Shown: positions 1-64,000 of the stretch, in pieces
Layout of the letters: each line of letters opens with the position of its first letter
Position numbering within the stretch: position 1 is the first letter of the stretch
Position numbers and translations under genes: made by a program
Notes under the pieces: model-generated
Database searches by the model: none
Told to the model about the DNA's origin: nothing
What the model saw: the letters and a program-made list of their open reading frames with translations, nothing else
Origin: Hoylesella shahii DSM 15611 = JCM 12083
GTDB lineage: Bacteria > Bacteroidota > Bacteroidia > Bacteroidales > Bacteroidaceae
Direction of reading: 5' to 3'
DNA length: 64,000 nucleotides
Assembly: GCF_000613445.1 (NCBI RefSeq)
Contig: NZ_BAIZ01000002.1
Coordinates: forward strand, 1 to 64,000

Positions 1-140
1 ATTTTGAGTAGGTTATTTTATGAGTTGATGAACTTGTGAGTTGATGAGTTTGCGAGTTAGTAAGTTGGTCAGTTGATGCCTTTGGTAGGTGTTGGGTTTT
101 AGCGAGTTTGCAAGCCAGTGAGTTGACTTGCCCTGCATTC
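1..140. repeat. Degenerate GAGTT/AAGTT low-complexity repeat
   Basis: A run of short words of the form GAGTTGATGAGTTTG, GAGTTAGTAAGTTGG and so on, spaced about 8 to 16 bases apart. The same repeat type reappears at 56886-57100 and, weakly, near 32725-32770. No open frame fits it. It lies downstream of clpB, beyond that gene's terminator. The left end of the repeat is cut by the window edge. Confidence 0.7.
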
Positions 141-255
141 CGCTCACTTTGTAGAAATACTAAAAGTCAAAACGACTTCATTGTGAATCTTAAGAATGTT
201 TCTTTATTCTGATGCATTGGAGCGGTTGTATGCTGTTTTTAGGAATACTTCTAAC

Positions 256-307
256 AAAAAAAAAGCAGGCACAAGACTGGTTTCCCAGTTGCTTGTGCCT
301 GCCTTTT
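256..307 (-). terminator. Strong intrinsic terminator after clpB
   Basis: A near-perfect stem pairs GCAGGCACAAG (from 264) with CTTGTGCCTGC (to 302). It is flanked by an A-run on the left and a T-run on the right, so it can act in both directions. It sits about 85 bases past the clpB stop codon. Confidence 0.85.
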
Positions 308-389
308 TTAAAGCGTATTTATTGTGTGGAGTGGCTACAACGATGTGCTTGGCACGCGTTGTTGGCCACTATTTCACGTTTATTGTCAT

Positions 390-2978
390 TTAATTTCTGA
401 ACACCAGCTTGCCATCAAGGGCGTCGATGAGGATGGGCTTGTCGCGACTAACCTCGTCGGCTAGTATTTTCTTGCTCAAGTCGTTAAGTACATAGCGTTG
501 GATGGCGCGCTTAACAGGTCGTGCCCCAAACTCTGGGTCGTAGCCAAGGTCGGCCAAAAGGTCGATGGCATCGTCGCTAACGTCTATCTTAAAGCCCTGT
601 TCGGCAAGCATTCGGCCAACCGAACGCATCTGCAAGCGAACCACTTCGGCTATCTCTTGCTTGGTGAGCGGCAAGAACATGATGGTTTCGTCGATACGAT
701 TGAGGAACTCTGGACGTATGGTTTGTTTCAGCATGTCCATTACCTTTTGGCGCGTTTCGTCCAAAACCTCGTCGCGATTGGCGTCGCTGAGGTTGGCGCA
801 CTGTTGCTGGATGTACTGCGAACCAAGGTTAGACGTCATGATGATGATGGTGTTCTTGAAGTTCACCGTGCGACCCTTGTTGTCGGTTAGCCTACCATCA
901 TCCAGCACTTGTAGCAGGATATTGAACACATCGGGGTGCGCTTTCTCAATCTCGTCGAAAAGAACCACGCTGTAAGGCTTACGTCTTACGGCCTCGGTAA
1001 GCTGTCCGCCCTCGTCGTAACCCACATATCCGGGAGGTGCACCGATGAGCCTAGACACGCTAAACTTTTCTTGATACTCGCTCATGTCGATACGCGTCAT
1101 CATCGATTCGTCGTTAAATAGGTATTCGGCCAAGGCCTTCGCCAACTCTGTTTTGCCCACTCCCGTTGTACCAAGGAAGATAAACGAGGCGATGGGACGT
1201 TTAGGGTCTTGCAGCCCAGCCCGACTTCTGCGCACGGCATCGCTAACAGCGGCGATAGCTTCCTCTTGCGCAATAACGCGGCGATGTAGCTCTTCTTCGA
1301 GGTGCAACAGCTTTTCGCGTTCGCTTTGCAGCATACGTGTAACAGGAATACCCGTCCAACGGCTCACCACCTCTGCAATGTCGTCGGCCGTAACTTCTTC
1401 GCGAACCATGCCTTCACCGCCTTGCGTGGCTTGCAGTTGTTGCTTAATGTTCTCGATGTCGTTGTCCAGTTCCTTCAGTTTGCCATACCTAATCTCGGCC
1501 ACCCGTTCGTAATTGCCTTCTCGTTCGGCTCTGTCGGCCTCGTGGTTCAGGCGTTCAATCTCCAGTTTGTCTTGCTGAATTTTGTTCACCAACGCCCTTT
1601 CGCTTTCCCATTTGGCCCTGAACGCTTTCTCTTGTTCGCGCAGTTCGGCAATGTCCTTATCCAGTTGAGCCATCTTCGGTTCATCGTTCTCACGCTTAAT
1701 GGCCTCGCGTTCAATCTCCAATTGTTTAAGTCGGCGGGTTATTTCGTCCAACTCTTCAGGCACCGAGTCGCGTTCCATTCGTAATTTTGCGGCCGCCTCG
1801 TCCATCAAGTCGATGGCTTTATCGGGCAAAAAACGGTCGGAGATGTAGCGTTCAGACAGTTGAACAGCCGCAATACAAGCATCGTCCTGTATGCGCACCT
1901 TGTGATGGTTTTCGTAACGCTCCTTAATACCGCGCAAAATAGAAATGGCGCTAACCTCATCGGGTTCGTTTACCATCACCGTTTGGAAGCGGCGCTCCAG
2001 CGCTTTATCTTTTTCGAAGTACTTTTGATACTCGTTTAGGGTTGTGGCCCCAATTGCTCTGAGTTCGCCACGCGCCAAAGCAGGCTTCAAGATGTTGGCC
2101 GCATCCATTGCGCCTTCGCCTCCTCCGGCTCCAACGAGCGTGTGAATTTCGTCAATAAAGAGAATAATCTGCCCGTCGGCGTTGGTCACCTCCTTGATAA
2201 CGCTTTTCAGTCGTTCCTCAAATTCCCCCTTATATTTGGCCCCAGCAACCAGTGCACCCATGTCAAGCGAATAGAGTTGCTTGTCTTTAAGGTTCTCGGG
2301 CACATCTCCGCGCACGATACGTTCGGCCAAACCCTCAACGATAGCGGTTTTTCCCGTGCCTGGTTCACCTATCAAAATGGGGTTGTTTTTGGTGCGACGC
2401 GAAAGGATTTGCAACACGCGACGAATCTCATCGTCTCGTCCGATAACAGGGTCGAGCTTTCCGTTGCGTGCATCTTCCACCAGATTTTTGGCATATTTCT
2501 CCAACGACTGATAGTTCTCGTCGCCCGATTGCGATTTCACTTGCTGTCCTTGCCTAAGGGCTTCGATGGCAGCGCGCGCGTCTTTTTCGGTGCATCCCGC
2601 ATCTTTCAGAATGCGAGCCGCCGATGAATTAACGGCCAATAAAGCGAGGAAGAGCGGTTCAACCGAGACAAACTCGTCGCCAAGCCCCTTTGAAAGCTCT
2701 TCGGCCTTAAGCAAAACGCTGTTGGCCTCGTTACTAAGGTAAGGCTTACCGCCCTCAACGCGAGGCAGATGTTCGGCCTCCGAATTGGCCAGCGAGGTTA
2801 CCTGCATGGCGTTAACGCCAAGTTTTTGGAAGATGTAATTGGTTACATCGGGAGCTTTTTCTAATAAAGCCTTGAGCAGATGCACAGGTTCGATGCTCTG
2901 TTGTCCGGCTCGTTGTGCAATGTTAACGGCTTCTTGAACCGTTTCTTGCGCTTTAATAGTATATTTGTCGAAGTTCAT
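390..2978 (-). CDS. clpB: ATP-dependent disaggregase ClpB
   Basis: An 862-residue Hsp100 AAA+ chaperone that works with DnaK to pull proteins out of aggregates in the cytoplasm. The N-terminal Clp repeat domain covers about residues 1-145. The first ATPase domain has Walker A GEPGTGKT near residue 204 and Walker B LFIDEIH near 275. A long charged coiled-coil middle domain (about 400-530) marks ClpB rather than ClpA or ClpC. The second ATPase domain has Walker A GTTGVGKT near 600. The length matches the family. I start at the ATG of MNFDKY; a TTG two codons upstream also opens the frame but is less likely. The gene diverges from glutamine synthetase. A sigma-54-like box lies about 50 bases upstream, and a terminator follows. 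The identification is secure. Confidence 0.97.
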
Positions 2979-3032
2979 TGTCAATATGTTTAATTTGTTA
3001 TGATTGTCTGACTTATTGTCTGCTATATCCTA

Positions 3033-3049
3033 TTCAAACAGTGTGCCAA
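3033..3049 (-). promoter_or_regulatory. Possible sigma-54 type promoter of clpB
   Basis: Read on the minus strand, this is TTGGCACACTGTTTGAA. It matches the -24/-12 consensus (TGGCAC, then TTGCW after five bases), with A in place of the key -12 C. It ends about 48 bases before the clpB start. No other obvious TAxxTTTG box was seen in this short upstream region. Confidence 0.35.
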
Positions 3050-3059
3050 GGGTATTTTG

Positions 3060-3129
3060 TGTGACAATTTGTCGGTTTTGCGACTATTTTTCATGTAAAG
3101 CATAAAATATTGTCGGAAAATTTGTCACA
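3060..3129. promoter_or_regulatory. Inverted TGTGACAA/TTTGTCACA boxes between clpB and glutamine synthetase
   Basis: The left box TGTGACAATTTGTC (3060-3073) contains the palindrome GACAATTTGTC. The right box ATTTGTCACA (ending 3129) is its inverted partner, and TTGTCGG occurs twice between them. The right box overlaps the -33 element of the glutamine synthetase promoter, so it is a plausible operator. The regulator is unknown. Confidence 0.4.
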
Positions 3130-3151
3130 TAGATTTTTTTTCCTACCTTTG
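3121..3151 (+). promoter_or_regulatory. Bacteroidota-type promoter for glutamine synthetase
   Basis: TTTG at 3121-3124 and TACCTTTG at 3144-3151 are separated by 19 bases, which matches the -33/-7 consensus of the primary sigma factor in this phylum. The start codon follows 85 bases later. Confidence 0.75.
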
Positions 3152-3236
3152 TCCCAACCGTACAAAAACGGTAGGTAAAGTATTCAATTTAAACAATCAC
3201 CAACGTTAAACCCTTTTAACTAAAAAGATATCGAAC

Positions 3237-4742
3237 ATGGCAAACAATGAACTTTTGATGAATGCCAACGAAGTTGTGGCGTTCTTGCAGAAACCGTCTT
3301 CAGAATTTACAAAAGAAGACATTGTACGTTTCATTCAAGAAAATGAGATTAAGATGGTGAACTTTATGTATCCTGGGGGCGATGGCAAGCTGAAAACCCT
3401 CAATTTCATCATCAACAATCTGGCTTATCTTGACACAATTCTTACTTGTGGCGAGCGTGTAGACGGCTCCAGCCTATTCTCTTTCATCCAAGCAGGCAGC
3501 AGCGACCTCTACGTACTGCCTCGTTTCTCATCGGCTTTCGTCGATCCGTTCGCCGAAATTCCTACGCTTTGCATGCTGGCTTCTTATTTCGATAAAGACG
3601 GCAATCCCCTTGAAAGTTCTCCCGAATACACCCTTGCAAAGGCTGCAAAAGCTTTCCGCGATGTTACGGGTATGGAGTTTCATGCCATGGGCGAACTAGA
3701 ATATTATGTTATTACGCCCGATGAGGAGGTGTTCCCAGCTGTTGACCAGCGTGGTTATCACGAGTCTATGCCTTATGCTAAAACAAACGACTTCCGCACG
3801 CTGTGTATGTCGTACATTGCAAAGGCTGGTGGCCAAATTAAATACGGACACTCTGAAGTGGGTAACTTTAGTCAAGACGGCCTAATTTACGAGCAAAACG
3901 AAATTGAGTTTTTGCCCGTTCCTGTTGAAAAGGCTGCCGACGAACTAATGATTGCTAAGTGGATTATTCGCAACTTGGCTTATCAAATGGGCATGAACGT
4001 TACCTTCGCACCGAAAATCACCACAGGTAAGGCTGGTTCGGGTATGCATGTACACATGCGCTTGATGAAGGATGGCAAGAGTGTGATGGTTGAAAATGGT
4101 AAGCTAAGCAACACTGCTCGCACGGCTATCGCTGGTTTGATGCAGCTTGCAGATAGCATCACCGCCTTTGGTAACAAGAACCCCATGGCTTACTTCCGCC
4201 TTGTTCCTCACCAAGAGGCACCCACCAATGTTTGTTGGGGCGACCGCAACCGCTCTGTTCTTGTACGTGTGCCCCTGGGTTGGGCTGCCGGTGTTGACAT
4301 GATGCACAAGGCCAACCCCCAGCAACCGGCCGAAACGCCCGACACTTCGATGAAACAAACCTTCGAAATGCGTTCGCCCGATGGTTCGGCCGACGTTTAT
4401 CAGCTGCTTGCTGGCTTGTGTGTTGGCTGCCGTTATGGTTTTGAATTGCCCAATGCACTCGAAATAGCAGAGCAGACTTACGTGGATGTAAACATTCACG
4501 ATGCTGCGAATGCCGATAAGCTTAACCGCCTAGGACAATTGCCCGACAGCTGTGTGGCATCGGCCGACTGCCTAGAACGTCAACGCAAAGTGTACGAAGC
4601 TTATGGCGTATTCTCTACGGCAATGATTGATGGTATTATCAAACAATTGCGCGACTTTAACGACAGCAATCTGCGTAAAGAAGTAGAAAATCGTCCAGAA
4701 GAATTGAAAGAGCTTGTTGAACGCTACTTCCATTGTGGGTAA
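3237..4742 (+). CDS. glnA: Glutamine synthetase, type I-like
   Basis: 501 residues. It makes glutamine from glutamate, ammonia and ATP, the main entry of ammonium nitrogen into the cell. The N-terminal beta-grasp domain (to about residue 120) is followed by the catalytic domain, with the metal-binding stretch GELEYY near 160, the GSGMHVHM loop near 268, NRSVLVRVP near 340 and FEMRSPDGSADVYQLLAG near 375. The length fits type I enzymes and not the 700-plus residue GSIII (GlnN) that Bacteroidales often also carry. No adenylylation motif can be assigned with confidence. The gene is monocistronic, between a clear promoter and a strong terminator. It could be a glutamine-synthetase-family homologue with another amine substrate, but the conserved catalytic blocks favour a true synthetase. 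Confidence 0.9.
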   Translation: MANNELLMNANEVVAFLQKPSSEFTKEDIVRFIQENEIKMVNFMYPGGDGKLKTLNFIINNLAYLDTILTCGERVDGSSLFSFIQAGSSDLYVLPRFSSAFVDPFAEIPTLCMLASYFDKDGNPLESSPEYTLAKAAKAFRDVTGMEFHAMGELEYYVITPDEEVFPAVDQRGYHESMPYAKTNDFRTLCMSYIAKAGGQIKYGHSEVGNFSQDGLIYEQNEIEFLPVPVEKAADELMIAKWIIRNLAYQMGMNVTFAPKITTGKAGSGMHVHMRLMKDGKSVMVENGKLSNTARTAIAGLMQLADSITAFGNKNPMAYFRLVPHQEAPTNVCWGDRNRSVLVRVPLGWAAGVDMMHKANPQQPAETPDTSMKQTFEMRSPDGSADVYQLLAGLCVGCRYGFELPNALEIAEQTYVDVNIHDAANADKLNRLGQLPDSCVASADCLERQRKVYEAYGVFSTAMIDGIIKQLRDFNDSNLRKEVENRPEELKELVERYFHCG

Positions 4743-4781
4743 GGTTTACGAAGGGAAACTAATTATACCATAAATGTAGAA

Positions 4782-4831
4782 CCAGAACAAGGGTGGGGCA
4801 ATACGCCCTGCCCTTGAACTGGCTTTTTTTT
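4782..4831 (+). terminator. Intrinsic terminator after glutamine synthetase
   Basis: A long stem pairs CCAG..CAAGGGTGGGGC with the complementary half ending in CTGG at 4822. An eight-base T-run follows at 4824-4831. Confidence 0.85.
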
Positions 4832-4868
4832 GTTTAGGCTTTTGCCTTATACTTCACGCTTATAACTC

Positions 4869-5699
4869 ATGTCTAAAAGAAAAATGCGTGCTCTAATCGG
4901 TGGCCGCGAGGCACGCCAGCGCAGCTATTGGTGGGCCAAAGTGCGTATCACAACATACATCACACTGGTGGTTTTGCAGTTAATTCTTATTGTGTACGCT
5001 AGTTATTGGGGACTTCCACACGTTGGCTTTACAGGATTGTTGTGGCAACTTATTGCCACTTCCTCGCCGGCTTTACTGTTTGTTTACGTAGTGTTGATTA
5101 TCGTGGTAGGTGTTAAGATGAACCGATTAACCACCTACGAGGAACGACATAAAAGTTCTAACTTTGAAGAAGAAGAGCGAAAATGGCGTAAAAATGCTGG
5201 CTTACTTGGGCTGATGCTCGTAGTGCTAATCATGATTGGCGGGTTTATTGCTGGCAGCATGGGGGTGTTTAATTACGTGAAGGACTTAAAAAGCGGAACC
5301 AAAGTTGAGCTTATGACCTTAAACGAGGTGTTGTATAAGCATCATGTGGCACGCTCAAAACGCGTATATGATTTGTTTTTTCCAAAAGTTGGAGCAGGAG
5401 AATATACTATGTGTTTCGCTAGTTGTAGTGAAAAAGACAAATGGGGGCTAACGAAAAATCATTATTTTAAATTCTCGCAGTACGAAACAGATGCCGTAGA
5501 CCAAGTGCTACGCGGTGTTTTGGTGAACGACAAGGCTTTTTCAGCCCTGCAGTTTATGGAAGAAACCGACGCCAAAGGTTTGCGCGGACGTGGTTTTAGA
5601 GAAGGACTTATCAATGGCGGAACGCCCGTTAGCTATCTAGTTACTTATTACCCGCATAGCCAAACCTTTGTGAGTGTCAAGCGTATAAGGGGCAAATAG
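4869..5699 (+). CDS. Unknown membrane protein with three transmembrane segments
   Basis: 276 residues, not recognised. A basic N-terminus (MSKRKMRALIGGREARQR) is followed by hydrophobic segments at about residues 28-50, 60-82 and 112-134. A soluble C-terminal half of about 140 residues then ends in a strand-like stretch (VSYLVTYYPHSQTFVSVKR). The charged linker between the second and third segments (about 85-110) is rich in Glu and Arg. There is no signal peptidase site. It begins just after the glutamine synthetase terminator and is followed by a non-coding gap, so it is probably transcribed alone. The steady codon pattern and the hydrophobic architecture support a real gene. The function is unknown. 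Confidence 0.75.
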   Translation: MSKRKMRALIGGREARQRSYWWAKVRITTYITLVVLQLILIVYASYWGLPHVGFTGLLWQLIATSSPALLFVYVVLIIVVGVKMNRLTTYEERHKSSNFEEEERKWRKNAGLLGLMLVVLIMIGGFIAGSMGVFNYVKDLKSGTKVELMTLNEVLYKHHVARSKRVYDLFFPKVGAGEYTMCFASCSEKDKWGLTKNHYFKFSQYETDAVDQVLRGVLVNDKAFSALQFMEETDAKGLRGRGFREGLINGGTPVSYLVTYYPHSQTFVSVKRIRGK

Positions 5700-6040
5700 C
5701 AATACGTGAGGAAGAGTGGCGCGCCTACTTATTCTCATTTTCTAGTCTTTGTGCAATTGTTTTCCTGCAGATTTTAAGCTTACCAACAAGTAAACGAAAG
5801 CAAGACAGGAAGCAATGAAGCAATATACAACATGAGATAAGCTATTTAACCACTGATTTGGGGAGGGTAGTTTAATTGAATAGCCGAAGAATGTAGCAAC
5901 AAAAAGGCCTTACTTAACTCAAAAATAAATCCGCAACGCCTATTGAAAGGCATTGCGGATGAGAAATTTTGCCGACTTAAAGTTAAGCAGTTAGCAATAG
6001 AAAGTCGTAACGTTTAGCAAATAGCGCAAGCTTTTCCTCG
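5700..6040. other. Non-coding gap between convergent genes
   Basis: No supported frame was found. It contains the stem-loop at 5929-5960, which serves the minus-strand alpha-galactosidase gene. Nothing else could be recognised. Confidence 0.6.
5920..5960 (-). terminator. Intrinsic terminator after alpha-galactosidase
   Basis: ATCCGCAACGCC pairs with GGCATTGCGGAT around a short loop. Read on the minus strand, the stem is followed by TTTATTTTTG. Confidence 0.75.
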
Positions 6041-7500
6041 TTATTTGCTCAACCTAAACACCCTTGTGGCGTGTGGCCGAACCTTAGTAGTAAAGCTACG
6101 TTTAACGGCAGAAAGCTTTTCGCCTGTCCATAAGTCACGGCATTGATAACGTTTGTTGGCATCAAGTGCAGGAATTTTCGAGAAGTTGAAAGTGGCTTCA
6201 AGTTGTTTGTTAGCCATGTTGGTAACAGAGAGGGCCACATCACCATTCTCCAAGTCCTTGGTAAACACCACAAGGCTGTCTGCATCTGATATTAAGTCGG
6301 CCTGTTGCCCCATTCGGTCTTGGTTAAGGGCGATAAGGTGGCGATTGGTTAGTATCTTCAAGTCTTCTTTTGTAACGGTGTTGGCACGTGGGTCAAAGGA
6401 TAATGCCATGGGCGATGACCACATGCACCACAGCGCAAACTGCGTGGCATACTCGTCTTGCGTCATGCCTGGCGTGCCAAAACATAAGTCGTTCGAGGAT
6501 TTTCCCTTGCCATGCAGTCCCGTACAAAGCATGTCTGCATCGTTAAAGCGGTTCACGCCAGAATACAGCGCAAGGTCTTTCATTGCTTTAATGCTTTCTA
6601 CCACGCCCGTACCACCTGGTTCGCAGGTCCATCTGTCGCGCACATCAGCACTCACACGCCAGCAGCTACCGCCCGATTCAGCTCCCCAAAGCCATGGTTT
6701 TCTGTCGCCCCATTCGCAAATATAGAGTGTAATGGGACGCGAAACAGCTTTGAAAGCATCGCCCAAACGGCGATAGCGCACAATGGCAGAATCTCGTTCG
6801 GTGGGTGCATGGCAGTAGTCGCACTTCACAATATCCACATTCCATTGGGTATATTGCTCGGCATCAGTTAGTTCGTAGCCATACGAGCCAAACGCACCTG
6901 CACATGTTTTGTTGGCAGCATCAGTGTAAAGTCCAAACTTCATGCCCTTGCTGTGCACATAATCAGCAACGGGTCGCAGTCCGTTAGGAAATCGTTTAGG
7001 GTCGGGTAGTGGCTTTCCATCGTCTGTACGTTGACGTGCTTGCCACAAATCGTCCATCATGATGGTGTTCCATCCAGCCTCAAACAGGCCGTTAGCTTGA
7101 ACATGTCGGCCACACTTTTAACAATAGTCTCCGAAACATCTCCTTCAACCGAGTTCCACGACAGCCAACCCATGAAAGGAAGTGGCAAAGGCAGGTTGTT
7201 TTGCACATTTAGCGTAACGCGTTCTTCGCACACATGTCCGTTGTGGGTGCATGTGATAGTGTAAACATACGTGCCAGGCTTTTTTATCTTACCTTCCACT
7301 AGATTGCGTCGGGCGTTCCATTTCAGTCCTGCAGGCAGTCTTTTAACTCCTAATACAGCGTTGGCATGTGAGGAATTTACTTTTTGCATAAAGCGCACAT
7401 TGGGTTGCGAGAAAACGCTTTTAGCGCAATGCAAACCACTCTCAGCAGTGGCCACGAGCGGCACGAGTAGTAAAAGAAACGAAGAAATTAGATTTTTCAT
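6041..7500 (-). pseudogene. GH27 alpha-galactosidase, one frameshift
   Basis: A secreted glycoside hydrolase family 27 enzyme that removes terminal alpha-galactosyl units. After correction it is about 486 residues. A signal peptide (MKNLISSFLLLLVPLVATA) is followed by a small beta-sandwich domain to about residue 110, then the catalytic barrel beginning at GWLSWNS. The nucleophile Asp is in DIVKCDYC and the acid/base Asp probably in WRVSADVRD. A C-terminal beta domain closes the protein. A single-base deletion near 7090 breaks the frame between DMFKL and NGLFEAGWNTIMMDD. Both halves are well conserved on either side, so this may be a consensus error. I chose the Met at 7500 because it starts a clean signal peptide. 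It is an isolated gene, with nrdB upstream on the same strand. Confidence 0.85.
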
Positions 7501-7562
7501 ATTCGAATATAAAATTTGATATGTGCGCATAAAAAGGTGAAAAAGGCGAGAGTGAGAAGCCT

Positions 7563-8609
7563 TTACAAGTCGTCTTCGATGGCTGTGCTTTTGGCGTATG
7601 CTGTGCTTTTGGCCTCGAAGAAATCGGTTTTCACCATGTTGGCATTGGCATATTGAGCCACCCAGCGCATGTTTTCGGGTTCTTCAACGTTGTCTTCAAA
7701 CAAATTGTCGAAACCAAGACTGCGCCAACGCATGTTGCCAAGATAGCGAATATAGTCGTAAACCATTTGTGCGTTCAGTCCTTGCACATCATCGCCAATG
7801 ACATATTGGCCCCAAGCAATTTCTTGTCGCACCCCTTCGCGCATCATTTCCTCGTACACCTTCACTTTTTCGGGCGTGAAGTATTCGGGTTCTTCTTTCT
7901 TCATTTCCTGAATAATATTGCGGAAGAGCCACAAATGCGTGTTTTCATCGCGGTTGATGTATCGAATTTCTTGTGCCGAGCCCGACATTTTGCCATTGCG
8001 GGCAAGGTTGTAGAAGAACATAAAGCCACTATAAAAGTAAATACCTTCGAGGATATAGTTGGCCATGAGCGTCTTCATGAGCGACGCTTTGTCGTTGTTG
8101 GCGTAAAACTCGTTATAGCAATCACCGATGAAAGTGTTGCGTCTCAGCAGGTGTTCATCGGTTTTCCACTGGTAAAGAATATCGTTTCGCTCTTCGGGAG
8201 AGCAAATAGTGTCGAGCATATAGCTGTAACTCTGACTGTGAACGCACTCTTGGAAAGCCTGAATATGCAAGCAAAGGTTCACCTCGTTGGCCGTGATAAA
8301 CTCGGTGAGTGAGGGAAGGTTGGCGCTTTGCAGCGAGTCGAGAAACACCAAAAAGCTCAAAATCTTGTCGTAGGCCTTGCGTTCTGCTGGTGGCAACAGC
8401 GGATAATCTTTGGTGTCTTGCGTGAGGTTAATCTCCTCAGGAATCCAGAAATTGTTCATTGCCTGCCTATACCAGTCGCTTGCCCAGGTATATCGCATGT
8501 TGTTAAAGTCGTTCAGATTGGTGGTGTTTCCACCAATCATACGCCTCAATCTCAGGTCGGTATCGCCCTGTGGATTAAACAAGGCATTCTTTTTCAATTT
8601 ATTATTCAT
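7563..8609 (-). CDS. nrdB: Ribonucleotide reductase beta subunit, class I
   Basis: 348 residues. It houses the metal centre and tyrosyl-type radical that drive NrdA in making deoxyribonucleotides. The ferritin-like helices show the expected metal ligands: Asp in FLDSLQ near residue 90, Glu and His in FQECVHSQSYS near 125-130, then a Glu and ExxH-type cluster in RDENTHLWLFRN near 225. The C-terminal tail is acidic (STAIEDDL), as needed for docking to NrdA. The gene lies 42 bases after nrdA and must be co-transcribed with it behind the cobalamin riboswitch. The frame is intact and the length normal. Confidence 0.96.
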   Translation of the reverse strand: MNNKLKKNALFNPQGDTDLRLRRMIGGNTTNLNDFNNMRYTWASDWYRQAMNNFWIPEEINLTQDTKDYPLLPPAERKAYDKILSFLVFLDSLQSANLPSLTEFITANEVNLCLHIQAFQECVHSQSYSYMLDTICSPEERNDILYQWKTDEHLLRRNTFIGDCYNEFYANNDKASLMKTLMANYILEGIYFYSGFMFFYNLARNGKMSGSAQEIRYINRDENTHLWLFRNIIQEMKKEEPEYFTPEKVKVYEEMMREGVRQEIAWGQYVIGDDVQGLNAQMVYDYIRYLGNMRWRSLGFDNLFEDNVEEPENMRWVAQYANANMVKTDFFEAKSTAYAKSTAIEDDL

Positions 8610-8651
8610 TGCAGAAAATGCTATTTAGCCAAATATATTAATATTGTTGGA

Positions 8652-11169
8652 TTAAGAAGCACAGCTTTCGCACTCTTCCACTTCGAGCGATTTGCTACGC
8701 ACATAGTAGATGGTTTTCACCCCACTTTGCCATGCCAGCAGATAGAGATTTAGCAATTGGCGCATGGTATAGTTGTTGGTGATGTAGAGATTAACGCTTT
8801 GTGCTTGGTCGATGTGTCGTTGGCGAATGCCAGCAGCGCGCATACTCCACGCCTGATCGGTTTGATAAGCACCCTTATAATGCCAGAAAGTGCGGTCGGT
8901 GAGTGCAGGTGCCACGCGTGGAAGCATAGCCCCCTTTTTTTCTTCCAAGAAAAAGCGTTGCATAACGGGGTCGAGTCCAGCAGTAGTAGCAGCTACAATG
9001 CTGGTGCTACTTGTGGGCGCAATGGCCAAGAGATAAGCGTTGCGCATGCCCTGTGCCTTAACGCGCATAGCCGTTTGTTGCCATTGTGGCGAGTGATAAC
9101 CACGTTTTTCGAAGTAATCGCCCGTTTGCCAGTCGCTTCCTTCAAAGTAAGCATAAGCCCCTTTTTCTTTTGCGAGTGCCGAACTGGCTTCTATGGCAGC
9201 GCGGTTGATACGTTCAAACACATCGTCTACAAATTGCAGATGAGCTTCGCTTTCCCATTTAATGCCCCTGATGGCCAAAGCATGGTGATAACCACTAACA
9301 CCCAGTCCGATGCTACGATATCGATGATTGGTTATTTGTGCGTAAGGCACGGGGTAGAAATTGAGGTCGATAACATTGTCTAGTGCTCTAACCACCGTTG
9401 CAACCACATCGTTTAGGTATCTTCGTTTTCTAGAGGCAAGTTGCCCAGCGACAAACTGGCGAGGTTGCACACCACAAAGTCGCCTGGTCTTACGGTTTTT
9501 ACCACCACGGTGTCGCCCTCTTTTGTAATCACTTCGGTGCTAAGCTCCTCAATAGGACGCATGTTTTGTGCAATCTCAGTGCAGAGATTAGAACAATAGA
9601 TAATGCCATTATGTCCGTTGGGGTTAGCTCTGTTAACGATATCTCGGTTGAAGGTGAAGGGTGTTCCCGTTTCAACAGCCGAGCGAAGCACCAGGCGTAT
9701 CACATCTTTCACGGTCATTGTTCGACGCGAAAGGCGTTTATCGGCCACGCATTCGTGGTATTTTTCTTCCCATGCTGCACCGTAAAAATCTTCCAGCGCA
9801 TAGCCTTTGGTGGTGAGAACCTCGTTGGGACAGAACATGTGCCACTCTAGATTGAGGTCTTGTTGGGCCATTTTCCAAAACAAATCGGGGTAGCATACGG
9901 CAGGGAAAATGTCGTGCGCCTTCATTCTATCGTCGCCATTGTTGGTGCGAAGTTGTAGAAATTCGGGTAAGTCTTTGTGCCAAACGTCTAAGTAAACGGC
10001 CACAGCGCCTTGGCGAACACCTAGTTGGTCTACAGCCACAGCAGTGTCGTTAACCAGCTTCATCCATCTAACCACACCGCCAGCAGCACCTTTAAATCCG
10101 CGTATGCGACCACCAGCTGCTCTCACTTTACCAAAGTAAAGTCCCATGCCACCGCCGAACTTGCTTACTTGTGCAAAGTTGTCGATGCTGCGGTATATGC
10201 CTTCAAGACTATCGGGCACTGTGTCTATGAAGCAACTTGAGAGCTGATGGAAAGGCTTACGCGCATTGGCAAGGGTGGGTGTAGCCATAGTAACTTCCAG
10301 TCGGCTCAGCATATCGTAGAACTTTTTCACCCAATGCAGACGGTTTTCGCCCTCGTTCATCGCCAGGTGTAAGGCAATGCCGAGGAACATTTCCTGAACA
10401 CTCTCAACAGGTTTATGAGTAAACGACCTGATAACATAACGCTTGATAAGGAGGTCGAGCCCCGAATAGTTGAGCAGTTTGTTGCGTTCTTCGTCGATAA
10501 ACGAAGCAGCTTCTTGTAGTTCGCTGTCGCTATAAGCCTCGGCAATATATGTTCCGTAAAGGTTTTGACTGGCTAGATGGCGCACCTTTTGCGCAAATTT
10601 TGCAGGTCTTCCACCTGTTCGAAAGCCTGCAAGTCGCGTTGTAGGCGATAGCAAAGCAGGCGTGCAGCAATAAATTCCCAGTCGGGAGTCTCGGCCGATG
10701 TAAGTTCCACGGCTGCTTTTATTAGTGCCGAGAGTTTGTCGCGACCATTCATGTCGGCCTTAACAAAGCCCATAAACTTCTCTGTAAGTGCCGAAATGGG
10801 GTATAGTTCGGGCGAGAAATCCGACGCGATGCCTTTCAAAGCAGGCGCAATTTCGGGTTGTTGTAGAGTGTTTGCAATCTTGTTGAGCGCTTTACGTTGT
10901 TCGGTTCTCTGCCAACGAAACAAGATGTAGCTTTTAGCCTCGGCGTAAAAGCCTCTTTGCATCAGGCTTTTTTCCACTTCGTCTTGAATACATTCAACGT
11001 TTTGTTTGGCGGGATTGGTGATAATAATTTGCTCAACAGCGATGGCCACATCGTTAATTTCGTCGTCAACGATGGCTCGCCCAGTGCTTATAAAACTTTT
11101 TTTGATGGCCGTGGCAATCTTTTCCCTATCGAAAGGGGCCGTTGAGCCATTTCTCTTGGTTATGTCCAT
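8652..11169 (-). pseudogene. nrdA: Ribonucleotide reductase alpha subunit, two frameshifts
   Basis: The catalytic subunit of class I ribonucleotide reductase, about 839 residues when joined. An N-terminal ATP-cone (about residues 3-95, KRNGSTAPFDREKIATAIKK) is the dATP/ATP switch. The ten-stranded barrel holds the finger-loop and glycyl motifs, and the C-terminal tail carries the redox pair CESC. Single-base deletions at about 10600 (within an A-run, joining DLQ to KFAQKVRHLA) and about 9425 (joining LPLENE to RYLNDVVATV) split it into three frames. Since nrdAB is normally essential and nrdB is intact, consensus errors are likely. I start at MDITKRNG (11169); upstream in-frame Met codons fall inside the riboswitch. 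The gene is co-transcribed with nrdB and regulated by B12. Confidence 0.92.
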
Positions 11170-11248
11170 GAGGTGATTTAGACTTGCTTTTGATTTAAAA
11201 AAACTTTTCGTGGCGTTTCCTAATCCCACGAGTGAAACGGCACTTTTA

Positions 11249-11510
11249 AGAATGGGCAGGTCTTCTGACTTTGTTCTAATTCTCTTCGCCTTCCCGATTC
11301 GGTGCGCATACATGGCGCTGTTGTTCCGAAACAGTGGCACACGTTGTGGCGCGTATTTAAAAAAATCTGCATTGTTGCAGCACGTTTAGTTGCTTGTTAG
11401 CGCCCGTCTTTGGAAGAAAACCATAAAAAACTTACAGCTGCGGGACAGTCGAGGAATTGCACCCCGTTCCCTTTTAATTGCCTAGCGCGTTGCTATGGCA
11501 AACCAATTCT
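11249..11510 (-). ncRNA. Cobalamin (B12) riboswitch upstream of nrdAB
   Basis: Read on the minus strand, the element shows the core of the cobalamin aptamer. AGGGAACGGGGTGCAATTCC is followed by CGACTGTCCCGC and AGCTGTAAG, then after a variable arm AGTCAGAAGACCTGCC. Outer bases AGAATTGG (11503-11510) can pair with CCCATTCT (about 11250-11257) as P1. It starts just inside a TACCTTTG promoter box and ends about 80 bases before the nrdA start. Known B12 riboswitches repress when the cofactor is bound, so nrdAB should be off when B12 allows a class II reductase to work. Confidence 0.92.
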
Positions 11511-11514
11511 GCTA

Positions 11515-11522
11515 CAAAGGTA
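11515..11522 (-). promoter_or_regulatory. -7 box of the nrdAB promoter
   Basis: TACCTTTG on the minus strand lies directly before the 5' end of the riboswitch. A TTTC about 20 bases upstream may be the weak -33 element. Confidence 0.6.
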
Positions 11523-11616
11523 AGCATTTTGCTGCAAAGGGCGAAACATTTATGTGCCGTTATGAGGGTGATAAATGAGTTTTGGTTGGGGTTAAGGCTT
11601 TTCGGAAATTAATGTT

Positions 11617-11624
11617 TACCTTTG
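11617..11624 (+). promoter_or_regulatory. -7 box upstream of bcp
   Basis: TACCTTTG 33 bases before the bcp start. The -33 element is not clear. Confidence 0.5.
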
Positions 11625-11656
11625 TATCAAACAAACATAATAAAGTATTTTGATTA

Positions 11657-12112
11657 ATGATGGAAATAGGAAGCAAAGCCCCCGAGGTGTTGGGGCACGA
11701 CGAAAATGGTAATGAAGTGCGCCTAAGTCAATTTAAAGGCAAAAAACTAGTGTTGTATTTCTACCCCAAGGACCTCACTTCGGGCTGCACAACACAAGCT
11801 TGCAACCTCAGAGATAACTACGAAGAGCTGAAGAAACAAGGCTACGAAGTGGTGGGTGTGAGCATAAACGACGAGAAATCGCATAAAAAGTTTATCGAGA
11901 AAAACAATTTGCCTTTCCCCCTTATTGCCGATGTAGACCAGACCTTGGTGCAACAATTTGGTGTTTGGGGCGAGAAAAGCATGTACGGACGCAAGTATTT
12001 TGGCACCTTCCGCACCACGTTTATTATCAACGAAGAGGGTGTTATTACGCGCATTATGCAGCCCAAAGAAATTAAAGTGAAGGAACACGCACAGCAGATA
12101 TTGGGTGAGTGA
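11657..12112 (+). CDS. bcp: Thioredoxin-dependent peroxiredoxin, Bcp type
   Basis: 151 residues. It reduces hydrogen peroxide and organic peroxides in the cytoplasm with electrons from thioredoxin. The AhpC/TSA fold is clear: FYPKDLTSGCTTQAC carries the peroxidatic Cys near residue 47 and a second Cys five residues later, the usual resolving position in Bcp/PrxQ. The later motifs FPLIADVD and RTTFIINEEGVI are typical. The start is either of two adjacent Met codons (11657 or 11660). It is a single gene that converges with the TonB receptor gene. The length is normal. Confidence 0.95.
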   Translation: MMEIGSKAPEVLGHDENGNEVRLSQFKGKKLVLYFYPKDLTSGCTTQACNLRDNYEELKKQGYEVVGVSINDEKSHKKFIEKNNLPFPLIADVDQTLVQQFGVWGEKSMYGRKYFGTFRTTFIINEEGVITRIMQPKEIKVKEHAQQILGE

Positions 12113-12135
12113 GACCTGTAAATGCGCACATGCTT

Positions 12136-14460
12136 TCACCAACTTATGCTCCACCTTATCATAGGCATAATGGGTACGATGCTAACTTGTTTCCATTGGT
12201 TGTCTTCGTGGAAGAGAGCGTAGGGATTGTGTCTGTTAAACACGTTGAACACAGATAGGGATAGTTCTCGTGTGTGCTTTCTCCGCTTGGAGATATAGTT
12301 ATAGGCGAGGTCTGTTCGGAAATAGTTTTTGATAGAGATGGCGTTAATATCCGACATCTGTTGTCTATCGTAGATGTGGCGATAATATTCGTCGGGATGA
12401 ATGTAACCTGTTGAAAGATTTTTCCAGTGGGGCGGTGAGATACCTTGGTAAGTGCCGATGGGAAGCGTGAGGCGATTGCCTGAAGCAAACGCTATGTTGC
12501 AAGCCACGTTGTGTTCGGCTGTTCCTTTGCGTGTTACTCGCCTCACAAAGGCATATTGTAGTTGACAGTTAAGAATGTGCCGCCTATCAAACTTATAGGG
12601 AAAGGTTCTGCCATAGTTGATAGAAGGATAGGTACGGGTGGTTTTAGAGAGCGTGTAGGCCAATGAAGCAGTAAAGGTTGGCAGGATGATTGCCGAACTT
12701 GCTTCAAGTCCAAATGAGCGACCTGTGCCACTCGTAGCCTCTTCTTCCCACGTGGAAGTGTTTAATCCGAAGGCGTTAATGGGGCTGGTGTAGCTTACAA
12801 GATTGTTCATCTCTCTATAATATGCGCCTATTGTGGCATTAAATTTTCTGTCTTCAGTCCATGTTCTTTTGATAAAGGTGCCTGCGTAAAATTGGTTTGT
12901 TTGCTCGTTGGGGAAGTATTTGTTGCTTGGTATTCTAATGTTGAGTGGCCAGCCAGTGGGTAATCCTTCTAAAATATGGTGAAATTGGTTTAGTCTATCG
13001 TATGCCAACTCTACACCCAGCCAAGGCTTGAAGTACCAATGGCTAAGCGCATGGAGGTCGATATTTATGGGCAAGCTCTCTTCGTTAAAGCGAACAATGC
13101 CTCTTATACCTAATTTCAGGTCGGCTCGTTTGGCAAATTTTAGGTCGGTTTCTGCAAAAACAGCACCAAGTGTGCTAGGATTAGTCTGCACGTTGTTTAT
13201 GCTTCGCTCGCTCGTTATGCTTCGTTGCGTGCCATTGGTAAACCTTTGGTTTTGAAAAGAAAGGCCTGCACGCATGGCCACATTTTGCCCCCAAGTGTGG
13301 GTTAGCATAGCTCTTAATGCCCATTCTTTTAGTTTAGAGGCGATAGCAACATGCGAGCGGGTGTCGCTACTGTTAGGGGCGAAGAAATCAGTCTCTTGAA
13401 TGGAAAACGCAGAAGTGTGGTAAGCCAAGAAATTAAAGCTGGTTTGTTCGCTCAACTTAGTGTCCCATTGTAGCTTGGTGGCAGTGGCTTTCCAGGCTTG
13501 ATTGTTTCGTGTCTCTTGGTATTGGGTGTATTCGTAAAGGTCGTTTGTGTGGAAATAAAATGCCGAAAAGGTGTTTCGCAGATTGGGCTTATAGTCTAGT
13601 TTTATGCAAATGTCGTAAAGGTCGACGCGCAGTTTGTCGTTGGTCTTATTCATCCAGTTCAGGATATAGGGCAGGATGGTGGTACGTGCAGAGAACCTTA
13701 CCGACATCTTATCCTTTATTAAGGGCAAACTGGTGTGCAATCCGCAAAGGTAAGGCGATATATAAGCCTTACCGGTGCTTGGTGTGCCATAGTTGTTTTG
13801 GGGCAAAACGCTTATTAAAGCCGACGAATAGCTGCCGCTCGTGGCTGGTAATCCCCCTTTGTAGAAGTCGGCTTTGTCGGCCATTTCGGGTGGAATAACC
13901 GAGAAAAGTCCCATTAGGTGCGAGGTGACGTATAGCGGAACGCCATCGAAATGAAGTCCGTTGCCACTGGTGTCGCCACCCCTCACAAAGATGCCCAGCG
14001 TGCCTTCCATGCCAAACGAAGTGCCAGGTAAACTCAAAGTATGCCTTATTACATCGGGTTCACCAATGATTGAGATGGTTGAAGCGGCCTGGCGAGCATT
14101 GTAACTAAACTCGCTACCATGGTTGTTGGAGGTAGTTGATGTGATGGTGGCTTCTTTTAAAGCAACGTTTTTGGGTACTATATATATGGTGTTGCCGTTC
14201 AGCTTACGAAGATCTACTTGTTTTGGTTCGTAAGCCACGTGCGAGATGGTGACAGTTGTTGCCCCCACAGGTGAGTTAAAGCAACCAGTGTCATCGGTAA
14301 CGGTTGTGCGTTCGGTGGTTTTGTTGTCGAACATTACACGGCAACTGCGCACGGCGACTTGGGTTAGGCTGTCCCTAACCATGTATGTAGCAGCCTTGTT
14401 TTGTGCAAAAAGGCATGCGTGCACACAAAAAACGACGATGAAGAGGGCAATGTTTCTCAT
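12136..14460 (-). CDS. TonB-dependent outer membrane receptor
   Basis: 774 residues. Signal peptide MRNIALFIVVFCVHACLFAQ. A carboxypeptidase-regulatory-like beta domain follows (about 25-100, VTDDTGCFNSPVGATTVTISH), then a plug domain (about 120-230, LGIFVRGGDTSGNGLHFDGV) and a 22-strand barrel ending in an aromatic residue (MIRWSISW). This is the pattern of Bacteroidota receptors that pair with a surface DUF4249 lipoprotein, which is encoded four bases upstream. It takes up a substrate across the outer membrane with TonB energy; nothing here identifies the ligand. It is the last gene of the minus-strand cluster. Confidence 0.9.
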   Translation of the reverse strand: MRNIALFIVVFCVHACLFAQNKAATYMVRDSLTQVAVRSCRVMFDNKTTERTTVTDDTGCFNSPVGATTVTISHVAYEPKQVDLRKLNGNTIYIVPKNVALKEATITSTTSNNHGSEFSYNARQAASTISIIGEPDVIRHTLSLPGTSFGMEGTLGIFVRGGDTSGNGLHFDGVPLYVTSHLMGLFSVIPPEMADKADFYKGGLPATSGSYSSALISVLPQNNYGTPSTGKAYISPYLCGLHTSLPLIKDKMSVRFSARTTILPYILNWMNKTNDKLRVDLYDICIKLDYKPNLRNTFSAFYFHTNDLYEYTQYQETRNNQAWKATATKLQWDTKLSEQTSFNFLAYHTSAFSIQETDFFAPNSSDTRSHVAIASKLKEWALRAMLTHTWGQNVAMRAGLSFQNQRFTNGTQRSITSERSINNVQTNPSTLGAVFAETDLKFAKRADLKLGIRGIVRFNEESLPINIDLHALSHWYFKPWLGVELAYDRLNQFHHILEGLPTGWPLNIRIPSNKYFPNEQTNQFYAGTFIKRTWTEDRKFNATIGAYYREMNNLVSYTSPINAFGLNTSTWEEEATSGTGRSFGLEASSAIILPTFTASLAYTLSKTTRTYPSINYGRTFPYKFDRRHILNCQLQYAFVRRVTRKGTAEHNVACNIAFASGNRLTLPIGTYQGISPPHWKNLSTGYIHPDEYYRHIYDRQQMSDINAISIKNYFRTDLAYNYISKRRKHTRELSLSVFNVFNRHNPYALFHEDNQWKQVSIVPIMPMIRWSISW

Positions 14461-14463
14461 CTG

Positions 14464-15339
14464 TTATTCGGGTAAGGAATTGTTGCAGTTCAACAAAGTC
14501 TCTTCGTAAGCGCCGAAAATGCCCACCCCGTTTTCTATGTTCGAGTAGATGGCGTTTTCTTCAAGCCATTGTGTAGGATCTTGAAACGACTCGTAAGCTT
14601 GCATCTTCAACAGACTACTTTTAAGGTAACGGTCGTACTCCTCAGAAACAGCGATAAACGAAACAATGCAGCTGTAAAGCGGATAGAGGGAGAAAGTGGT
14701 GGGCACAATAGTTGGCAGCATTCGGATATAATGGTGATGAAGCTTCACTTTGTTGGCCTCCGTTGCCTGCATGTTAAATTGGTCGGTTCGTGGATAGTCG
14801 GTGCCGATGTCTTCTATCATTTTATAATTGGGGCGTATCACCACGGGGCGCATAATGGTGTCTTGGTCTTTGAAGAAGGCGCATGCCCAAAACGTTTCAG
14901 TGTTTTTCTTTATTCGGAATGCACGCTTTTTCTCCTTATCCTCTTTTCTTAACCTATGGATGGGCAGATGTTCGGGAAAGGTGGTGGTAGCGGTGAGGTC
15001 GGGGTGGTTTGGTGTTTGTATTTTTAGTGTGTATCTTCCGCCTCTCACGGGCTTAAAAGCCAATTGCCATTCGCCATACGCCACCTTGTGAAATTCGCCC
15101 ACTAATTGGTTGAATTCATACAAGGTAACGATGGCTTCGGGAACTTCCTCGTATGCCGTATTGTTTAGTTCGTTGGTGTAGGTTAGCGTCAGCTTTTGCA
15201 CTTTGTCGAGCGTGAGCAAGCAGTTCACCACTATTTGGCGCTGACCCTGGATTGGCGTGGCAATCTCTTCTACGCAAGCGGTGAGCAAACCAACCAACGT
15301 TAGCACTATTAGCCATGTTTCGAGGCAGTTCTTTTTCAT
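14464..15339 (-). CDS. DUF4249 family lipoprotein
   Basis: 291 residues. Signal peptide with lipobox (VGLLTACVEE, Cys at residue 22). The N-terminal half is a beta-sandwich (QRQIVVNCLLTLDKVQKLTLTYT) and the middle has TLKIQTPNHPDLTATTTFPE, all characteristic of DUF4249. These proteins are almost always encoded next to a TonB-dependent receptor and are thought to act as its outer-face partner. Here the receptor gene begins four bases after this stop. The ligand is unknown. Confidence 0.88.
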   Translation of the reverse strand: MKKNCLETWLIVLTLVGLLTACVEEIATPIQGQRQIVVNCLLTLDKVQKLTLTYTNELNNTAYEEVPEAIVTLYEFNQLVGEFHKVAYGEWQLAFKPVRGGRYTLKIQTPNHPDLTATTTFPEHLPIHRLRKEDKEKKRAFRIKKNTETFWACAFFKDQDTIMRPVVIRPNYKMIEDIGTDYPRTDQFNMQATEANKVKLHHHYIRMLPTIVPTTFSLYPLYSCIVSFIAVSEEYDRYLKSSLLKMQAYESFQDPTQWLEENAIYSNIENGVGIFGAYEETLLNCNNSLPE

Positions 15340-15350
15340 ATCATTGGATA

Positions 15351-16195
15351 TTAGGGTGCCAGTTTCACAGCGGCAGCTGTGGTTTTAATCGATTTGTCTT
15401 CGCCCGTTATCAGCTCAATGGTGAATTGTGCGGTTACGGGTGCCGACACACTAACGTTATCTTTAAATCGCAGGTATATCCCCGCGGGTGCCATGGCTTA
15501 TAAGACAGGTATTGAGAAAGGCTTATTCCAACAATCTTTTTATCGTCTGTAATCACGTTTTTGTTGGAAGTCACGATGAAAGCGTGGTGTCGGAAGTAAT
15601 CTTCAACAACGAAGAGGTCGGTTAATGATTGTCCAGGAGTTCGTCCTGCTATCTCTGCCGAAGACGTGATCTTAATGTCTTTGAGCCACGTAAGTCTGTA
15701 ATCCACATACACTAGGTGTGCTGCAGGCATATCATAAACGGCTCTTGTATAACGATTCTCAAGCTGTTGCTTTAATCGCGTTTCTATAACAGGGTCTTCT
15801 TTATCGGCCATTTTGTCTGGCTTAGTGGAAAGCACTATGAAAGGTGGAAAGTCTATCAATAGGCTTTCACCGTACTTTTTGTACGCTTCTTGGTAACCTT
15901 CCCAATCTGGCTGCTTCTTTATGTCTTTAATGTCTACATTGCAAGTGGTAAATCCTAGTATAAAGTCGCTTGCTTTTAATGTCGTGTCTTTTTTTAGCGA
16001 ACTTATTTTTGTTTGGACAAACCCTTGATGCGGTATTTGTTTAATGTAACCATTAAACGCCCATGCGTAGTTACATTCCCTAGCGGTGAGGAGATAATGA
16101 GTCCCCCCTCCGATTAACTCTTTCTCATCCTTAGGAGTGCAGGCAAGAAAAGAAAGTACGAGCAGCACTAGACTAATGTATTTTGTTCTCATCAT
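15351..16195 (-). pseudogene. DUF5034-like lipoprotein, one frameshift
   Basis: About 281 residues after correction. Signal peptide with lipobox (LSFLACTPK, Cys at residue 19). The body is soluble and mixed, with KITSSAEIAGRTPGQSLTDLF near 195. A one-base loss in the C-run at 15480-15483 breaks the frame after KPWHPRG. The true C-terminus, IYLRFKDNVSVSAPVTAQ onward to AAAVKLAP, is read in the next frame and ends at 15351. The resemblance to DUF5034 is from memory and needs a profile search. The gene sits between the C10-like remnant and the DUF4249 gene in one operon, so it may be an accessory surface lipoprotein of the same receptor system. Confidence 0.7.
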
Positions 16196-16205
16196 TACTT
16201 ATTAT

Positions 16206-16689
16206 TTATTTGTTAATTGGTCTTATATGATGATATATTCTTTTGTTGTAACGGTAATTGTGTCCACCTGCCGACCAAATCTCCGCATTGGGGGAAAATT
16301 CTAGGCTGTTACTATTCCCGTTCCATCCCCAATTCATCAGTAGGTAGCGAGAGTTATTATCATAAACATTATATGTCCTATCGTATTCTCGGATACCCAT
16401 AGATCTTGCAGCGTTAATGTGAAGTACTTCTTCGTAGTTACCAAGTGAAGGTTCTGTTTCTTCCTTAGAATAGTCTACGATAACAGGTTCCATTTTTAAC
16501 AGGTGAATGTTATAAGAGGTCTGCCGTGTATTTTGCAGTTTCTAGATTGATATTTAGATTAGGTACATAATGGTTAAAAGCAGTATTATCATTCTCCTGC
16601 TCTTGATTGCCATCAAGGAAACTGTCTTGTTGGCATGCTGAGCCGACTAGAATAATTGGCCCAACAATTGTAGTAAATCTTGTTTTCAT
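16206..16689 (-). pseudogene. C10 peptidase-like lipoprotein remnant
   Basis: Two short frames make one broken gene. From 16689, a lipoprotein leader of 57 residues (MKTRFTTIVG, lipobox LVGSAC) runs to a stop at about 16516. In the next frame comes a piece whose end, RYLLMNWGWNGNS then a Gly-Gly and Tyr-rich tail, matches the C-terminus of streptopain-like C10 cysteine peptidases. Joined length is about 160 residues against about 400 for the family. The catalytic Cys region is absent, so a large internal deletion is likely in addition to the frameshift near 16530. It could instead be a small C10-like binding protein. It is the first gene after the sigma factor and lies 10 bases before the DUF5034-like gene. 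Confidence 0.55.
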
Positions 16690-17015
16690 CGTTGTATTTT
16701 AGTTATTGGTTGATTTTGGTAATAGTTTCATTATCCGATGAAAGTTTTATAACGTTCAATAGGAAACGATGCTAGTCAATATGGTGAGAGCTTGGCCTTA
16801 TTTGCAGTGCTAGTCGGACCTTTGGGGTTAACAATTATTTGCTCTTGCATTGTAATGGCAAAGTAAATACGTCATATTTTGTATGGCGTTCACTCATAAT
16901 TTGTTGTTTACTAGTACGATTTCGCAAACTTAAGAAAAACATTTTATATATACAATTAAAATGCTATTTTTGTTTTTATATTTCTTTTTATTCATTAGTT
17001 CGCTTGCCTTCACCC
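16690..17015. other. AT-rich intergenic region
   Basis: It lies between the sigma factor stop and the lipoprotein remnant, both on the minus strand. It must hold the promoter of the lipoprotein/receptor operon if that is separate. No clear TAxxTTTG box or other element was recognised. Confidence 0.4.
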
Positions 17016-17633
17016 TTAAAATATGGGAAACAAGGAGAGCAGCCATAGCAGTTGTTTGCGACGCAGCTGACTTCTAAACATTTTAAGCGTAGAGGTGAGA
17101 TAGTTTTTCACGGTTTGGGGCGATAGGTTAAGTGTCTCAGCAATTTCTTTGATGGGCATATTTTGTTCGCGACTCATTTCGTAAATTTTGCATTCCTTGC
17201 TGCTTAGCAGTGCTTTAGCTTGTTGTATGTGTACTTTAGTCTCGTTAAAATAAAGGCTATCTTCGGGTGATGTTGCGTTGGATATAGCTTCGTGTTGTTG
17301 CAAATAGCTTTCGATATCTACGTTAGCTGTTTGTCGGCGAAAGGCATCGATGATGAGATTGCGTGCCATGGTGAACACCAAGGCTTGCACATTGCCATAA
17401 CAATTGAGGTTAGAACGGTTGTTCCATAGTTTTAGAAATGTGTCTTGCACCACGTCTTCGGCCATTTGTTTGTTTTTGGTTTGCACCAAAGCAAAGCTAT
17501 ACAACCTGTCTGCGTACAGGTTGTAGAGCATGGTAAAGGCTTCGCGCGAACCTTCTTTCAATGCCGTTACATATTGGTTGTGATCCTCCTTCATAGGAGA
17601 TGGTACATTAGTGGCAATTGGATTAGGTTGCAA
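17016..17633 (-). CDS. ECF RNA polymerase sigma factor
   Basis: 205 residues, or 192 if started at the second Met (MKEDHNQY, 17594), which I think equally likely. Region 2 reads EAFTMLYNLYADRLYSFAL to QMAEDVVQDTFLKLWNN. Region 4 is a helix-turn-helix (MPIKEIAETLNLSPQTVKNYLTS) near 155-180. The gene precedes the lipoprotein/TonB-receptor cluster on the same strand. No FecR-type anti-sigma gene follows, so how it is controlled is open. Bacteroidota use such factors to turn on outer membrane uptake operons, and I infer that role from position only. Confidence 0.88.
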   Translation of the reverse strand: MQPNPIATNVPSPMKEDHNQYVTALKEGSREAFTMLYNLYADRLYSFALVQTKNKQMAEDVVQDTFLKLWNNRSNLNCYGNVQALVFTMARNLIIDAFRRQTANVDIESYLQQHEAISNATSPEDSLYFNETKVHIQQAKALLSSKECKIYEMSREQNMPIKEIAETLNLSPQTVKNYLTSTLKMFRSQLRRKQLLWLLSLFPIF

Positions 17634-17914
17634 ATATACAAAAACATGTCGAAAAGACCAAATTTATGTACATTGAGAAGATGCCTTCCTTATTTATCGA
17701 GAGGACCTTCTTGATGGTTTTTAGGTTGTGTGCTGCATAGCCTAAAGCCTTTGTTTGAGGCCTGCATTGACCTTTTTGCATAGTTTTGTGGTGTGTTTTA
17801 GGTCTGTCGCAGTTTGTTTTGTCGGTCTGTTGTGGGCTGTTGCTTCGCAATTCTTAACGAGGCAGACAAAGCCAATTGCGATTAGACCTAAAACACATCC
17901 ATCTGAAGTGACAT

Positions 17915-19071
17915 TTATTTCAGTGGGAAGGTAAAGTGTTTTTTCTCTTTACTGTTAAGTCCCACATAGTCTACTTCCATTTTTCCACCTTTTACTTGGC
18001 AAAGCAAATAGGTGTTGTTGCTGTTTACCAGGTTGGGAAAGTTGATAATTTCGCCTGGTTTTTCGTATCCATAGCGGTGCAAGTGTCCCGAGAGCATCAC
18101 CTTTACATTCATTTTATTGAGTTCGGGGACGATGGTTTTCTGCATGTGATAGGGTCCGTGCCAGTCTTCGAGTGTAGGGGGCATATGCGAGAAGGCCACC
18201 ACGGGATAGCGTCCCAGTGTTTTATTGGCTTGCATTTCGCGCAACCATTTGGCTTGTTCTTCGCGATAGGCGTCGTATTCTGTTATTCCGCTGTATTCGA
18301 TATCGCTATCGGGCTTGTCTTCGCCCGAGTCGATGAAGAGGAAATCCACGCCACAAACATGTTGCAAACGATAGTATTTGCCTGTGCGTGTGGGAAAATA
18401 GCGGTAAAGATTGTCGGCAAATGGGCCACGCAACTCGTGGTTTCCGCGATTGAAAAGGATGGGCACACGTGTGGCAAACATGCTCACGCACGAGTCGATA
18501 TAAGCTTGGAATAAGTGGTCTTGCGAGTTGATGCGACTAGACATGTCGCCATTGAGCAGCACAAAATCAACCTTGTTAAAGTCAACATTTTTGCAAAGCT
18601 CCTTCATAAAGTCGGCTCGCTCGTGAATATCGTTGAGCACCAAGAAAGTGAAGTCGCGTGGTTGAACAGGGAAAGTGCGAAACTCGTGGGGTTTACCGCG
18701 CCACACATCGGTGGCTGTAATTTTGCCATAGGTAATCCAATCATCGTATTTCCACTTCTCAACAGGTTCGCTAAAGATGCGATAACGGTAATGCGTGTCG
18801 GGCTTTAGTCCGTCGATGCGCACGCAGTGCACGCTGTCTGTAAGTAGACGCCGGCCGTGTAGGGTGGCATAATAGCGAGGTCGCTCCTTGCCATAGAAGT
18901 GGCCCATGGAGTCGTCGGCAATTTCAACCCAGGCTCTTCCGGTTTATCGGTCACCCAAACAATGGTTAAGCCCGTACTGTCCATGTCGCAAATGTAGGGG
19001 CCGTGAGTTACTTTGATGGCTTTTGCGCTGAGCAATGGCAAAAGCATGGCTAAGAATATCAGTCGTTTCAT
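17915..19071 (-). pseudogene. Secreted calcineurin-like metallophosphoesterase, one frameshift
   Basis: About 385 residues after correction. Signal peptide MKRLIFLAMLLPLLSAKA, then a fibronectin-like N-terminal domain of the purple acid phosphatase type (THGPYICDMDSTGLTIVWVT) and the catalytic domain. All metal-ligand blocks are visible: LNDIHE, LLNGDMSS, RGNHELR, VAFSHMP and LSGHLHRYG. A one-base deletion near 18930 separates KPEEPG from WVEIADDSMGH. The substrate is unknown; the family includes phosphomonoesterases and nucleotidases. I start at 19071, where the signal peptide begins. It is a single gene. Confidence 0.85.
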
Positions 19072-19340
19072 CTTCAATGATTTGGTTTTACGAGTTAGGG
19101 ATCGCCTTTTTTGCTGCTCGGGCGGTGCAAAACAGTGCTGCAGGTGGGCAAAAAGCGTATGCCCAATGATGGTTTTGCGCATTTTTGCGCAACGCTGTAT
19201 TGATAGTAATACGTAGAAAGGTGCATGTGGTACTTAGATTTTAGCTTTTTTTTTGATGTTAACTATTGTTTTTGGTTAGTAACTTTGATGTTTGCTTCAA
19301 TGATAAATGGGCATTAAGTGTTATTTCATGAAATAATTAC

Positions 19341-19348
19341 TACCTTTG
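19341..19348 (+). promoter_or_regulatory. -7 box upstream of the HutD-like gene
   Basis: TACCTTTG 27 bases before the start codon. The -33 region is weak. Confidence 0.5.
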
Positions 19349-19374
19349 GATGCAAATTCTTAAACAATCTAACG

Positions 19375-19899
19375 ATGGAAATTTTACGCCAAGAAAACTA
19401 TAAGAGCAGCGTTTGGACAGGAGGACTAACGCGCGAAGTGTGCATTTTGCCTGCCGAAGGATGCTGCTTGGCCGACCGCAATTTTGATGTTCGAGTGTCG
19501 TCGGCTGTTATTAATGTAACAGAAAGCACGTTTTCAGACTTTACAGGCTTTACGCGTTATATACTTTGTTTGGAAGGTAACATAAGGCTAAATGTGGATG
19601 GACACACGGTGACTTTAGACAACGAGCATCTATTTCAGTTTGATGGAGCTTCAAAAGTTACGTCGGTGAACTCTTCGGGGGCGATAGATTTAAACGTTAT
19701 CTGTAAAAAAGGTACGCGTGCGCGCGCACGTGTAGCACATGGCGAGCAGCATTTAACAAGCGTTGAGCGCATGCTGGTGTTTGGCATAGGTGGCGAAACC
19801 ATGATTAATGATACGCCCCTAAGGCAGTACGACGCGGTTTGGGTGAGTGGCGATGTGCACATTGTGGGGCACGTGCTATGTCTTGAACACGATTTTTGA
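19375..19899 (+). CDS. HutD/Ves family cupin-like protein
   Basis: 174 residues from the Met of MEILRQENYKS, chosen because it follows the promoter box at a suitable distance; an upstream in-frame Met overlaps that box. The order of motifs, including GGLTREVCILPAE, FDVRVSSAVINVTESTFSDF, TRYILCLEGNIRL and AIDLNVICKKG, is that of the HutD/Ves fold, a double-stranded beta-helix. In proteobacteria HutD is linked to histidine use and Ves to cold response, but the molecular job is not established. No hut genes are nearby, so a histidine link is not supported here. The frame is intact. Confidence 0.8.
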   Translation: MEILRQENYKSSVWTGGLTREVCILPAEGCCLADRNFDVRVSSAVINVTESTFSDFTGFTRYILCLEGNIRLNVDGHTVTLDNEHLFQFDGASKVTSVNSSGAIDLNVICKKGTRARARVAHGEQHLTSVERMLVFGIGGETMINDTPLRQYDAVWVSGDVHIVGHVLCLEHDF

Positions 19900-20112
19900 G
19901 CCTATATGTTGGGTAAAAAGCCTTAAGCGTGTCTACGTAGGCAGATTTGTTTCTTGCGTTTAGAAGAAATAAAACGTTATAGACAAGGAGCATTCTAGGA
20001 ATTGAGGTTTAAACGCAATTGTAAAACCTGTTTCTTGTGCAGTATGATTGCAAACGCTTCTGTAGCTTATCCTTGCTTTTGGGAGTTAGTTAAGTTGTAT
20101 TTCTAATTTTGA

Positions 20113-20152
20113 TTGTAAAATAAAAGGTGTAAAATTTAACATTATGAGTGCC
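20113..20152 (+). repeat. Dispersed leader element with start codon, copy A
   Basis: A 40-base stretch that starts TTGTAAAATA, has seven variable bases, then 23 bases ending in ATGAGTGCC. The same arrangement occurs on the minus strand at 38609-38648, with 33 of 40 bases identical. Downstream, CGGGCG recurs at the same distance (23 bases) in both. The frame opened here runs 83 codons into the 22-bp array and looks degenerate. Confidence 0.6.
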
Positions 20153-20331
20153 TTCTTTGCGCACGAAAGTTCACTCGGGCGCAAATTTTCGATTCTCGCG
20201 GAGGTTTGTTTGGATGCACAACAGACAAGGACAAGTGAATGTAGATGTCAACATGTTTTGTTGCGAAAACCGAAATTTGTGCGAGAAAATAAGCTTTTTA
20301 TAGGAAAAAACACTGCGTTTAGCACCAAAAC

Positions 20332-20441
20332 GCCTTGTAATATGCAGCTAAACGCAGTGCGTTTTGCTGCTAAATGCAGTGCGTTTTGCTGCTAAACGCA
20401 AGGTGAAATGGTGCAAAACGCAAGGTGAAATGATGCAAAAC
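20332..20441. repeat. 22-bp tandem repeat array A (five units)
   Basis: Five units of exactly 22 bases start at 20332, 20354, 20376, 20398 and 20420. Unit junctions carry the word GCWAAAYGC (GCTAAACGC, GCTAAATGC, GCAAAACGC), while the middle of each unit varies and is shared by neighbouring pairs. A partial further unit lies to the left. A sister array with the same period and junction word is at 38239-38370. Confidence 0.85.
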
Positions 20442-21227
20442 GCTGATTTTTGAGCTGCCGAAAATCTTACAAACAAGATGAGAATTACATCAGTTTGGTG
20501 TGAAAACGGCTAATTAATGTGGTATTTTAACCACTAAAAACCATTTTCCGGACGGTGAAAAATTGCTCGCACGGCACGAAATAGAAGTGCAAAAAGGTGC
20601 ATATTGCAGCAATAAGGCTGAAAAATAGTGTAAAATAAAAAGCTGAAGGACTAAAAAAGGTGCTAAAAGCATGTTGTATGGCATGTATTTACGCTAGAAT
20701 GGATTGATTTTGAAAGTAAATTTTGTAAAATAATAATACCAAAATTAACAAAAAAGGATAGAAGACATACTTGTAAGCGAAAAGCTAGGGTATAATGTAA
20801 GCATTAAACATAGCCCTATGGTGCAACATTTGTCAGGGTATTTGTGCAGTAGGGGTCTGGATTGATGGTTGAATACCTAGTATGATTTGCGCAATCCCCC
20901 TAGTAGAGTAGCGGTTAACGTGTAATAGAACTTAGTGTTGGTTTACTTCATGTACATAACCTTCCAATCTGTGGTGAGAGACGATTAGATATTGTGCATT
21001 GTTGAGCACATTGCGCGTGTTATCTGCGAGGGCGTAGTGGTTTAGGCCAAAAGAATAAGACAGGCAAGAAGCCGACAAACTAACCAAAGAGGGAGAAGTA
21101 ACAAAGATAACAATCTAAAGCAAATGATAAGCAGGCAGATCACCAATTGGGCTTAAACAGTATGCATCCCTGCATCTAAACCAAGAGAAGCCGAGGAGAG
21201 CCAAGCCCATAGTGCCAAGTACCAGAC

Positions 21228-21269
21228 TAAAAAACAAACAGGCATCCCCCAGAAAGAGGGATGCCTGTT
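21228..21269 (-). terminator. Intrinsic terminator after ppdK
   Basis: CAGGCATCCC pairs with GGGATGCCTG around AGAAAGA-type loop bases. On the minus strand the stem is followed by TTTGTTTTTT. Confidence 0.85.
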
Positions 21270-21376
21270 GCGTTGTTATGAGCTGGTGCAGCGGGGTAGG
21301 GAAGACAAAGACTTAAAAGCCTTAAGTAAAACAACTGCAAAAGCAGTGGTCGTCACCCCCCTTAGCGCACAAGTGA

Positions 21377-24097
21377 TTATTCTTCAACCGCAGCTTGAGC
21401 AGCAGCCAAGCGAGCGATAGGCACTCGGAAAGGCGAGCAGCTAACGTAGTTGAGGCCTACACGATGGCAGAACTTAACCGATTCGGGTTCGCCACCATGC
21501 TCACCGCAGATACCACAAACGAGGTTGGGGCGAGTAGAACGGCCCTTCTTAACACCCATGTCAATGAGTTGTCCAACACCCTTTTGGTCGAGAACTTGGA
21601 ATGGGTCGACATTCAAAATCTTCTTTTCCAAGTAAACGGGTAAGAAGCTAGCGATGTCGTCGCGGCTATAACCAAAAGTCATCTGTGTGAGGTCGTTCGT
21701 ACCAAAGCTGAAGTATTCGGCTTTCTTCGCGATGTTTTCAGCCACGAGCGCAGCACGAGGCACCTCGATCATTGTACCAACATGGAAGTTAATTTCCACA
21801 CCTTCTTCCTCGAAGAGTTGTTTAGCGGTGTCGCGGATAACCTTTTCTTGTTGGTCGAACTCGTGAACAACACCGATAAGGGGAACCATGATTTCGGGAT
21901 GTGGGTCGAAACCTTCCTTCTTTAGCTGAATGGCAGCACCAAGGATGGCGCGTGTTTGCATTGCAGTGATTTCGGGATAAGTGTTACCAAGGCGACAACC
22001 GCGGTGACCCAGCATGGGGTTGTGTTCGCTAAGCGAGTTAACACGGTGTTGAATTTCTTGCACCGAGATACCCATTTCGGCAGCCATTGCTTGTTGTCCT
22101 TCCAAATCATGAGGTACAAACTCGTGCAAAGGTGGGTCGAGCAAGCGCACGTTAACGGGGTGTCCGTCCATCGATTTAAGAATACCGTAGAAGTCTTGAC
22201 GTTGGAAAGGCAACAGTTTGGTAAGCGCCTTTTCGCGTCCTTCTTTGGTGTCGGCCAAAATCATTTCGCGCATTGCTTTAATTTTCTCGCTCTCGAAGAA
22301 CATGTGTTCGGTGCGGCAAAGACCAATACCCACAGCACCGAAGTTGTGTGCAACTTGTGCATCGTGTGGTGTATCAGCATTGGTGCGCACCACAAGCTTG
22401 GTGTATTTGTTGCAAAGTTCCATCAGTTCGGCAAGGTCGCCAGTAACTTTAGCGGGCTGAGTGGTAACTTCGCCCAGGTAAACTTCGCCAGTGCTACCGT
22501 TAAGCGAGATGTAATCGCCCTCGCGTAGGAGCACGCCGTCTATTTCAAGTGTGCGTTGTTTATAGTTGATGTTGATGGCACCAGCACCCGAAACGCAGCA
22601 TTTACCCATACCACGAGCCACAACGGCAGCGTGCGAGGTCATACCACCGCGAGCCGTAAGAATACCTTCGGCAGCAGACATACCAGCAAGGTCTTCGGGT
22701 GAGGTTTCGATACGCACCATAATAACTTGCTTACCCTCTTCGTGCCAGCGAGCAGCATCGTCGGCAAAGAACACCACCTGGCCACAAGCAGCACCAGGTG
22801 AAGCAGGCAAACCACGTGTAAGAACCTTAGCTTGCTTTTGCGCAGCCTTATCAAATACAGGGTGAAGCAGCTCGTCTAGTTTGTTAGGTTCGCAGCGTAG
22901 AAGTGCCGTTTTTTCGTCAATTTCGCCTTCGCGCAGCAAGTCCATGGCAATTTTCACCATTGCGGTACCAGTACGCTTGCCATTACGTGTTTGCAAGAAC
23001 CATAGTTTGCCATCTTGAACGGTAAACTCCATATCTTGCATATCGTGATAGTGGCGTTCCAATTTCTCTTGAATAGCGTTAAGTTCGGCAAAAATCTCGG
23101 GCATATTCTCTTCCATAGAAGGATATTGGCTAGCGCGAACATCCTCGTCGATAAGCTGTTGAGCAGCCCAGCGCAGCGAACCCTCCTTTGTAATCTGCTG
23201 CGGAGTGCGAATACCAGCCACAACATCTTCGCCTTGCGCGTTAACAAGGTACTCACCATTGAAGATGTTTTCGCCAGTTGCGGCGTCGCGGCTGAAGCAA
23301 ACACCCGTAGCCGACGTGTTGCCCATGTTACCAAACACCATTGCTTGCACGTTAACAGCCGTACCCCATTCAGCAGGAATGCCCTCCATCTTGCGGTAGA
23401 GGATGGCACGTTCGTTCATCCAACTATCGAATACTGCGCAAACAGCACCCCAAAGTTGTTCCATGGGGTCGGTGGGGAAGTCTTTACCCGTTTGGTTTTT
23501 GATGGCCTCTTTAAACAGTGCAACGAGCTTTTTGAGTTCGTCAACGCTCATTTCGTTGTCCAGCTTAATGCCACGTTCGGCCTTAACCTGCTGTATAATC
23601 TCTTCAAATGGGTCGATATCTTCCTTGTTTGTGGGCTTCATTCCCAACACAACGTCGCCGTACATTTGTACGAAACGGCGGTAGCTGTCGTAAGCAAAGC
23701 GTTCGTTGCCCGACTTTTCTGCCAATCCTTTGGCCACTTCGTCGTTCAATCCCAAGTTAAGAATGGTGTCCATCATGCCAGGCATTGATGCACGTGCGCC
23801 CGAACGAACCGAAACAAGCAGTGGGTTTTGTACATCGCCAAACTTGCAGTTCATCAAGTTTTCAATGTGATGCACAGCATTTTCCACTTCATTTTTAAGC
23901 AAAGCAACAACCTTCTCTTTGCCTTTTTCGAAGTATTCGTTGCAAACATCGGTGGTGATGGTGAACCCAGGAGGCACAGGAACGCCAATAAGATTCATTT
24001 CAGCCAAGTTGGCTCCTTTACCACCAAGCAGATTTTTCATGCCTGCTTTACCTTCGGCAACGCCATTGCCGAAAGTGTAAACTCTTTTCTCACTCAT
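21377..24097 (-). CDS. ppdK: Pyruvate phosphate dikinase
   Basis: 906 residues. It interconverts pyruvate, ATP and phosphate with phosphoenolpyruvate, AMP and pyrophosphate, a key step in anaerobic glycolysis or gluconeogenesis. The N-terminal ATP-grasp domain (GGKGANLAEMNLIGVPVPPGF at about 25-46) is followed by the phosphohistidine domain (GGMTSHAAVVARGMGKCC near 455) and the C-terminal PEP-binding barrel, with the Cys of CGICGEHGG near 835. The length is normal for the bacterial enzyme. A perfect promoter lies upstream and a terminator downstream, so it is monocistronic. Confidence 0.97.
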   Translation of the reverse strand: MSEKRVYTFGNGVAEGKAGMKNLLGGKGANLAEMNLIGVPVPPGFTITTDVCNEYFEKGKEKVVALLKNEVENAVHHIENLMNCKFGDVQNPLLVSVRSGARASMPGMMDTILNLGLNDEVAKGLAEKSGNERFAYDSYRRFVQMYGDVVLGMKPTNKEDIDPFEEIIQQVKAERGIKLDNEMSVDELKKLVALFKEAIKNQTGKDFPTDPMEQLWGAVCAVFDSWMNERAILYRKMEGIPAEWGTAVNVQAMVFGNMGNTSATGVCFSRDAATGENIFNGEYLVNAQGEDVVAGIRTPQQITKEGSLRWAAQQLIDEDVRASQYPSMEENMPEIFAELNAIQEKLERHYHDMQDMEFTVQDGKLWFLQTRNGKRTGTAMVKIAMDLLREGEIDEKTALLRCEPNKLDELLHPVFDKAAQKQAKVLTRGLPASPGAACGQVVFFADDAARWHEEGKQVIMVRIETSPEDLAGMSAAEGILTARGGMTSHAAVVARGMGKCCVSGAGAININYKQRTLEIDGVLLREGDYISLNGSTGEVYLGEVTTQPAKVTGDLAELMELCNKYTKLVVRTNADTPHDAQVAHNFGAVGIGLCRTEHMFFESEKIKAMREMILADTKEGREKALTKLLPFQRQDFYGILKSMDGHPVNVRLLDPPLHEFVPHDLEGQQAMAAEMGISVQEIQHRVNSLSEHNPMLGHRGCRLGNTYPEITAMQTRAILGAAIQLKKEGFDPHPEIMVPLIGVVHEFDQQEKVIRDTAKQLFEEEGVEINFHVGTMIEVPRAALVAENIAKKAEYFSFGTNDLTQMTFGYSRDDIASFLPVYLEKKILNVDPFQVLDQKGVGQLIDMGVKKGRSTRPNLVCGICGEHGGEPESVKFCHRVGLNYVSCSPFRVPIARLAAAQAAVEE

Positions 24098-24137
24098 TTA
24101 ATTAGAACGTATAATGTTATCTTGTTTTTACCTTTTG

Positions 24138-24168
24138 CAAATATAGGGATTAATTATCGATTTGCAAA
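24138..24168 (-). promoter_or_regulatory. Bacteroidota-type promoter of ppdK
   Basis: On the minus strand TTTG and TATATTTG are separated by exactly 19 bases, an ideal match. The start codon follows about 40 bases downstream. Confidence 0.8.
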
Positions 24169-24261
24169 ATTTTTGTGCGCGATTTTGTAATTTGTACATA
24201 GCAAAATATACTGTTATCGTAAACGGTGCATAATTTTTTGGGCTATTGTTATAAAATTATG

Positions 24262-24269
24262 TAACTTTG
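24262..24269 (+). promoter_or_regulatory. -7 box upstream of the rRNA methyltransferase gene
   Basis: TAACTTTG, with TTTG at 24237-24240 as the probable -33 element at a slightly long spacing (21 bases). Confidence 0.5.
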
Positions 24270-24395
24270 CAGCGATGTAGCTTAAGCATAAACAGGTGAA
24301 GAGTGCTGTAATAGTGTGTTTTTTGTAGCAAAAAGAGTGGCAGGGGGCTCTTGTTAAGTGACCTTGAACATGCAAGCTACACCTTATATTATAAT

Positions 24396-25815
24396 ATGGC
24401 AAGAAAGAGAAAGGAATTTCCAATACTGGAAAACGTCACGATAACGGACGTGGCAGCCGAGGGAAAGGCGCTGGCGAGGGTCAACGACATGGTTGTTTTC
24501 GTTCCATTCGTGGTGCCAGGAGATGTGGTAGACCTCAAGATAAGGAAGAAAAAACATAGTTATTGTGAGGCCGAAGTTGTGCGTTTTGTAAAGTATAGCG
24601 AGACGCGTGCTGAGCCTGTATGCCAACATTTCGGCGTGTGCGGAGGATGTAAATGGCAAAATTTGCCTTATGAAGAGCAACTACGAGCTAAACAACAGCA
24701 GGTGTTCGACCAGCTTTCGCGCATATCGCATGTGCAACTTCCTGAGTTTAACCCCATCATGCTCGCAACTAACGCTGCATTATCGCAATAAGTTGGAGTT
24801 TGGATGTTCTAATAAGCGCTGGCTAACACGAGAACAAGTGGCCTCGGGAGAAACTTTCGACACCATGAACGCTATCGGTTTTCATATCACTGGGGCATTC
24901 GATAAGATATTGCCCATTGAGAAATGTTGGCTGATGGACGATTTGCAAAATCGGATAAGAAACGAAATAAGAGACTATGCACTGGCTAATGGTTTCACTT
25001 TCTTCGACTTAAGGCAACAGGTAGGCTTGCTGCGCGATGTGATGATACGCAATAGCGACACCGGAGAATGGATGGTGCTGGTGCAGTTTCACTTTGAAAG
25101 CGAAGGCGACCAACAAACGGCCGAAGCGCTTTTGAGCCACTTGGGCGAACAGTTTCCGCAGATAACATCGCTGCTTTGGGTGGATAACCAGAAATGTAAC
25201 GACACGTTTGGCGACTTGCCTGTGCAGGTATTTAAGGGCAACGACCATATATTTGAGGTGATGGAAGACCTGAAGTTTAAGGTAGGTCCGAAGAGTTTTT
25301 ACCAAACTAACACGCTACAAGCTTACCATCTTTATGATGTTGCACGACAGTTTGCTAATCTAAATGGTAACGAAATTGTGTACGACCTCTATACAGGAAC
25401 AGGAACAATAGCCAATTTCGTGGCTAGAAAAGCCAAGAAGGTGGTGGGCGTGGAGTATGTTCCTGAAGCAATTGAAGATGCTAAGGTAAACAGTGAACTC
25501 AACGGAATTGATAATACAACCTTCTATGCAGGCGATATGAAGGATATATTGAACGATGAATTCATCGCCGAAAATGGTCAACCAGATGTGATTATCACCG
25601 ATCCACCGCGCGCCGGAATGCATGCCGACGTGATTGAAACCATCGTTCGGGCCAATCCTAAGCGTATTGTGTATGTGAGTTGTAACCCTGCAACCCAAGC
25701 TAGAGACCTCATTGCGCTCGACAATAATTATGAGGTGAAAGCCGTGCAACCAGTAGATATGTTCCCGCATACGCCACATGTGGAGAATGTTGTGCTGCTA
25801 GAACGACGATATTAA
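24396..25815 (+). pseudogene. rlmD: 23S rRNA (uracil-5-)-methyltransferase RlmD/RumA type, one frameshift
   Basis: About 472 residues after correction. An SAM-dependent RNA m5U methyltransferase. The N-terminal TRAM domain (ENVTITDVAAEGKALAR, about 10-60) is followed by the four-Cys iron-sulfur site (CQHFGVCGGCKWQ near 80). Then come the Rossmann domain (VYDLYTGTGTIANFVA near 335), the catalytic stretch DPPRAGMH and the Cys of YVSCNPATQARD near 430. Near 24770 one extra base (or two missing) shifts the frame between FNPIM and LHYRNKLEFG. I start at MARKRKEF. RlmCD or TrmA specificity cannot be told apart by eye. It is followed closely by the porin gene. Confidence 0.85.
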
Positions 25816-25861
25816 ACCATTGACAATAACTTTCCTAGACAAAACTATTAGCAAAATACTC

Positions 25862-27053
25862 ATGAAACAGAAAGCAATTATTGCATTGCTTGTGGCGGCT
25901 GCATCGCTGCAGGCTAACGCACAAACCGGCGAAACGCCGACAGAAAGAAAAAAAACTAACGCTGGTTAGCAACCTCAAACTGAGCGGATACTTGATATCG
26001 CAATATCAATGGGCCAATCAAGAGGGGGCTGAAAGCAATGGGTTTAACATCAGAATGGCGCGTGTGTCGCTCGAAGGACGAGTGCTGAACGACTTCTATT
26101 GGAAAACTCAAATCCAGTTTAATGGCAATACTGCTACCCTTGGTACATCACCACGCGTGGTAGACGTGTTTGCCGAATGGCAGAAATTTAAAGGCTTCCG
26201 CGTGAAACTGGGACAATTCAAAAGACCATTCACATTCGAAAATCCTCTGCATCCCATCGATCAGGGATTTATGTCGTTTGGACAAAGCGTGTTGAAACTA
26301 TCGGGTTTTAGCGACCGCACGGGTGAAGCTGCAAGCAACGGACGCGATATTGGTTTGCAATTTCAAGGCGACCTTTTTCCTAATGCTAACGGTAGGGCGC
26401 TGCTTCATTACCAAGTGGGAGTGTTCAACGGACAAGGTATCAACGTAAAAGATGCCGACCAACGCAAGGATGTTATTGGTGGACTGTGGGTTATGCCCAT
26501 CAAAGGAATGCGCTTGGGCGTGTTTGGCTGGACAGGTTCGTATGCTCGCGTGGGTAATTACACACTGGTAGATCCCGACACACATGCACCAATACTCGAC
26601 GGATCGGGCAATACACAAGTGGTGAAGGGAAAACAAACGGTAGAAAAACGGAGATTTGCTGTGAGTGGCGAATATGTTTCGAAGGGCTGGACCTTCAGAA
26701 GCGAGTACATTCGAAGCACAGGATACGGATTTAAAACCGTTTATAACACGAAATTCGACCTGCAAGACGCGAATATTAACTACGCAGCAGGCGACAAAGC
26801 TTATGGATTCTATGCATTAGCTATTGCTCCGGTGGCAAAGATTTATGGTAAAACGATGCACGTAAAGGCCCGTTTCGACCAGTATTGCCCCAACGGAACG
26901 AATGCAACGGCTAAAACTTTATATGAGGTGGGCGTGGATTGCGAACTGTCTAAAATGCTAAAACTCAGTGCCGAATATGCACGAGTGAACGACAAATCGC
27001 TGAAAACACCCAACTATAATCTCATCGATTTCCAGGTGGGATTGCGCTTCTAA
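25862..27053 (+). pseudogene. OprP/OprO-like phosphate-selective porin, frameshift in A8 tract
   Basis: About 396 residues after correction. Signal peptide MKQKAIIALLVAAASLQANA followed by an outer membrane barrel of the OprO/OprP porin family (LKLSGYLISQYQW, RMARVSLEGRVL, VKLGQFKRPFTFENP). It ends in DFQVGLRF with the terminal Phe needed for barrel assembly. The signal peptide and barrel are in different frames, separated at an eight-A tract (25948-25955). Seven As would restore one frame. This is either a consensus error or an on/off switch by slipped-strand mispairing. The gene lies 46 bases after the methyltransferase gene and is followed by a stem-loop. Substrate selectivity is not shown. 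Confidence 0.8.
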
Positions 27054-27061
27054 CGCGATTG

Positions 27062-27098
27062 GCTGTTGGCGAACGCTATTCTGTTGTTCGCCAACAGC
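27062..27098 (+). terminator. Stem-loop after the porin gene
   Basis: GCTGTTGGCGAAC pairs perfectly with GTTCGCCAACAGC around an 11-base loop. No U-run follows, so it may protect the 3' end rather than terminate alone. Confidence 0.6.
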
Positions 27099-27422
27099 TA
27101 TTCAAACAATCGCTGTTACTCTCGACAACCAGTAGGTATGCAGTGGCATCTGCTGGTAACTTGCAAACTAAAACATAAAACTTCAAAAGAAACAAAGAAC
27201 AAAAAGAACAAAAAAATCGCGGAAACTTCCAAACTAGTAAATTTACAAACACTTAAAATGATAATACGTAACAGGACAAACAGGTAGATTTGAAAGCTAT
27301 AATACCTGCAAATCCAAATTTGTGTTATCCCAATTAACTCAATAGCTTGTGGACTCGTTTATTCCTCAACAGGTTCACTCGTAATCATAATTATAAAACT
27401 AGCCTCACTAAAACCATTCATC
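27099..27422. other. Non-coding gap upstream of small membrane protein
   Basis: A-rich sequence with no supported gene. It presumably contains the promoter of the 55-codon gene that follows, but no clear box was recognised. Confidence 0.4.
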
Positions 27423-27590
27423 ATGAGCAGTGTAAGTCATAGAGAATTAAGTGCAGAAGAGCGCTTTAAGCAGAGAAACCTTAGCTGGCCCGCACGTCGT
27501 CGCATCATTGCACGCGTACTGTTTGTAGTGCTTAGCCTGATTGCTGTAGCCGTTTTGGCTTTTGCATTTTGGGTACATACGGTTGAATAG
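27423..27590 (+). CDS. Small single-pass membrane protein, 55 residues
   Basis: A short frame that reads like a real protein. A charged, amphipathic N-terminus (SHRELSAEERFKQRN) leads to a basic WPARRRIIAR patch, then one hydrophobic helix (about residues 30-50) and a short tail ending WVHTVE. The positive-inside rule puts the N-terminus in the cytoplasm. The protein-like composition and the tidy topology argue against chance. No family is recognised. It stands alone between the porin and a long gap. A search of Bacteroidales proteomes for the RFKQRN..WPARRRII pattern would decide it. Confidence 0.55.
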   Translation: MSSVSHRELSAEERFKQRNLSWPARRRIIARVLFVVLSLIAVAVLAFAFWVHTVE

Positions 27591-28287
27591 ACTTGTTTAA
27601 AAGCAGAATTCAGCCAAGTTAGATGAGTCGTATGCCCCATTCTGGTGGTGTAGCAAATTGTTGCGTACCAACGGTTGGGTAGCTATTGGCCTCTAATGTC
27701 ATATCTTGTTATGTGCCCACCGCGTATTTAGGCGCTTGCGTATATAATAGTTACCTTGTCATTTGTTTGTTAAATGACAAGTATGGGGATAATTGCGTCT
27801 TTTCGTTACTACTTATAGTATGTGCGATGTGGATTTCTCAGTCGTTTGCATGAGACCTTTTTACTGTCGTTTCCCTCATTTTTCAAACATAACGTTTCTA
27901 TATTTTCAAACGCAATGCTCCTTTTTTTTCTGCTTGATGTTTGTTCTTCTGGTGCTTAACGCTGGTTCTTTTTTCGTGAAGCTTGTTCAACTTGCGTTTG
28001 GCGTTCCCTTTTCTCGTGCTTTGCGCTCCTTTTCACAAGCAAAATGGCTATTTTCTTAGGCGGTAAACTTGTTGGCAGTAAGAATAAACAACGAAAAGGA
28101 GTGTCTCCCTACATCGTTCCGTGTGTCTATGTGGTAAGGAGAAATAAGAATAAACAACGAAAAGGGGTATCTCCCGACACCCCTTCACATATTATACAAA
28201 AACATTATGAATTTTATTTAGCGAACAAGATTAAAAGTTATCGTTATATTCTTTATTTAATTTGGCTTATTCTAAAGGTGTATTCTC
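27591..28287. other. Gene-poor gap with direct repeats
   Basis: T-rich stretch (27880-28030) without a supported gene, then two direct repeats at 28079 and 28145. Confidence 0.5.
28079..28183. repeat. Two 35-bp direct repeats, 66 bases apart
   Basis: TAAGAATAAACAACGAAAAG starts at 28079 and again at 28145, followed by GGxGTxTCTCCCxACA in both. The second copy ends in a hairpin (GGGGT...ACCCC, about 28164-28183). Confidence 0.75.
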
Positions 28288-28653
28288 TTATTGAGTCACT
28301 TTAAAAGTGCGCTCTTTGCGTTCGCAATAGCGTTCGCATTGTCGGCAGATGTCATAGCCAAGCATCGCTCCTAGGATAAAATCCTCTTCGGGGCTAAGCT
28401 CGTTTAGTGGGCGATTAATCATCATCCTGATGGCGTTGAGGCATTCTTTTTTGCCGAAAAACAGGTTAAGGTTTTCCTTTCCAACGGGAATTATCAGGTA
28501 ATCGATGTTTTGTCGTTCAAGCCTTGCTATGGCAAACTGCTCGTATTTTTTGTTGAAGGTGTATAAAACCATTTGTCGCACGCCTTTCTGATACTCATAT
28601 ATATGGTTCATCAGCACCTTCATATCGGCTGAAAACATTTCTATCTGCGGCAT
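28288..28653 (-). CDS. DUF2023 family protein
   Basis: 121 residues, cytoplasmic. The order of motifs (MKVLMNHIYEYQKGVRQMVL, IDYLIIPVGKENLNLFFGK, ILGAMLGYDICRQCERYC) fits DUF2023, a small Bacteroidota family that is usually encoded beside a flavodoxin. The C-terminal CRQCERYCERK has three Cys, which could bind metal or a cluster. The flavodoxin gene lies 93 bases upstream with a strong stem-loop between them, so they probably share a transcript. The function is unknown; a role in flavodoxin maturation or electron transfer is an inference from the pairing. Confidence 0.85.
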   Translation of the reverse strand: MPQIEMFSADMKVLMNHIYEYQKGVRQMVLYTFNKKYEQFAIARLERQNIDYLIIPVGKENLNLFFGKKECLNAIRMMINRPLNELSPEEDFILGAMLGYDICRQCERYCERKERTFKVTQ

Positions 28654-28673
28654 AGTCTTCTAGGTTTTTTAAT

Positions 28674-28705
28674 GACAGTGGGGCTTTGTTGCAGTCCCCA
28701 CTGTC
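28674..28705 (-). promoter_or_regulatory. Stem-loop between flavodoxin and DUF2023 genes
   Basis: GACAGTGGGG pairs perfectly with CCCCACTGTC around 12 bases. No T-run follows on the minus strand, and the stem ends about 20 bases before the DUF2023 start, so it may set relative expression of the two genes. Confidence 0.55.
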
Positions 28706-28746
28706 GGGGTTTGCTCAATGCAAAATTGTTTCTTTGCAATATTTAA

Positions 28747-29241
28747 TTACAAAGCAGGCTTTATTTCTTCTAGCCATGCGTCGATGCGACCTTCTGTTTT
28801 GTCGTCTTCGTTCACATCATCGAGGGCCAGGCCTACGAATTTCCCGTCTACAACAGCTTCGCTATCGTCGAAAGAATAGTCTTCGGTAGACACTTCGCCA
28901 ACCATCTTTGCACCGCTTTCTTTTGCTGCATTGTATAGTTCGGCCATTGCTCCGCAGAACGTATCTGAGTAAGATTCGGCGTCACCGCAACCAAATACGG
29001 CTACTGTTTTACCAGCCAAGTCAGCTTCTTTCAGTACTTTCACACCGTCGTACCAGTCGTCTTGCAATTCGCCAGCGCCCCAAGTAGAGGTTCCGATGAG
29101 CAAGTTTTCGTTTTCTGCAACAACGTCTGCGTTGAAGTTTGTAACGTCTAGGGCTTCTACACCCAGTTTGCTTGCTATTGTTTCAGCAATGCTTTGGCAG
29201 GTTCCTGTTGAAGAACCATATACTACCACCGTTTTTTTCAT
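28747..29241 (-). CDS. fldA: Long-chain flavodoxin
   Basis: 164 residues. An FMN electron carrier of the cytoplasm. The phosphate-binding loop VYGSSTGTCQSIAE lies at residues 6-19 and the FMN-facing loops STWGAGELQDDWYDG (about 55-70) and GCGDAESYSDTFCGA (about 90-105) are clear. The extra loop after residue 110 makes it the long-chain form that serves pyruvate:flavodoxin oxidoreductase and radical enzymes under low iron. It is followed by DUF2023. The frame is intact. Confidence 0.95.
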   Translation of the reverse strand: MKKTVVVYGSSTGTCQSIAETIASKLGVEALDVTNFNADVVAENENLLIGTSTWGAGELQDDWYDGVKVLKEADLAGKTVAVFGCGDAESYSDTFCGAMAELYNAAKESGAKMVGEVSTEDYSFDDSEAVVDGKFVGLALDDVNEDDKTEGRIDAWLEEIKPAL

Positions 29242-29369
29242 TTCAATTCTTGTTTTGATTGTATTGTTGATTATGGTTGCAAAGTTAATTACAAATCAAC
29301 AATGGCACAATACCTAGAAATGGTGTTTTTTGTTTCTTCAATTCTTTAGCGATACCAAGTGTTGTAGCT

Positions 29370-31577
29370 CTATTTTTCAACAAACCTAACTAAGGTGCTG
29401 CCGCTTAGTTTTGGGCTATCTGCTTGTATCTGAATAATATACACTCCTGTTGCTATAGTTCCTAAATGTATGGTGGATTGCGCTGCTAGTAGTGTGCGTG
29501 GCCTACTTAGAATTAATGAACCCGATAGCGAATACACGTTGATGGTGCAGGCGTGTGATTGGCCATCAGCAAAAGTTATATACAGATTTCCATTGCTCGC
29601 AGGCGCAATATTCACCCCTTGTGGTTGGTGATGACTGATGCCTTGCACCTTGCTAATGCCCAGAATGTGCAGCAAACCGCGATAAACATCAATCTGCCCG
29701 TAGCCATAAAGGTTGTTGGGATGGGGTAGAGTGGTATCGTGTCGCATGGCTGTTTGTGCCAAAATGCTGCGTGCTTCGTTGGCTGTGAGTGTGGGTCTAG
29801 CTTGTAGCCAAAGGGCAATAGCGCCTGCAACGGCTGGAGCCGACATCGAAGTGCCCGTGTTACAGTTCCATGCATAGGTGCTACCCTTATATTCAAAGTG
29901 CTCCACATCCCATTGAACATCGTTGTTGGTGGGATGTTTAGCGATGTAAAAGCTGTTGTACGATGATATAATGTTGCTTCCTGGGGCCACCACATCAGGC
30001 TTAATCAGACCTTCTGTGGTAGGTCCTTTCGAAGAGTAAGGCGCTATTACACCACCGCTTCCGTTGTTCGATACCTTTTCTTCGCCCTTATAATTGGTGA
30101 TATGTGTGCGATAAGATGATGCGCCCACAGCGATAACAGCGGGTGAACAGGCTGGTGAAAGGATTGTATGACTGTTGTCGCCACTTTTTAGTGCTGGTTC
30201 TCTTTGGTTGGTTTCCCAAGTTCCTGTGCCGCGAAACAGTTCCACGTCTGCCCCTGCACCTATTATAATAAGAGCTGTGGGTGGCACATAGGTGTTCTTA
30301 TCTAACGCACGCAGAAACATTTCGTAGGCCAAAGTACCCTTCTCGTTTGTGCGATAGGCCAGCGTTTGTAACTCGTAAGTAAGTTTTCCAAAGGCGAGTG
30401 TGTCTGTCAAAAGCGAGTCTTTCGCGGCCAAAACGTGGCGCGTATTGATGTCGTGTGTGGTGATTGTGCCCACGCGATGAAACCTAAGTCTGAACAAAAA
30501 GTGCGCTTTGCTTTTTGCAGAAACGCGTATTCTTCCACTGGATGCTTTGACAAAAGTTCCCGCCGAGTCTATTCCTGCAGGTTTTCTTAAATAACTTATG
30601 CGCCCACCTTCGTTGCCAGCCGAGGCCACAATGATGCGCCCTTCGCCCTGCATGCTGTCTAACACGGCGTGAAACAGTTGGGTGTCGCTGTCGAACCGAA
30701 AGCTAGAGCCCTCGCTAAAGGATATCACGCAGGGTTGATGATGGCGTTTGGCATAATCGAAAATGTATTTAAAACCCAGTGCATCCGTGGCTGTGGTATA
30801 TTTATAAAGGTGTTTTGGGTCCACCAAATTTTTGTTCTCGCTTGTTATGTTAGCCACAAGGCAGATGTCGCTTTCCCAGGCCACACCCCGGTAAGCACTG
30901 TTAAATCCACTACCGGCGGCTATGCCTAGTGTGTGTGTACCGTGCGTTTCTTGTTTACCATCATACGAGTGGCGTAGCTCAAGTAACTGTTGTGGGCTGG
31001 TGTAATCGCGCCCCACGGGTAACTGAGAGCCTATGGTGTCGGGCGATAGCTGGTCCCATAGTGCTTTGATGCGGAGTGTTTGTCCCGTAGAGTCGCAGAA
31101 ATTGGGGTGGGTTAGGTCGAATCCGATGTCTTGAACGCCCACCACCACGCCCTTTCCTGTATAGGCTTGAGGTAGCTTTTCGCCTTGATACGCATGTTGG
31201 GTGTTCATCACAATGTTTGTGGTGTCCATCACAACACTGTTGCTTTGGCCTGCTTCTATGCGGTTCACCCATTTCGAAAGCGACAGGTTAGCTAGCTGGT
31301 TGAGGGGGATATTTACGATGTGGATATTGCCGAAGCTAGCCAATAGCTTGCATCCGTGTGCTTTAAACACTGTTGCTGCATGGCCATTGGTGCGCACAAA
31401 GGCACAAACAAAGGTTGCTTCGGATGCCTTTGAGCGAGTGTCTGACAGTTTTGCTGCTTGCGTTTCTGCAAAAAGTTGTCGCATTTCGCCCGACATTTTG
31501 GCATAGTTGGCTCGTTGAGCGTTTGCATTTTGCATTCCTAGCAGTGCAATAAGTATTAGCGTAAGTATATTTTTCAT
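29370..31577 (-). CDS. Secreted subtilisin-like protease with type IX-like sorting tail
   Basis: 735 residues. Signal peptide MKNILTLILIALLGMQNANA. The S8 catalytic triad is complete: Asp in VGVQDIGFDLTHPNF (near 153), His in ETHGTHTLGIAAG (near 215) and Ser in TGTSMSAPAVAGA (near 570). The oxyanion Asn is probably in ASAGNEGG. The last 80 residues form a beta domain with VYSLSGSLI and GVYIIQI, as in C-terminal signals for the type IX secretion system, so it is probably exported to the surface or medium. It is a single gene. Its substrate is unknown. Confidence 0.9.
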   Translation of the reverse strand: MKNILTLILIALLGMQNANAQRANYAKMSGEMRQLFAETQAAKLSDTRSKASEATFVCAFVRTNGHAATVFKAHGCKLLASFGNIHIVNIPLNQLANLSLSKWVNRIEAGQSNSVVMDTTNIVMNTQHAYQGEKLPQAYTGKGVVVGVQDIGFDLTHPNFCDSTGQTLRIKALWDQLSPDTIGSQLPVGRDYTSPQQLLELRHSYDGKQETHGTHTLGIAAGSGFNSAYRGVAWESDICLVANITSENKNLVDPKHLYKYTTATDALGFKYIFDYAKRHHQPCVISFSEGSSFRFDSDTQLFHAVLDSMQGEGRIIVASAGNEGGRISYLRKPAGIDSAGTFVKASSGRIRVSAKSKAHFLFRLRFHRVGTITTHDINTRHVLAAKDSLLTDTLAFGKLTYELQTLAYRTNEKGTLAYEMFLRALDKNTYVPPTALIIIGAGADVELFRGTGTWETNQREPALKSGDNSHTILSPACSPAVIAVGASSYRTHITNYKGEEKVSNNGSGGVIAPYSSKGPTTEGLIKPDVVAPGSNIISSYNSFYIAKHPTNNDVQWDVEHFEYKGSTYAWNCNTGTSMSAPAVAGAIALWLQARPTLTANEARSILAQTAMRHDTTLPHPNNLYGYGQIDVYRGLLHILGISKVQGISHHQPQGVNIAPASNGNLYITFADGQSHACTINVYSLSGSLILSRPRTLLAAQSTIHLGTIATGVYIIQIQADSPKLSGSTLVRFVEK

Positions 31578-32005
31578 CGTTCGTGCTTGGACAAGTGGTG
31601 ATTTGGGGCTTGGGCGGTGTTGTCGTTTACCTCTTGGTACGATGCATCTCGCCTAACCAAAGCAAAGTTACGTAAAATAATGCAGATAGCAATTGATGGA
31701 CCGTGAAAAATAAAAAGCTCGGATTTTTCTATTCTATTTGCGCCAATTTAGAATAATTTCTGCTCAACTATTGGTTGATTATGATAAGAAAAGTTCCACA
31801 TATATGCACAACAATAGCAAAACTTTGCGTGCTATTGCTATTAGTGTTGGCTTGTTCTTGTTACGGGGAATTTTTAAAATACACCATCTAAACAGAAACT
31901 TTTTCGTAACTTTGCAGATAATGTGGCAAGCTTACGCCCTTAATTTATGGTATTAGGCATGTTGGCATCATTATTGCATGAAAGAAATTAAAACGAAATA
32001 CAACA
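31578..32005. other. Divergent intergenic region
   Basis: It lies between the subtilase (minus) and SlyD (plus). A TAACTTTG box at 31907-31914 is the likely SlyD promoter. Nothing else was recognised. Confidence 0.5.
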
Positions 32006-32623
32006 ATGGAAAAAGGAAATAACAAGTTTATCGCCGTGGCTTACAAACTGTATTCAGTGGCCGATGGCAAGGAAACACTCATCGAAGAGGCACCAGCCGA
32101 CCGCCCCTTTGTGTTTATTACGGGCTTTGGTATTACGCTAGATGCTTTCGAAAATGGGGTGGAAGACCTGCCTAAAGGCGAACTCTTCACACTCAACATC
32201 GAAAGCGATGAGGCTTATGGTGAACGACTTGATGAGCGTGTGCTCGACTTAGATAAGGAGATTTTCACGATTAATGGCCACTTCGACCACGAGAATATCT
32301 ACAAGGATGCTGTGGTGCCTTTGCAAAACGAAGACGGAAACCGCTTCATGGGGCGTGTGCTCGATATAACAGACGATATCGTGAAGATGGACCTCAACCA
32401 TCCTCTTGCTGGTCTTGACTTGCTGTTTAAGGGCGAAATAGTAGAAAATCGTGAAGCTACCAACGAAGAAGTGCAGCAAATGCTTAACCATATCAGTGGC
32501 GAAGGTGGATGCGGTGGATGTGGATGCGATCACGACCATCAAGGAGAAGGCTGTGGATGTGGCCACGACCATCATGGCAAAGAAGGTGAACATGGCCACG
32601 GATGTGGCTGCTCACACCATTAA
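32006..32623 (+). CDS. slyD: FKBP-type peptidyl-prolyl isomerase, SlyD type
   Basis: 205 residues. It speeds up proline isomerisation and binds metal in the cytoplasm. The FKBP core (VAYKLYSVADGKE, ITGFGITLDAFENGVEDLPKGE) is split by the insert-in-flap domain (about 75-130), as in SlyD. The last 40 residues are a Gly/Cys/His tail (GGCGGCGCDHDHQGEGCGCG onward) with eight Cys and about ten His, strong metal ligands that in SlyD serve nickel homeostasis and hydrogenase maturation. No hydrogenase genes are in the window. It is followed by a good terminator. Confidence 0.93.
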   Translation: MEKGNNKFIAVAYKLYSVADGKETLIEEAPADRPFVFITGFGITLDAFENGVEDLPKGELFTLNIESDEAYGERLDERVLDLDKEIFTINGHFDHENIYKDAVVPLQNEDGNRFMGRVLDITDDIVKMDLNHPLAGLDLLFKGEIVENREATNEEVQQMLNHISGEGGCGGCGCDHDHQGEGCGCGHDHHGKEGEHGHGCGCSHH

Positions 32624-32660
32624 ACCTTGCTCTGAATAAGCAGACTTCATGCTTTTATAC

Positions 32661-32716
32661 AATGGCGAACACATTCGGGTATGCACTTTAGCTGCCTGGT
32701 GTTCGCCATTTGTTTG
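32661..32716 (+). terminator. Stem-loop terminator after slyD
   Basis: AATGGCGAACAC (32661-32672) pairs perfectly with GTGTTCGCCATT (32699-32710), followed by a short T-rich stretch. Confidence 0.75.
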
Positions 32717-32958
32717 TATCTGAGTTATTTAGTTTTTTAGTTCTTTAGTTTTTGAGTTGTGAGGGTTTAACGCATACAATGCTTTTCTTGCGCCACTTCT
32801 CAATGCAGTAAGTTGAAGCACTTGTTGTTTGCTGAACGCATAATGGGATTTAGACTTTCTCTTGCTTATCACCAATGCAGCTTCTAAAACTCATTGACTT
32901 GAAAATTGAAATGTTCACACACCCCTTAAACGAACAAACCTCATCCCACATAACCATC

Positions 32959-34044
32959 ATGCGCAACACATTTGGAAACCTTTTCACCCTCACAACTTAT
33001 GGGGAAAGCCACGGACCGGCTATCGGTGGCGTGGTTGATGGTATGCCTGCGGGCATCGAAATAGATTTGGATTTCATCCAATCAGAACTAAATAGAAGGC
33101 GACCAGGACAAAGTAAGCTTACCACCAGTCGCAACGAGGCCGACCGAGTGGAGTTGCTTAGCGGTGTGTTCGAAGGCAAAAGCACTGGCACACCCATTGG
33201 CTTTGTGGTACGCAATAGTAATCAGCAGTCTAAAGACTACGATAATATGCGCCGACTTTTCCGACCATCGCATGCCGATTACACCTATTTTAATAAGTAT
33301 GGCTTACGCGATTATCGTGGTGGTGGGCGTTCTTCGGCGCGCATTACTGTGGCTCGTGTGGTGGGTGGCGCATTGGCTAAACTGGCTCTAAAGCAGATAG
33401 GGATAGGCATTTCGGCCTATGTCTCGCAGGTTGGCGACATCGCTTTGCAGAACGATTATAGACTTTATAATCTGGAGAATGTAGAGACCAACCCTGTGAG
33501 ATGCCCTGATGAGACTGCGGCTAAACGCATGGAACAGCTGATTTTGGATGTTAAAGCCGAGGGCGACACCGTGGGTGGCGTGGTAACTTGTGTGATTAAA
33601 GGCTGTCCTGTTGGCATTGGCGAACCCGAATTTGATAAGCTTCATGCCCGTTTGGGTTATGCCATGTTGGGCATTAATGCGGTAAAAGGCTTCGAAATAG
33701 GCGAGGGTTTTCATTTTGCCGAATGCAAGGGAAGCGAGGTTAACGATGTTTTTGCTTCTGATGATGGCCAAGTTTACACCCGCACTAATCACAGTGGTGG
33801 CATTCAAGGCGGAATAAGTAATGGGCAAGACATCTTTTTTAGGGTGGCATTTAAGCCCGTGGCAACAGTGTTGATGCAGCAAGACACGGTAGACGAAGAG
33901 GGTGCACCCACCACATTTGTGGCTCGTGGCCGACACGATCCCTGTGTCGTGCCACGCGCTGTGCCTATTGTCGAGGCTATGGCGGCAATGGTTGTGATGG
34001 ACAATCTGGCTATGGCTGGCCATCGCTTTGCTGCAAACGATTGA
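32959..34044 (+). CDS. aroC: Chorismate synthase
   Basis: 361 residues from MRNTFGNLF, the conserved start; an earlier in-frame Met would add 28 unrelated residues. It converts EPSP to chorismate, the last shared step of aromatic amino acid synthesis, using reduced FMN. All signature stretches are present: [10 protein letters not shown] at the N-terminus, [15 protein letters not shown] near 40, [18 protein letters not shown] near 125, and [17 protein letters not shown] near 330. It is monocistronic, ending in a good terminator. Confidence 0.96.
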
Positions 34045-34164
34045 TAAACAATCGTTTTTACACGTGCTGAAAATAACGCTGAGCTCGGTTGTAAACGTTC
34101 TACCCTTAAGTTGATAACACACTTTTGGGCAAGAAAACAAAGCGAGGTGACAAGAAAATAAAAC

Positions 34165-34209
34165 GGGTTGGAAAAGTAATTAAATACCTTTCCAACCCAT
34201 TTTTTTATT
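34165..34209. terminator. Bidirectional terminator after aroC
   Basis: GGGTTGGAAA pairs with TTTCCAACCC around a 14-base loop, followed by a seven-T run. It stands between aroC and the convergent gene at 34293. Confidence 0.8.
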
Positions 34210-34292
34210 AACCAGTTGACGCGTAAAACTCTTAACAAGACGAAAAGTCAATCTGTTTGCTCGTCAAATCGTTAATCATTTCATGGACTTTC

Positions 34293-34961
34293 TTACGTTC
34301 TAAGATTGGGATAAAGGTCTCCCAGTTCTTTCAAAAACCTTTTACCCGCAGCGTAGCACATCATTTTGCGACGCTTAGAATAAAACATGAAAATTTGCGA
34401 CGTGGGATAAGCCACCGCACAGAGTATTAACTCGTACTCAAAGCCGTTACAAGGCACATTAATCATGTAGTATCTTGCACAGTCTCCAAGAACTTTAGGC
34501 GATTTATCGTACACAAAATGACTGAGAGTTGCGTTCTCCAATCGAGATGGCTCGAGTAGAAAATGCTTGTTAACACCGCCCTCGGCATCAAGCTCAAAGA
34601 TGTGCAAACCATCATCGGCCAGCAGTAGAGGTGTGGGCATTTCCACGGTGGTAAACCTCATAGTACCAAGAGAAGCCAAAGATTTGAGTGCATCTTTACC
34701 CGCGTTCTTCATGCGCTCTTTCATACCCGTGATATGAAAATAGTAAGATGCAGCCACAACCTTGTGGTCTTTTAGTAGTTTTATGTAAGGCCCAAATTCT
34801 TTTCCTAAGAACGCAAAAAGTTCAGTGTCGTTTATTTTTTGTATTTCATTTTCGGCCTCATTATAGTTCATGTGTCTGTGTTTCAGCACGTACGATGCTG
34901 CTAGAATAAGCACGACCATGATTATAATATTGATGCCGATGAGGATATACATGCTCGACAT
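34293..34961 (-). CDS. Unknown membrane-anchored protein
   Basis: 222 residues, not recognised. One N-terminal hydrophobic anchor (MYILIGINIIIMVVLILAAS) precedes a cytoplasmic domain of about 190 residues with alternating strands (MRFTTVEMPTPLLLADDGLHIF, NGFEYELILCAVAYPTSQIFM) and a basic C-terminus. The pattern LLADDGLHIFELDAEG looks like a membrane-trafficking or PH-like beta domain, but this is only an impression. It overlaps no neighbour and starts 12 bases after the stop of the gene at 34974, so the two form an operon. Confidence 0.75.
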   Translation of the reverse strand: MSSMYILIGINIIIMVVLILAASYVLKHRHMNYNEAENEIQKINDTELFAFLGKEFGPYIKLLKDHKVVAASYYFHITGMKERMKNAGKDALKSLASLGTMRFTTVEMPTPLLLADDGLHIFELDAEGGVNKHFLLEPSRLENATLSHFVYDKSPKVLGDCARYYMINVPCNGFEYELILCAVAYPTSQIFMFYSKRRKMMCYAAGKRFLKELGDLYPNLRT

Positions 34962-34973
34962 GATACCTGCTGC

Positions 34974-35456
34974 TTATAGTTTGGTGGGTTCAGCCTTGTC
35001 TTCTTTCTTGCGAGAGGGAATTTGTCCCCAAATCAAAAAACCGATAAGAATAACCAAAACAGCCTTGCCACCATAACGGGTGTAGAAACCTAGCTTCAGC
35101 AAGTCGCTCTCGTCCAGCTTCTTTTCTTTGATATATTCTTTCAAGAAAGCTTGCGATTGAGGTGTTGTCATTTCATAGTAGGTCTCTGTTGGAGCATCAT
35201 AGAGCACCAGTTGAGGTTCTTCTGTCACCCATATAGGCAAGATGTAGGCGATGTTAAACTCTTTGTGCATGCGCGCCAAGTTCACATGTTTGCCATCAAT
35301 GATGATGCTGTCAGACTCGGGGATGTTGTAAACGATGTCAATAACGTCGCGTGTTCCAATTGGAATTTTAGCTCTTGCTTGTGCGATTTGAGGAACAAAA
35401 AGCATTAATGCGATGCCTACAAATAGGGCTTTACCTAGAAATTTTAGTTTGTTCAT
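34974..35456 (-). CDS. Unknown exported protein with C-terminal membrane anchor
   Basis: 160 residues, not recognised. It has a cleavable-looking signal (MNKLKFLGKALFVGIALMLF to AQA), a periplasmic middle of about 100 residues and a hydrophobic helix near 132-148 (GGKAVLVILIGFLIWG), followed by a basic, lysine-rich tail. This topology leaves the tail in the cytoplasm. It is first in a two-gene operon with the membrane-anchored protein downstream, which suggests they work together at the inner membrane. Confidence 0.75.
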   Translation of the reverse strand: MNKLKFLGKALFVGIALMLFVPQIAQARAKIPIGTRDVIDIVYNIPESDSIIIDGKHVNLARMHKEFNIAYILPIWVTEEPQLVLYDAPTETYYEMTTPQSQAFLKEYIKEKKLDESDLLKLGFYTRYGGKAVLVILIGFLIWGQIPSRKKEDKAEPTKL

Positions 35457-35891
35457 TGTGCTTATAGTTAATTTGGATGAATAATATTAGTGCGCTAAAT
35501 TAATTAAAAAAAACGAATATTGTTATCGGAAATAAGTAAAATGTCAATTATTTAACACTTATGGGGTTTAATTTAATTATATTTGCGTGGCTTTTTTTGA
35601 CGTTATTTCGTGTAGGTGGTGTGGTTAATGTGTTGTGCCATAGGGTGCTATGTTTGTGTTTGGTTGTCTTGTTACATTCTAGGAAAAGAGTAAATAGCTA
35701 GGTAATAGCAGATTGTAAATAGTCTAAAAAAATGCTTGTTAATCCTCTCTCTTCAGTCGATAGTAGGCTTAGTAAGCCTCATTCAATGCGTAAACATTTT
35801 TTAAGTACAGCAAGCTAATTATTTAATCCATTTGTTTTGCCATTTCGTAATTATTCCTTAATTTTGGAAACACAATCAAAATACCAATAAG
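35457..35891. other. AT-rich divergent intergenic region
   Basis: No supported gene. It must carry promoters for the minus-strand operon and for nfeD. No clear structured RNA was seen. Confidence 0.5.
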
Positions 35892-36340
35892 ATGTTCGAT
35901 TACTTTAGTACAAATCTCTGGCTTTTTTGGCTTCTCATCAGCCTTTTATGTCTGATAATGGAAATGGCCTCTGGCACGTTTTATATCCTTTGCTTTGCCA
36001 TCGGTGCGCTCTTTAGCATGGTGGGTACATGGATTGGTCTGCCTTTTTGGGGTCAAGTGGTGTGCTTTGCCGTCTTCTCCATCTTGTCTATCTTTGCCGT
36101 TAGGCAGTGGTGCTTAACTATCTGCACCCCGAACACCAAGAGCGCAAGAGCAATGCAGACGCTCTTGAGGGGCGCGAGGGCGAGGTGATAGAAGACATTC
36201 AGCCACAGCGAAGTGGCTATGTAAAGGTTGATGGCGACGAATGGCGCGCCGTTACGGCCGATGGCTCTTTTATCAAGATTGGAGAGAGGGTGCGCATCGT
36301 CAAGATGGATAGCATCGTGGCCACGGTTGAGCGTGTCTAA
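35892..36340 (+). pseudogene. NfeD-like membrane protein, one frameshift
   Basis: About 149 residues after correction. Two or three membrane helices (LWLFWLLISLLCLIMEM, TFYILCFAIGALFSMVG, VVCFAVFSILSIFAV) lead to an OB-fold soluble domain (ALEGREGEVIEDIQPQRSGY, DGSFIKIGERVRIVKMDS). This is the short NfeD type that is nearly always encoded next to an SPFH/stomatin protein, as here. A one-base deletion near 36105 separates the helices from the OB domain. The pair is thought to organise membrane microdomains. About 190 bases separate it from the SPFH gene. Confidence 0.8.
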
Positions 36341-36529
36341 CCACATGCTCTTTTCCAGCAACTCGTGTTTGGGGCTGTGTCTCTTTATTGTGGCTCATGG
36401 ACATTGATGTGCTTCGTTGTGTGTGCTTCATGCTGGTCTAAACCTTATTTTATGTGCCACAACAAGGGCTTAATCTGCACTTGCAGGCCCATTGTCTAGT
36501 ATTTAATAACCATAAAACAATATAATTAA

Positions 36530-37484
36530 ATGGATAATTTAGGAGTTTATTTACTTGTTGCAGCCGTGGTGCTGGCACTTGTCTTCGTTAAAAAGGCACT
36601 TGTGATTATTCCCCAGTCGGAAACAAAAATCATTGAACGCTAGGTAAGTTTCATGCAATACTCAAGCCGGGTATCAACATCATTATTCCCTTTGTAGATA
36701 GCGCCAAAAGTATTGTACGAATGGTTAATCGTCGCTACCTCTATTCTAGCACAATCGACCTACGTGAGCAAGTTTACGACTTCGATAAGCAGAATGTTAT
36801 CACCAAGGATAACATCCAAATGCAAATCAATGCTCTGCTTTATTTCCAAATTGTCGACCCCTTTAAGGCGGTTTACGAAATTGATAACTTGCCCAACGCT
36901 ATTGAGAAGCTCACGCAAACAACATTGCGTAACATCATTGGTGAAATGGAATTAGACCAAACCCTCACCTCGCGCGATACCATCAACACCAAACTTCGCT
37001 CGGTGTTAGACGATGCCACCAATAAGTGGGGTATTAAGGTTAACCGCGTTGAGCTGCAAGACATCATCCCACCATCAAGCGTGTTGCAGGCGATGGAGAA
37101 ACAAATGCAGGCCGAACGTAATAAACGTGCCACTATTCTTACCAGTGAGGGTGAGAAACAAGCCGTGATTTTGCAGTCGGAAGGTGAGAAAACCTCTACC
37201 ATTAACCGCGCTGAAGCGGCCAAACAGCAGGCCATTCTCTTTGCCGAAGGTGAGGCACAGGCACGCATACGCAAGGCCGAGGCCGAGCTATTGCCATTCA
37301 AAAGATTACAGAAGCGGTGGGTACTAGCACCAATCCTGCCAACTATCTGCTCGCACAGAAATACATTGCCATGATGCAAGACTTGGCACAGGGCGACCAA
37401 ACCAAGACGGTTTACCTGCCTTACGAGGCTACCAACCTACTGGGTAGCATTGGTGGAATTAAAGATTTGTTTAAGATGCCCTAA
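36530..37484 (+). pseudogene. SPFH/stomatin-like protein (QmcA type), two frameshifts
   Basis: About 318 residues after correction. An N-terminal membrane helix (VYLLVAAVVLALVFV) is followed by the SPFH domain (KPGINIIIPFVDSAKSIV to LQDIIPPSSVLQAM) and an Ala/Glu-rich coiled coil (AERNKRATILTSEGEKQ to AEGEAQARIRKAEAE). The C-terminus (ITEAVGTSTNPANYLLAQKY to IKDLFKMP) is typical. One-base deletions at about 36641 (IIERLGKFH, read as a stop) and about 37291 (AEAEL to AIQKITEAVG) break it. These proteins oligomerise into inner-membrane scaffolds with NfeD partners. Both members of the pair being broken is odd and is discussed as a finding. Confidence 0.85.
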
Positions 37485-37659
37485 TCGCTTCGGTGCGTTG
37501 ATGCATTAAGTACAATAGTGGGTGTGGCGCTTTCTGAATGAATGCGCCACACTTTTTATTCTCTCGCTCTCGCTCCTATATATAAATAGGTGAGAGACGG
37601 GGGATTTTTGCGAGCAAAGTGTGGGGTATTTGTACGCTATTGATAACTCGGTTGAGTTA

Positions 37660-37858
37660 TAATCCCCAATCGGTAATTTTACCACAATGTTTCTATCATT
37701 CTTGTTTTTGTGTTGTTTCCTTACATCTTTTATTTTCTTGTCGGCATCTTGTATGTCTTTGCTACTTGACGTAGCCGCAACGCCTGCGTTACAAAGACAA
37801 GCTATCTGCTCGACAATAAAACAACATCTGTTTAGACTCTAATCACCGATTGGGGATA
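37660..37858. mobile_element. MITE-like foldback element, copy 1
   Basis: About 195 bases bounded by inverted ends CCCCAATCGGT (37664) and ACCGATTGGGG (ending 37855). Inside is a second, imperfect inverted repeat (GTCGGCATCTTG on the left, its partner near 37795-37815). It has no reading frame. Copy 2 is at 51923-52121. Short length, terminal inverted repeats and absence of coding suggest a non-autonomous element. No target duplication could be made out with certainty. Confidence 0.7.
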
Positions 37859-38238
37859 ATGCTGTTCTTTCTTGTGCTTGTATATCACCTCAACCATCAC
37901 ATGGTGCCGACTTTGTGGGCTGTTGCATGGTTAATGCGGGGAAAAGGCTAAGTACGATGTGTTAAATGGGTAAATATATTTTACAAAGTACACTGTTCGA
38001 TCCGACGCATTCTAGACGAAAATTTCTTCAAAATGGCGAAAATATTCGCCGTCTTGTGCTAACGAACAGCGAGCGAAAGCGCGTTTTATTTCCTTTTTCT
38101 GCTATTTAACATGTTTTTGTGCTCCTTTTTGAAGAATAATTGTGCCAATTTTGCGTTCTACGCGATAAGAAAAGGTGGCAAAAATGTTGAATTTGGCAAG
38201 ACGTTCTGCATAAATTCAACAGCTTTTTGCATGAACAC

Positions 38239-38370
38239 GAACGGCTATTTGCTGCAAAACGCGATGTAATCTCCTACAAAATGCAATGCTAACTCGTGCT
38301 AAACGCAATGCTAACTCGTGCTAAATGCAATGCTAACTCGTGCTAAATGCAATGCTATCTCATGCAAAAC
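38239..38370. repeat. 22-bp tandem repeat array B (six units)
   Basis: Units of exactly 22 bases start at 38239, 38261, 38283, 38305, 38327 and 38349. Three central units are identical except for one base. Every junction after the first carries GCWAAAYGC (GCAAAACGC, GCTAAACGC, GCTAAATGC) or a close form. It has the same period and junction word as the array at 20332-20441, with different inner sequence. Confidence 0.87.
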
Positions 38371-38515
38371 GCAGTAAATACGCTAAAAAGTAGTGTACAA
38401 ATGATTATAAGTGGCCATTTTTTCAAGTTATCAACGAAAAATGTTTTAGTGGATAGTGATTTCCGTTTTTTATGCAACGCGTTGCTATATTTATGCCAAT
38501 TAAGGCTGTTTTTTA

Positions 38516-38617
38516 CTATTTTTCAGGTAAGATGCTGTAAATCAGGTGATTGAAACCTCTTAAAATACGCCAGAAAATACGCCCGATGCCCAAATCTTTT
38601 AGGGAGATGGCACTCAT
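38516..38617 (-). CDS. Possible 33-residue peptide gene
   Basis: A short frame with a start codon set in the dispersed leader element (copy B). The peptide begins MSAISLKDLGIGRIFWRILR and ends in SILPEK. It is amphipathic, with an aromatic and basic centre. The copy A frame at 20144 starts with the same three residues and keeps a GRxF pattern at a similar place, so the two may be relatives, A being decayed. The frame also extends upstream as a 108-codon frame, but the upstream part looks non-coding. Support is the shared leader only. Confidence 0.35.
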   Translation of the reverse strand: MSAISLKDLGIGRIFWRILRGFNHLIYSILPEK

Positions 38618-38648
38618 AATGTTAAATTTTAGTGTAAATATTTTACAA
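38609..38648 (-). repeat. Dispersed leader element with start codon, copy B
   Basis: The minus-strand match to 20113-20152: TTGTAAAATA, seven variable bases, then 23 identical bases ending in ATGAGTGCC. Confidence 0.6.
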
Positions 38649-38666
38649 ATTTGCTGATAGTATGGC

Positions 38667-38690
38667 TCGAACCCCAATCGGTGATAATAG
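38667..38690. repeat. Lone end of the foldback element
   Basis: AACCCCAATCGGTGATAATA resembles the terminal repeat of the element at 37660-37858, read from its right end. No second end is visible nearby. Confidence 0.5.
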
Positions 38691-38823
38691 AACAGCAAAC
38701 GTGCAGAAATCGGCGTAACAGGCGATGGTGGCTTAAGCATATAGTAGGCCATGGCATCCAAAATCAAACATAAGCAGCACGACTCAAACACCCACAAAGG
38801 AGAAATGCAGCGCAAAAAATAAA

Positions 38824-38902
38824 AAGGTGAAAAGATAAACAAGCGAGCTATGCACTAGTATTGCAGTAAGTGCCACCCATTAGCCTTATTTATCTTTTCA
38901 CC
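38824..38902 (-). terminator. Long inverted repeat downstream of pyrD
   Basis: AGGTGAAAAGATAAA (38824-38838) pairs with TTTATCTTTTCACCT (38888-38902) across about 49 bases. It is probably the 3' structure of the pyrKD transcript, but the loop is long for a plain terminator. Confidence 0.45.
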
Positions 38903-38930
38903 TAACAAGTAAGGTGTAGAGGCGTTGCCT

Positions 38931-39845
38931 TTATTTCACAACACCGATAATCTCTTTCACGTCTTTCACGCCATGGTTATCCAGCCATTCGTTAATGCCG
39001 TCGCGCACCTTAATAGTGACAGTGGGGTCGAGGAAGTTGGCCGTTCCAATCTGGATGGCCGATGCACCAGCCATAAGAAACTCGATGGCATCGGTGGCAT
39101 TGCATATTCCACCCAAGCCGATGAGGGGTATTTTTACCGCCTTTGCCACCTGCCACACCATGCGCAAGGCCACCGGTTTAACCGCAGGGCCACTTAATCC
39201 GCCCGTGTTAATGCTTAAAAGCGATTGCCTTCGTTCAATGTCGATGGCCATACCCATGAGAGTATTGATGAGCGAAACACTGTCGGCCCCTTCAGCTTCC
39301 ACGGCTTTAGCAATCTCAGCAATGTCGGTAACATTGGGCGAAAGCTTCACGATGAGCGTTTTGTTATAACGTTGGCGCACCGCCTTCACCACGCTTGCAG
39401 CGCCAGCGCAGGTAGTACCAAAGGCCATACCGCCCTCTTTAACGTTAGGACACGAGATGTTAAGTTCGATGGCAGGAATATTTTCCAAGGCGTTTATCCG
39501 TGAAGCACATTCCGCATAGTCTTCGGGCGTGTTGCCACTCACATTCACAATCATGCGCGAGTTCACGTCCTTGATTTTAGGATAGATGTGTTGGGCGAAA
39601 TAGTCCACGCCTTTATTTTGCAATCCCACGCAGTTGAGCATACCTTGTGGCGTTTCGGCCATGCGTGGATAGTCGTTTCCCTCGCGAGGATGCAGCGTGG
39701 TACCTTTCACAATGATGCCACCAATGCCGCTTAGAGGTACGAAATCTTCGAACTCCAAGCCATAACCAAATGTGCCCGAAGCCGTCATCACGGGGTTTTT
39801 CATCGACATGTTGCCGATATTCGTAGTAAGAATGGCCATTACCAA
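38931..39845 (-). CDS. pyrD: Dihydroorotate dehydrogenase B, catalytic subunit
   Basis: 304 residues. An FMN enzyme that oxidises dihydroorotate to orotate in pyrimidine synthesis; class 1B uses NAD through PyrK. The FMN barrel shows [12 protein letters not shown] near 20, the orotate loop [18 protein letters not shown] (about 128-145) with the likely catalytic Cys, KLSPNVTDI, and phosphate-binding [20 protein letters not shown] near 245-265. The gene overlaps pyrK by seven bases, confirming the two-subunit form. Confidence 0.95.
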
Positions 39846-40624
39846 AGCAGTTTTTGAATGTTAAACACTGGTCCTTCTTTGCATGCACAGAGGTTACCCT
39901 CCACGGTTTTCTCCACACAACAGAGGCATGCGCCAATGCCGCAGGCCATCAAATTTTCGAGCGACACCTCGCAGTTAATGCCCTTTTCGCGGGCATAGCG
40001 AGCCACAGCCATCATCATAGGCTTAGGTCCGCAGGTAGAAATCATGTCGAACGTTTCGTTTTGCAGCACCGAATGGTTGGTTACAAATCCCTTTTCGCCA
40101 GCAGTTCCGTCTTCGGTGGTAACCAGCACACGGCCAGTGCTTTCAAAGAGTTCTATCTCAAGTAAGTCGGTAGCCGTGCGAGCGCCCAGCAAGAATGTGG
40201 GTTGTGCGCCCATTTCCTTAATTATTTGTCCGAGGAAAAGCATTGGAGCCACGCCCACACCTCCACCAACGAGCAAGAAACGCTCATTAGGCGAAGTGGG
40301 AAGCGTGAAGGGATTGCCCAGTGGGAACACACAATTAAGCGTGTCGCCAGCTTTAAGCAAGGCCATATGTCGTGTTCCTTCGCCCACAGTAGCCACCAAT
40401 AGTCCCATCTCGTTGCGTTGTTTGTTAACAAAGTTGATAGAGATGGGTCGGCGTAGGAATGTTTGTGGTGAGTGGTCTACGCGCACTTCAACAAATTGTC
40501 CTGGCATCATAGGAGGCAGGGGCTGGGCATGTGTGAGCCTGATGAGCACATATCGGGCATTCATTCGCTCAACATTCACGATGTTAAGGTCGAGGCAAAA
40601 CTTCTTCATTTCTTCGTTCGTCAT
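39839..40624 (-). CDS. pyrK: Dihydroorotate dehydrogenase B, electron transfer subunit
   Basis: 261 residues (257 if started at the second Met, MKKFCLDL). A FAD and [2Fe-2S] protein that passes electrons from PyrD to NAD. The FAD-binding domain has [10 protein letters not shown] near 75; the NAD domain has [16 protein letters not shown] near 135. The cluster Cys lie in [14 protein letters not shown] and [11 protein letters not shown] near 225-250, the expected four. It overlaps pyrD and lies 15 bases after the M48 protease gene. Confidence 0.95.
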
Positions 40625-40638
40625 GTTTTCTTAGTGAG

Positions 40639-41577
40639 CTATTTGCTTTTTGTTTTGCGGTATAAGTCAGAAGCCGACACGCTTTTCGAACCCTTGTTCT
40701 TTGTAGCAGGCTTGGTGTTAGCCTTGTTGGAGTTGCTGTTTGTAGAGCTATTAGCAGCCGATTGGGTAGCCGCCTTATAATAAGCCATCGCTTCGGGCAG
40801 CAGTTGTTGAATGGCAGCGATACGCTTTGCGTCTGAAGGGTGGTCGCTAAACATGTCAGAACCATTGCTGTTACCAGATTTAGCGGCCATTCGTTGCCAA
40901 AATCCCACAGCCACAGAGGGGTCGTATCCAGCCATTGCAGCAAAGATAAGGCCCATGTGGTCGGCCTCCGACTCGTTGTCGCGCGAGTATTTCAGGTTTC
41001 TAAACGAGAAATATTGTCCAGCAGCTATTTGTGCAATGTCGCCCACCGTTTGTCCGCCAATAGCGCCAAGAATACTTCCACCAATCTGAGTTCCATAGGC
41101 TTGGCGCATCTTTTTTGACATTTGTTCGGCCGAATGTTTGGCCACGGCGTGTGCAATTTCGTGTCCCAAAACGATGGCCAACGAAGCTTCGTCTTGCGAA
41201 ACAGGCAGCAGTCCCTCGTAAACCACAATCTTACCGCCAGGCATACAGAAAGCGTTAACCTGGTTGTCGGCCACGAGATTAAACTCCCATTCAAAGTTTT
41301 TCAGTTCGTCTTGGTAGCCATTGTTCACCAAATAGGTTTCCACGGCTTTTGCCAAGCGTTGGCCAACACGTTTCACCATGGCAGTATTAGCAGCGTTAGA
41401 CGATAGTTTTGCGCTACTTAAAAACTTAGAGTACTCTTGTTTACTGAGGCTAAGAATTTGGCTATCCGACACCAAAAGCGAATGTTTGCGCCCAGTAATA
41501 GGCACCTTGCTCGAAGTTCCGCATGCTAGCATGAGTGCTGCAAGTGCACTAATGAGAAAATAATTAAAACGTTTCAT
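40639..41577 (-). CDS. M48 family metalloprotease lipoprotein
   Basis: 312 residues from MKRFNYFL, where a signal peptide with lipobox (AALMLACGTSS, Cys at residue 19) starts. The zinc motif is complete: VLGHEIAHAVAKH with HExxH near 140, and the third ligand in NESEADHMGL near 200. This is the short periplasmic M48 type (like LoiP or YcaL), thought to clear misfolded outer membrane proteins. The C-terminus is Asn/Ser/Lys-rich and probably unstructured. It is first in a transcript with pyrK and pyrD, an unrelated pathway, so the coupling may be incidental. Confidence 0.92.
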   Translation of the reverse strand: MKRFNYFLISALAALMLACGTSSKVPITGRKHSLLVSDSQILSLSKQEYSKFLSSAKLSSNAANTAMVKRVGQRLAKAVETYLVNNGYQDELKNFEWEFNLVADNQVNAFCMPGGKIVVYEGLLPVSQDEASLAIVLGHEIAHAVAKHSAEQMSKKMRQAYGTQIGGSILGAIGGQTVGDIAQIAAGQYFSFRNLKYSRDNESEADHMGLIFAAMAGYDPSVAVGFWQRMAAKSGNSNGSDMFSDHPSDAKRIAAIQQLLPEAMAYYKAATQSAANSSTNSNSNKANTKPATKNKGSKSVSASDLYRKTKSK

Positions 41578-41689
41578 ATTTACTTGTACATTCTTTCTTA
41601 TAGTCGCACAAAGATAGCTATTTAAAACCGAAAACATGTAGGAACAACAATTTTATTCGTATCAAGTTCAAATTCGGATAAGTAAAGTT

Positions 41690-41719
41690 TTGCGATTTGA
41701 CGATTATTTTTTACTTTTG
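41690..41719 (+). promoter_or_regulatory. Promoter of the alpha-2-macroglobulin operon
   Basis: TTTG at 41690-41693 and TACTTTTG at 41712-41719 with an 18-base spacer. The start codon of the macroglobulin gene follows about 115 bases later. Confidence 0.6.
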
Positions 41720-41832
41720 CATTGATTGCACAAACTCGGTTGGTACGCAGTTGTGGGCCTTTAGTAGGCTTCTTTGTGTTCATTCTTCGGTTTAGTACAT
41801 CAGAAACAGGTCTAAAATCAATGGAAAGAGAT

Positions 41833-44800
41833 ATGAGAAAGGTTGCTTTGTGGGCGATAGCCTTATTGATGATGGTGTGTGGAACGGCCTTCGCCGAGTC
41901 CTATGAGGTGCTGTGGAAACGCTATGACGTGGCCATTGCTAAAGATTTGCCCCGAACTGGTATCGACGTTCTGAACCAGATAGCAGCTCAAGCCAAGGCT
42001 GATAGGCGTTATGGCACATTGCTTAAAACCTATATTTGCAAGGCTTCATTGATGGAAAATATTGTATCTGATTCGATTGTTGGCGAGGTGCAGCGCCTGG
42101 AAAAAGAAGAACAGGCATTGAGAAACACACAGCCTGTGGCGGCTGCCGTGTATCAAGCAGCCTTGGCACTGATGTATCAGAGTAATTACTCTCTTGGTAG
42201 TACAAGGGGTAAAAAAGCAAGTGAATATTTCAATATGTCGCTGCAAAATCCCGAAATGCTAGCAAAAGCACAGGCCAAAGATTTTGAACCGATATTGATA
42301 CCGGGTGTAGATAGTAGGTTTTTTAATAACGACCTGCTGCATGTGTTGGCTATTTACGCTGGTGAATACCGCATGATGTACGATTTCTACGCTAAAAAAG
42401 GTAACCGTAGGGCGGCTTGTATCGTGGCGGCGATGATGTTTGACAAGGGCATGGGTTACCGTTTTCTTGATGAAAAAGAGGTTAAAGCCAAAGAAAACAA
42501 GAAGTCGTTCTACAAATCGCGCATCGTTCATAAGTTAGATTCTTTTATGAACGTGTACTCCGATTTACCCGAAGTGCCGAATTGGCTGTTGTGCGATACG
42601 GATATATGAGTAATGCCGACGACGTAACCGTTGAACAACAAATAGAATACATTAAGTATGCGCTGGGCAAATGGGGTTCGTGGCAAAATATGAACAGACT
42701 GCGCAACGCATATAAAGAACTAACCAATCCCACGTTTTCTGCCCAATCGGCTAGGATGATATTGCCCAACCAACCAAGAATGGTGCATTTTACGGACGTT
42801 AGAAACATTGCTTCAATCACAATGAAGGTGTGGCGACTAAATGTTAAGGGCGACTTTGAAGAGGATGTGGAAGAAGAACGCGTGTATAAAAAGCTAAAAC
42901 GAACCATGAAAGCCGTGCCAACGGCCACACGTATGTGCAAATTTGTGGGTAAACCTAACTATGTTTTCTCTGCCGACTCGGTGCAGTTGGAGGGTCTACC
43001 CGTGGGGATGTATCTGCTAGAACTTGCTGCCGACAATAAAAATGTGCCCGCTAGACGCATGTTGATGCGTGTTACCAACCTCGTTCCGATTGTGCAAGCC
43101 ATGCCCAATGGCCGTTTGCGCTTCGCAGTTTTAAATGCCACAACAGGCCACCCTGTGCCTAATGCAAAGATAAGGATTACGCTTAGCAACTATAGAACAG
43201 ATAAAACATGGACCGAGGTTCTCACCTGTGGCGACGATGGCGAAGTGATTTATACAGAAACTCGTAACATCAATCTAGAGTCTTTTTGTGCTTATACCAA
43301 AGACGATGTATATTATCAAGAAGCCAGAAACCGCTCTTGGTACGGCTTTTCTGAAAGGGAAACCAATTTCACATCTAATTATCTTTATACCGACCGAAGC
43401 ATATATCGCCCTGGACAGACAGTAAATGTAGCGGGTATCTTGATGAGAGCAAGTGAGGATGTGACGCGTAAACCCGTTGAAGGCGAAAAACTTAAACTCA
43501 CGCTTTACGATGCTAACCGTAAGGAGGTTGAGACGAAAGATGTTGTAACCGATGCCTTTGGTAAGTATGCAGCGCAGTTCTCGTTGCCCAATGATGGTTT
43601 AACGGGTAGGTATAGCGTACAGGTTACGGATGCATGGCGCAGCACCGTGTCTTTTAATGTGGAAGAATATAAACGCCCAACCTTTGAAGTGAGCTTCCCA
43701 AAAGTGGACGAAAAATATGCTCCTGGCGACACCGTGGTGGTTGTGGGGCATGCTAAGAGCTTTGCAGGTGTACCCGTTCAGGGCGCGCAGGTTAGCTATG
43801 AGGTGAAACGAACACCAGCTTTTTGGTGGTGGTATGATAGAGATGGCAACAGTTCGGGCAATTACATCCATCGAGGAACAGCCGTTACCGATGCTCAAGG
43901 AGGTTTCAGCGTGAGCATACCCATGATGCTTCCCAAGGACAATAAACGTTCGGGATTTTACAATATCCAAGTAACAGCCACCGTGGTAGACCAAGGTGGG
44001 GAGACTAGAGAGGTCTCTATGGCCTTGCCACTAGGGGCTAAAGCCACCGCTCTGGATTGCAATTTACCCGAAAAAAGCGAGAAAGATAGTCTCAAAAGCC
44101 TTTCCTTTAGCTTTAGAAATGCCTCGGGTGTGGAAATCCCTGGCAACGTTCGATACTACATAGACAACGAGTCGAACATGCAAACTGCTAAGGCCAACAC
44201 CGAAATTGCCTTTAATGCGAAAGCGTTCAAGTCGGGTAAACATCGCCTTGTGGCCATCTGCGAAAACGATACCATTAATCAAGAGTTTGTGTTGTTTAGC
44301 TTAACCGACAGCCGGCCGGTGACCGAAACACCTCAATGGGCTTATCAAACAAGTACTCAGTTTAATAGCGATAACCGCCCAGTGTATGTGCAGGTAGGCA
44401 CATCGCTTAAAGACACTTATGTGCTTTACGCCATTTATTCAGGAAATAAGTTGTTAGAGAAGGGCACAACGGTACTCAGCGACTCGCTCATGACCATACC
44501 CTATACCTATAAACCCGAATATGGCGATGGTATAACCATTAGCTATGTGTGGGTAAGGGGCTATAATTGCTATAGAAAAGAGTTCAGTATCAAGAGGGCG
44601 GCACCCGACAAACGGTTGGTGGCCGAATGGAAAACGTTTAGAAACAAGTTAACTCCAGGACAGAAAGAAGAGTGGACGCTGAACCTGAAATATCCCAATG
44701 GCAAACCTGCTAATGCGCAGTTGATAGCCTCATTATATGATAAGTCGCTCGAACAGATTAAAAAACATCAGTGGAGTTTTGACCCTAGTATCTATTTCAG

Positions 44801-47412
44801 AGTGCCTTCTGTAAATTGGTATTGGCCTTGGAATTTGAATTACGATGACCTCTCGGCTTCTTATTCCTTCGTTTCGTTGCACGAAAAAGATTTTAGTTTC
44901 TATCACTTTGATAATTCGTGCTTCTATTATGATAGGTATAGCAGTATGTATGAGCTTAGAGATAAGGGCGCTGGTGTTACAGCTAAGGGTAATGCCCATT
45001 TAAGAAAAGAGGGTGGCACACGTGCTTTAATGGTTAGGGGAACTAAGGCTTATAGTGGTGAAGCGAAGGTTTCAGGGTATGCTGTTGCAGAAATGATGAA
45101 AGATACTGCAGATGACAGAGTTGAAGAAAACTCAAAAAGGGGCGTCACCAACGAAAATCCATCTGTGCGCACAAACCTTAACGAGACTGCTTTTTTCTAT
45201 CCTGCACTAACGTCTGATGCTAATGGCGATGTGGCCATCAAGTTACGTTGCCCGAAAGCATCACCACATGGCGCTTTATGGGCTTGGCCACGGATAAAGA
45301 CATGAATAATGTGCTGGTTGAAAACGAGGCTGTGGCCTCTAAAAAGATGATGGTACAACCCAATATGCCACGCTTTATGAGGTTGGTGATAAGGGATGGA
45401 TAACGGCGCGCGTTATTAATACAACCGAAACGGTATTGAAGGGTACGGCATTGATTGAAATTGTTGACCCCGAAACAGAGAAGGTGTTCTATAGCGAAAC
45501 AAAGAATTGCACGGTGGATGCAGGCCAAACAGGCAACGTTAGCTTCTTACTCAATCTGCAAGAGGGTACAAAGTTCTATGCTGCTGGCGTTAAAGTGTGG
45601 GTGTGTCGCATATCTGTTACAGGCAAAGGTTTTAGCGATGGCGAACAACATTATTTGCCTTTGCTTAGCGATAGCGAACTGGTTACCAACTCACGAACTT
45701 TTACTCAACATCGTGCGGGCACACTAAATATCGACTTACGCAAACTCTTCGCTGTTCAAAGACCCGACAATCGCCTCGTTATCGAGTACACCAACAACCC
45801 CGCTTGGATGATGGTGCAGGCGCTACCTTATATGAGTGATGTGAACGTAGACGACGCCATCTCTCTGGCAACGTCGTATTATGTGAATAGTTTAGGTAAT
45901 TATCTGCTTAACCAAGCACCCGTAATAAAGACCACAATCGAACAATGGAAACAAGAAAAGGGTACTAATAGTTCGATGGTTAGTGAATTGCAGAAAAACG
46001 AAGACGTGAAACAGCTGGTGCTCAAAGATACGCCTTGGGTGCAAGCTGCTGATAACGAAACGGCACAACGCCGAGAACTGACTCGATTTTTCGATGAAAA
46101 TGGTATTAAATATCGTCTTAACGAGGCCACGAACAAACTGCGTGCTTTGCAGAAAAGCAATGGCTCATGGGCTTGGTATCCTAAGATGATAGGCAACAAA
46201 TATGTTACCTTGTCGGTGCTTGAGATGTTAACGCGCCTGCAAACCTTAACTGGTGTACGCACAGATATGGATCGTAACCTGGTAAAGGCATTCGCATACA
46301 TGGGTAACGAGGTGGCCTTAGAGGTGGCCGGAATGAAGAAACGTGAGAAAGAAGGCGAGAGCAACCTACGTCCAAGTGAGTGGGCGGTGAACTATCTCTA
46401 TGTGTGTTCGCTTGTAGATAAAAGCTATTACGAAGATTATAAGGCCGAACACGCCTACCTCGTTGACCATCTGGCTAAACAACCCCTTGCCCTGACCATC
46501 TATGGCAAGGCCATTACAGCGGCTATTTTGGCCACAAACGGATATGAACAGATGGCTAAAGAATATCTGCAAAGCATACGCGAGTATAGCGTATTTACCG
46601 AAGAAATGGGTAGATATTACGATACTAGAAAGGCGTATTACAGCTGGTCGGATTACAAAATACCTACTCAGGTGGCTGCTATTGAGGCACTTCAAAACCT
46701 TGAACCCAGTGATAGCACAACCATTGACCAAATGAAACGCTGGCTGTTACAGCAGAAACGCACCCAGATTTGGGATACGCCCATCAACAGTGTTAATGCT
46801 GTTTATGCCTTCCTAAAGGGCAATACGCAGGTGCTACAAGCTGCCGCCGACTCGCCCGCAAAGCTTTTGGTAGACGGCAAACGTATCGAAACAACCAATG
46901 CTTCGTGTGGGTTGGGCTATGTAAAGACCACCATGACGGGGGCCAACCTCAACACATTCACTGTGAACAAAACTGCTCCAGGCACTTCGTGGGGTTCTGT
47001 TTACGCCCAGTTTACACAGCGAACCACCGACATCACCGATGCTTCTATGGGACTAAGTGTAAAACGTGAGCTGATTTATGATGGCGAACTGAAGGTGGGA
47101 AGCAAAGTGAAAGTGCGCATAACCATCACAGCCGACCGCGATTACGATTTCGTTCAGGTAGTTGATAAGCGCGCAGCTTGCATGGAACCCATCGACCAAA
47201 TATCGGGTTATATGCGTGGATATTACTACTCGCCACGAGACAACGCCACCTATTATTATACCGACATGATGCGAAAAGGCACGCATGTGATAGAGGCTAC
47301 CTATTATATAGACCGCCCTGGAACATTCACCACAGGTACTTGTACGGTGCAATGTGCATACAGTCCGGCATATATGGCTCGCACCAAGTCGCAAACGCTA
47401 ATGATTAAATAA
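41833..47412 (+). pseudogene. Alpha-2-macroglobulin-like protein, three frameshifts
   Basis: About 1860 residues after correction. A very large exported protein of the bacterial alpha-2-macroglobulin family, which trap proteases in the periplasm or at the surface. Signal peptide MRKVALWAIALLMMVCGTAFA (alternative start at 41821). The MG2 domain is marked by YTDRSIYRPGQTVNVAGI; the later domains include WRFMGLATDKDMNNV and the all-helical TED-like domain (KLRALQKSNGSWAWYPKMIG). The thioester motif CxEQ is not seen where expected after LPYMSDVNVDDA. One-base deletions lie at about 42580, 45247 and 45381. The DUF1573 gene follows after 13 bases. The function is inferred from the family. Confidence 0.85.
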
Positions 47413-47425
47413 AACAAAGAGAATA

Positions 47426-48490
47426 ATGAACAAAAACATTTTGGCCGCCATGTTCCTCTCTATGGCAGGCCTATCAGCCTCTGCACAGCGTATGGAAGCT
47501 GTGCGAACGGCCATCGACTGCGGTCAAGTGCTCTATCGCACACCCGTAACCGCGGTCTTCGAAGTAAAGAATAAGGGTGGAAAACCACTGCATATCACCA
47601 CCGTTCGCAAGAGTTGTGGATGTACAAAGGTGGATTATCCCACAACAGAGATACCCGCAGGGCAGGTGTTTAAGGTGCATGCCACCTATGATGCGGCCCA
47701 AATGGGACACTTTAACAAGCAAATAGGTCTCTATTCGGCTGCTAATAAAGAGCCGTTGGTGCTCACATTGAAGGGAATTGTGGTAGAAGAGGTGAAAGAC
47801 TTCTCGGGTACTTATCCCTTTACATTGGGCGATGTGATGGTTGAGAAAAACAATATCGAGTTTGATGATGTTAACCGTGGCGACCGTCCTGTACAGAAAA
47901 TTCACATCATGAACAATTCGGGAAAACCAGTTCAGCCCGTGTTAATGCACCTCCCTCCTTATCTCAATGCCGAAGTCTCGCCTTCAACCATCATGTCGGG
48001 ACGAGGCGGTGTGGCCTCTATTACACTCGATTCGCGCGAGCTTCGCCACTTCGGACTAACGCAAACCAATATTTATCTGGGCATGTTCCCAGGTGATAAG
48101 GTGTCGCCCGATAAGGAAATAAGCGTTTCGGCAGTACTTCTTCCTGGCTTTAACAATCTCTCTAAGGCAGCACTTAATAGGGCTCCGCAAATCAAACTCT
48201 CAACCACGAAGGTTGATTTGGGTAGCATTTATGGTAAGAAAATGAAGAAAGCTGAGATTGATATTGCCAATGCTGGCTACAGCACATTAGAGATTAGCTC
48301 GCTGCAAATGTTCACTGCGGGCTTAAAACTTTCGCTCAACAAAACCCACATCGCGCCTGGCGATGTTGCAAAACTTAAGATTACGGTAGACGAAAATCAA
48401 CTTAAGAATGTTAAGTCGGCACCTCGTGTGCTCATGATTACCAACGATCCTAAGCAGGCCAAGGTGGTGATAACCATTAATGTAAAATGA
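47426..48490 (+). CDS. DUF1573 domain protein, exported
   Basis: 354 residues. Signal peptide MNKNILAAMFLSMAGLSASA, then two Ig-like DUF1573 repeats (CGQVLYRTPVTAVFEVKNKG near 33-55 and VDLGSIYGKKMKKAEIDIAN near 262-285). The first repeat has the typical KSCGCTKVDYP with two Cys. Such proteins are common in Bacteroidota and are thought to sit in the periplasm or outer membrane, but their job is unknown. It overlaps ispH by four bases and follows the macroglobulin gene directly, so the three share an operon. Confidence 0.88.
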   Translation: MNKNILAAMFLSMAGLSASAQRMEAVRTAIDCGQVLYRTPVTAVFEVKNKGGKPLHITTVRKSCGCTKVDYPTTEIPAGQVFKVHATYDAAQMGHFNKQIGLYSAANKEPLVLTLKGIVVEEVKDFSGTYPFTLGDVMVEKNNIEFDDVNRGDRPVQKIHIMNNSGKPVQPVLMHLPPYLNAEVSPSTIMSGRGGVASITLDSRELRHFGLTQTNIYLGMFPGDKVSPDKEISVSAVLLPGFNNLSKAALNRAPQIKLSTTKVDLGSIYGKKMKKAEIDIANAGYSTLEISSLQMFTAGLKLSLNKTHIAPGDVAKLKITVDENQLKNVKSAPRVLMITNDPKQAKVVITINVK

Positions 48491-49347
48491 TTCAGGTAGA
48501 AATAGACAGCGGAAGCGGATTTTGTTTTGGGGTAACAACAGCCATTAAAAAGGCCGAAGAGGAACTGGCTGCTGGTAAAAAAATGTATTGTTTGGGCGAT
48601 ATTGTGCACAATGGCATGGAGGTGGAACGCCTTACTGCTATGGGTATGACCACCATTAACCACGAGCAACTTAAAGCGTTGCACGATGTGAAGGTGCTTT
48701 TGCGCGCACATGGCGAACCGCCCGAGACATACGAATTGGCTAAACGCAACAATATCGAGATTATAGACGCCACTTGTCCGGTGGTTTTGCAACTACAAAA
48801 ACGCATTAAAAAGCAGTTCGACACCAATCCCAACGCACAAATCGTTATCTTTGGAAAGAACGGACACGCCGAAGTGCTGGGACTTGTGGGTCAGACACGT
48901 AGTGAAGCCATTGTGATAGAGCATTTCGACGAGGTGCATAAGCTTGATTTTGAACGCGATATTTACCTCTACTCGCAAACCACAAAGAGTTTGGACGAGT
49001 TTCATCGAATAATCGAATACATCCAATCGCACATCAGTGATAAGGCTATTTTTCGCAGTTTCGATACGATTTGCAGACAGGTGGCTAACCGCATGCCTAA
49101 CATTGCACGCTTTGCCACCCAACATGATGTGATAATCTTTGTGAGTGGGCGTAAGAGTAGCAATGGTAAGGTGCTCTACAACGAGTGCAAGGCGGTTAAT
49201 CCTAATAGCTATCATGTGGAGAATGCCAACGAGATTAGTCTCGAATGGTTTGCTAATGCACAGACCGTGGGTGTTTGTGGGGCTACTAGCACACCCAAAT
49301 GGTTGATGGAAGAGTGTCGCGATTATATATTAAGTCATGTAAAATAG
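48487..49347 (+). CDS. ispH: 4-hydroxy-3-methylbut-2-enyl diphosphate reductase
   Basis: 286 residues. An iron-sulfur enzyme for the last step of the MEP isoprenoid pathway, giving IPP and DMAPP. The three cluster Cys are in SGFCFGV (residue 12), DATCPVV (near 97) and DTICRQVANR (near 195). Substrate-contact motifs include VHNGMEVERL, FGKNGHAEV and SGRKSSNGKVLYN. It starts inside the end of the DUF1573 gene (ATGA overlap), so translation is coupled. A strong terminator follows. Confidence 0.95.
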   Translation: MIQVEIDSGSGFCFGVTTAIKKAEEELAAGKKMYCLGDIVHNGMEVERLTAMGMTTINHEQLKALHDVKVLLRAHGEPPETYELAKRNNIEIIDATCPVVLQLQKRIKKQFDTNPNAQIVIFGKNGHAEVLGLVGQTRSEAIVIEHFDEVHKLDFERDIYLYSQTTKSLDEFHRIIEYIQSHISDKAIFRSFDTICRQVANRMPNIARFATQHDVIIFVSGRKSSNGKVLYNECKAVNPNSYHVENANEISLEWFANAQTVGVCGATSTPKWLMEECRDYILSHVK

Positions 49348-49368
49348 CTTTACATTAGCATAAAAAGG

Positions 49369-49415
49369 TTTGCCCCCGCTCTGTCTTAATGCTGCAGAGT
49401 GGGGGCAAATGTTAT
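49369..49415 (+). terminator. Intrinsic terminator after ispH
   Basis: TTTGCCCCC...CTCTG pairs with CAGAG...GGGGGCAAA around a short loop. On the plus strand only a weak T-rich stretch follows. Confidence 0.7.
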
Positions 49416-49505
49416 TGTCGCAGTGGCGTTAGGCGTAGTTTTTGATGGCAGTTAGCCGTTGTGGCCTTAGGTTTTGCCAACCTTTATCTTTGGTTTTGCC
49501 CATGA

Positions 49506-50252
49506 TTAGAACTCGAAACCCACCTGCAATTTGATGCACGAGTTAATTTCAATATCGTTAGCTGAGATATATACAGAACCAAAATTATACTTAACATTGT
49601 TGTTGTCATCAAAGGAATTCATTGTTTGCATAACATATCCCACGGCTGCATGTAAGGCCAATTTCTTGGTTAGGCCAAAGCGATAGCCAAAAGAGGGGTT
49701 GAAATAAAGGCCATAGAAGTCTTTGGAAATAACATAACCCACCTTCATTCCGATAAAAGGTGTGATACCTTTATTCTTGAAGTTGAAGCGTACATCGGCA
49801 AAAATAGGAAACGAATTAAGTTCAGTATCGGGGTAATATTCAAGTCCAATACCACCACCAACAAACAATTTGGGGAATATTTGGCTGCCTAAGCTCACTG
49901 TAAAGCCAAATCTATTGTATTCGTTTCCGTCAAAACTAAGCGAATAGCTTGGTTCGACAAAGCCTTTAAAGCCTCTAGCAATTTGTAGTTCGCTTGCAGG
50001 TGCAGCGTATGCAGCAGGTGTTTCCTTGGCAGAAGGGTTCGCCTTGAAGGTGGCGTTATTCGTGTTCGCGGTGTAAGGCTGTGTTGTTCGGCCTGTGCTT
50101 TGGGCATAACTCAAACTTGTGGGCATCGTCTCAGCGCTAGTGGCAAAGGCCAAATGCTCATTCTTTAGTTGTGCAACGCCAGTTGAATATTGGGCGTTGG
50201 CGACCAATGATGCCGTAAACATCAAGGTCAAAGTAAGTATTTGTTTCTTCAT
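49506..50252 (-). CDS. Outer membrane beta-barrel protein
   Basis: 248 residues. Signal peptide MKKQILTLTLMFTASLVANA. An N-terminal linker of about 60 residues rich in Thr, Ala and Asn precedes an eight- to ten-stranded barrel (YSLSFDGNEYNRFGFTVSLG, VGGGIGLEYYPDTE, FGSVYISANDIEINSCIKLQ) ending in Phe (QVGFEF). It is typical of small OmpA/porin-like barrels in Bacteroidota. Function unknown. It is a single gene, converging with ispH. Confidence 0.85.
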   Translation of the reverse strand: MKKQILTLTLMFTASLVANAQYSTGVAQLKNEHLAFATSAETMPTSLSYAQSTGRTTQPYTANTNNATFKANPSAKETPAAYAAPASELQIARGFKGFVEPSYSLSFDGNEYNRFGFTVSLGSQIFPKLFVGGGIGLEYYPDTELNSFPIFADVRFNFKNKGITPFIGMKVGYVISKDFYGLYFNPSFGYRFGLTKKLALHAAVGYVMQTMNSFDDNNNVKYNFGSVYISANDIEINSCIKLQVGFEF

Positions 50253-50742
50253 ATTGTGGTTATTAGTGATTGTTTTGCGTTATAAAATAGTCGTCAGCCC
50301 TTGCCTTTTGTCCCAAATGTGCCTTACGTTATTTTTTAGTTGGCTTTCTCTTCAGATCTTTGTTAACAACGTGGCTCGCCTCTTGCCGTTAATTGCGGTT
50401 GTTGTTGCTTCTGTTAATCGGTAATGAGGTTCGTTTTAGGTTGCTGATTGTATTTTTTTGAGTTCGTCTATATGTTTCTTTATTAGTTGCAAAGGTAAAA
50501 TATTTTATTGAACAACCTACTTTTTTATTCCATATTTTTTGCTCTTTTTCATCGCGTTTTATGAGTTTAGTGTTGGTTTTGCTGGTTGTTTAATGTGGCG
50601 AGTGGCATGATTAGTGCAAAATTATGCTGAAGCAAGAGGGAAGGGGCGTTAATTTTGCTACAGACATGTGATAAAACCTCATGATGTTTTGTACCATTTT
50701 CGCCAAATAGTTGTACCTTTGTACTAAATAAAATAGACGAAA
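50253..50742. other. Divergent intergenic region
   Basis: No supported gene in about 490 bases between the outer membrane protein and wecB. A TACCTTTG box at 50714-50721 with TTTG at 50688-50691 probably serves wecB. Confidence 0.5.
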
Positions 50743-51852
50743 ATGAACATCTGTATCGTAGCGGGGGCGCGCCCAAACTTTATGAAAGTGGCGCCCATCG
50801 TGCATTCAATAGAGAAAGCCAAAGGGCAAGGAAGAGACATTAATTACCAATTGGTATATGCTGGACGTGAAGACGACCCTACGCTTGAGGGCACGCTCTT
50901 TGACGATTTGCAACTAGCACGCCCAGAAGTGTACCTCGGTGTGGACTGCGAGAACCTAAACGATATTACCGGACAGGTTGTTTCGGCCTTCGATAGGTAT
51001 CTGCAAGCTCATCCCACCGACGTTGTTTTGGTGGTAGACGACCTTGCTTCTACGCTCGCCACAGCCATTGTAACCAAGAAAAAGGGTATCTTACTGGCCC
51101 ATCTAGTGGCTGGAACACGTAGTTTCGATATCGATATGCCAAAAGAAATCAACCGTTTGGTTACAGATATGCTTAGCGATTTGCTCTTTACTGCTGGCAT
51201 GCAAAGCAATAGTATAGCCACACGCGAGGGCGCTGAACTGTCTAAAATATATATGGTGGGCAACATCCTGATGGACACCTTGCGCTTTAATCATACGCGT
51301 TTTGTTCGTCCCGCATTGCTTGCTGAATTGCAATTGCAGGATGGCGAGTATCTTGTCTTTACCCTAAATCGTAAGGCACTTATCGCCAATAAGTCCAATC
51401 TCGTGGCTATGGTCGAGCAAATTGTGGCTGTATCTGCCCATATCCCCGTGGTTGCACCATTGCGCGGAGCTGCTGCTAAGGCCGTTAACGAATGCTTGGA
51501 GCAGCTGGGAGGCGCAGATAATGTGCATGTGGTTAGTCCGCTTTCGTATCTTGAGTTTGGTTATCTCACGGCCCACGCTAAGGGAATTGTTACCGACTCG
51601 GGTAATGTTGCCGAAGAAGCTACCTTTAATGGCGTGCCTTGTATAACGCTAAATAGTTATACCGAACATGCTGAAACGGTGAAATTGGGTACCAATGTGC
51701 TAGTTGGCGAAGACCCTAAAGCATTGGGCGAAGCTCTTAACACACTGAAAGAAGGTAAATGGAAACATGCTTCGATACCCGAAAGATGGGATGGACGAAG
51801 TGCCGACCGCATTGTTAGCATCTTGTTGGAACAAAGAAAAGCGAGGGACTGA
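50743..51852 (+). CDS. wecB: UDP-N-acetylglucosamine 2-epimerase
   Basis: 369 residues. It interconverts UDP-GlcNAc and UDP-ManNAc for surface polysaccharides. A two-domain GT-B-like fold: N-terminal CIVAGARPNFMKVAPIVHSI, then VDDLASTLATAIVTKKKGI, HLVAGTRSFD, and the C-terminal TDSGNVAEEATFNGVPCITL near 285-305 that binds UDP. The length is normal. No other polysaccharide genes flank it. It has its own promoter and is followed by the foldback element. Confidence 0.93.
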   Translation: MNICIVAGARPNFMKVAPIVHSIEKAKGQGRDINYQLVYAGREDDPTLEGTLFDDLQLARPEVYLGVDCENLNDITGQVVSAFDRYLQAHPTDVVLVVDDLASTLATAIVTKKKGILLAHLVAGTRSFDIDMPKEINRLVTDMLSDLLFTAGMQSNSIATREGAELSKIYMVGNILMDTLRFNHTRFVRPALLAELQLQDGEYLVFTLNRKALIANKSNLVAMVEQIVAVSAHIPVVAPLRGAAAKAVNECLEQLGGADNVHVVSPLSYLEFGYLTAHAKGIVTDSGNVAEEATFNGVPCITLNSYTEHAETVKLGTNVLVGEDPKALGEALNTLKEGKWKHASIPERWDGRSADRIVSILLEQRKARD

Positions 51853-51922
51853 GTAGTTAATAAGTTGTGACGCGGATGGTTTTACGACTATCGTGATGAA
51901 GGAATTGACGGGTTAACAAGTT
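51853..51922. other. Short gap before the foldback element
   Basis: Contains a few AAGTT-type words; no gene or terminator was recognised. Confidence 0.4.
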
Positions 51923-52121
51923 TAAACCCCAATCGGTTATTATACCACAATGTTTCCAGAATTCTTTTTTTGTGTTGTTTCCAAGCATCTTTTATTTTCT
52001 TGTTGGCATCTTGTCTGTCTTTGTAACTTAACGTAGACCGCTACGCTTGCATTATAAAGACAGACAAGATGCCGACAATAAAACAAAACCTCTTTAGGCT
52101 CTAATGACCAATTTGGGTTAA
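51923..52121. mobile_element. MITE-like foldback element, copy 2
   Basis: Same structure as the element at 37660-37858. The left end has AACCCCAATCGGT (51925); the right end is the more diverged GACCAATTTGGGTT. Here the inner stem is nearly perfect: GTTGGCATCTTGTCTGTCTT pairs with its partner ending GATGCCGAC with one mismatch, and a small GTAG/CTAC hairpin lies in the loop. The outer and inner stems could extrude as a cruciform or fold as RNA. No reading frame. Confidence 0.75.
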
Positions 52122-52255
52122 ATCTTAACTTGGCAACTCGTCAATTTGTTTACTCGTATCCTCGTTTTCTCATCAATCAATCAGTTAAACATCACCTATT
52201 ACTCCCCCTTTCCCCTTATAATGGGTAGGGGTGTCATTTTTTTTATCAATAAACA

Positions 52256-54177
52256 ATGGAGAAACGTACACTTCCTGTGGTGGGACTTGCTTGCTCGGCC
52301 TGTTCTGCAACGTAGAAAAGAAACTTAATTCGCTATCGGGCGTAAAAAGTGCATCGGTAAATCTGCTGGCGCGAACGGCTTTGGTGGAATATGATGCCAC
52401 AGAAATAAGTCTGGAAAAGATGAAAAGTGAGGTCAACGCCATTGGTTACGACCTTGTGATTGAGAGCAATCGTTCGGCCGAAGCCATCGAAAGGCGCGAG
52501 TTGCAGCTGTTAAAACAATCCACACTTCTTTCGTGGGTCTTCGCCATATTGTGCATGTGCGTGTCGATGGGGTGGCTAAATCTGGGTGGAAAGGCTATGA
52601 ACAACCAGGTGGCTTTGCTCTTGGCCTTGGCCAATTTCGTGGTGTGTGGTCGTGGCTTTTTCGTTAAGTCGTGGCAGCAATTGCGCCATGCGTCGGCCAA
52701 TATGGATACACTGGTGGCCTTATCCACAGGCATTGCCTTTGTGTTCAGTGCGTTTAACACCTTTTGGGGCGATGCCGTTTGGAGTGTTCGAGGCATTGAA
52801 TGGCACACCTATTTTGATGCTTCGGTGATGATTATCACCTTTGTACTTACTGGTCGTTTATTAGAAGAGCGTGCTAAAAGCGAAACGGCAGGCAGTATTA
52901 GACAGCTAATGGGACTGGCACCCAAGACTGCCCGACTCGTTGAAGCTGGCGAAATACGCGATGTCCCCATTGCAACTATAGCCGTGGGCGATGTGTTGGA
53001 AGTGCGAGCAGGCGATAAAGTGCCCGTTGATGGTATCGTAACTCAAGCCGAAAGCTTTATGACCGAGGGCGGCGCATATGTAGACGAGAGTATGATAACT
53101 GGCGAACCTAGCCCCGCTTTAAAGCAAAAAGGGGCGCGGGTGCTGGCAGGAACGGTTGTATCGCAAGGCAAATTTAGGTTTAAGGCACAACAAATTGGCG
53201 AACAAACGGCCTTGGCTCAAATCATCAAGATGGTGCAAGAGGCACAAGGAAGCAAAGCCCCCGTGCAGCGCGTAGTAGACCGTGTGGCGCGTGTTTTTGT
53301 GCCCGCGGTGGCTTTGATAGCCCTTGTCACCTTCCTTTTGTGGTGGCTGGTGGGCGGAAATGCGGCTCTTCCGCAAGCCATTCTCTCGGCCGTGGCCGTG
53401 CTGGTTATTGCTTGTCCCTGTGCCATGGGCTTAGCCACGCCCACTGCTTTGATGGTGGCCATTGGCAAAGCAGCGCAGATGAATGTGCTGATAAAAGATG
53501 CGGCTGCACTTGAAAGTTTGAAAACGGTTAACGCGATGGTGATAGACAAAACGGGAACGCTCACCATTCCTAATCAGAATATCGACTTTACCAAGGCCGA
53601 CGACCTACCACTTGAAATGCGCGAGACCCTTAAACCCCATGCCGAAGAGGCTATGACCGAGTTGCAAAACATGGGCATCGAGGTGTATATGATGAGTGGC
53701 GACAAGGATGAGGCCGCGCATTATTGGGCTGAAAAGGCGGGAATAAAACACTATCGCAGTAGGGTTTTGCCACAGGATAAGGAGAACATGGTGCGCCAAC
53801 TGCAAGCCGAGGGCAAGCGGGTGGCGATGGTTGGCGACGGCATCAACGACACGCAGGCATTGGCTTTGGCCGATGTGGGCATCGCGATGGGGCGCGGAAC
53901 GGACGTGGCAATGGATGCAGCGCAGGCCACTTTGATGGGCGACGACCTACGCCGACTGCCCCAAGCCATACGCCTAAGCCGTAAAACAACGGCTATGATT
54001 GGGCAAAACCTGTTTTGGGCCTTTATATATAATGTGGTGTGCATACCGCTTGCGGCAGGTGTGCCCCATCTTTTCGGCATCAATTTCCAGATAACGCCCA
54101 TGTGGGCCAGTGCACTTATGGCCTTTTCTAGCGTAAGTGTGGTGCTCAACAGCTTGCGTTTGAAGTTGGCCAAATAG
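52256..54177 (+). pseudogene. CopA-like P1B-type copper ATPase lacking the N-domain, one frameshift
   Basis: About 640 residues after correction; typical CopA is above 700. An N-terminal heavy-metal-associated domain has the metal site LACSACSATV. A one-base deletion near 52313 gives a stop within it. The membrane domain includes the CPC motif (VIACPCAMGLATPTAL) and the actuator loop has MITGEPSP. The P-domain has the phosphorylated Asp in DKTGTLT and the hinge GDGINDTQALA. Between DKTGT and MMSGDKDEA only about 43 residues occur, instead of about 170, so the ATP-binding N-domain with its SEHPL and GxG motifs is absent while the frame is open. It probably exports Cu(I) if it can still use ATP. 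Confidence 0.88.
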
Positions 54178-54215
54178 CTTTCGTAGAATAACTTAACCCT
54201 CTAAATAAAGATAAT

Positions 54216-55133
54216 ATGCAGAGAAAACGTTTTGCTATTTTTAGTCGTGGGCTAGCTTTGGTGCTGTCATTGATGTTGATTTTGTGTGCGCAGGTGGCCT
54301 TTGCCGACCGGCCTTTGAAGTTGTTGGCCATCGGAAACAGCTTTTCGGAAGATGCCATCGAGCAGAACCTCTTTGAGTTGGCGGCTGCAGCAGGGCACCA
54401 AATGGTTATCGGCAACATGTATATTGGCGGTTGTTCGCTTGAAAGACATTGGGGAAATGCGCAGAGCAACAAACCCGATTACGACTACCGCAAGATAGAC
54501 ATAGACGGTAAAATGACCCGTACGGCCAACTATACGCTCGACAAGGCTTTGCGCGACAAGCAGTGGGATTACGTTAGCTTGCAGCAGGTTAGTCAGCTTT
54601 CGGGCATGTACAACAGTTTCCAGCCCCATTTGGATAGTCTTATCGCCTATGTTCGTGCGCGTGTTCCAGCCACCACTAAGCTGATATGGCACGTTACTTG
54701 GGCATACACACAGAACTCAACGCATGGCGGATTTGCCAACTACGACCGCAATCAGGACAAGATGTATCGTGCCATCGTTGAGGGTGCACAACGCTTGAAG
54801 AAAGAAAACGCACAGTTTAGCCTCTTTGTTCCCGTGGGCACGGCTATTCAAAATGCCCGCACCTCGTTTGTTGGCGACCATCTTAACCGCGACGGTTTCC
54901 ATCTCGACCTAGTGTTGGGACGTTATACGGCGGCCTGCACCTGGTTCGAATGCCTGTTCGGAACGAAAGTTGTTGGCAATAGATATGCACCAAAGGGACT
55001 GAATAAGGCCCAGATAGCGGTGGCGCAATGGGCGGCGCACCTCGCTGTTGAACTACCTTTTGAATGTTCGCCAATAGATATTGTCAACACCGCCACAAAG
55101 GTTTCGGCAGGCGGACTGGTTGAAAAGAAATAG
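54216..55133 (+). CDS. DUF4886 SGNH-hydrolase-like protein
   Basis: 305 residues. A signal peptide (ALVLSLMLILCAQVAFA) precedes an SGNH fold. The block I Ser is in LLAIGNSFSEDAIEQNLFEL (near 45), the Gly block is in MYIGGCSLERHW, and the catalytic Asp-x-x-His is in GDHLNRDGFHLD (near 235). The TWAYTQNSTHGGF stretch probably holds the block III Asn. DUF4886 proteins are exported esterases or acetylhydrolases with unknown substrates, often of carbohydrates. It lies 38 bases after the copper ATPase gene and is followed by a strong terminator. The link with the ATPase is likely accidental. Confidence 0.85.
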   Translation: MQRKRFAIFSRGLALVLSLMLILCAQVAFADRPLKLLAIGNSFSEDAIEQNLFELAAAAGHQMVIGNMYIGGCSLERHWGNAQSNKPDYDYRKIDIDGKMTRTANYTLDKALRDKQWDYVSLQQVSQLSGMYNSFQPHLDSLIAYVRARVPATTKLIWHVTWAYTQNSTHGGFANYDRNQDKMYRAIVEGAQRLKKENAQFSLFVPVGTAIQNARTSFVGDHLNRDGFHLDLVLGRYTAACTWFECLFGTKVVGNRYAPKGLNKAQIAVAQWAAHLAVELPFECSPIDIVNTATKVSAGGLVEKK

Positions 55134-55141
55134 AATGAAAG

Positions 55142-55185
55142 CAGGCGTGAAATACCTTTAAGGTACATCACGCCTGATTTTTGTT
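55142..55185 (+). terminator. Intrinsic terminator after the DUF4886 gene
   Basis: CAGGCGTGA..TACC pairs with GGTA..TCACGCCTG around a four-base loop, followed by a T-run. Confidence 0.85.
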
Positions 55186-55326
55186 TAGCCCAAACGGGTG
55201 AAGTGGACGTTTTGCTTGCATGGTAAGCACGTGGCTACTATGTTTAGAATGGTGTTGGGCGTGTAGGTTCGTAAACATGTACGTTGTAATCTAACGCCTT
55301 TTATTCGCCAAATTCAGCCTTTTGGC

Positions 55327-55953
55327 CTATTGCTTAATCTCTATAAGCGTGGTTTGGTTACCGTTTACAAACAACGCCTGCTGGTTGGTGATGGGTTTTA
55401 ACCCCAGCTTGGCATATTTGACAAGCATTTTTTCGGTAACTTCTTCGAAAGGGAAACTCTTGTAATGGGGGAGCGGATAGAAGTCTACCAGTCACAAACC
55501 CTCGAACGATTTTAATTGCGGTGCAGCCTTTTCTGCTACATCCATGTCTTTTGCGTACGAAATGTTCGGTGCCATAATAATTGAACCGGCCGACTCGCCA
55601 ATGTAGGGTTTGCCCCCTTTCACTTGTTCGAGTATAATGGTTTTTGCACCACTCTTTTCCAATTCTTGTAGTAGGTAAAACGTGTTTCCGCCCGAAACAT
55701 AAATCAAGTCGCAACTTTGCAGTGTGCGTTCGATTAAATCCTTGGGCGCACTACTCACGTCCAGCACTTCAATATTTAATCCCAAATTCTCGAAAGCCTC
55801 TTTGGCTTCGTCAACGTAGTCGGTATATTCTTCGAACAAACTTGCGGTAGGGATGAACGCCAACTTCTTACCTTTCAAGTCGCCACCTACAAACTGGGGT
55901 GTGAAAGACGAAACAGCGGCAAAATAGGAGCATAAGAATAGTTTTACCATCAT
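55327..55953 (-). pseudogene. Peptidase E (S51 family), in-frame stop
   Basis: About 208 residues across a TGA. It is a Ser dipeptidase related to PepE/cyanophycinase. The Ser motif GESAGSIIM (near 122) and the GGNTFYLLQELE block (near 90) are present. After SFEGL the frame meets TGA (55492-55494) and then continues as LVDFYPLPHYKSFPF to the end, where the family normally has GLGLVDFYPLPHY; a G to T change of a Gly codon would explain it. It could be real inactivation or a base error. The N-terminus looks slightly exported (MMVKLFLCSYFAAV), unusual for this cytoplasmic enzyme. It is a single gene. Confidence 0.82.
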
Positions 55954-56142
55954 TTGAATGTTATTTGTGAATAGATAAGTGGGATGTTGGTCTCTGTGGG
56001 GCTTTCCATCTTAATATAGGTGGTTAAACCGTCTGATAGTAAAACTGTTAATGCGTGGTAAAATATACTTATCAATGCTGTTCAACGGCTTCCAACATTA
56101 ATAAAAACCAGCGGACAAGCAAAAGAAACGCAAAAAAAGTTG

Positions 56143-56150
56143 TACCTTTG
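56143..56150 (+). promoter_or_regulatory. -7 box upstream of yhhQ
   Basis: TACCTTTG, 53 bases before the start codon. The -33 element is not evident. Confidence 0.5.
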
Positions 56151-56202
56151 CAACCACAATTAAAAATAGAGTGCTTGGTAAACCTCTTTAAAAACAAGAA
56201 TT

Positions 56203-56889
56203 ATGAACAACAAGGATAATCAAGTGAGTGTGCTGTTCATGCTTTTCAGCATACTCTTTTGCGTTTGCTTGATAGCGGCAAACGTGTTAGAAACAAAGCA
56301 AATAGCGTTTGGTTCAATCAGTTTGACAGGTGGATTAATTGTATTCCCTGTGTCGTACATCATCAACGATTGTGTATGCGAGGTTTGGGGATACAAAAAA
56401 ACGCGCATGTTGATATGGATTGGCTTTGCATGAACTTCTTTTTCGTGACTCTTGGAGCCATCTGCGACGTGATACCTGGTGCACCTTACTGGACCAATAA
56501 TGATGGGTTTCATCAGATTTTTGGCCTCGCGCCACGCATAGCGTTCGCTTCTTTCCTCGCATTCATTTGTGGCTCGTTTGTTAATGCTTATATAATGAGC
56601 AAGATGAAACTGTCGTCGGGTGGTAAAAACTTCTCGTTGCGCGCTGTGGTTAGCACTATTTTCGGCGAGTCGGTAGATCAATCATCTTTTTCCCCTTGGC
56701 ATTGTGGGGTGTTGTTCCCACCGAAGAATTGCTTGGTTGATGCTTTGGCAGGTGATTTTGAAAACCGCTTACGAGATTGTTGCATTGCCTTTGACCATTC
56801 GTTTGGTGCGTTATGTAAAGCAACACGAGAAGGTTGATACTTACGACAACGATGTAAACTATAGCATTTGGCGTGTGTTGAGTATATAG
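56203..56889 (+). pseudogene. yhhQ: Queuosine precursor transporter YhhQ, three frameshifts
   Basis: About 229 residues after correction. A six-helix membrane protein of the VUT family (COG1738) that imports queuosine precursors such as preQ0 or preQ1. Hydrophobic segments run FMLFSILFCVCLIAANVL, GGLIVFPVSYIINDCVCEVW, NFFFVTLGAICDVIPGAP, ASFLAFICGSFVNAYIMSK and then IFFPLALWGVV and LPLTIRLVRYVKQ near the end. One-base deletions at about 56430 (GFA to MNFF), 56683 and 56735 break it into four frames. The partner queF follows after a repeat-filled gap, which supports the assignment. The damage could be consensus error. Confidence 0.82.
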
Positions 56890-57110
56890 TTTGTGAGTTG
56901 ATGAGTTTATAAGTTGGTGAGTTTTTGAGTTGATTAGTTTGTGAGTTAATGAGTTGATGAGTTTATAAGTTGGTGTGTTTTTGAGTTGATTAGTTTGTGA
57001 GTTAATGAGTTAATGAGTTTTTAAGTTGATAAGTTTTTGAGTTGAGTAGTTTGTGAGTTAATGAGTTAATGAGTTTTTAAGTTGATAAGCTTTTGGACTT
57101 TTAGCTTATG
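56886..57110. repeat. GAGTT/AAGTT degenerate repeat between yhhQ and queF
   Basis: At least fifteen words of the form GAGTT or AAGTT with phrase-like longer repeats (TTTGTGAGTTAATGAGTT recurs three times). It is of the same type as the repeat at 1-140. No gene fits. Confidence 0.8.
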
Positions 57111-57187
57111 AACTTGTGAATGATATGGTTTCTAAGGCTCACCAACTTAACAACTTATAAACTTATAAACCCAAGAAAGATAACAAA

Positions 57188-57652
57188 ATGGAAAAGAATA
57201 GAGAAACCGAAGGCTTAAAATCGTTGGGAAGTAGCACCAAATACAGCATGGATTATGCACCCGAAGTGTTGGAAACATTCGAAAATAAGCATCCCGAAAA
57301 TGATTACTGGGTAAGGTTTAATTGCCCAGAATTTACCTCGCTGTGCCCTATTACAGGCCAACCCGACTTTGCCGAAATACGTATTTCTTACGTTCCCAAC
57401 GTGCGAATGGTTGAGAGTAAGAGCTTAAAGTTATATCTCTTTAGCTTTCGTAACCATGGAGATTTTCATGAAGACTGTGTGAACATCATCATGAAAGACC
57501 TCATAAAGCTGATGAATCCCAAGTATATTGAGGTGGTTGGACTGTTCACTCCTCGAGGTGGCATCAGCATTTACCCCTATGCCAACTACGGAATGCCTAA
57601 CACAAAGTACGCTGAAATGGCCGAAAAGCGTTTTGCTGAGTATGGTGGTTAA
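57188..57652 (+). CDS. queF: NADPH-dependent 7-cyano-7-deazaguanine reductase
   Basis: 154 residues. It reduces preQ0 to preQ1 in queuosine synthesis for tRNA. The unimodular QueF pattern is complete: the catalytic Cys in [15 protein letters not shown] (near 55), the [15 protein letters not shown] motif and the Glu in HGDFHEDC near 95-100. The length is normal. The frame is intact, in contrast to its upstream neighbour yhhQ. Confidence 0.95.
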
Positions 57653-57749
57653 GTTGTGTTCACCTGAATTTGTGATTTGCAAGTTGGATAGCTAACGCGT
57701 AAACACAGCTTTTGGTTGAGCAAGTTGCCGGGCAACAAATTTGTTTTTA

Positions 57750-57823
57750 AACGAGTTGACCAATAAACAAGTGGCGAGTAAAGTATTTGTAGCTCCCAAA
57801 CTTGTTTATTGGCCAACTCGTTT
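57750..57823. terminator. Long inverted repeat between queF and lctP
   Basis: AACGAGTTGaCCAATAAACA on the left is mirrored by the right arm ending CCAACTCGTT, with arms of about 23 bases, one mismatch and a loop of about 28. It lies between convergent genes and probably ends both transcripts. It resembles a small foldback element. Confidence 0.6.
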
Positions 57824-57863
57824 TCTTGTTAACAAACGCCTTGTTAACAGTTTATCCCCCCTT

Positions 57864-59411
57864 TTATCCTGCAAGCAGCACCATCAATCCGCCTATTACA
57901 ATGTACAAAGCCGCATAGGGAAGGGCCGATTTTAGTATCTCGCCATCCTTGCCAGGCATGTCGCAAGCCGCCGTTGCAATAGCAATACTCTGTGGCGAAA
58001 TCATTTTACCGCCTGTTGCCCCAGTGGTATTTGCAGCCACTATCCAATTGGGGTTGGCGTGATGAAGCTGAGTTGCCACGTTGGCTTGCAATTTAGCAAA
58101 GAGAATATTCGATGATGTGTCGCTACCAGTAACGAATGTTCCGATGGCACCGATTAGCGGAGCAAACAGCGGGTAAGCCTTCCCTGTGATGCTTGCAAGC
58201 GTGTCGGCGATAACAATTATCATACCCGAATAGTTCATTATGGCAGCCAAAGACACGAGCGAGATAATCGTGATCGTGGTTTTGCGAAGGTTTACCACCG
58301 TGCGGGCCAACGTTACGAGCAACTCTTTGGGCGAAACTCCCTGCACCAAACCGCCCAACACCGTGCCCAGAAACAGCATTAGGCCAGCATTGCCAATCCA
58401 CGCAAACGAGAAAGCGGTGCCTGGAGCATGGATGGGCAAAGCAATTCGCGACACCAGCGTAGACTTTAAGAAAGTGTTAATGGGTGGAAAGAGTGGTCCC
58501 GAAATCAATATAAACAATAAAATGAAGGCATATACCGCCCAGGCCTTAAGCGTTTGACTGGCTGTGTAAGCCTTTTCGCTCTCCGTTTTCTTCTTTGGCG
58601 CAAACACTTTAGCATAAACCACAATGCCCACAATGGCTGCAAGCGACCCAATGATGGCAGGAGTTTCGGCTCCCAGATGGAGAGCCACGAGATATTGCGT
58701 GCCAAACGACACCACTCCAACCCATAACGAGAGCCACAAATTTTTGAATATGGCGCTCTTACTGCGATTGGTAAGTGTAAGGATGATAAAAGGAAGAACG
58801 AAATAAAGCAACGACAATTGCAGCACGGCATAAACAGAAAGTTGCGAGATAAGTGCTTGCGAGGCTGCTCCACCAGGGGCAATTTCGTTGGCCAGTGTTA
58901 TCACTGGCACGCCCACCGCACCAAATCCCGTGGGCACGGTGTTAGCAATGAGCGACACCAATGCGCTGAACAGTGGTTTATAGCCTAAAGAAATAAGTAT
59001 CGCTGCGGGTATGGCAACAGCCGTTCCAAAGCCTGCCATGCCCTCAAGCAGTCCGCCAAAACCCCAAACAAGCATCAACACCGTGATGCCATCATCGTCT
59101 GAAAACGAAGTGAATTGCGCTTTGATAACCTCTATTTGTTTGCTTTGTACCAGCACATTATAGCTAAACAGTGCCATCATAATGATGATAAGGATGGGGA
59201 ACACCGATTTGAGCGTGCCCTCCACAAAAGCCCATGCCACGCCCATTTGCGTAAAACCCTGTGGCGCAAACTGCATGGCAGGCGCCAAAAGCACGGCAAT
59301 GGCGGCCGTGATGAGTAAGCAAATAAAGGCACTACGGTGGCCTGCCATCTTGAAACCAAGCATCAAGACGAATAGCAGAACGATGGGAAGGATAGAAACT
59401 AGTGCGGCCAT
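57864..59411 (-). CDS. lctP: L-lactate permease
   Basis: 515 residues with 12 to 13 hydrophobic segments. A proton-linked lactate (and glycolate) transporter of the LctP family. Signature stretches include GGLLEGMAGFGTAVAIPAAI near 125-145, PTGFGAVGVPV near 180, and GSDTSSNILFAKLQ and TTGATGGKMISPQSIAIA near 435-475, which are typical of the family. In an anaerobe it probably takes up or exports lactate for cross-feeding. No lactate dehydrogenase neighbours. It is a single gene. Confidence 0.93.
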   Translation of the reverse strand: MAALVSILPIVLLFVLMLGFKMAGHRSAFICLLITAAIAVLLAPAMQFAPQGFTQMGVAWAFVEGTLKSVFPILIIIMMALFSYNVLVQSKQIEVIKAQFTSFSDDDGITVLMLVWGFGGLLEGMAGFGTAVAIPAAILISLGYKPLFSALVSLIANTVPTGFGAVGVPVITLANEIAPGGAASQALISQLSVYAVLQLSLLYFVLPFIILTLTNRSKSAIFKNLWLSLWVGVVSFGTQYLVALHLGAETPAIIGSLAAIVGIVVYAKVFAPKKKTESEKAYTASQTLKAWAVYAFILLFILISGPLFPPINTFLKSTLVSRIALPIHAPGTAFSFAWIGNAGLMLFLGTVLGGLVQGVSPKELLVTLARTVVNLRKTTITIISLVSLAAIMNYSGMIIVIADTLASITGKAYPLFAPLIGAIGTFVTGSDTSSNILFAKLQANVATQLHHANPNWIVAANTTGATGGKMISPQSIAIATAACDMPGKDGEILKSALPYAALYIVIGGLMVLLAG

Positions 59412-59546
59412 AAGGAGTTGTTTTGTTGGTTATAGTGGTTGTTGCAGGCTTGTGTTGCGTTTTGTTTGTTGTCTGTGGTCTGCAAAGCATGTGGCAAATG
59501 TAATAAAAAATACTGATAAATGCAGCGTTGTTGTCATAAAAAGTGA

Positions 59547-59581
59547 TGGGGCGAATGCACTTTAAAAGAACATTCGCCCCA
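59547..59581 (-). terminator. Terminator after pepT
   Basis: TGGGGCGAATG pairs perfectly with CATTCGCCCCA around 13 bases. On the minus strand it is followed by a T-rich stretch. Confidence 0.75.
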
Positions 59582-59606
59582 TTCTATGGTTTAAGTCTAC
59601 GACGAT

Positions 59607-60830
59607 TTAGTCGTTATAGTCGGCCACAATCTCGCAAATATTGGTGATTACGTTCATGGCTTTTTCCATCACCTGCACCGAGACAAACTCGTATGGGCCG
59701 TGGAAGTTAACGCCTCCAGCAAAGATGTTGGGGCAAGGCAAACCCTTATAGCTCAGTTGTGCGCCATCCGTTCCGCCTCTAATGGGTTTCACTTTGGGCG
59801 AAACGCCACTTTGCATCATGGCTTGTAGAACGATGTCTATTACATGCATATTGGGGTCAATCTTCTCCTTCATGTTGTAATATTGGTCGTTTAGCAGCAC
59901 TTCAACCGTTCCTTCGCCGTATTTTTCGTTCATGATGCGCGCGCATTTTTCGAAAAACGCCTTACGGTCTTCAAACTTATCGCGGTCGTGGTCGCGTATA
60001 ATATAACTCAGTTTAGCCGCTTCGGTGCTTGTTTGCATGCCAATGAGGTGGAAAAATCCCTCGTATCCCTCTGTTGTTTCAGGCGTTTCGTCGTGGGGAA
60101 GCATAGCACAGAACTCGCAAGCAAGTCTACTAGCGTTAATCATTTTCCCTTTAGCATAGCCAGGGTGCACGCTAACGCCTTTGATATTCACTTTTGCCGA
60201 GGCTGCATTAAAGTTTTCGTATTCCAGTTCTCCCTGGTCTCCGCCATCGATAGTGTAGGCCCATTCGCATCCAAACTTTTCAACATTAAAGTGATGTGCG
60301 CCTTTTCCAATCTCTTCATCGGGATTAAAGGCCACGCGAATATCGCCATGTTTCACCTCGTTATGGTCGCGCAACCAGCACATGGCTTGCATAATTTCAG
60401 CAATACCGGCCTTATCGTCGGCTCCTAGAAGCGTTGTACCATCGGTAACAATGAGGTCTTCGCCCACATGACTTTTTAGTTCGGGGAATTTTGTTGGCGA
60501 CGACACGATACCTGGCGACAATTCTATGTCGCCACCATCGTAATTCTTCACGATGCGTGCCTTTACGTCTTTGCCACTGCTGTCGGGGCTAGTGTCGTAG
60601 TGAGAGATAAAACCGATAGTTGGTATTTTTTTCTTGCAGTTGGCTTTCAGCGTTCCATAGAGATAGCCCATTTCGTCCATCTCCACATCGCTAAGCCCTT
60701 CTCGCTCCATTTCTTTTTTAAGATATTCAGCGAAAACAAGTTGTTTCGGGGTGCTCGGAACCGACTCCGAACTGTCGTCCGACTGTGTGTCGAACTTGGT
60801 ATAATTAATAAATCTTTCTGTTATTTCCAT
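59607..60830 (-). CDS. pepT: Peptidase T (tripeptidase)
   Basis: 407 residues from [11 protein letters not shown], chosen because an upstream in-frame start adds nine residues not seen in the family. A cytoplasmic zinc aminopeptidase (M20B) that cleaves tripeptides. Zinc ligands and catalytic residues are visible: His and Asp in [11 protein letters not shown], Asp in [14 protein letters not shown], Glu-Glu in [12 protein letters not shown], Asp in [10 protein letters not shown] and His in [14 protein letters not shown]. The length is normal. It is a single gene with its own terminator. Confidence 0.95.
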
Positions 60831-61325
60831 GTTTGGTTTTAAGTTTGAACGAGCCACGAAATAGGGCTTTTTCTCCTTTTTGCGTGGTTTGGCATTTGCT
60901 TTGGCGCTTCTTTCGTGTTGTTATTTTATATGGTGTATGCTTCTGTATGGTGCATTCCTTTTATTCAAAAGTTGCGTTTGGCAGCTGTTCAGCCGTTCGT
61001 GTGGGTTTATTTGCTTTTGATGTTAATGTATTTATCTATATTTTTGCCCAATAAAGGCGTCTGCACACCTATGTTCATCGCAAAGATAAAGCCTTTGGCT
61101 TGCAGTTGGTTTTGCAAAGATACGAAATGTTTCAAAAAGGCAAAACAAAAGGGCAAAATCTTTTACGCGGAGTGGGGTGCAAGTTGATGATGTTTGAGTG
61201 GTAGGAGGGGAGCTGGAGTGGGTGGATTGGTTTGAAAAATATACTTAGCGAAGTGCACGATAACACGAAGCGCTAAGCATTAGCCAGTAAAGCAAGTGTA
61301 GTAGGCGAATGTTCGGGTGTTCGCT
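60831..61325. other. Non-coding gap
   Basis: About 495 bases without a supported gene. It holds T-rich sequence close to pepT; no structured element could be recognised. Confidence 0.5.
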
Positions 61326-61547
61326 CTATCCCATTTTCCCCGTTTTCAACTCGGTTTGCAGAAACGAGAACACATATCCTGGGCTTTGGTAGTAAAGCTT
61401 TGTGGCATCGTTCATCAGCTTTTCGTATGTCTCGGAATTTATTACGAGCGTTAAAGCCTGTTCTATTGATAGGGTGTTGTCGTTGGCCATTAGCTGTTTT
61501 GCCAACTCTTTCACCAAAAAGCCTTTCATTTCTTCTTTCTCTGTCAT
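61326..61547 (-). CDS. Small DUF3791-like protein, third gene of mini cassette
   Basis: 73 residues, charged and helical (MTEKEEMKGFLVKELAKQLM). The C-terminal half, TKLYYQSPGYVFSFLQTEL, resembles the family of small proteins found in threes with DUF3791 and DUF3990 genes. The start codon overlaps the preceding stop in an ATGA junction, so translation is coupled. Function unknown; partner or antitoxin-like role is inferred from the arrangement. Confidence 0.65.
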   Translation of the reverse strand: MTEKEEMKGFLVKELAKQLMANDNTLSIEQALTLVINSETYEKLMNDATKLYYQSPGYVFSFLQTELKTGKMG

Positions 61548-61714
61548 AGTCGTTTCAGGTGTTTGCTTAACAAAAGTGCATGTGTTTGGGCAAAGTCTTT
61601 GGCCTGTTCCACCTCGGTAGACAAGTGAAAGCTGCGCCCGAAATCTTTGCTGAGCTTAGACATCGTGAGGTCTATCTCGCCAAAGTCGCTCGTTGTGCCG
61701 TGATAAAGCCTCAT
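61544..61714 (-). CDS. Short DUF3990-like (ADP-ribosyltransferase fold) protein
   Basis: 56 residues. MRLYHGTTSDFGEIDLTMSK, then DFGRSFHLSTEVEQAKDFA match the N-terminal third of DUF3990, where the RLYHG His and the STE-like strand form the NAD site of an ADP-ribosyltransferase. Full DUF3990 proteins have about 150 residues; the C-terminal Glu of the triad is missing. The start overlaps the upstream stop by one base (TAATG) and its own stop overlaps the next start (ATGA). It could be a natural fragment, a shortened toxin or a decoy. I am fairly sure it is expressed as part of the three-gene unit. Confidence 0.6.
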   Translation of the reverse strand: MRLYHGTTSDFGEIDLTMSKLSKDFGRSFHLSTEVEQAKDFAQTHALLLSKHLKRL

Positions 61715-61935
61715 TATAACGCCCCTCCCATTCTGCGACAGTACTGCGAAAGCTCGTCTACCATTGTGCTGAACGATTGTGTATGGGCATAGCCATAGTG
61801 CTTGTCAATGAAGTCGATGGCCTTAAACCGCTGCAAATAGCCAAAGGCCTGTTTCATTGTTAGGTCGTACTTCTTCCCAAATTCATAGATGAAGTAGATT
61901 ATCCATTCTAGTTTCTCTTCCGTGCTATATTCCAT
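61714..61935 (-). CDS. DUF3791 family protein, first gene of mini cassette
   Basis: 73 residues. LEWIIYFIYEFGKKYDLTMK then AFGYLQRFKAIDFIDKHYGY and HTQSFSTMVDELSQYCRRMG are close to the DUF3791 pattern. Such genes stand before DUF3990 genes in many gut Bacteroidota and Firmicutes and are suspected antitoxins or partners. It leads a three-gene translationally coupled unit with one-base and four-base overlaps. Confidence 0.75.
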   Translation of the reverse strand: MEYSTEEKLEWIIYFIYEFGKKYDLTMKQAFGYLQRFKAIDFIDKHYGYAHTQSFSTMVDELSQYCRRMGGAL

Positions 61936-62050
61936 ATTCCACTCCTTATATATTTTAAACTAGTTGCTTTGAGTAGAGAAATAGATCTGTGAGTGCCTAT
62001 TTCCAACTTGCGATTGGGGAAAAATAATCGTTTCACAACAGTTATTATAC

Positions 62051-62602
62051 CTAGAAGTCTGAAGCCTTATCTATATAATAAATGGGTCCATATTTTAGCC
62101 ATAAATAAAGGCGAGGAACGCCATCGTTAGCATTTCCCTTTGTTAGTACAACTGAACCTAACCATTCTCCACTCGTTTTTGGATTTTCCCCAAACCAATA
62201 AAACCTTAGGAAACTTCCGGTATTAAAAGTCCCGCATTTATCTCCATATTTTTGTTTGAGCAGGGAATATAGCGCATCAACATCAGCCTCTGCCGCTTTT
62301 TGTTCGTCAGAATTATAGATTTTCCAAAATTCAGCATGGTTAAAATAGGTATTTTTATCGTCTCTCTGAAAGTTAAATTCCCCCTTGTTGAAACTAATAT
62401 CTCCCATGGTTAAACCAAAAACGTGAAGTCCTCCTTCTTTTGCAAACACACTTGTTGTCCCAAACCGTTCCTCAAGGCGGCTCTTAACATAATCGTATGA
62501 ACTTCCAAACTTTATGCCTAGAACCGATTGTGCACTACATGTAGTAACTTGGGTAATTAAGAGGACTAAAAATAAAAGTACATTTTTTATACCTGTAATC
62601 AT
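62051..62602 (-). CDS. Unknown exported protein
   Basis: 183 residues from MITGIKNVLLFLVLLITQVT, which gives a clear signal peptide ending at SAQ; the frame opens 38 codons earlier but that part has no support. The mature protein starts SVLGIKFGSSYDYVKSRLEERFG and has a strand-rich body with an Asp- and Lys-rich helix (KAAEADVDALYSLLKQKYGD). The GIKFGSSYDYVKS pattern recalls small exported proteins of Bacteroidales. No function is assigned. It sits between the mini cassette and tRNA-Arg. Confidence 0.65.
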   Translation of the reverse strand: MITGIKNVLLFLVLLITQVTTCSAQSVLGIKFGSSYDYVKSRLEERFGTTSVFAKEGGLHVFGLTMGDISFNKGEFNFQRDDKNTYFNHAEFWKIYNSDEQKAAEADVDALYSLLKQKYGDKCGTFNTGSFLRFYWFGENPKTSGEWLGSVVLTKGNANDGVPRLYLWLKYGPIYYIDKASDF

Positions 62603-62864
62603 AATTTTAAAGTTTTCTTTAATGGTAAAAATCAAATTGTTGTGTGGGTTAAAAGGCAAAAACGGGAACTTAAGGATGAGCAATTTAATAAATCCTAGAT
62701 GGATTTCTACATACAACTAGTGTTGTATATAGTATTGGATTCCTTTTCTAACATGATACGTTACGCATCTATTATGGCTCTGTTTTTGTTTATCCACAAA
62801 GGAGATTGTAATCCCTTGCATTCGAGAAACCTATAAGAGGAACACCCTAGCATTCCCCCTTTTG

Positions 62865-62938
62865 TGACCCCGGCGGGATTCAAACCCACGACTTCAGGAA
62901 CCGGAATCCTGCGTTCTATTCAGCTGAACTACGAGGCC
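62865..62938 (-). tRNA. tRNA-Arg (CCG)
   Basis: A complete cloverleaf on the minus strand. The acceptor stem pairs GGCCTCG with CGGGGTC (with wobble pairs), the D-loop has AGTTCAGCTGAATAGA, the anticodon arm is CAGGA-TTCCGGT-TCCTG, and the T arm has GGGTTTGAATCCC. The loop reads CCG at positions 34-36, so it decodes CGG (Arg). The discriminator is A. No CCA is encoded. Confidence 0.95.
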
Positions 62939-63245
62939 TTTGTTACTTATTGCGCTGCAAAAGTAAGCATTTTTGTTGGTTTGAGCAAATGTGTTGGCGC
63001 TAAATATAAAGGCGGTTTGGAGTTATCTGCATGGCGGTTAAATCTTTAGCAAGGCCACTTGCAGGGATGAAACAACTGCGGTGAGGGCGAAAGAGACTTT
63101 TATGATGTATGTAATTAAGGTTCTTTTGGTTGCTAAATGATGGAGTTTGATGAAGTTTTGCATCAAATTGTGACATTCTTTTCCGTGTTTCGTCCATTTA
63201 TTGTTTAATTTGCTACCTTTGCACAACAAAATAATATTTCGTAAG
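62939..63245. other. Intergenic region upstream of asnA
   Basis: About 307 bases with no supported gene. A TACCTTTG box lies at 63214-63221, a plausible asnA -7 element 25 bases before the start. Confidence 0.5.
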
Positions 63246-64000
63246 ATGAGTACATTGATAAAGCCAAATGGTTACCATGCACACTTAGACAAGGTGAGAA
63301 CGGAGCAAGCAATAAAGCTGATAAAGGACTTTTTCCAGCAAAATCTCTCCACCGAACTACGCTTGCGCCGAGTTACGGCACCGCTTTTCGTGATGCAAGG
63401 ACTGGGCATTAACGACGATCTTAACGGCATAGAACGCCCCGTTACCTTTCCTATTAAAGACTTGGGAGACGCGCGTGCCGAGGTGGTGCATTCGTTGGCC
63501 AAGTGGAAACGCCTAACGTTGGCCGAATATAAGATTAAACCAGGCTATGGCATTTACACGGATATGAATGCCATTAGGGCCGATGAGGAGTTGGATAATC
63601 TGCATTCGCTCTATGTAGACCAGTGGGATTGGGAGATGGTTATCACCCCCGAACAGCGCACCTTGCACTTTTTGGAACAAACGGTGCGCCGCATTTATGC
63701 TGCCATTTTACGCACCGAGTATCTCACTTGCGAAACTTATCCTGGTTTGCAGCCGTTTCTGCCTGCCGATATTCATATTGTGCACAGCGAAGAGTTGCTG
63801 CAGATGTATCCCAATCTTACAGCAAAAGAACGCGAAGACGCCATTTGCCAAAAGTATGGCGCAGTGTTTATTGTGGGTATTGGGGGTGAGCTTAGCGATG
63901 GTAAACCACACGATGGACGCGCGCCCGACTATGATGACTGGTCGACAGAGGCCGAAAATGGCCGCTTTGGACTTAATGGCGACATCCTTATATGGTATCC
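63246..64000 (+). CDS. asnA: Aspartate-ammonia ligase (asparagine synthetase A), partial
   Basis: 251 residues in the window; the gene runs off the right edge and the family has about 345 residues. It makes asparagine from aspartate, ammonia and ATP. The class II aminoacyl-tRNA synthetase-like fold is visible: LRLRRVTAPLFVMQGLGIND near 38-57, VVHSLAKWKRLTL near 78-91, YTDMNAIRADEELDNLHSLY, the motif VDQWDWEMVI near 125-134, and GIGGELSDGKPHDGRAPDYD near 214-233. It starts at ATG (63246) and has a promoter box upstream. Confidence 0.94.
   Translation, partial: MSTLIKPNGYHAHLDKVRTEQAIKLIKDFFQQNLSTELRLRRVTAPLFVMQGLGINDDLNGIERPVTFPIKDLGDARAEVVHSLAKWKRLTLAEYKIKPGYGIYTDMNAIRADEELDNLHSLYVDQWDWEMVITPEQRTLHFLEQTVRRIYAAILRTEYLTCETYPGLQPFLPADIHIVHSEELLQMYPNLTAKEREDAICQKYGAVFIVGIGGELSDGKPHDGRAPDYDDWSTEAENGRFGLNGDILIWY

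Follow-up and report, generated by a model that had tools for sequence, protein, structure and literature searches.

BrickBuilt is a MITE of Porphyromonas gingivalis, built on a 23-nt unit (AGAYCATARTATCCTCTCRTRTG), ending in the terminal inverted repeat (TIR) GAGACC and represented by 19 elements, according to the part of its description available to us (PMC4596501). PINSR is a 188-bp intergenic repeat of Prevotella intermedia, present in 177-184 copies and found in one Prevotella clade, again according to the part available (PMC4755523). These are the closest described systems to the repeats discussed here, which centre on a 22-bp tandem array, ‘array B’, in Hoylesella shahii. As far as the accessible part of PMC4596501 goes, the elements that carry such arrays resemble BrickBuilt in being intergenic, in running leader–tandem repeat–tail, in having IS5-family-like ends, and in occurring in several copies per genome. 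They differ in the unit (22 bp and of other sequence, against 23 nt), in the ends (GAAGTCGTCTTGACTTTT here, GAGACCTTTGCA in BrickBuilt), in number (81 left ends in one genome and 152 in another, against 19 elements), and in existing also as a ‘box-ended’ form without inverted repeats. Neither the BrickBuilt unit nor its GAGACC terminus, as given there, is matched by the unit or ends here, and identity with it was rejected. PINSR shows that an intergenic repeat limited to one Prevotella clade can reach a high copy number; it differs in being 188 bp long, and the part of PMC4755523 available to us mentions neither array nor inverted repeat, the comparison being one of descriptions rather than of sequences. 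The third point of reference is the IS5-family insertion sequences (IS). These are the source of the ends of a longer form of the element and of the transposase start in its left arm, and stop-free transposase genes occur in the same genomes; they differ in possessing a complete transposase (DUF4096 + DDE), most of which the long form lacks. In the open-access literature searched, no description of this element was found among the matches listed.

Array B is very probably the central minisatellite of an old copy of a dispersed, non-coding, intergenic family, the core of which has spread in Prevotella conceptionensis as an IS5-derived MITE. This reading draws on the dispersal, anatomy and subfamilies of the family, and on the inverted repeats, target duplications and related transposase genes documented below.

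Array B and the element around it

The principal features of the window—the whole stretch of 64,000 nucleotides that was analysed—are these:

38253..38373, + strand: array B, the 11-bp word TGCwAAAyGCA six times, once every 22 bp (TRF, shuffle test, word scan)
37960..38649, - strand: whole element B, subfamily II, between two end boxes (element-profile end matches, alignment, box positions, subfamily II score)
38620..38649, - strand: end box on the left of element B, its inner side overlapped by TTTAACATTATGAGTGCC (38609-38626)
37960..37987, - strand: right end box of element B, in the same orientation as the left box (profile match, alignment)
38169..38375, + strand: central block of element B (part of the leader, plus the array), turned round with respect to the element's ends (133 bits to positions 124-332 of the subfamily I profile)
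20113..20750, + strand: element around array A, subfamily I, box-ended (profile 15-660, 388.9 bits)
20346..20444, + strand: array A, five words at 22-bp spacing (TRF, word scan)
139..179, - strand: IS5-type TIR at the start of the contig (TIR profile match)
21-58: octamer repeat of the TGAGTTGA type, inward of the TIR at 139-179 (TRF)
36721..37374, + strand: SPFH/Band 7 protein gene, left of element B (PF01145, 1.6e-33)
38931..39845, - strand: dihydroorotate dehydrogenase gene, right of element B (PF01180, 1.6e-82)
11238-11522: cobalamin riboswitch (Rfam RF00174, 76.4 bits), a side observation

An earlier note on this DNA described array B as six units of 22 bases at 38239-38370. Number and period are borne out by TRF, by a shuffle test and by a word scan, and the array is above chance; its extent, 38253-38373, is a few bases off that given. 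TRF places it from 38253 or 38255 to 38373, with a period of 22 (score 110) or 44 (score 163). The unit TGCNAAACGCANTGCTANCTCGTGC, allowing up to three mismatches, has four matches in the window, all within array B, and none in 100 dinucleotide shuffles. Read as 11-bp halves, the array consists of the word TGCwAAAyGCA repeated six times (up to two mismatches each) at a spacing of exactly 22 bp, alternating with a spacer that is mostly ATGCTAACTCG. Three unchanged copies of this spacer stand mid-array, and correspond to the three central units described as nearly identical. Array A has the same period and word with different unit bodies, as the earlier note had it, its five words being separated by spacers GTGCGTTTTGC and AGGTGAAATGG/A; it lies 17.8 kb from array B, in keeping with the 18 kb estimated. 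A/T-rich triplets recur every 11 bp, not every 22: mean power in 20 arrays of at least five words each is 3.47 at 11 bp and 0.27 at 22 bp, against 0.37 and 0.44, respectively, in shuffles. Arrays are read in both directions at one sampled locus (L058). A CRISPR was considered and rejected; it would need long identical repeats and unique spacers, and the 11-bp spacers here recur within and between arrays.

Element B was delimited by two - strand matches to the ends of the element profile, at 38655-38604 (E 1.2e-6) and 38023-37959 (E 2.9e-4), and by alignment with 10 candidate copies; its subfamily II score is that of a copy included in the training set of that profile. The intergenic region in which it lies is convergent. 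The TIR profile finds nothing near 37960-38649 (E up to 0.01), the sole match in the window being that at 139-179, which is probably the right end of a long-form copy broken by the end of the contig. Octamer arrays of the TGAGTTTA/TGAGTTGA type occur also at 56879-57095 and 32721-32758, and resemble the octamers of the long form's right arm; neither has a TIR-profile match nearby.

A dispersed family with two subfamilies

The earlier note placed array B in an ‘island’, and this does not hold. The two-word pattern occurs at 569 places in the H. shahii genome with up to two mismatches (315 on the + strand, 254 on the - strand; reversed control, 1), and at 171 in its exact form (control, 0). The left-end motif, with up to one mismatch, occurs 81 times in this genome and 152 times in P. 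conceptionensis 9403948 (G656), with no control matches in either. Within an 836-kb sample—the window plus 40 stretches of this genome, biased in that 20 lie for the most part within the opening 60 kb of large contigs and 20 are from contigs with known exact matches—there are 43 array calls of two or more words, at 39 places after neighbours are merged, and none in the reversed sequence. Alignment of 13 chosen arrays with 900 bp on either side revealed common sequence extending far past the array, and a profile of this common sequence finds full and partial copies throughout the sample. The core element is non-coding, about 650 bp long, and comprises an end box, a leader, the 22-bp array (of 2 to 7 words in H. 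shahii), a tail and a second end box. In box-ended copies the same box of about 28 bp, TTGTAAAATA..TAC..TTTAACA, occurs at both ends in direct orientation; of the 27 full H. shahii copies examined, 21 have a match to the left box, always over 28 bp, and 26 have one to the right box, over 27 bp in 21 of them. Solo boxes as scars of recombination were looked for and rejected: 63 of 83 box matches are at elements, and the 20 elsewhere, against 30 in reversed sequence, represent no excess. By the gene calls of a simple dicodon script, no element centre lies within a gene in this genome (0/41) or in G656 (0/36).

The two subfamilies have boxes and array in common; array A belongs to subfamily I, and array B to subfamily II. 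Subfamily II includes copies, that of array B and several others, in which the central block with its array is turned round relative to the ends. When the eleven candidates for an inverted centre, array B's copy included, were aligned, most proved to have leader and tail sequences of their own; two were later scored differently, L081 as subfamily I and L089 as unclear. The sample of this genome yields 30 copies of subfamily I, 14 of II, 2 unclear and 2 weak, or 29 and 13 once one copy of each subfamily, cut by stretch borders and counted twice (L059/L060 and L078/L079), is allowed for; that of G656 yields 36, 1 and 1 weak. The subfamily II profile was trained on array B's copy and six others, which match it by construction; copies outside the training set are L068 6437, L073 11618, L074 4130, L078 19776, L079 92, L080 10434 and L088 9476. 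The first explanation of the word that arrays A and B share is that both are the centres of copies of one dispersed family. They are related without being recent simple duplications of one another, as the earlier note held; being copies of one family, they also come close to the derivation from one copied segment that it had set against its own reading.

Among 398 genomes of the genus sampled, the closest by the array B locus are G656 (89%, adjoining gene) and G236 (85-86%). Array matches number 1237 in G656 (control 1), 22 in G236 (control 3) and 1 to 3 in each of three other relatives (control 0), and the sampled G236 sequence includes three full copies. At the region orthologous to array B, G656 has an element with its ends in opposite orientation, and only the array and short stretches align between the flanking genes, which are 84-88% identical across this comparison. 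The element profile has no match at that region in G236; repeats of the type TTGTTCCAGATGATATGGAA stand in place of the element there (L110). At the array A locus, a HutD-family gene is followed by an element in G656 too, again in opposite orientation, and the gene on the far side differs. Judging from these alignments, the elements at the two loci are independent insertions or inversions rather than a conserved feature.

Fifty-five of 60 genus genomes sampled have no array match at up to one mismatch. In genomes beyond the clade, forward matches barely outnumber those of the reversed control, G058 (18 vs 0) being the exception. G058 has 22-bp arrays of its own, three loci of which (from the set L032, L035, L038 and L040-L048) read as alternating GCGAAACG and CGTTTCGC-like halves; its 3-kb loci have no match to the element profile. 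A scan of a sequence collection with the array B unit, possibly exclusive of its own and very near genomes, found none. The same scan with the left end found at least 83 stretches, mostly of P. conceptionensis among the matches listed; of the 15 loci of other organisms among those matches, only two, from Hoylesella loescheii, match the element, with weak scores (27.5 and 28.9 bits) and at its left end.

The long form and an IS5-type transposase

In the best-matching copies of G656 and G236, similarity spans about 1.22 kb and ends at inverted repeats of about 75 bp that start GAAGTCGTCTTGACTTTTAAT. In G656, this ‘long form’ has the core element embedded within it. Identical 3-bp flanks are present in 9 of 21 pairs of long-form ends and absent from 12, against 1.35 expected from mismatched pairs, and duplications of 4 or 5 bp occur in none of the 21; the set is of distinct pairs that span 700-1700 bp and have flanks free of N, two of them with their right end in common, and a few of its right ends were extrapolated from partial matches. 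The long form lacks most of a transposase gene, the longest open frame being 85-141 codons in 24 pairs, and its left arm encodes the start of a transposase of the IS5 type.

The end sequence, with up to two mismatches, is present in 9 of the 398 genus genomes sampled, among them this genome, G656 and G236. In two others, G151 and G115, it marks one side of an IS of about 0.9 kb, the other end of which fits with five mismatches; the transposase of this IS matches PF13340 (DUF4096, IS4/5 family) and DDE domains. G656 has three long relatives of the transposase, 65-69% identical, two of them stop-free (residues 2-279) and one with a stop, and this genome has one that is open over residues 19-279 (68%), plus several pieces. 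Most of the 58 transposase matches in G656 are fragments, mainly of residues ~2-60 with few C-terminal, and because at least ten of these fragments adjoin placed element cores, the left arm of the long form derives from the gene for the transposase. The TIR profile matches the left ends of IS copies strongly (68.7 bits for one copy in G656, 68.2 bits for one in this genome), and their right ends over only about 18 positions and weakly (2-6 bits); the long end is thus on both sides in the long form, and on one side in the IS. Single IS5-type TIRs were observed also at L146 16452 and L160 19951, in both G656 and G236, beside the stop of an orthologous gene, the product of which we take to be an NAD synthetase.

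The long form of G656 and G236 accordingly has terminal inverted repeats, a target duplication, a related autonomous IS and no complete transposase of its own, as a MITE does. The label extends to the long form only, because array B's copy has no TIR and no consistent target duplication is seen in 16 box-ended copies of this genome with both boxes (a set that does not include array B's copy). The copy that holds array B is classed as a related form with box ends. The long form is very probably a deletion derivative of an IS5-family element that carries the core, as its long inverted repeats, transposase start and 3-bp target duplications suggest, and probably spread in P. conceptionensis by the action, in trans, of an IS5-type transposase. 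The box-ended form may once have been mobile itself, with the array travelling inside it and its units made alike by slippage or conversion.

Age, constraint and competing explanations

Best pair identity among the full copies sampled is 80.8% in this genome and 90.2% in G656; because of the low figure, the copies in this genome are judged to be older, with no recent movement visible. They lie preferentially between convergent genes, where 15 of 61 regions are occupied, compared with 17 of the 395 regions of other kinds (p=1.5e-6); in G656, where the stretches were chosen around elements, the figures are 5 of 26 and 28 of 184 (p=0.57). The preference of old copies may reflect the loss, over time, of harmful insertions.

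Homogenisation within arrays, proposed in the earlier note, holds for this genome, where spacer likeness is 0.654 within and 0.501 between arrays, a value reached in 0 of 200 permutations (34 arrays). It is absent in G656, where 110 (word) and 161 (spacer) of 200 permutations reach the observed values. The companion proposal was of selection on the word. Since a word scan favours conserved words, conservation was assessed in arrays relocated by their leader sequence; indels depress the leader's own score at fixed offset (0.37 bits in this genome, 0.82 in G656), which was left aside. So anchored, the 26 old copies of this genome, which are those of the subfamily I profile and do not include array B's, keep the word better (0.89-1.15 bits) than the spacer (0.56-0.93), but in the 34 younger copies of G656 the two are about equal (0.97-1.23 and 0.89-1.18). 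Constraint on the word in old copies is possible, although descent is the first explanation; descent, exchange of spacer types and constraint remain mixed contributions.

That the arrays are a platform used by the host, kept for chromosome or transcription control because a nucleoid or regulatory protein binds the phased 11-bp word, is an unlikely reading. Points in its favour are the A/T-triplet periodicity, about 9 times that of shuffles, the better-kept word of the old copies and their concentration between convergent genes. The younger copies of G656 lack the convergent preference, however, which fits the removal of harmful insertions with time; G236 manages with few arrays and few copies; and most of the 60 genus genomes sampled have no match. 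Nor is the local DNA structure that the earlier note proposed to check a property of both arrays: by a wedge model, array A is predicted to be curved (z 3.1) and array B is not (z -0.7). Curvature as a general property was rejected on the same ground, for 18 of 20 arrays exceed their shuffles (mean 0.88 vs 0.53 deg/bp), yet array B does not (0.38 vs 0.54). A structured RNA or a transcript terminator is very unlikely: array A has more stable predicted folds than its shuffles (z -1.9 and -3.0), but array B does not on either strand (z +0.4), no Rfam family reaches cut-off in 37900-38700 (one sub-threshold match, E=0.37), and promoter and terminator scans are at chance level, the promoter models being exclusive of the Bacteroidota type. 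We consider it doubtful that the box-ended core is a separate mobile or host-kept DNA that spread a second time by riding in an IS5-type MITE; such a core would be gene-free, without TIR or target duplication, with quasi-palindromic direct boxes of ~28 bp, a phased 11-bp array preserved by selection, and two orientations of the central block.

The arrays had been called ‘iteron-like’, and 22 bp is a repeat size known for iterons. Direct repeats of that length apart, little recommends array B as iterons, whether of a second origin or of a plasmid that has integrated, and we regard this as extremely improbable: units number in the hundreds across the genome, no replication protein occurs among nine neighbouring genes (Pfam; two of the nine matched no family), and in G656 the same core is embedded in a transposable element. 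A polar sequence, oriented by replichore like those that guide segregation, is almost certainly wrong. Among the matches listed, two G656 contigs have arrays on the + strand only, but stretches of those same contigs carry both orientations, array and element together, which refutes replichore polarity, and G656 left ends are split 78 + to 74 -.

Array B is most likely, then, a genomic passenger rather than an origin of replication, and most likely has no role for the host. At most the array is of use to the element itself, as a helically phased stretch for protein binding or packaging might be; a protein-binding role is possible. What was a puzzling array would be explained by membership of a family that takes up much of the large intergenic space in the stretches of this genome that were sampled. 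With BrickBuilt, Bacteroidales would now have two independent cases of an IS5-derived MITE around a 22-23-bp minisatellite, and a candidate for the mobilising transposase can now be named, which makes the idea of mobilisation in trans testable.
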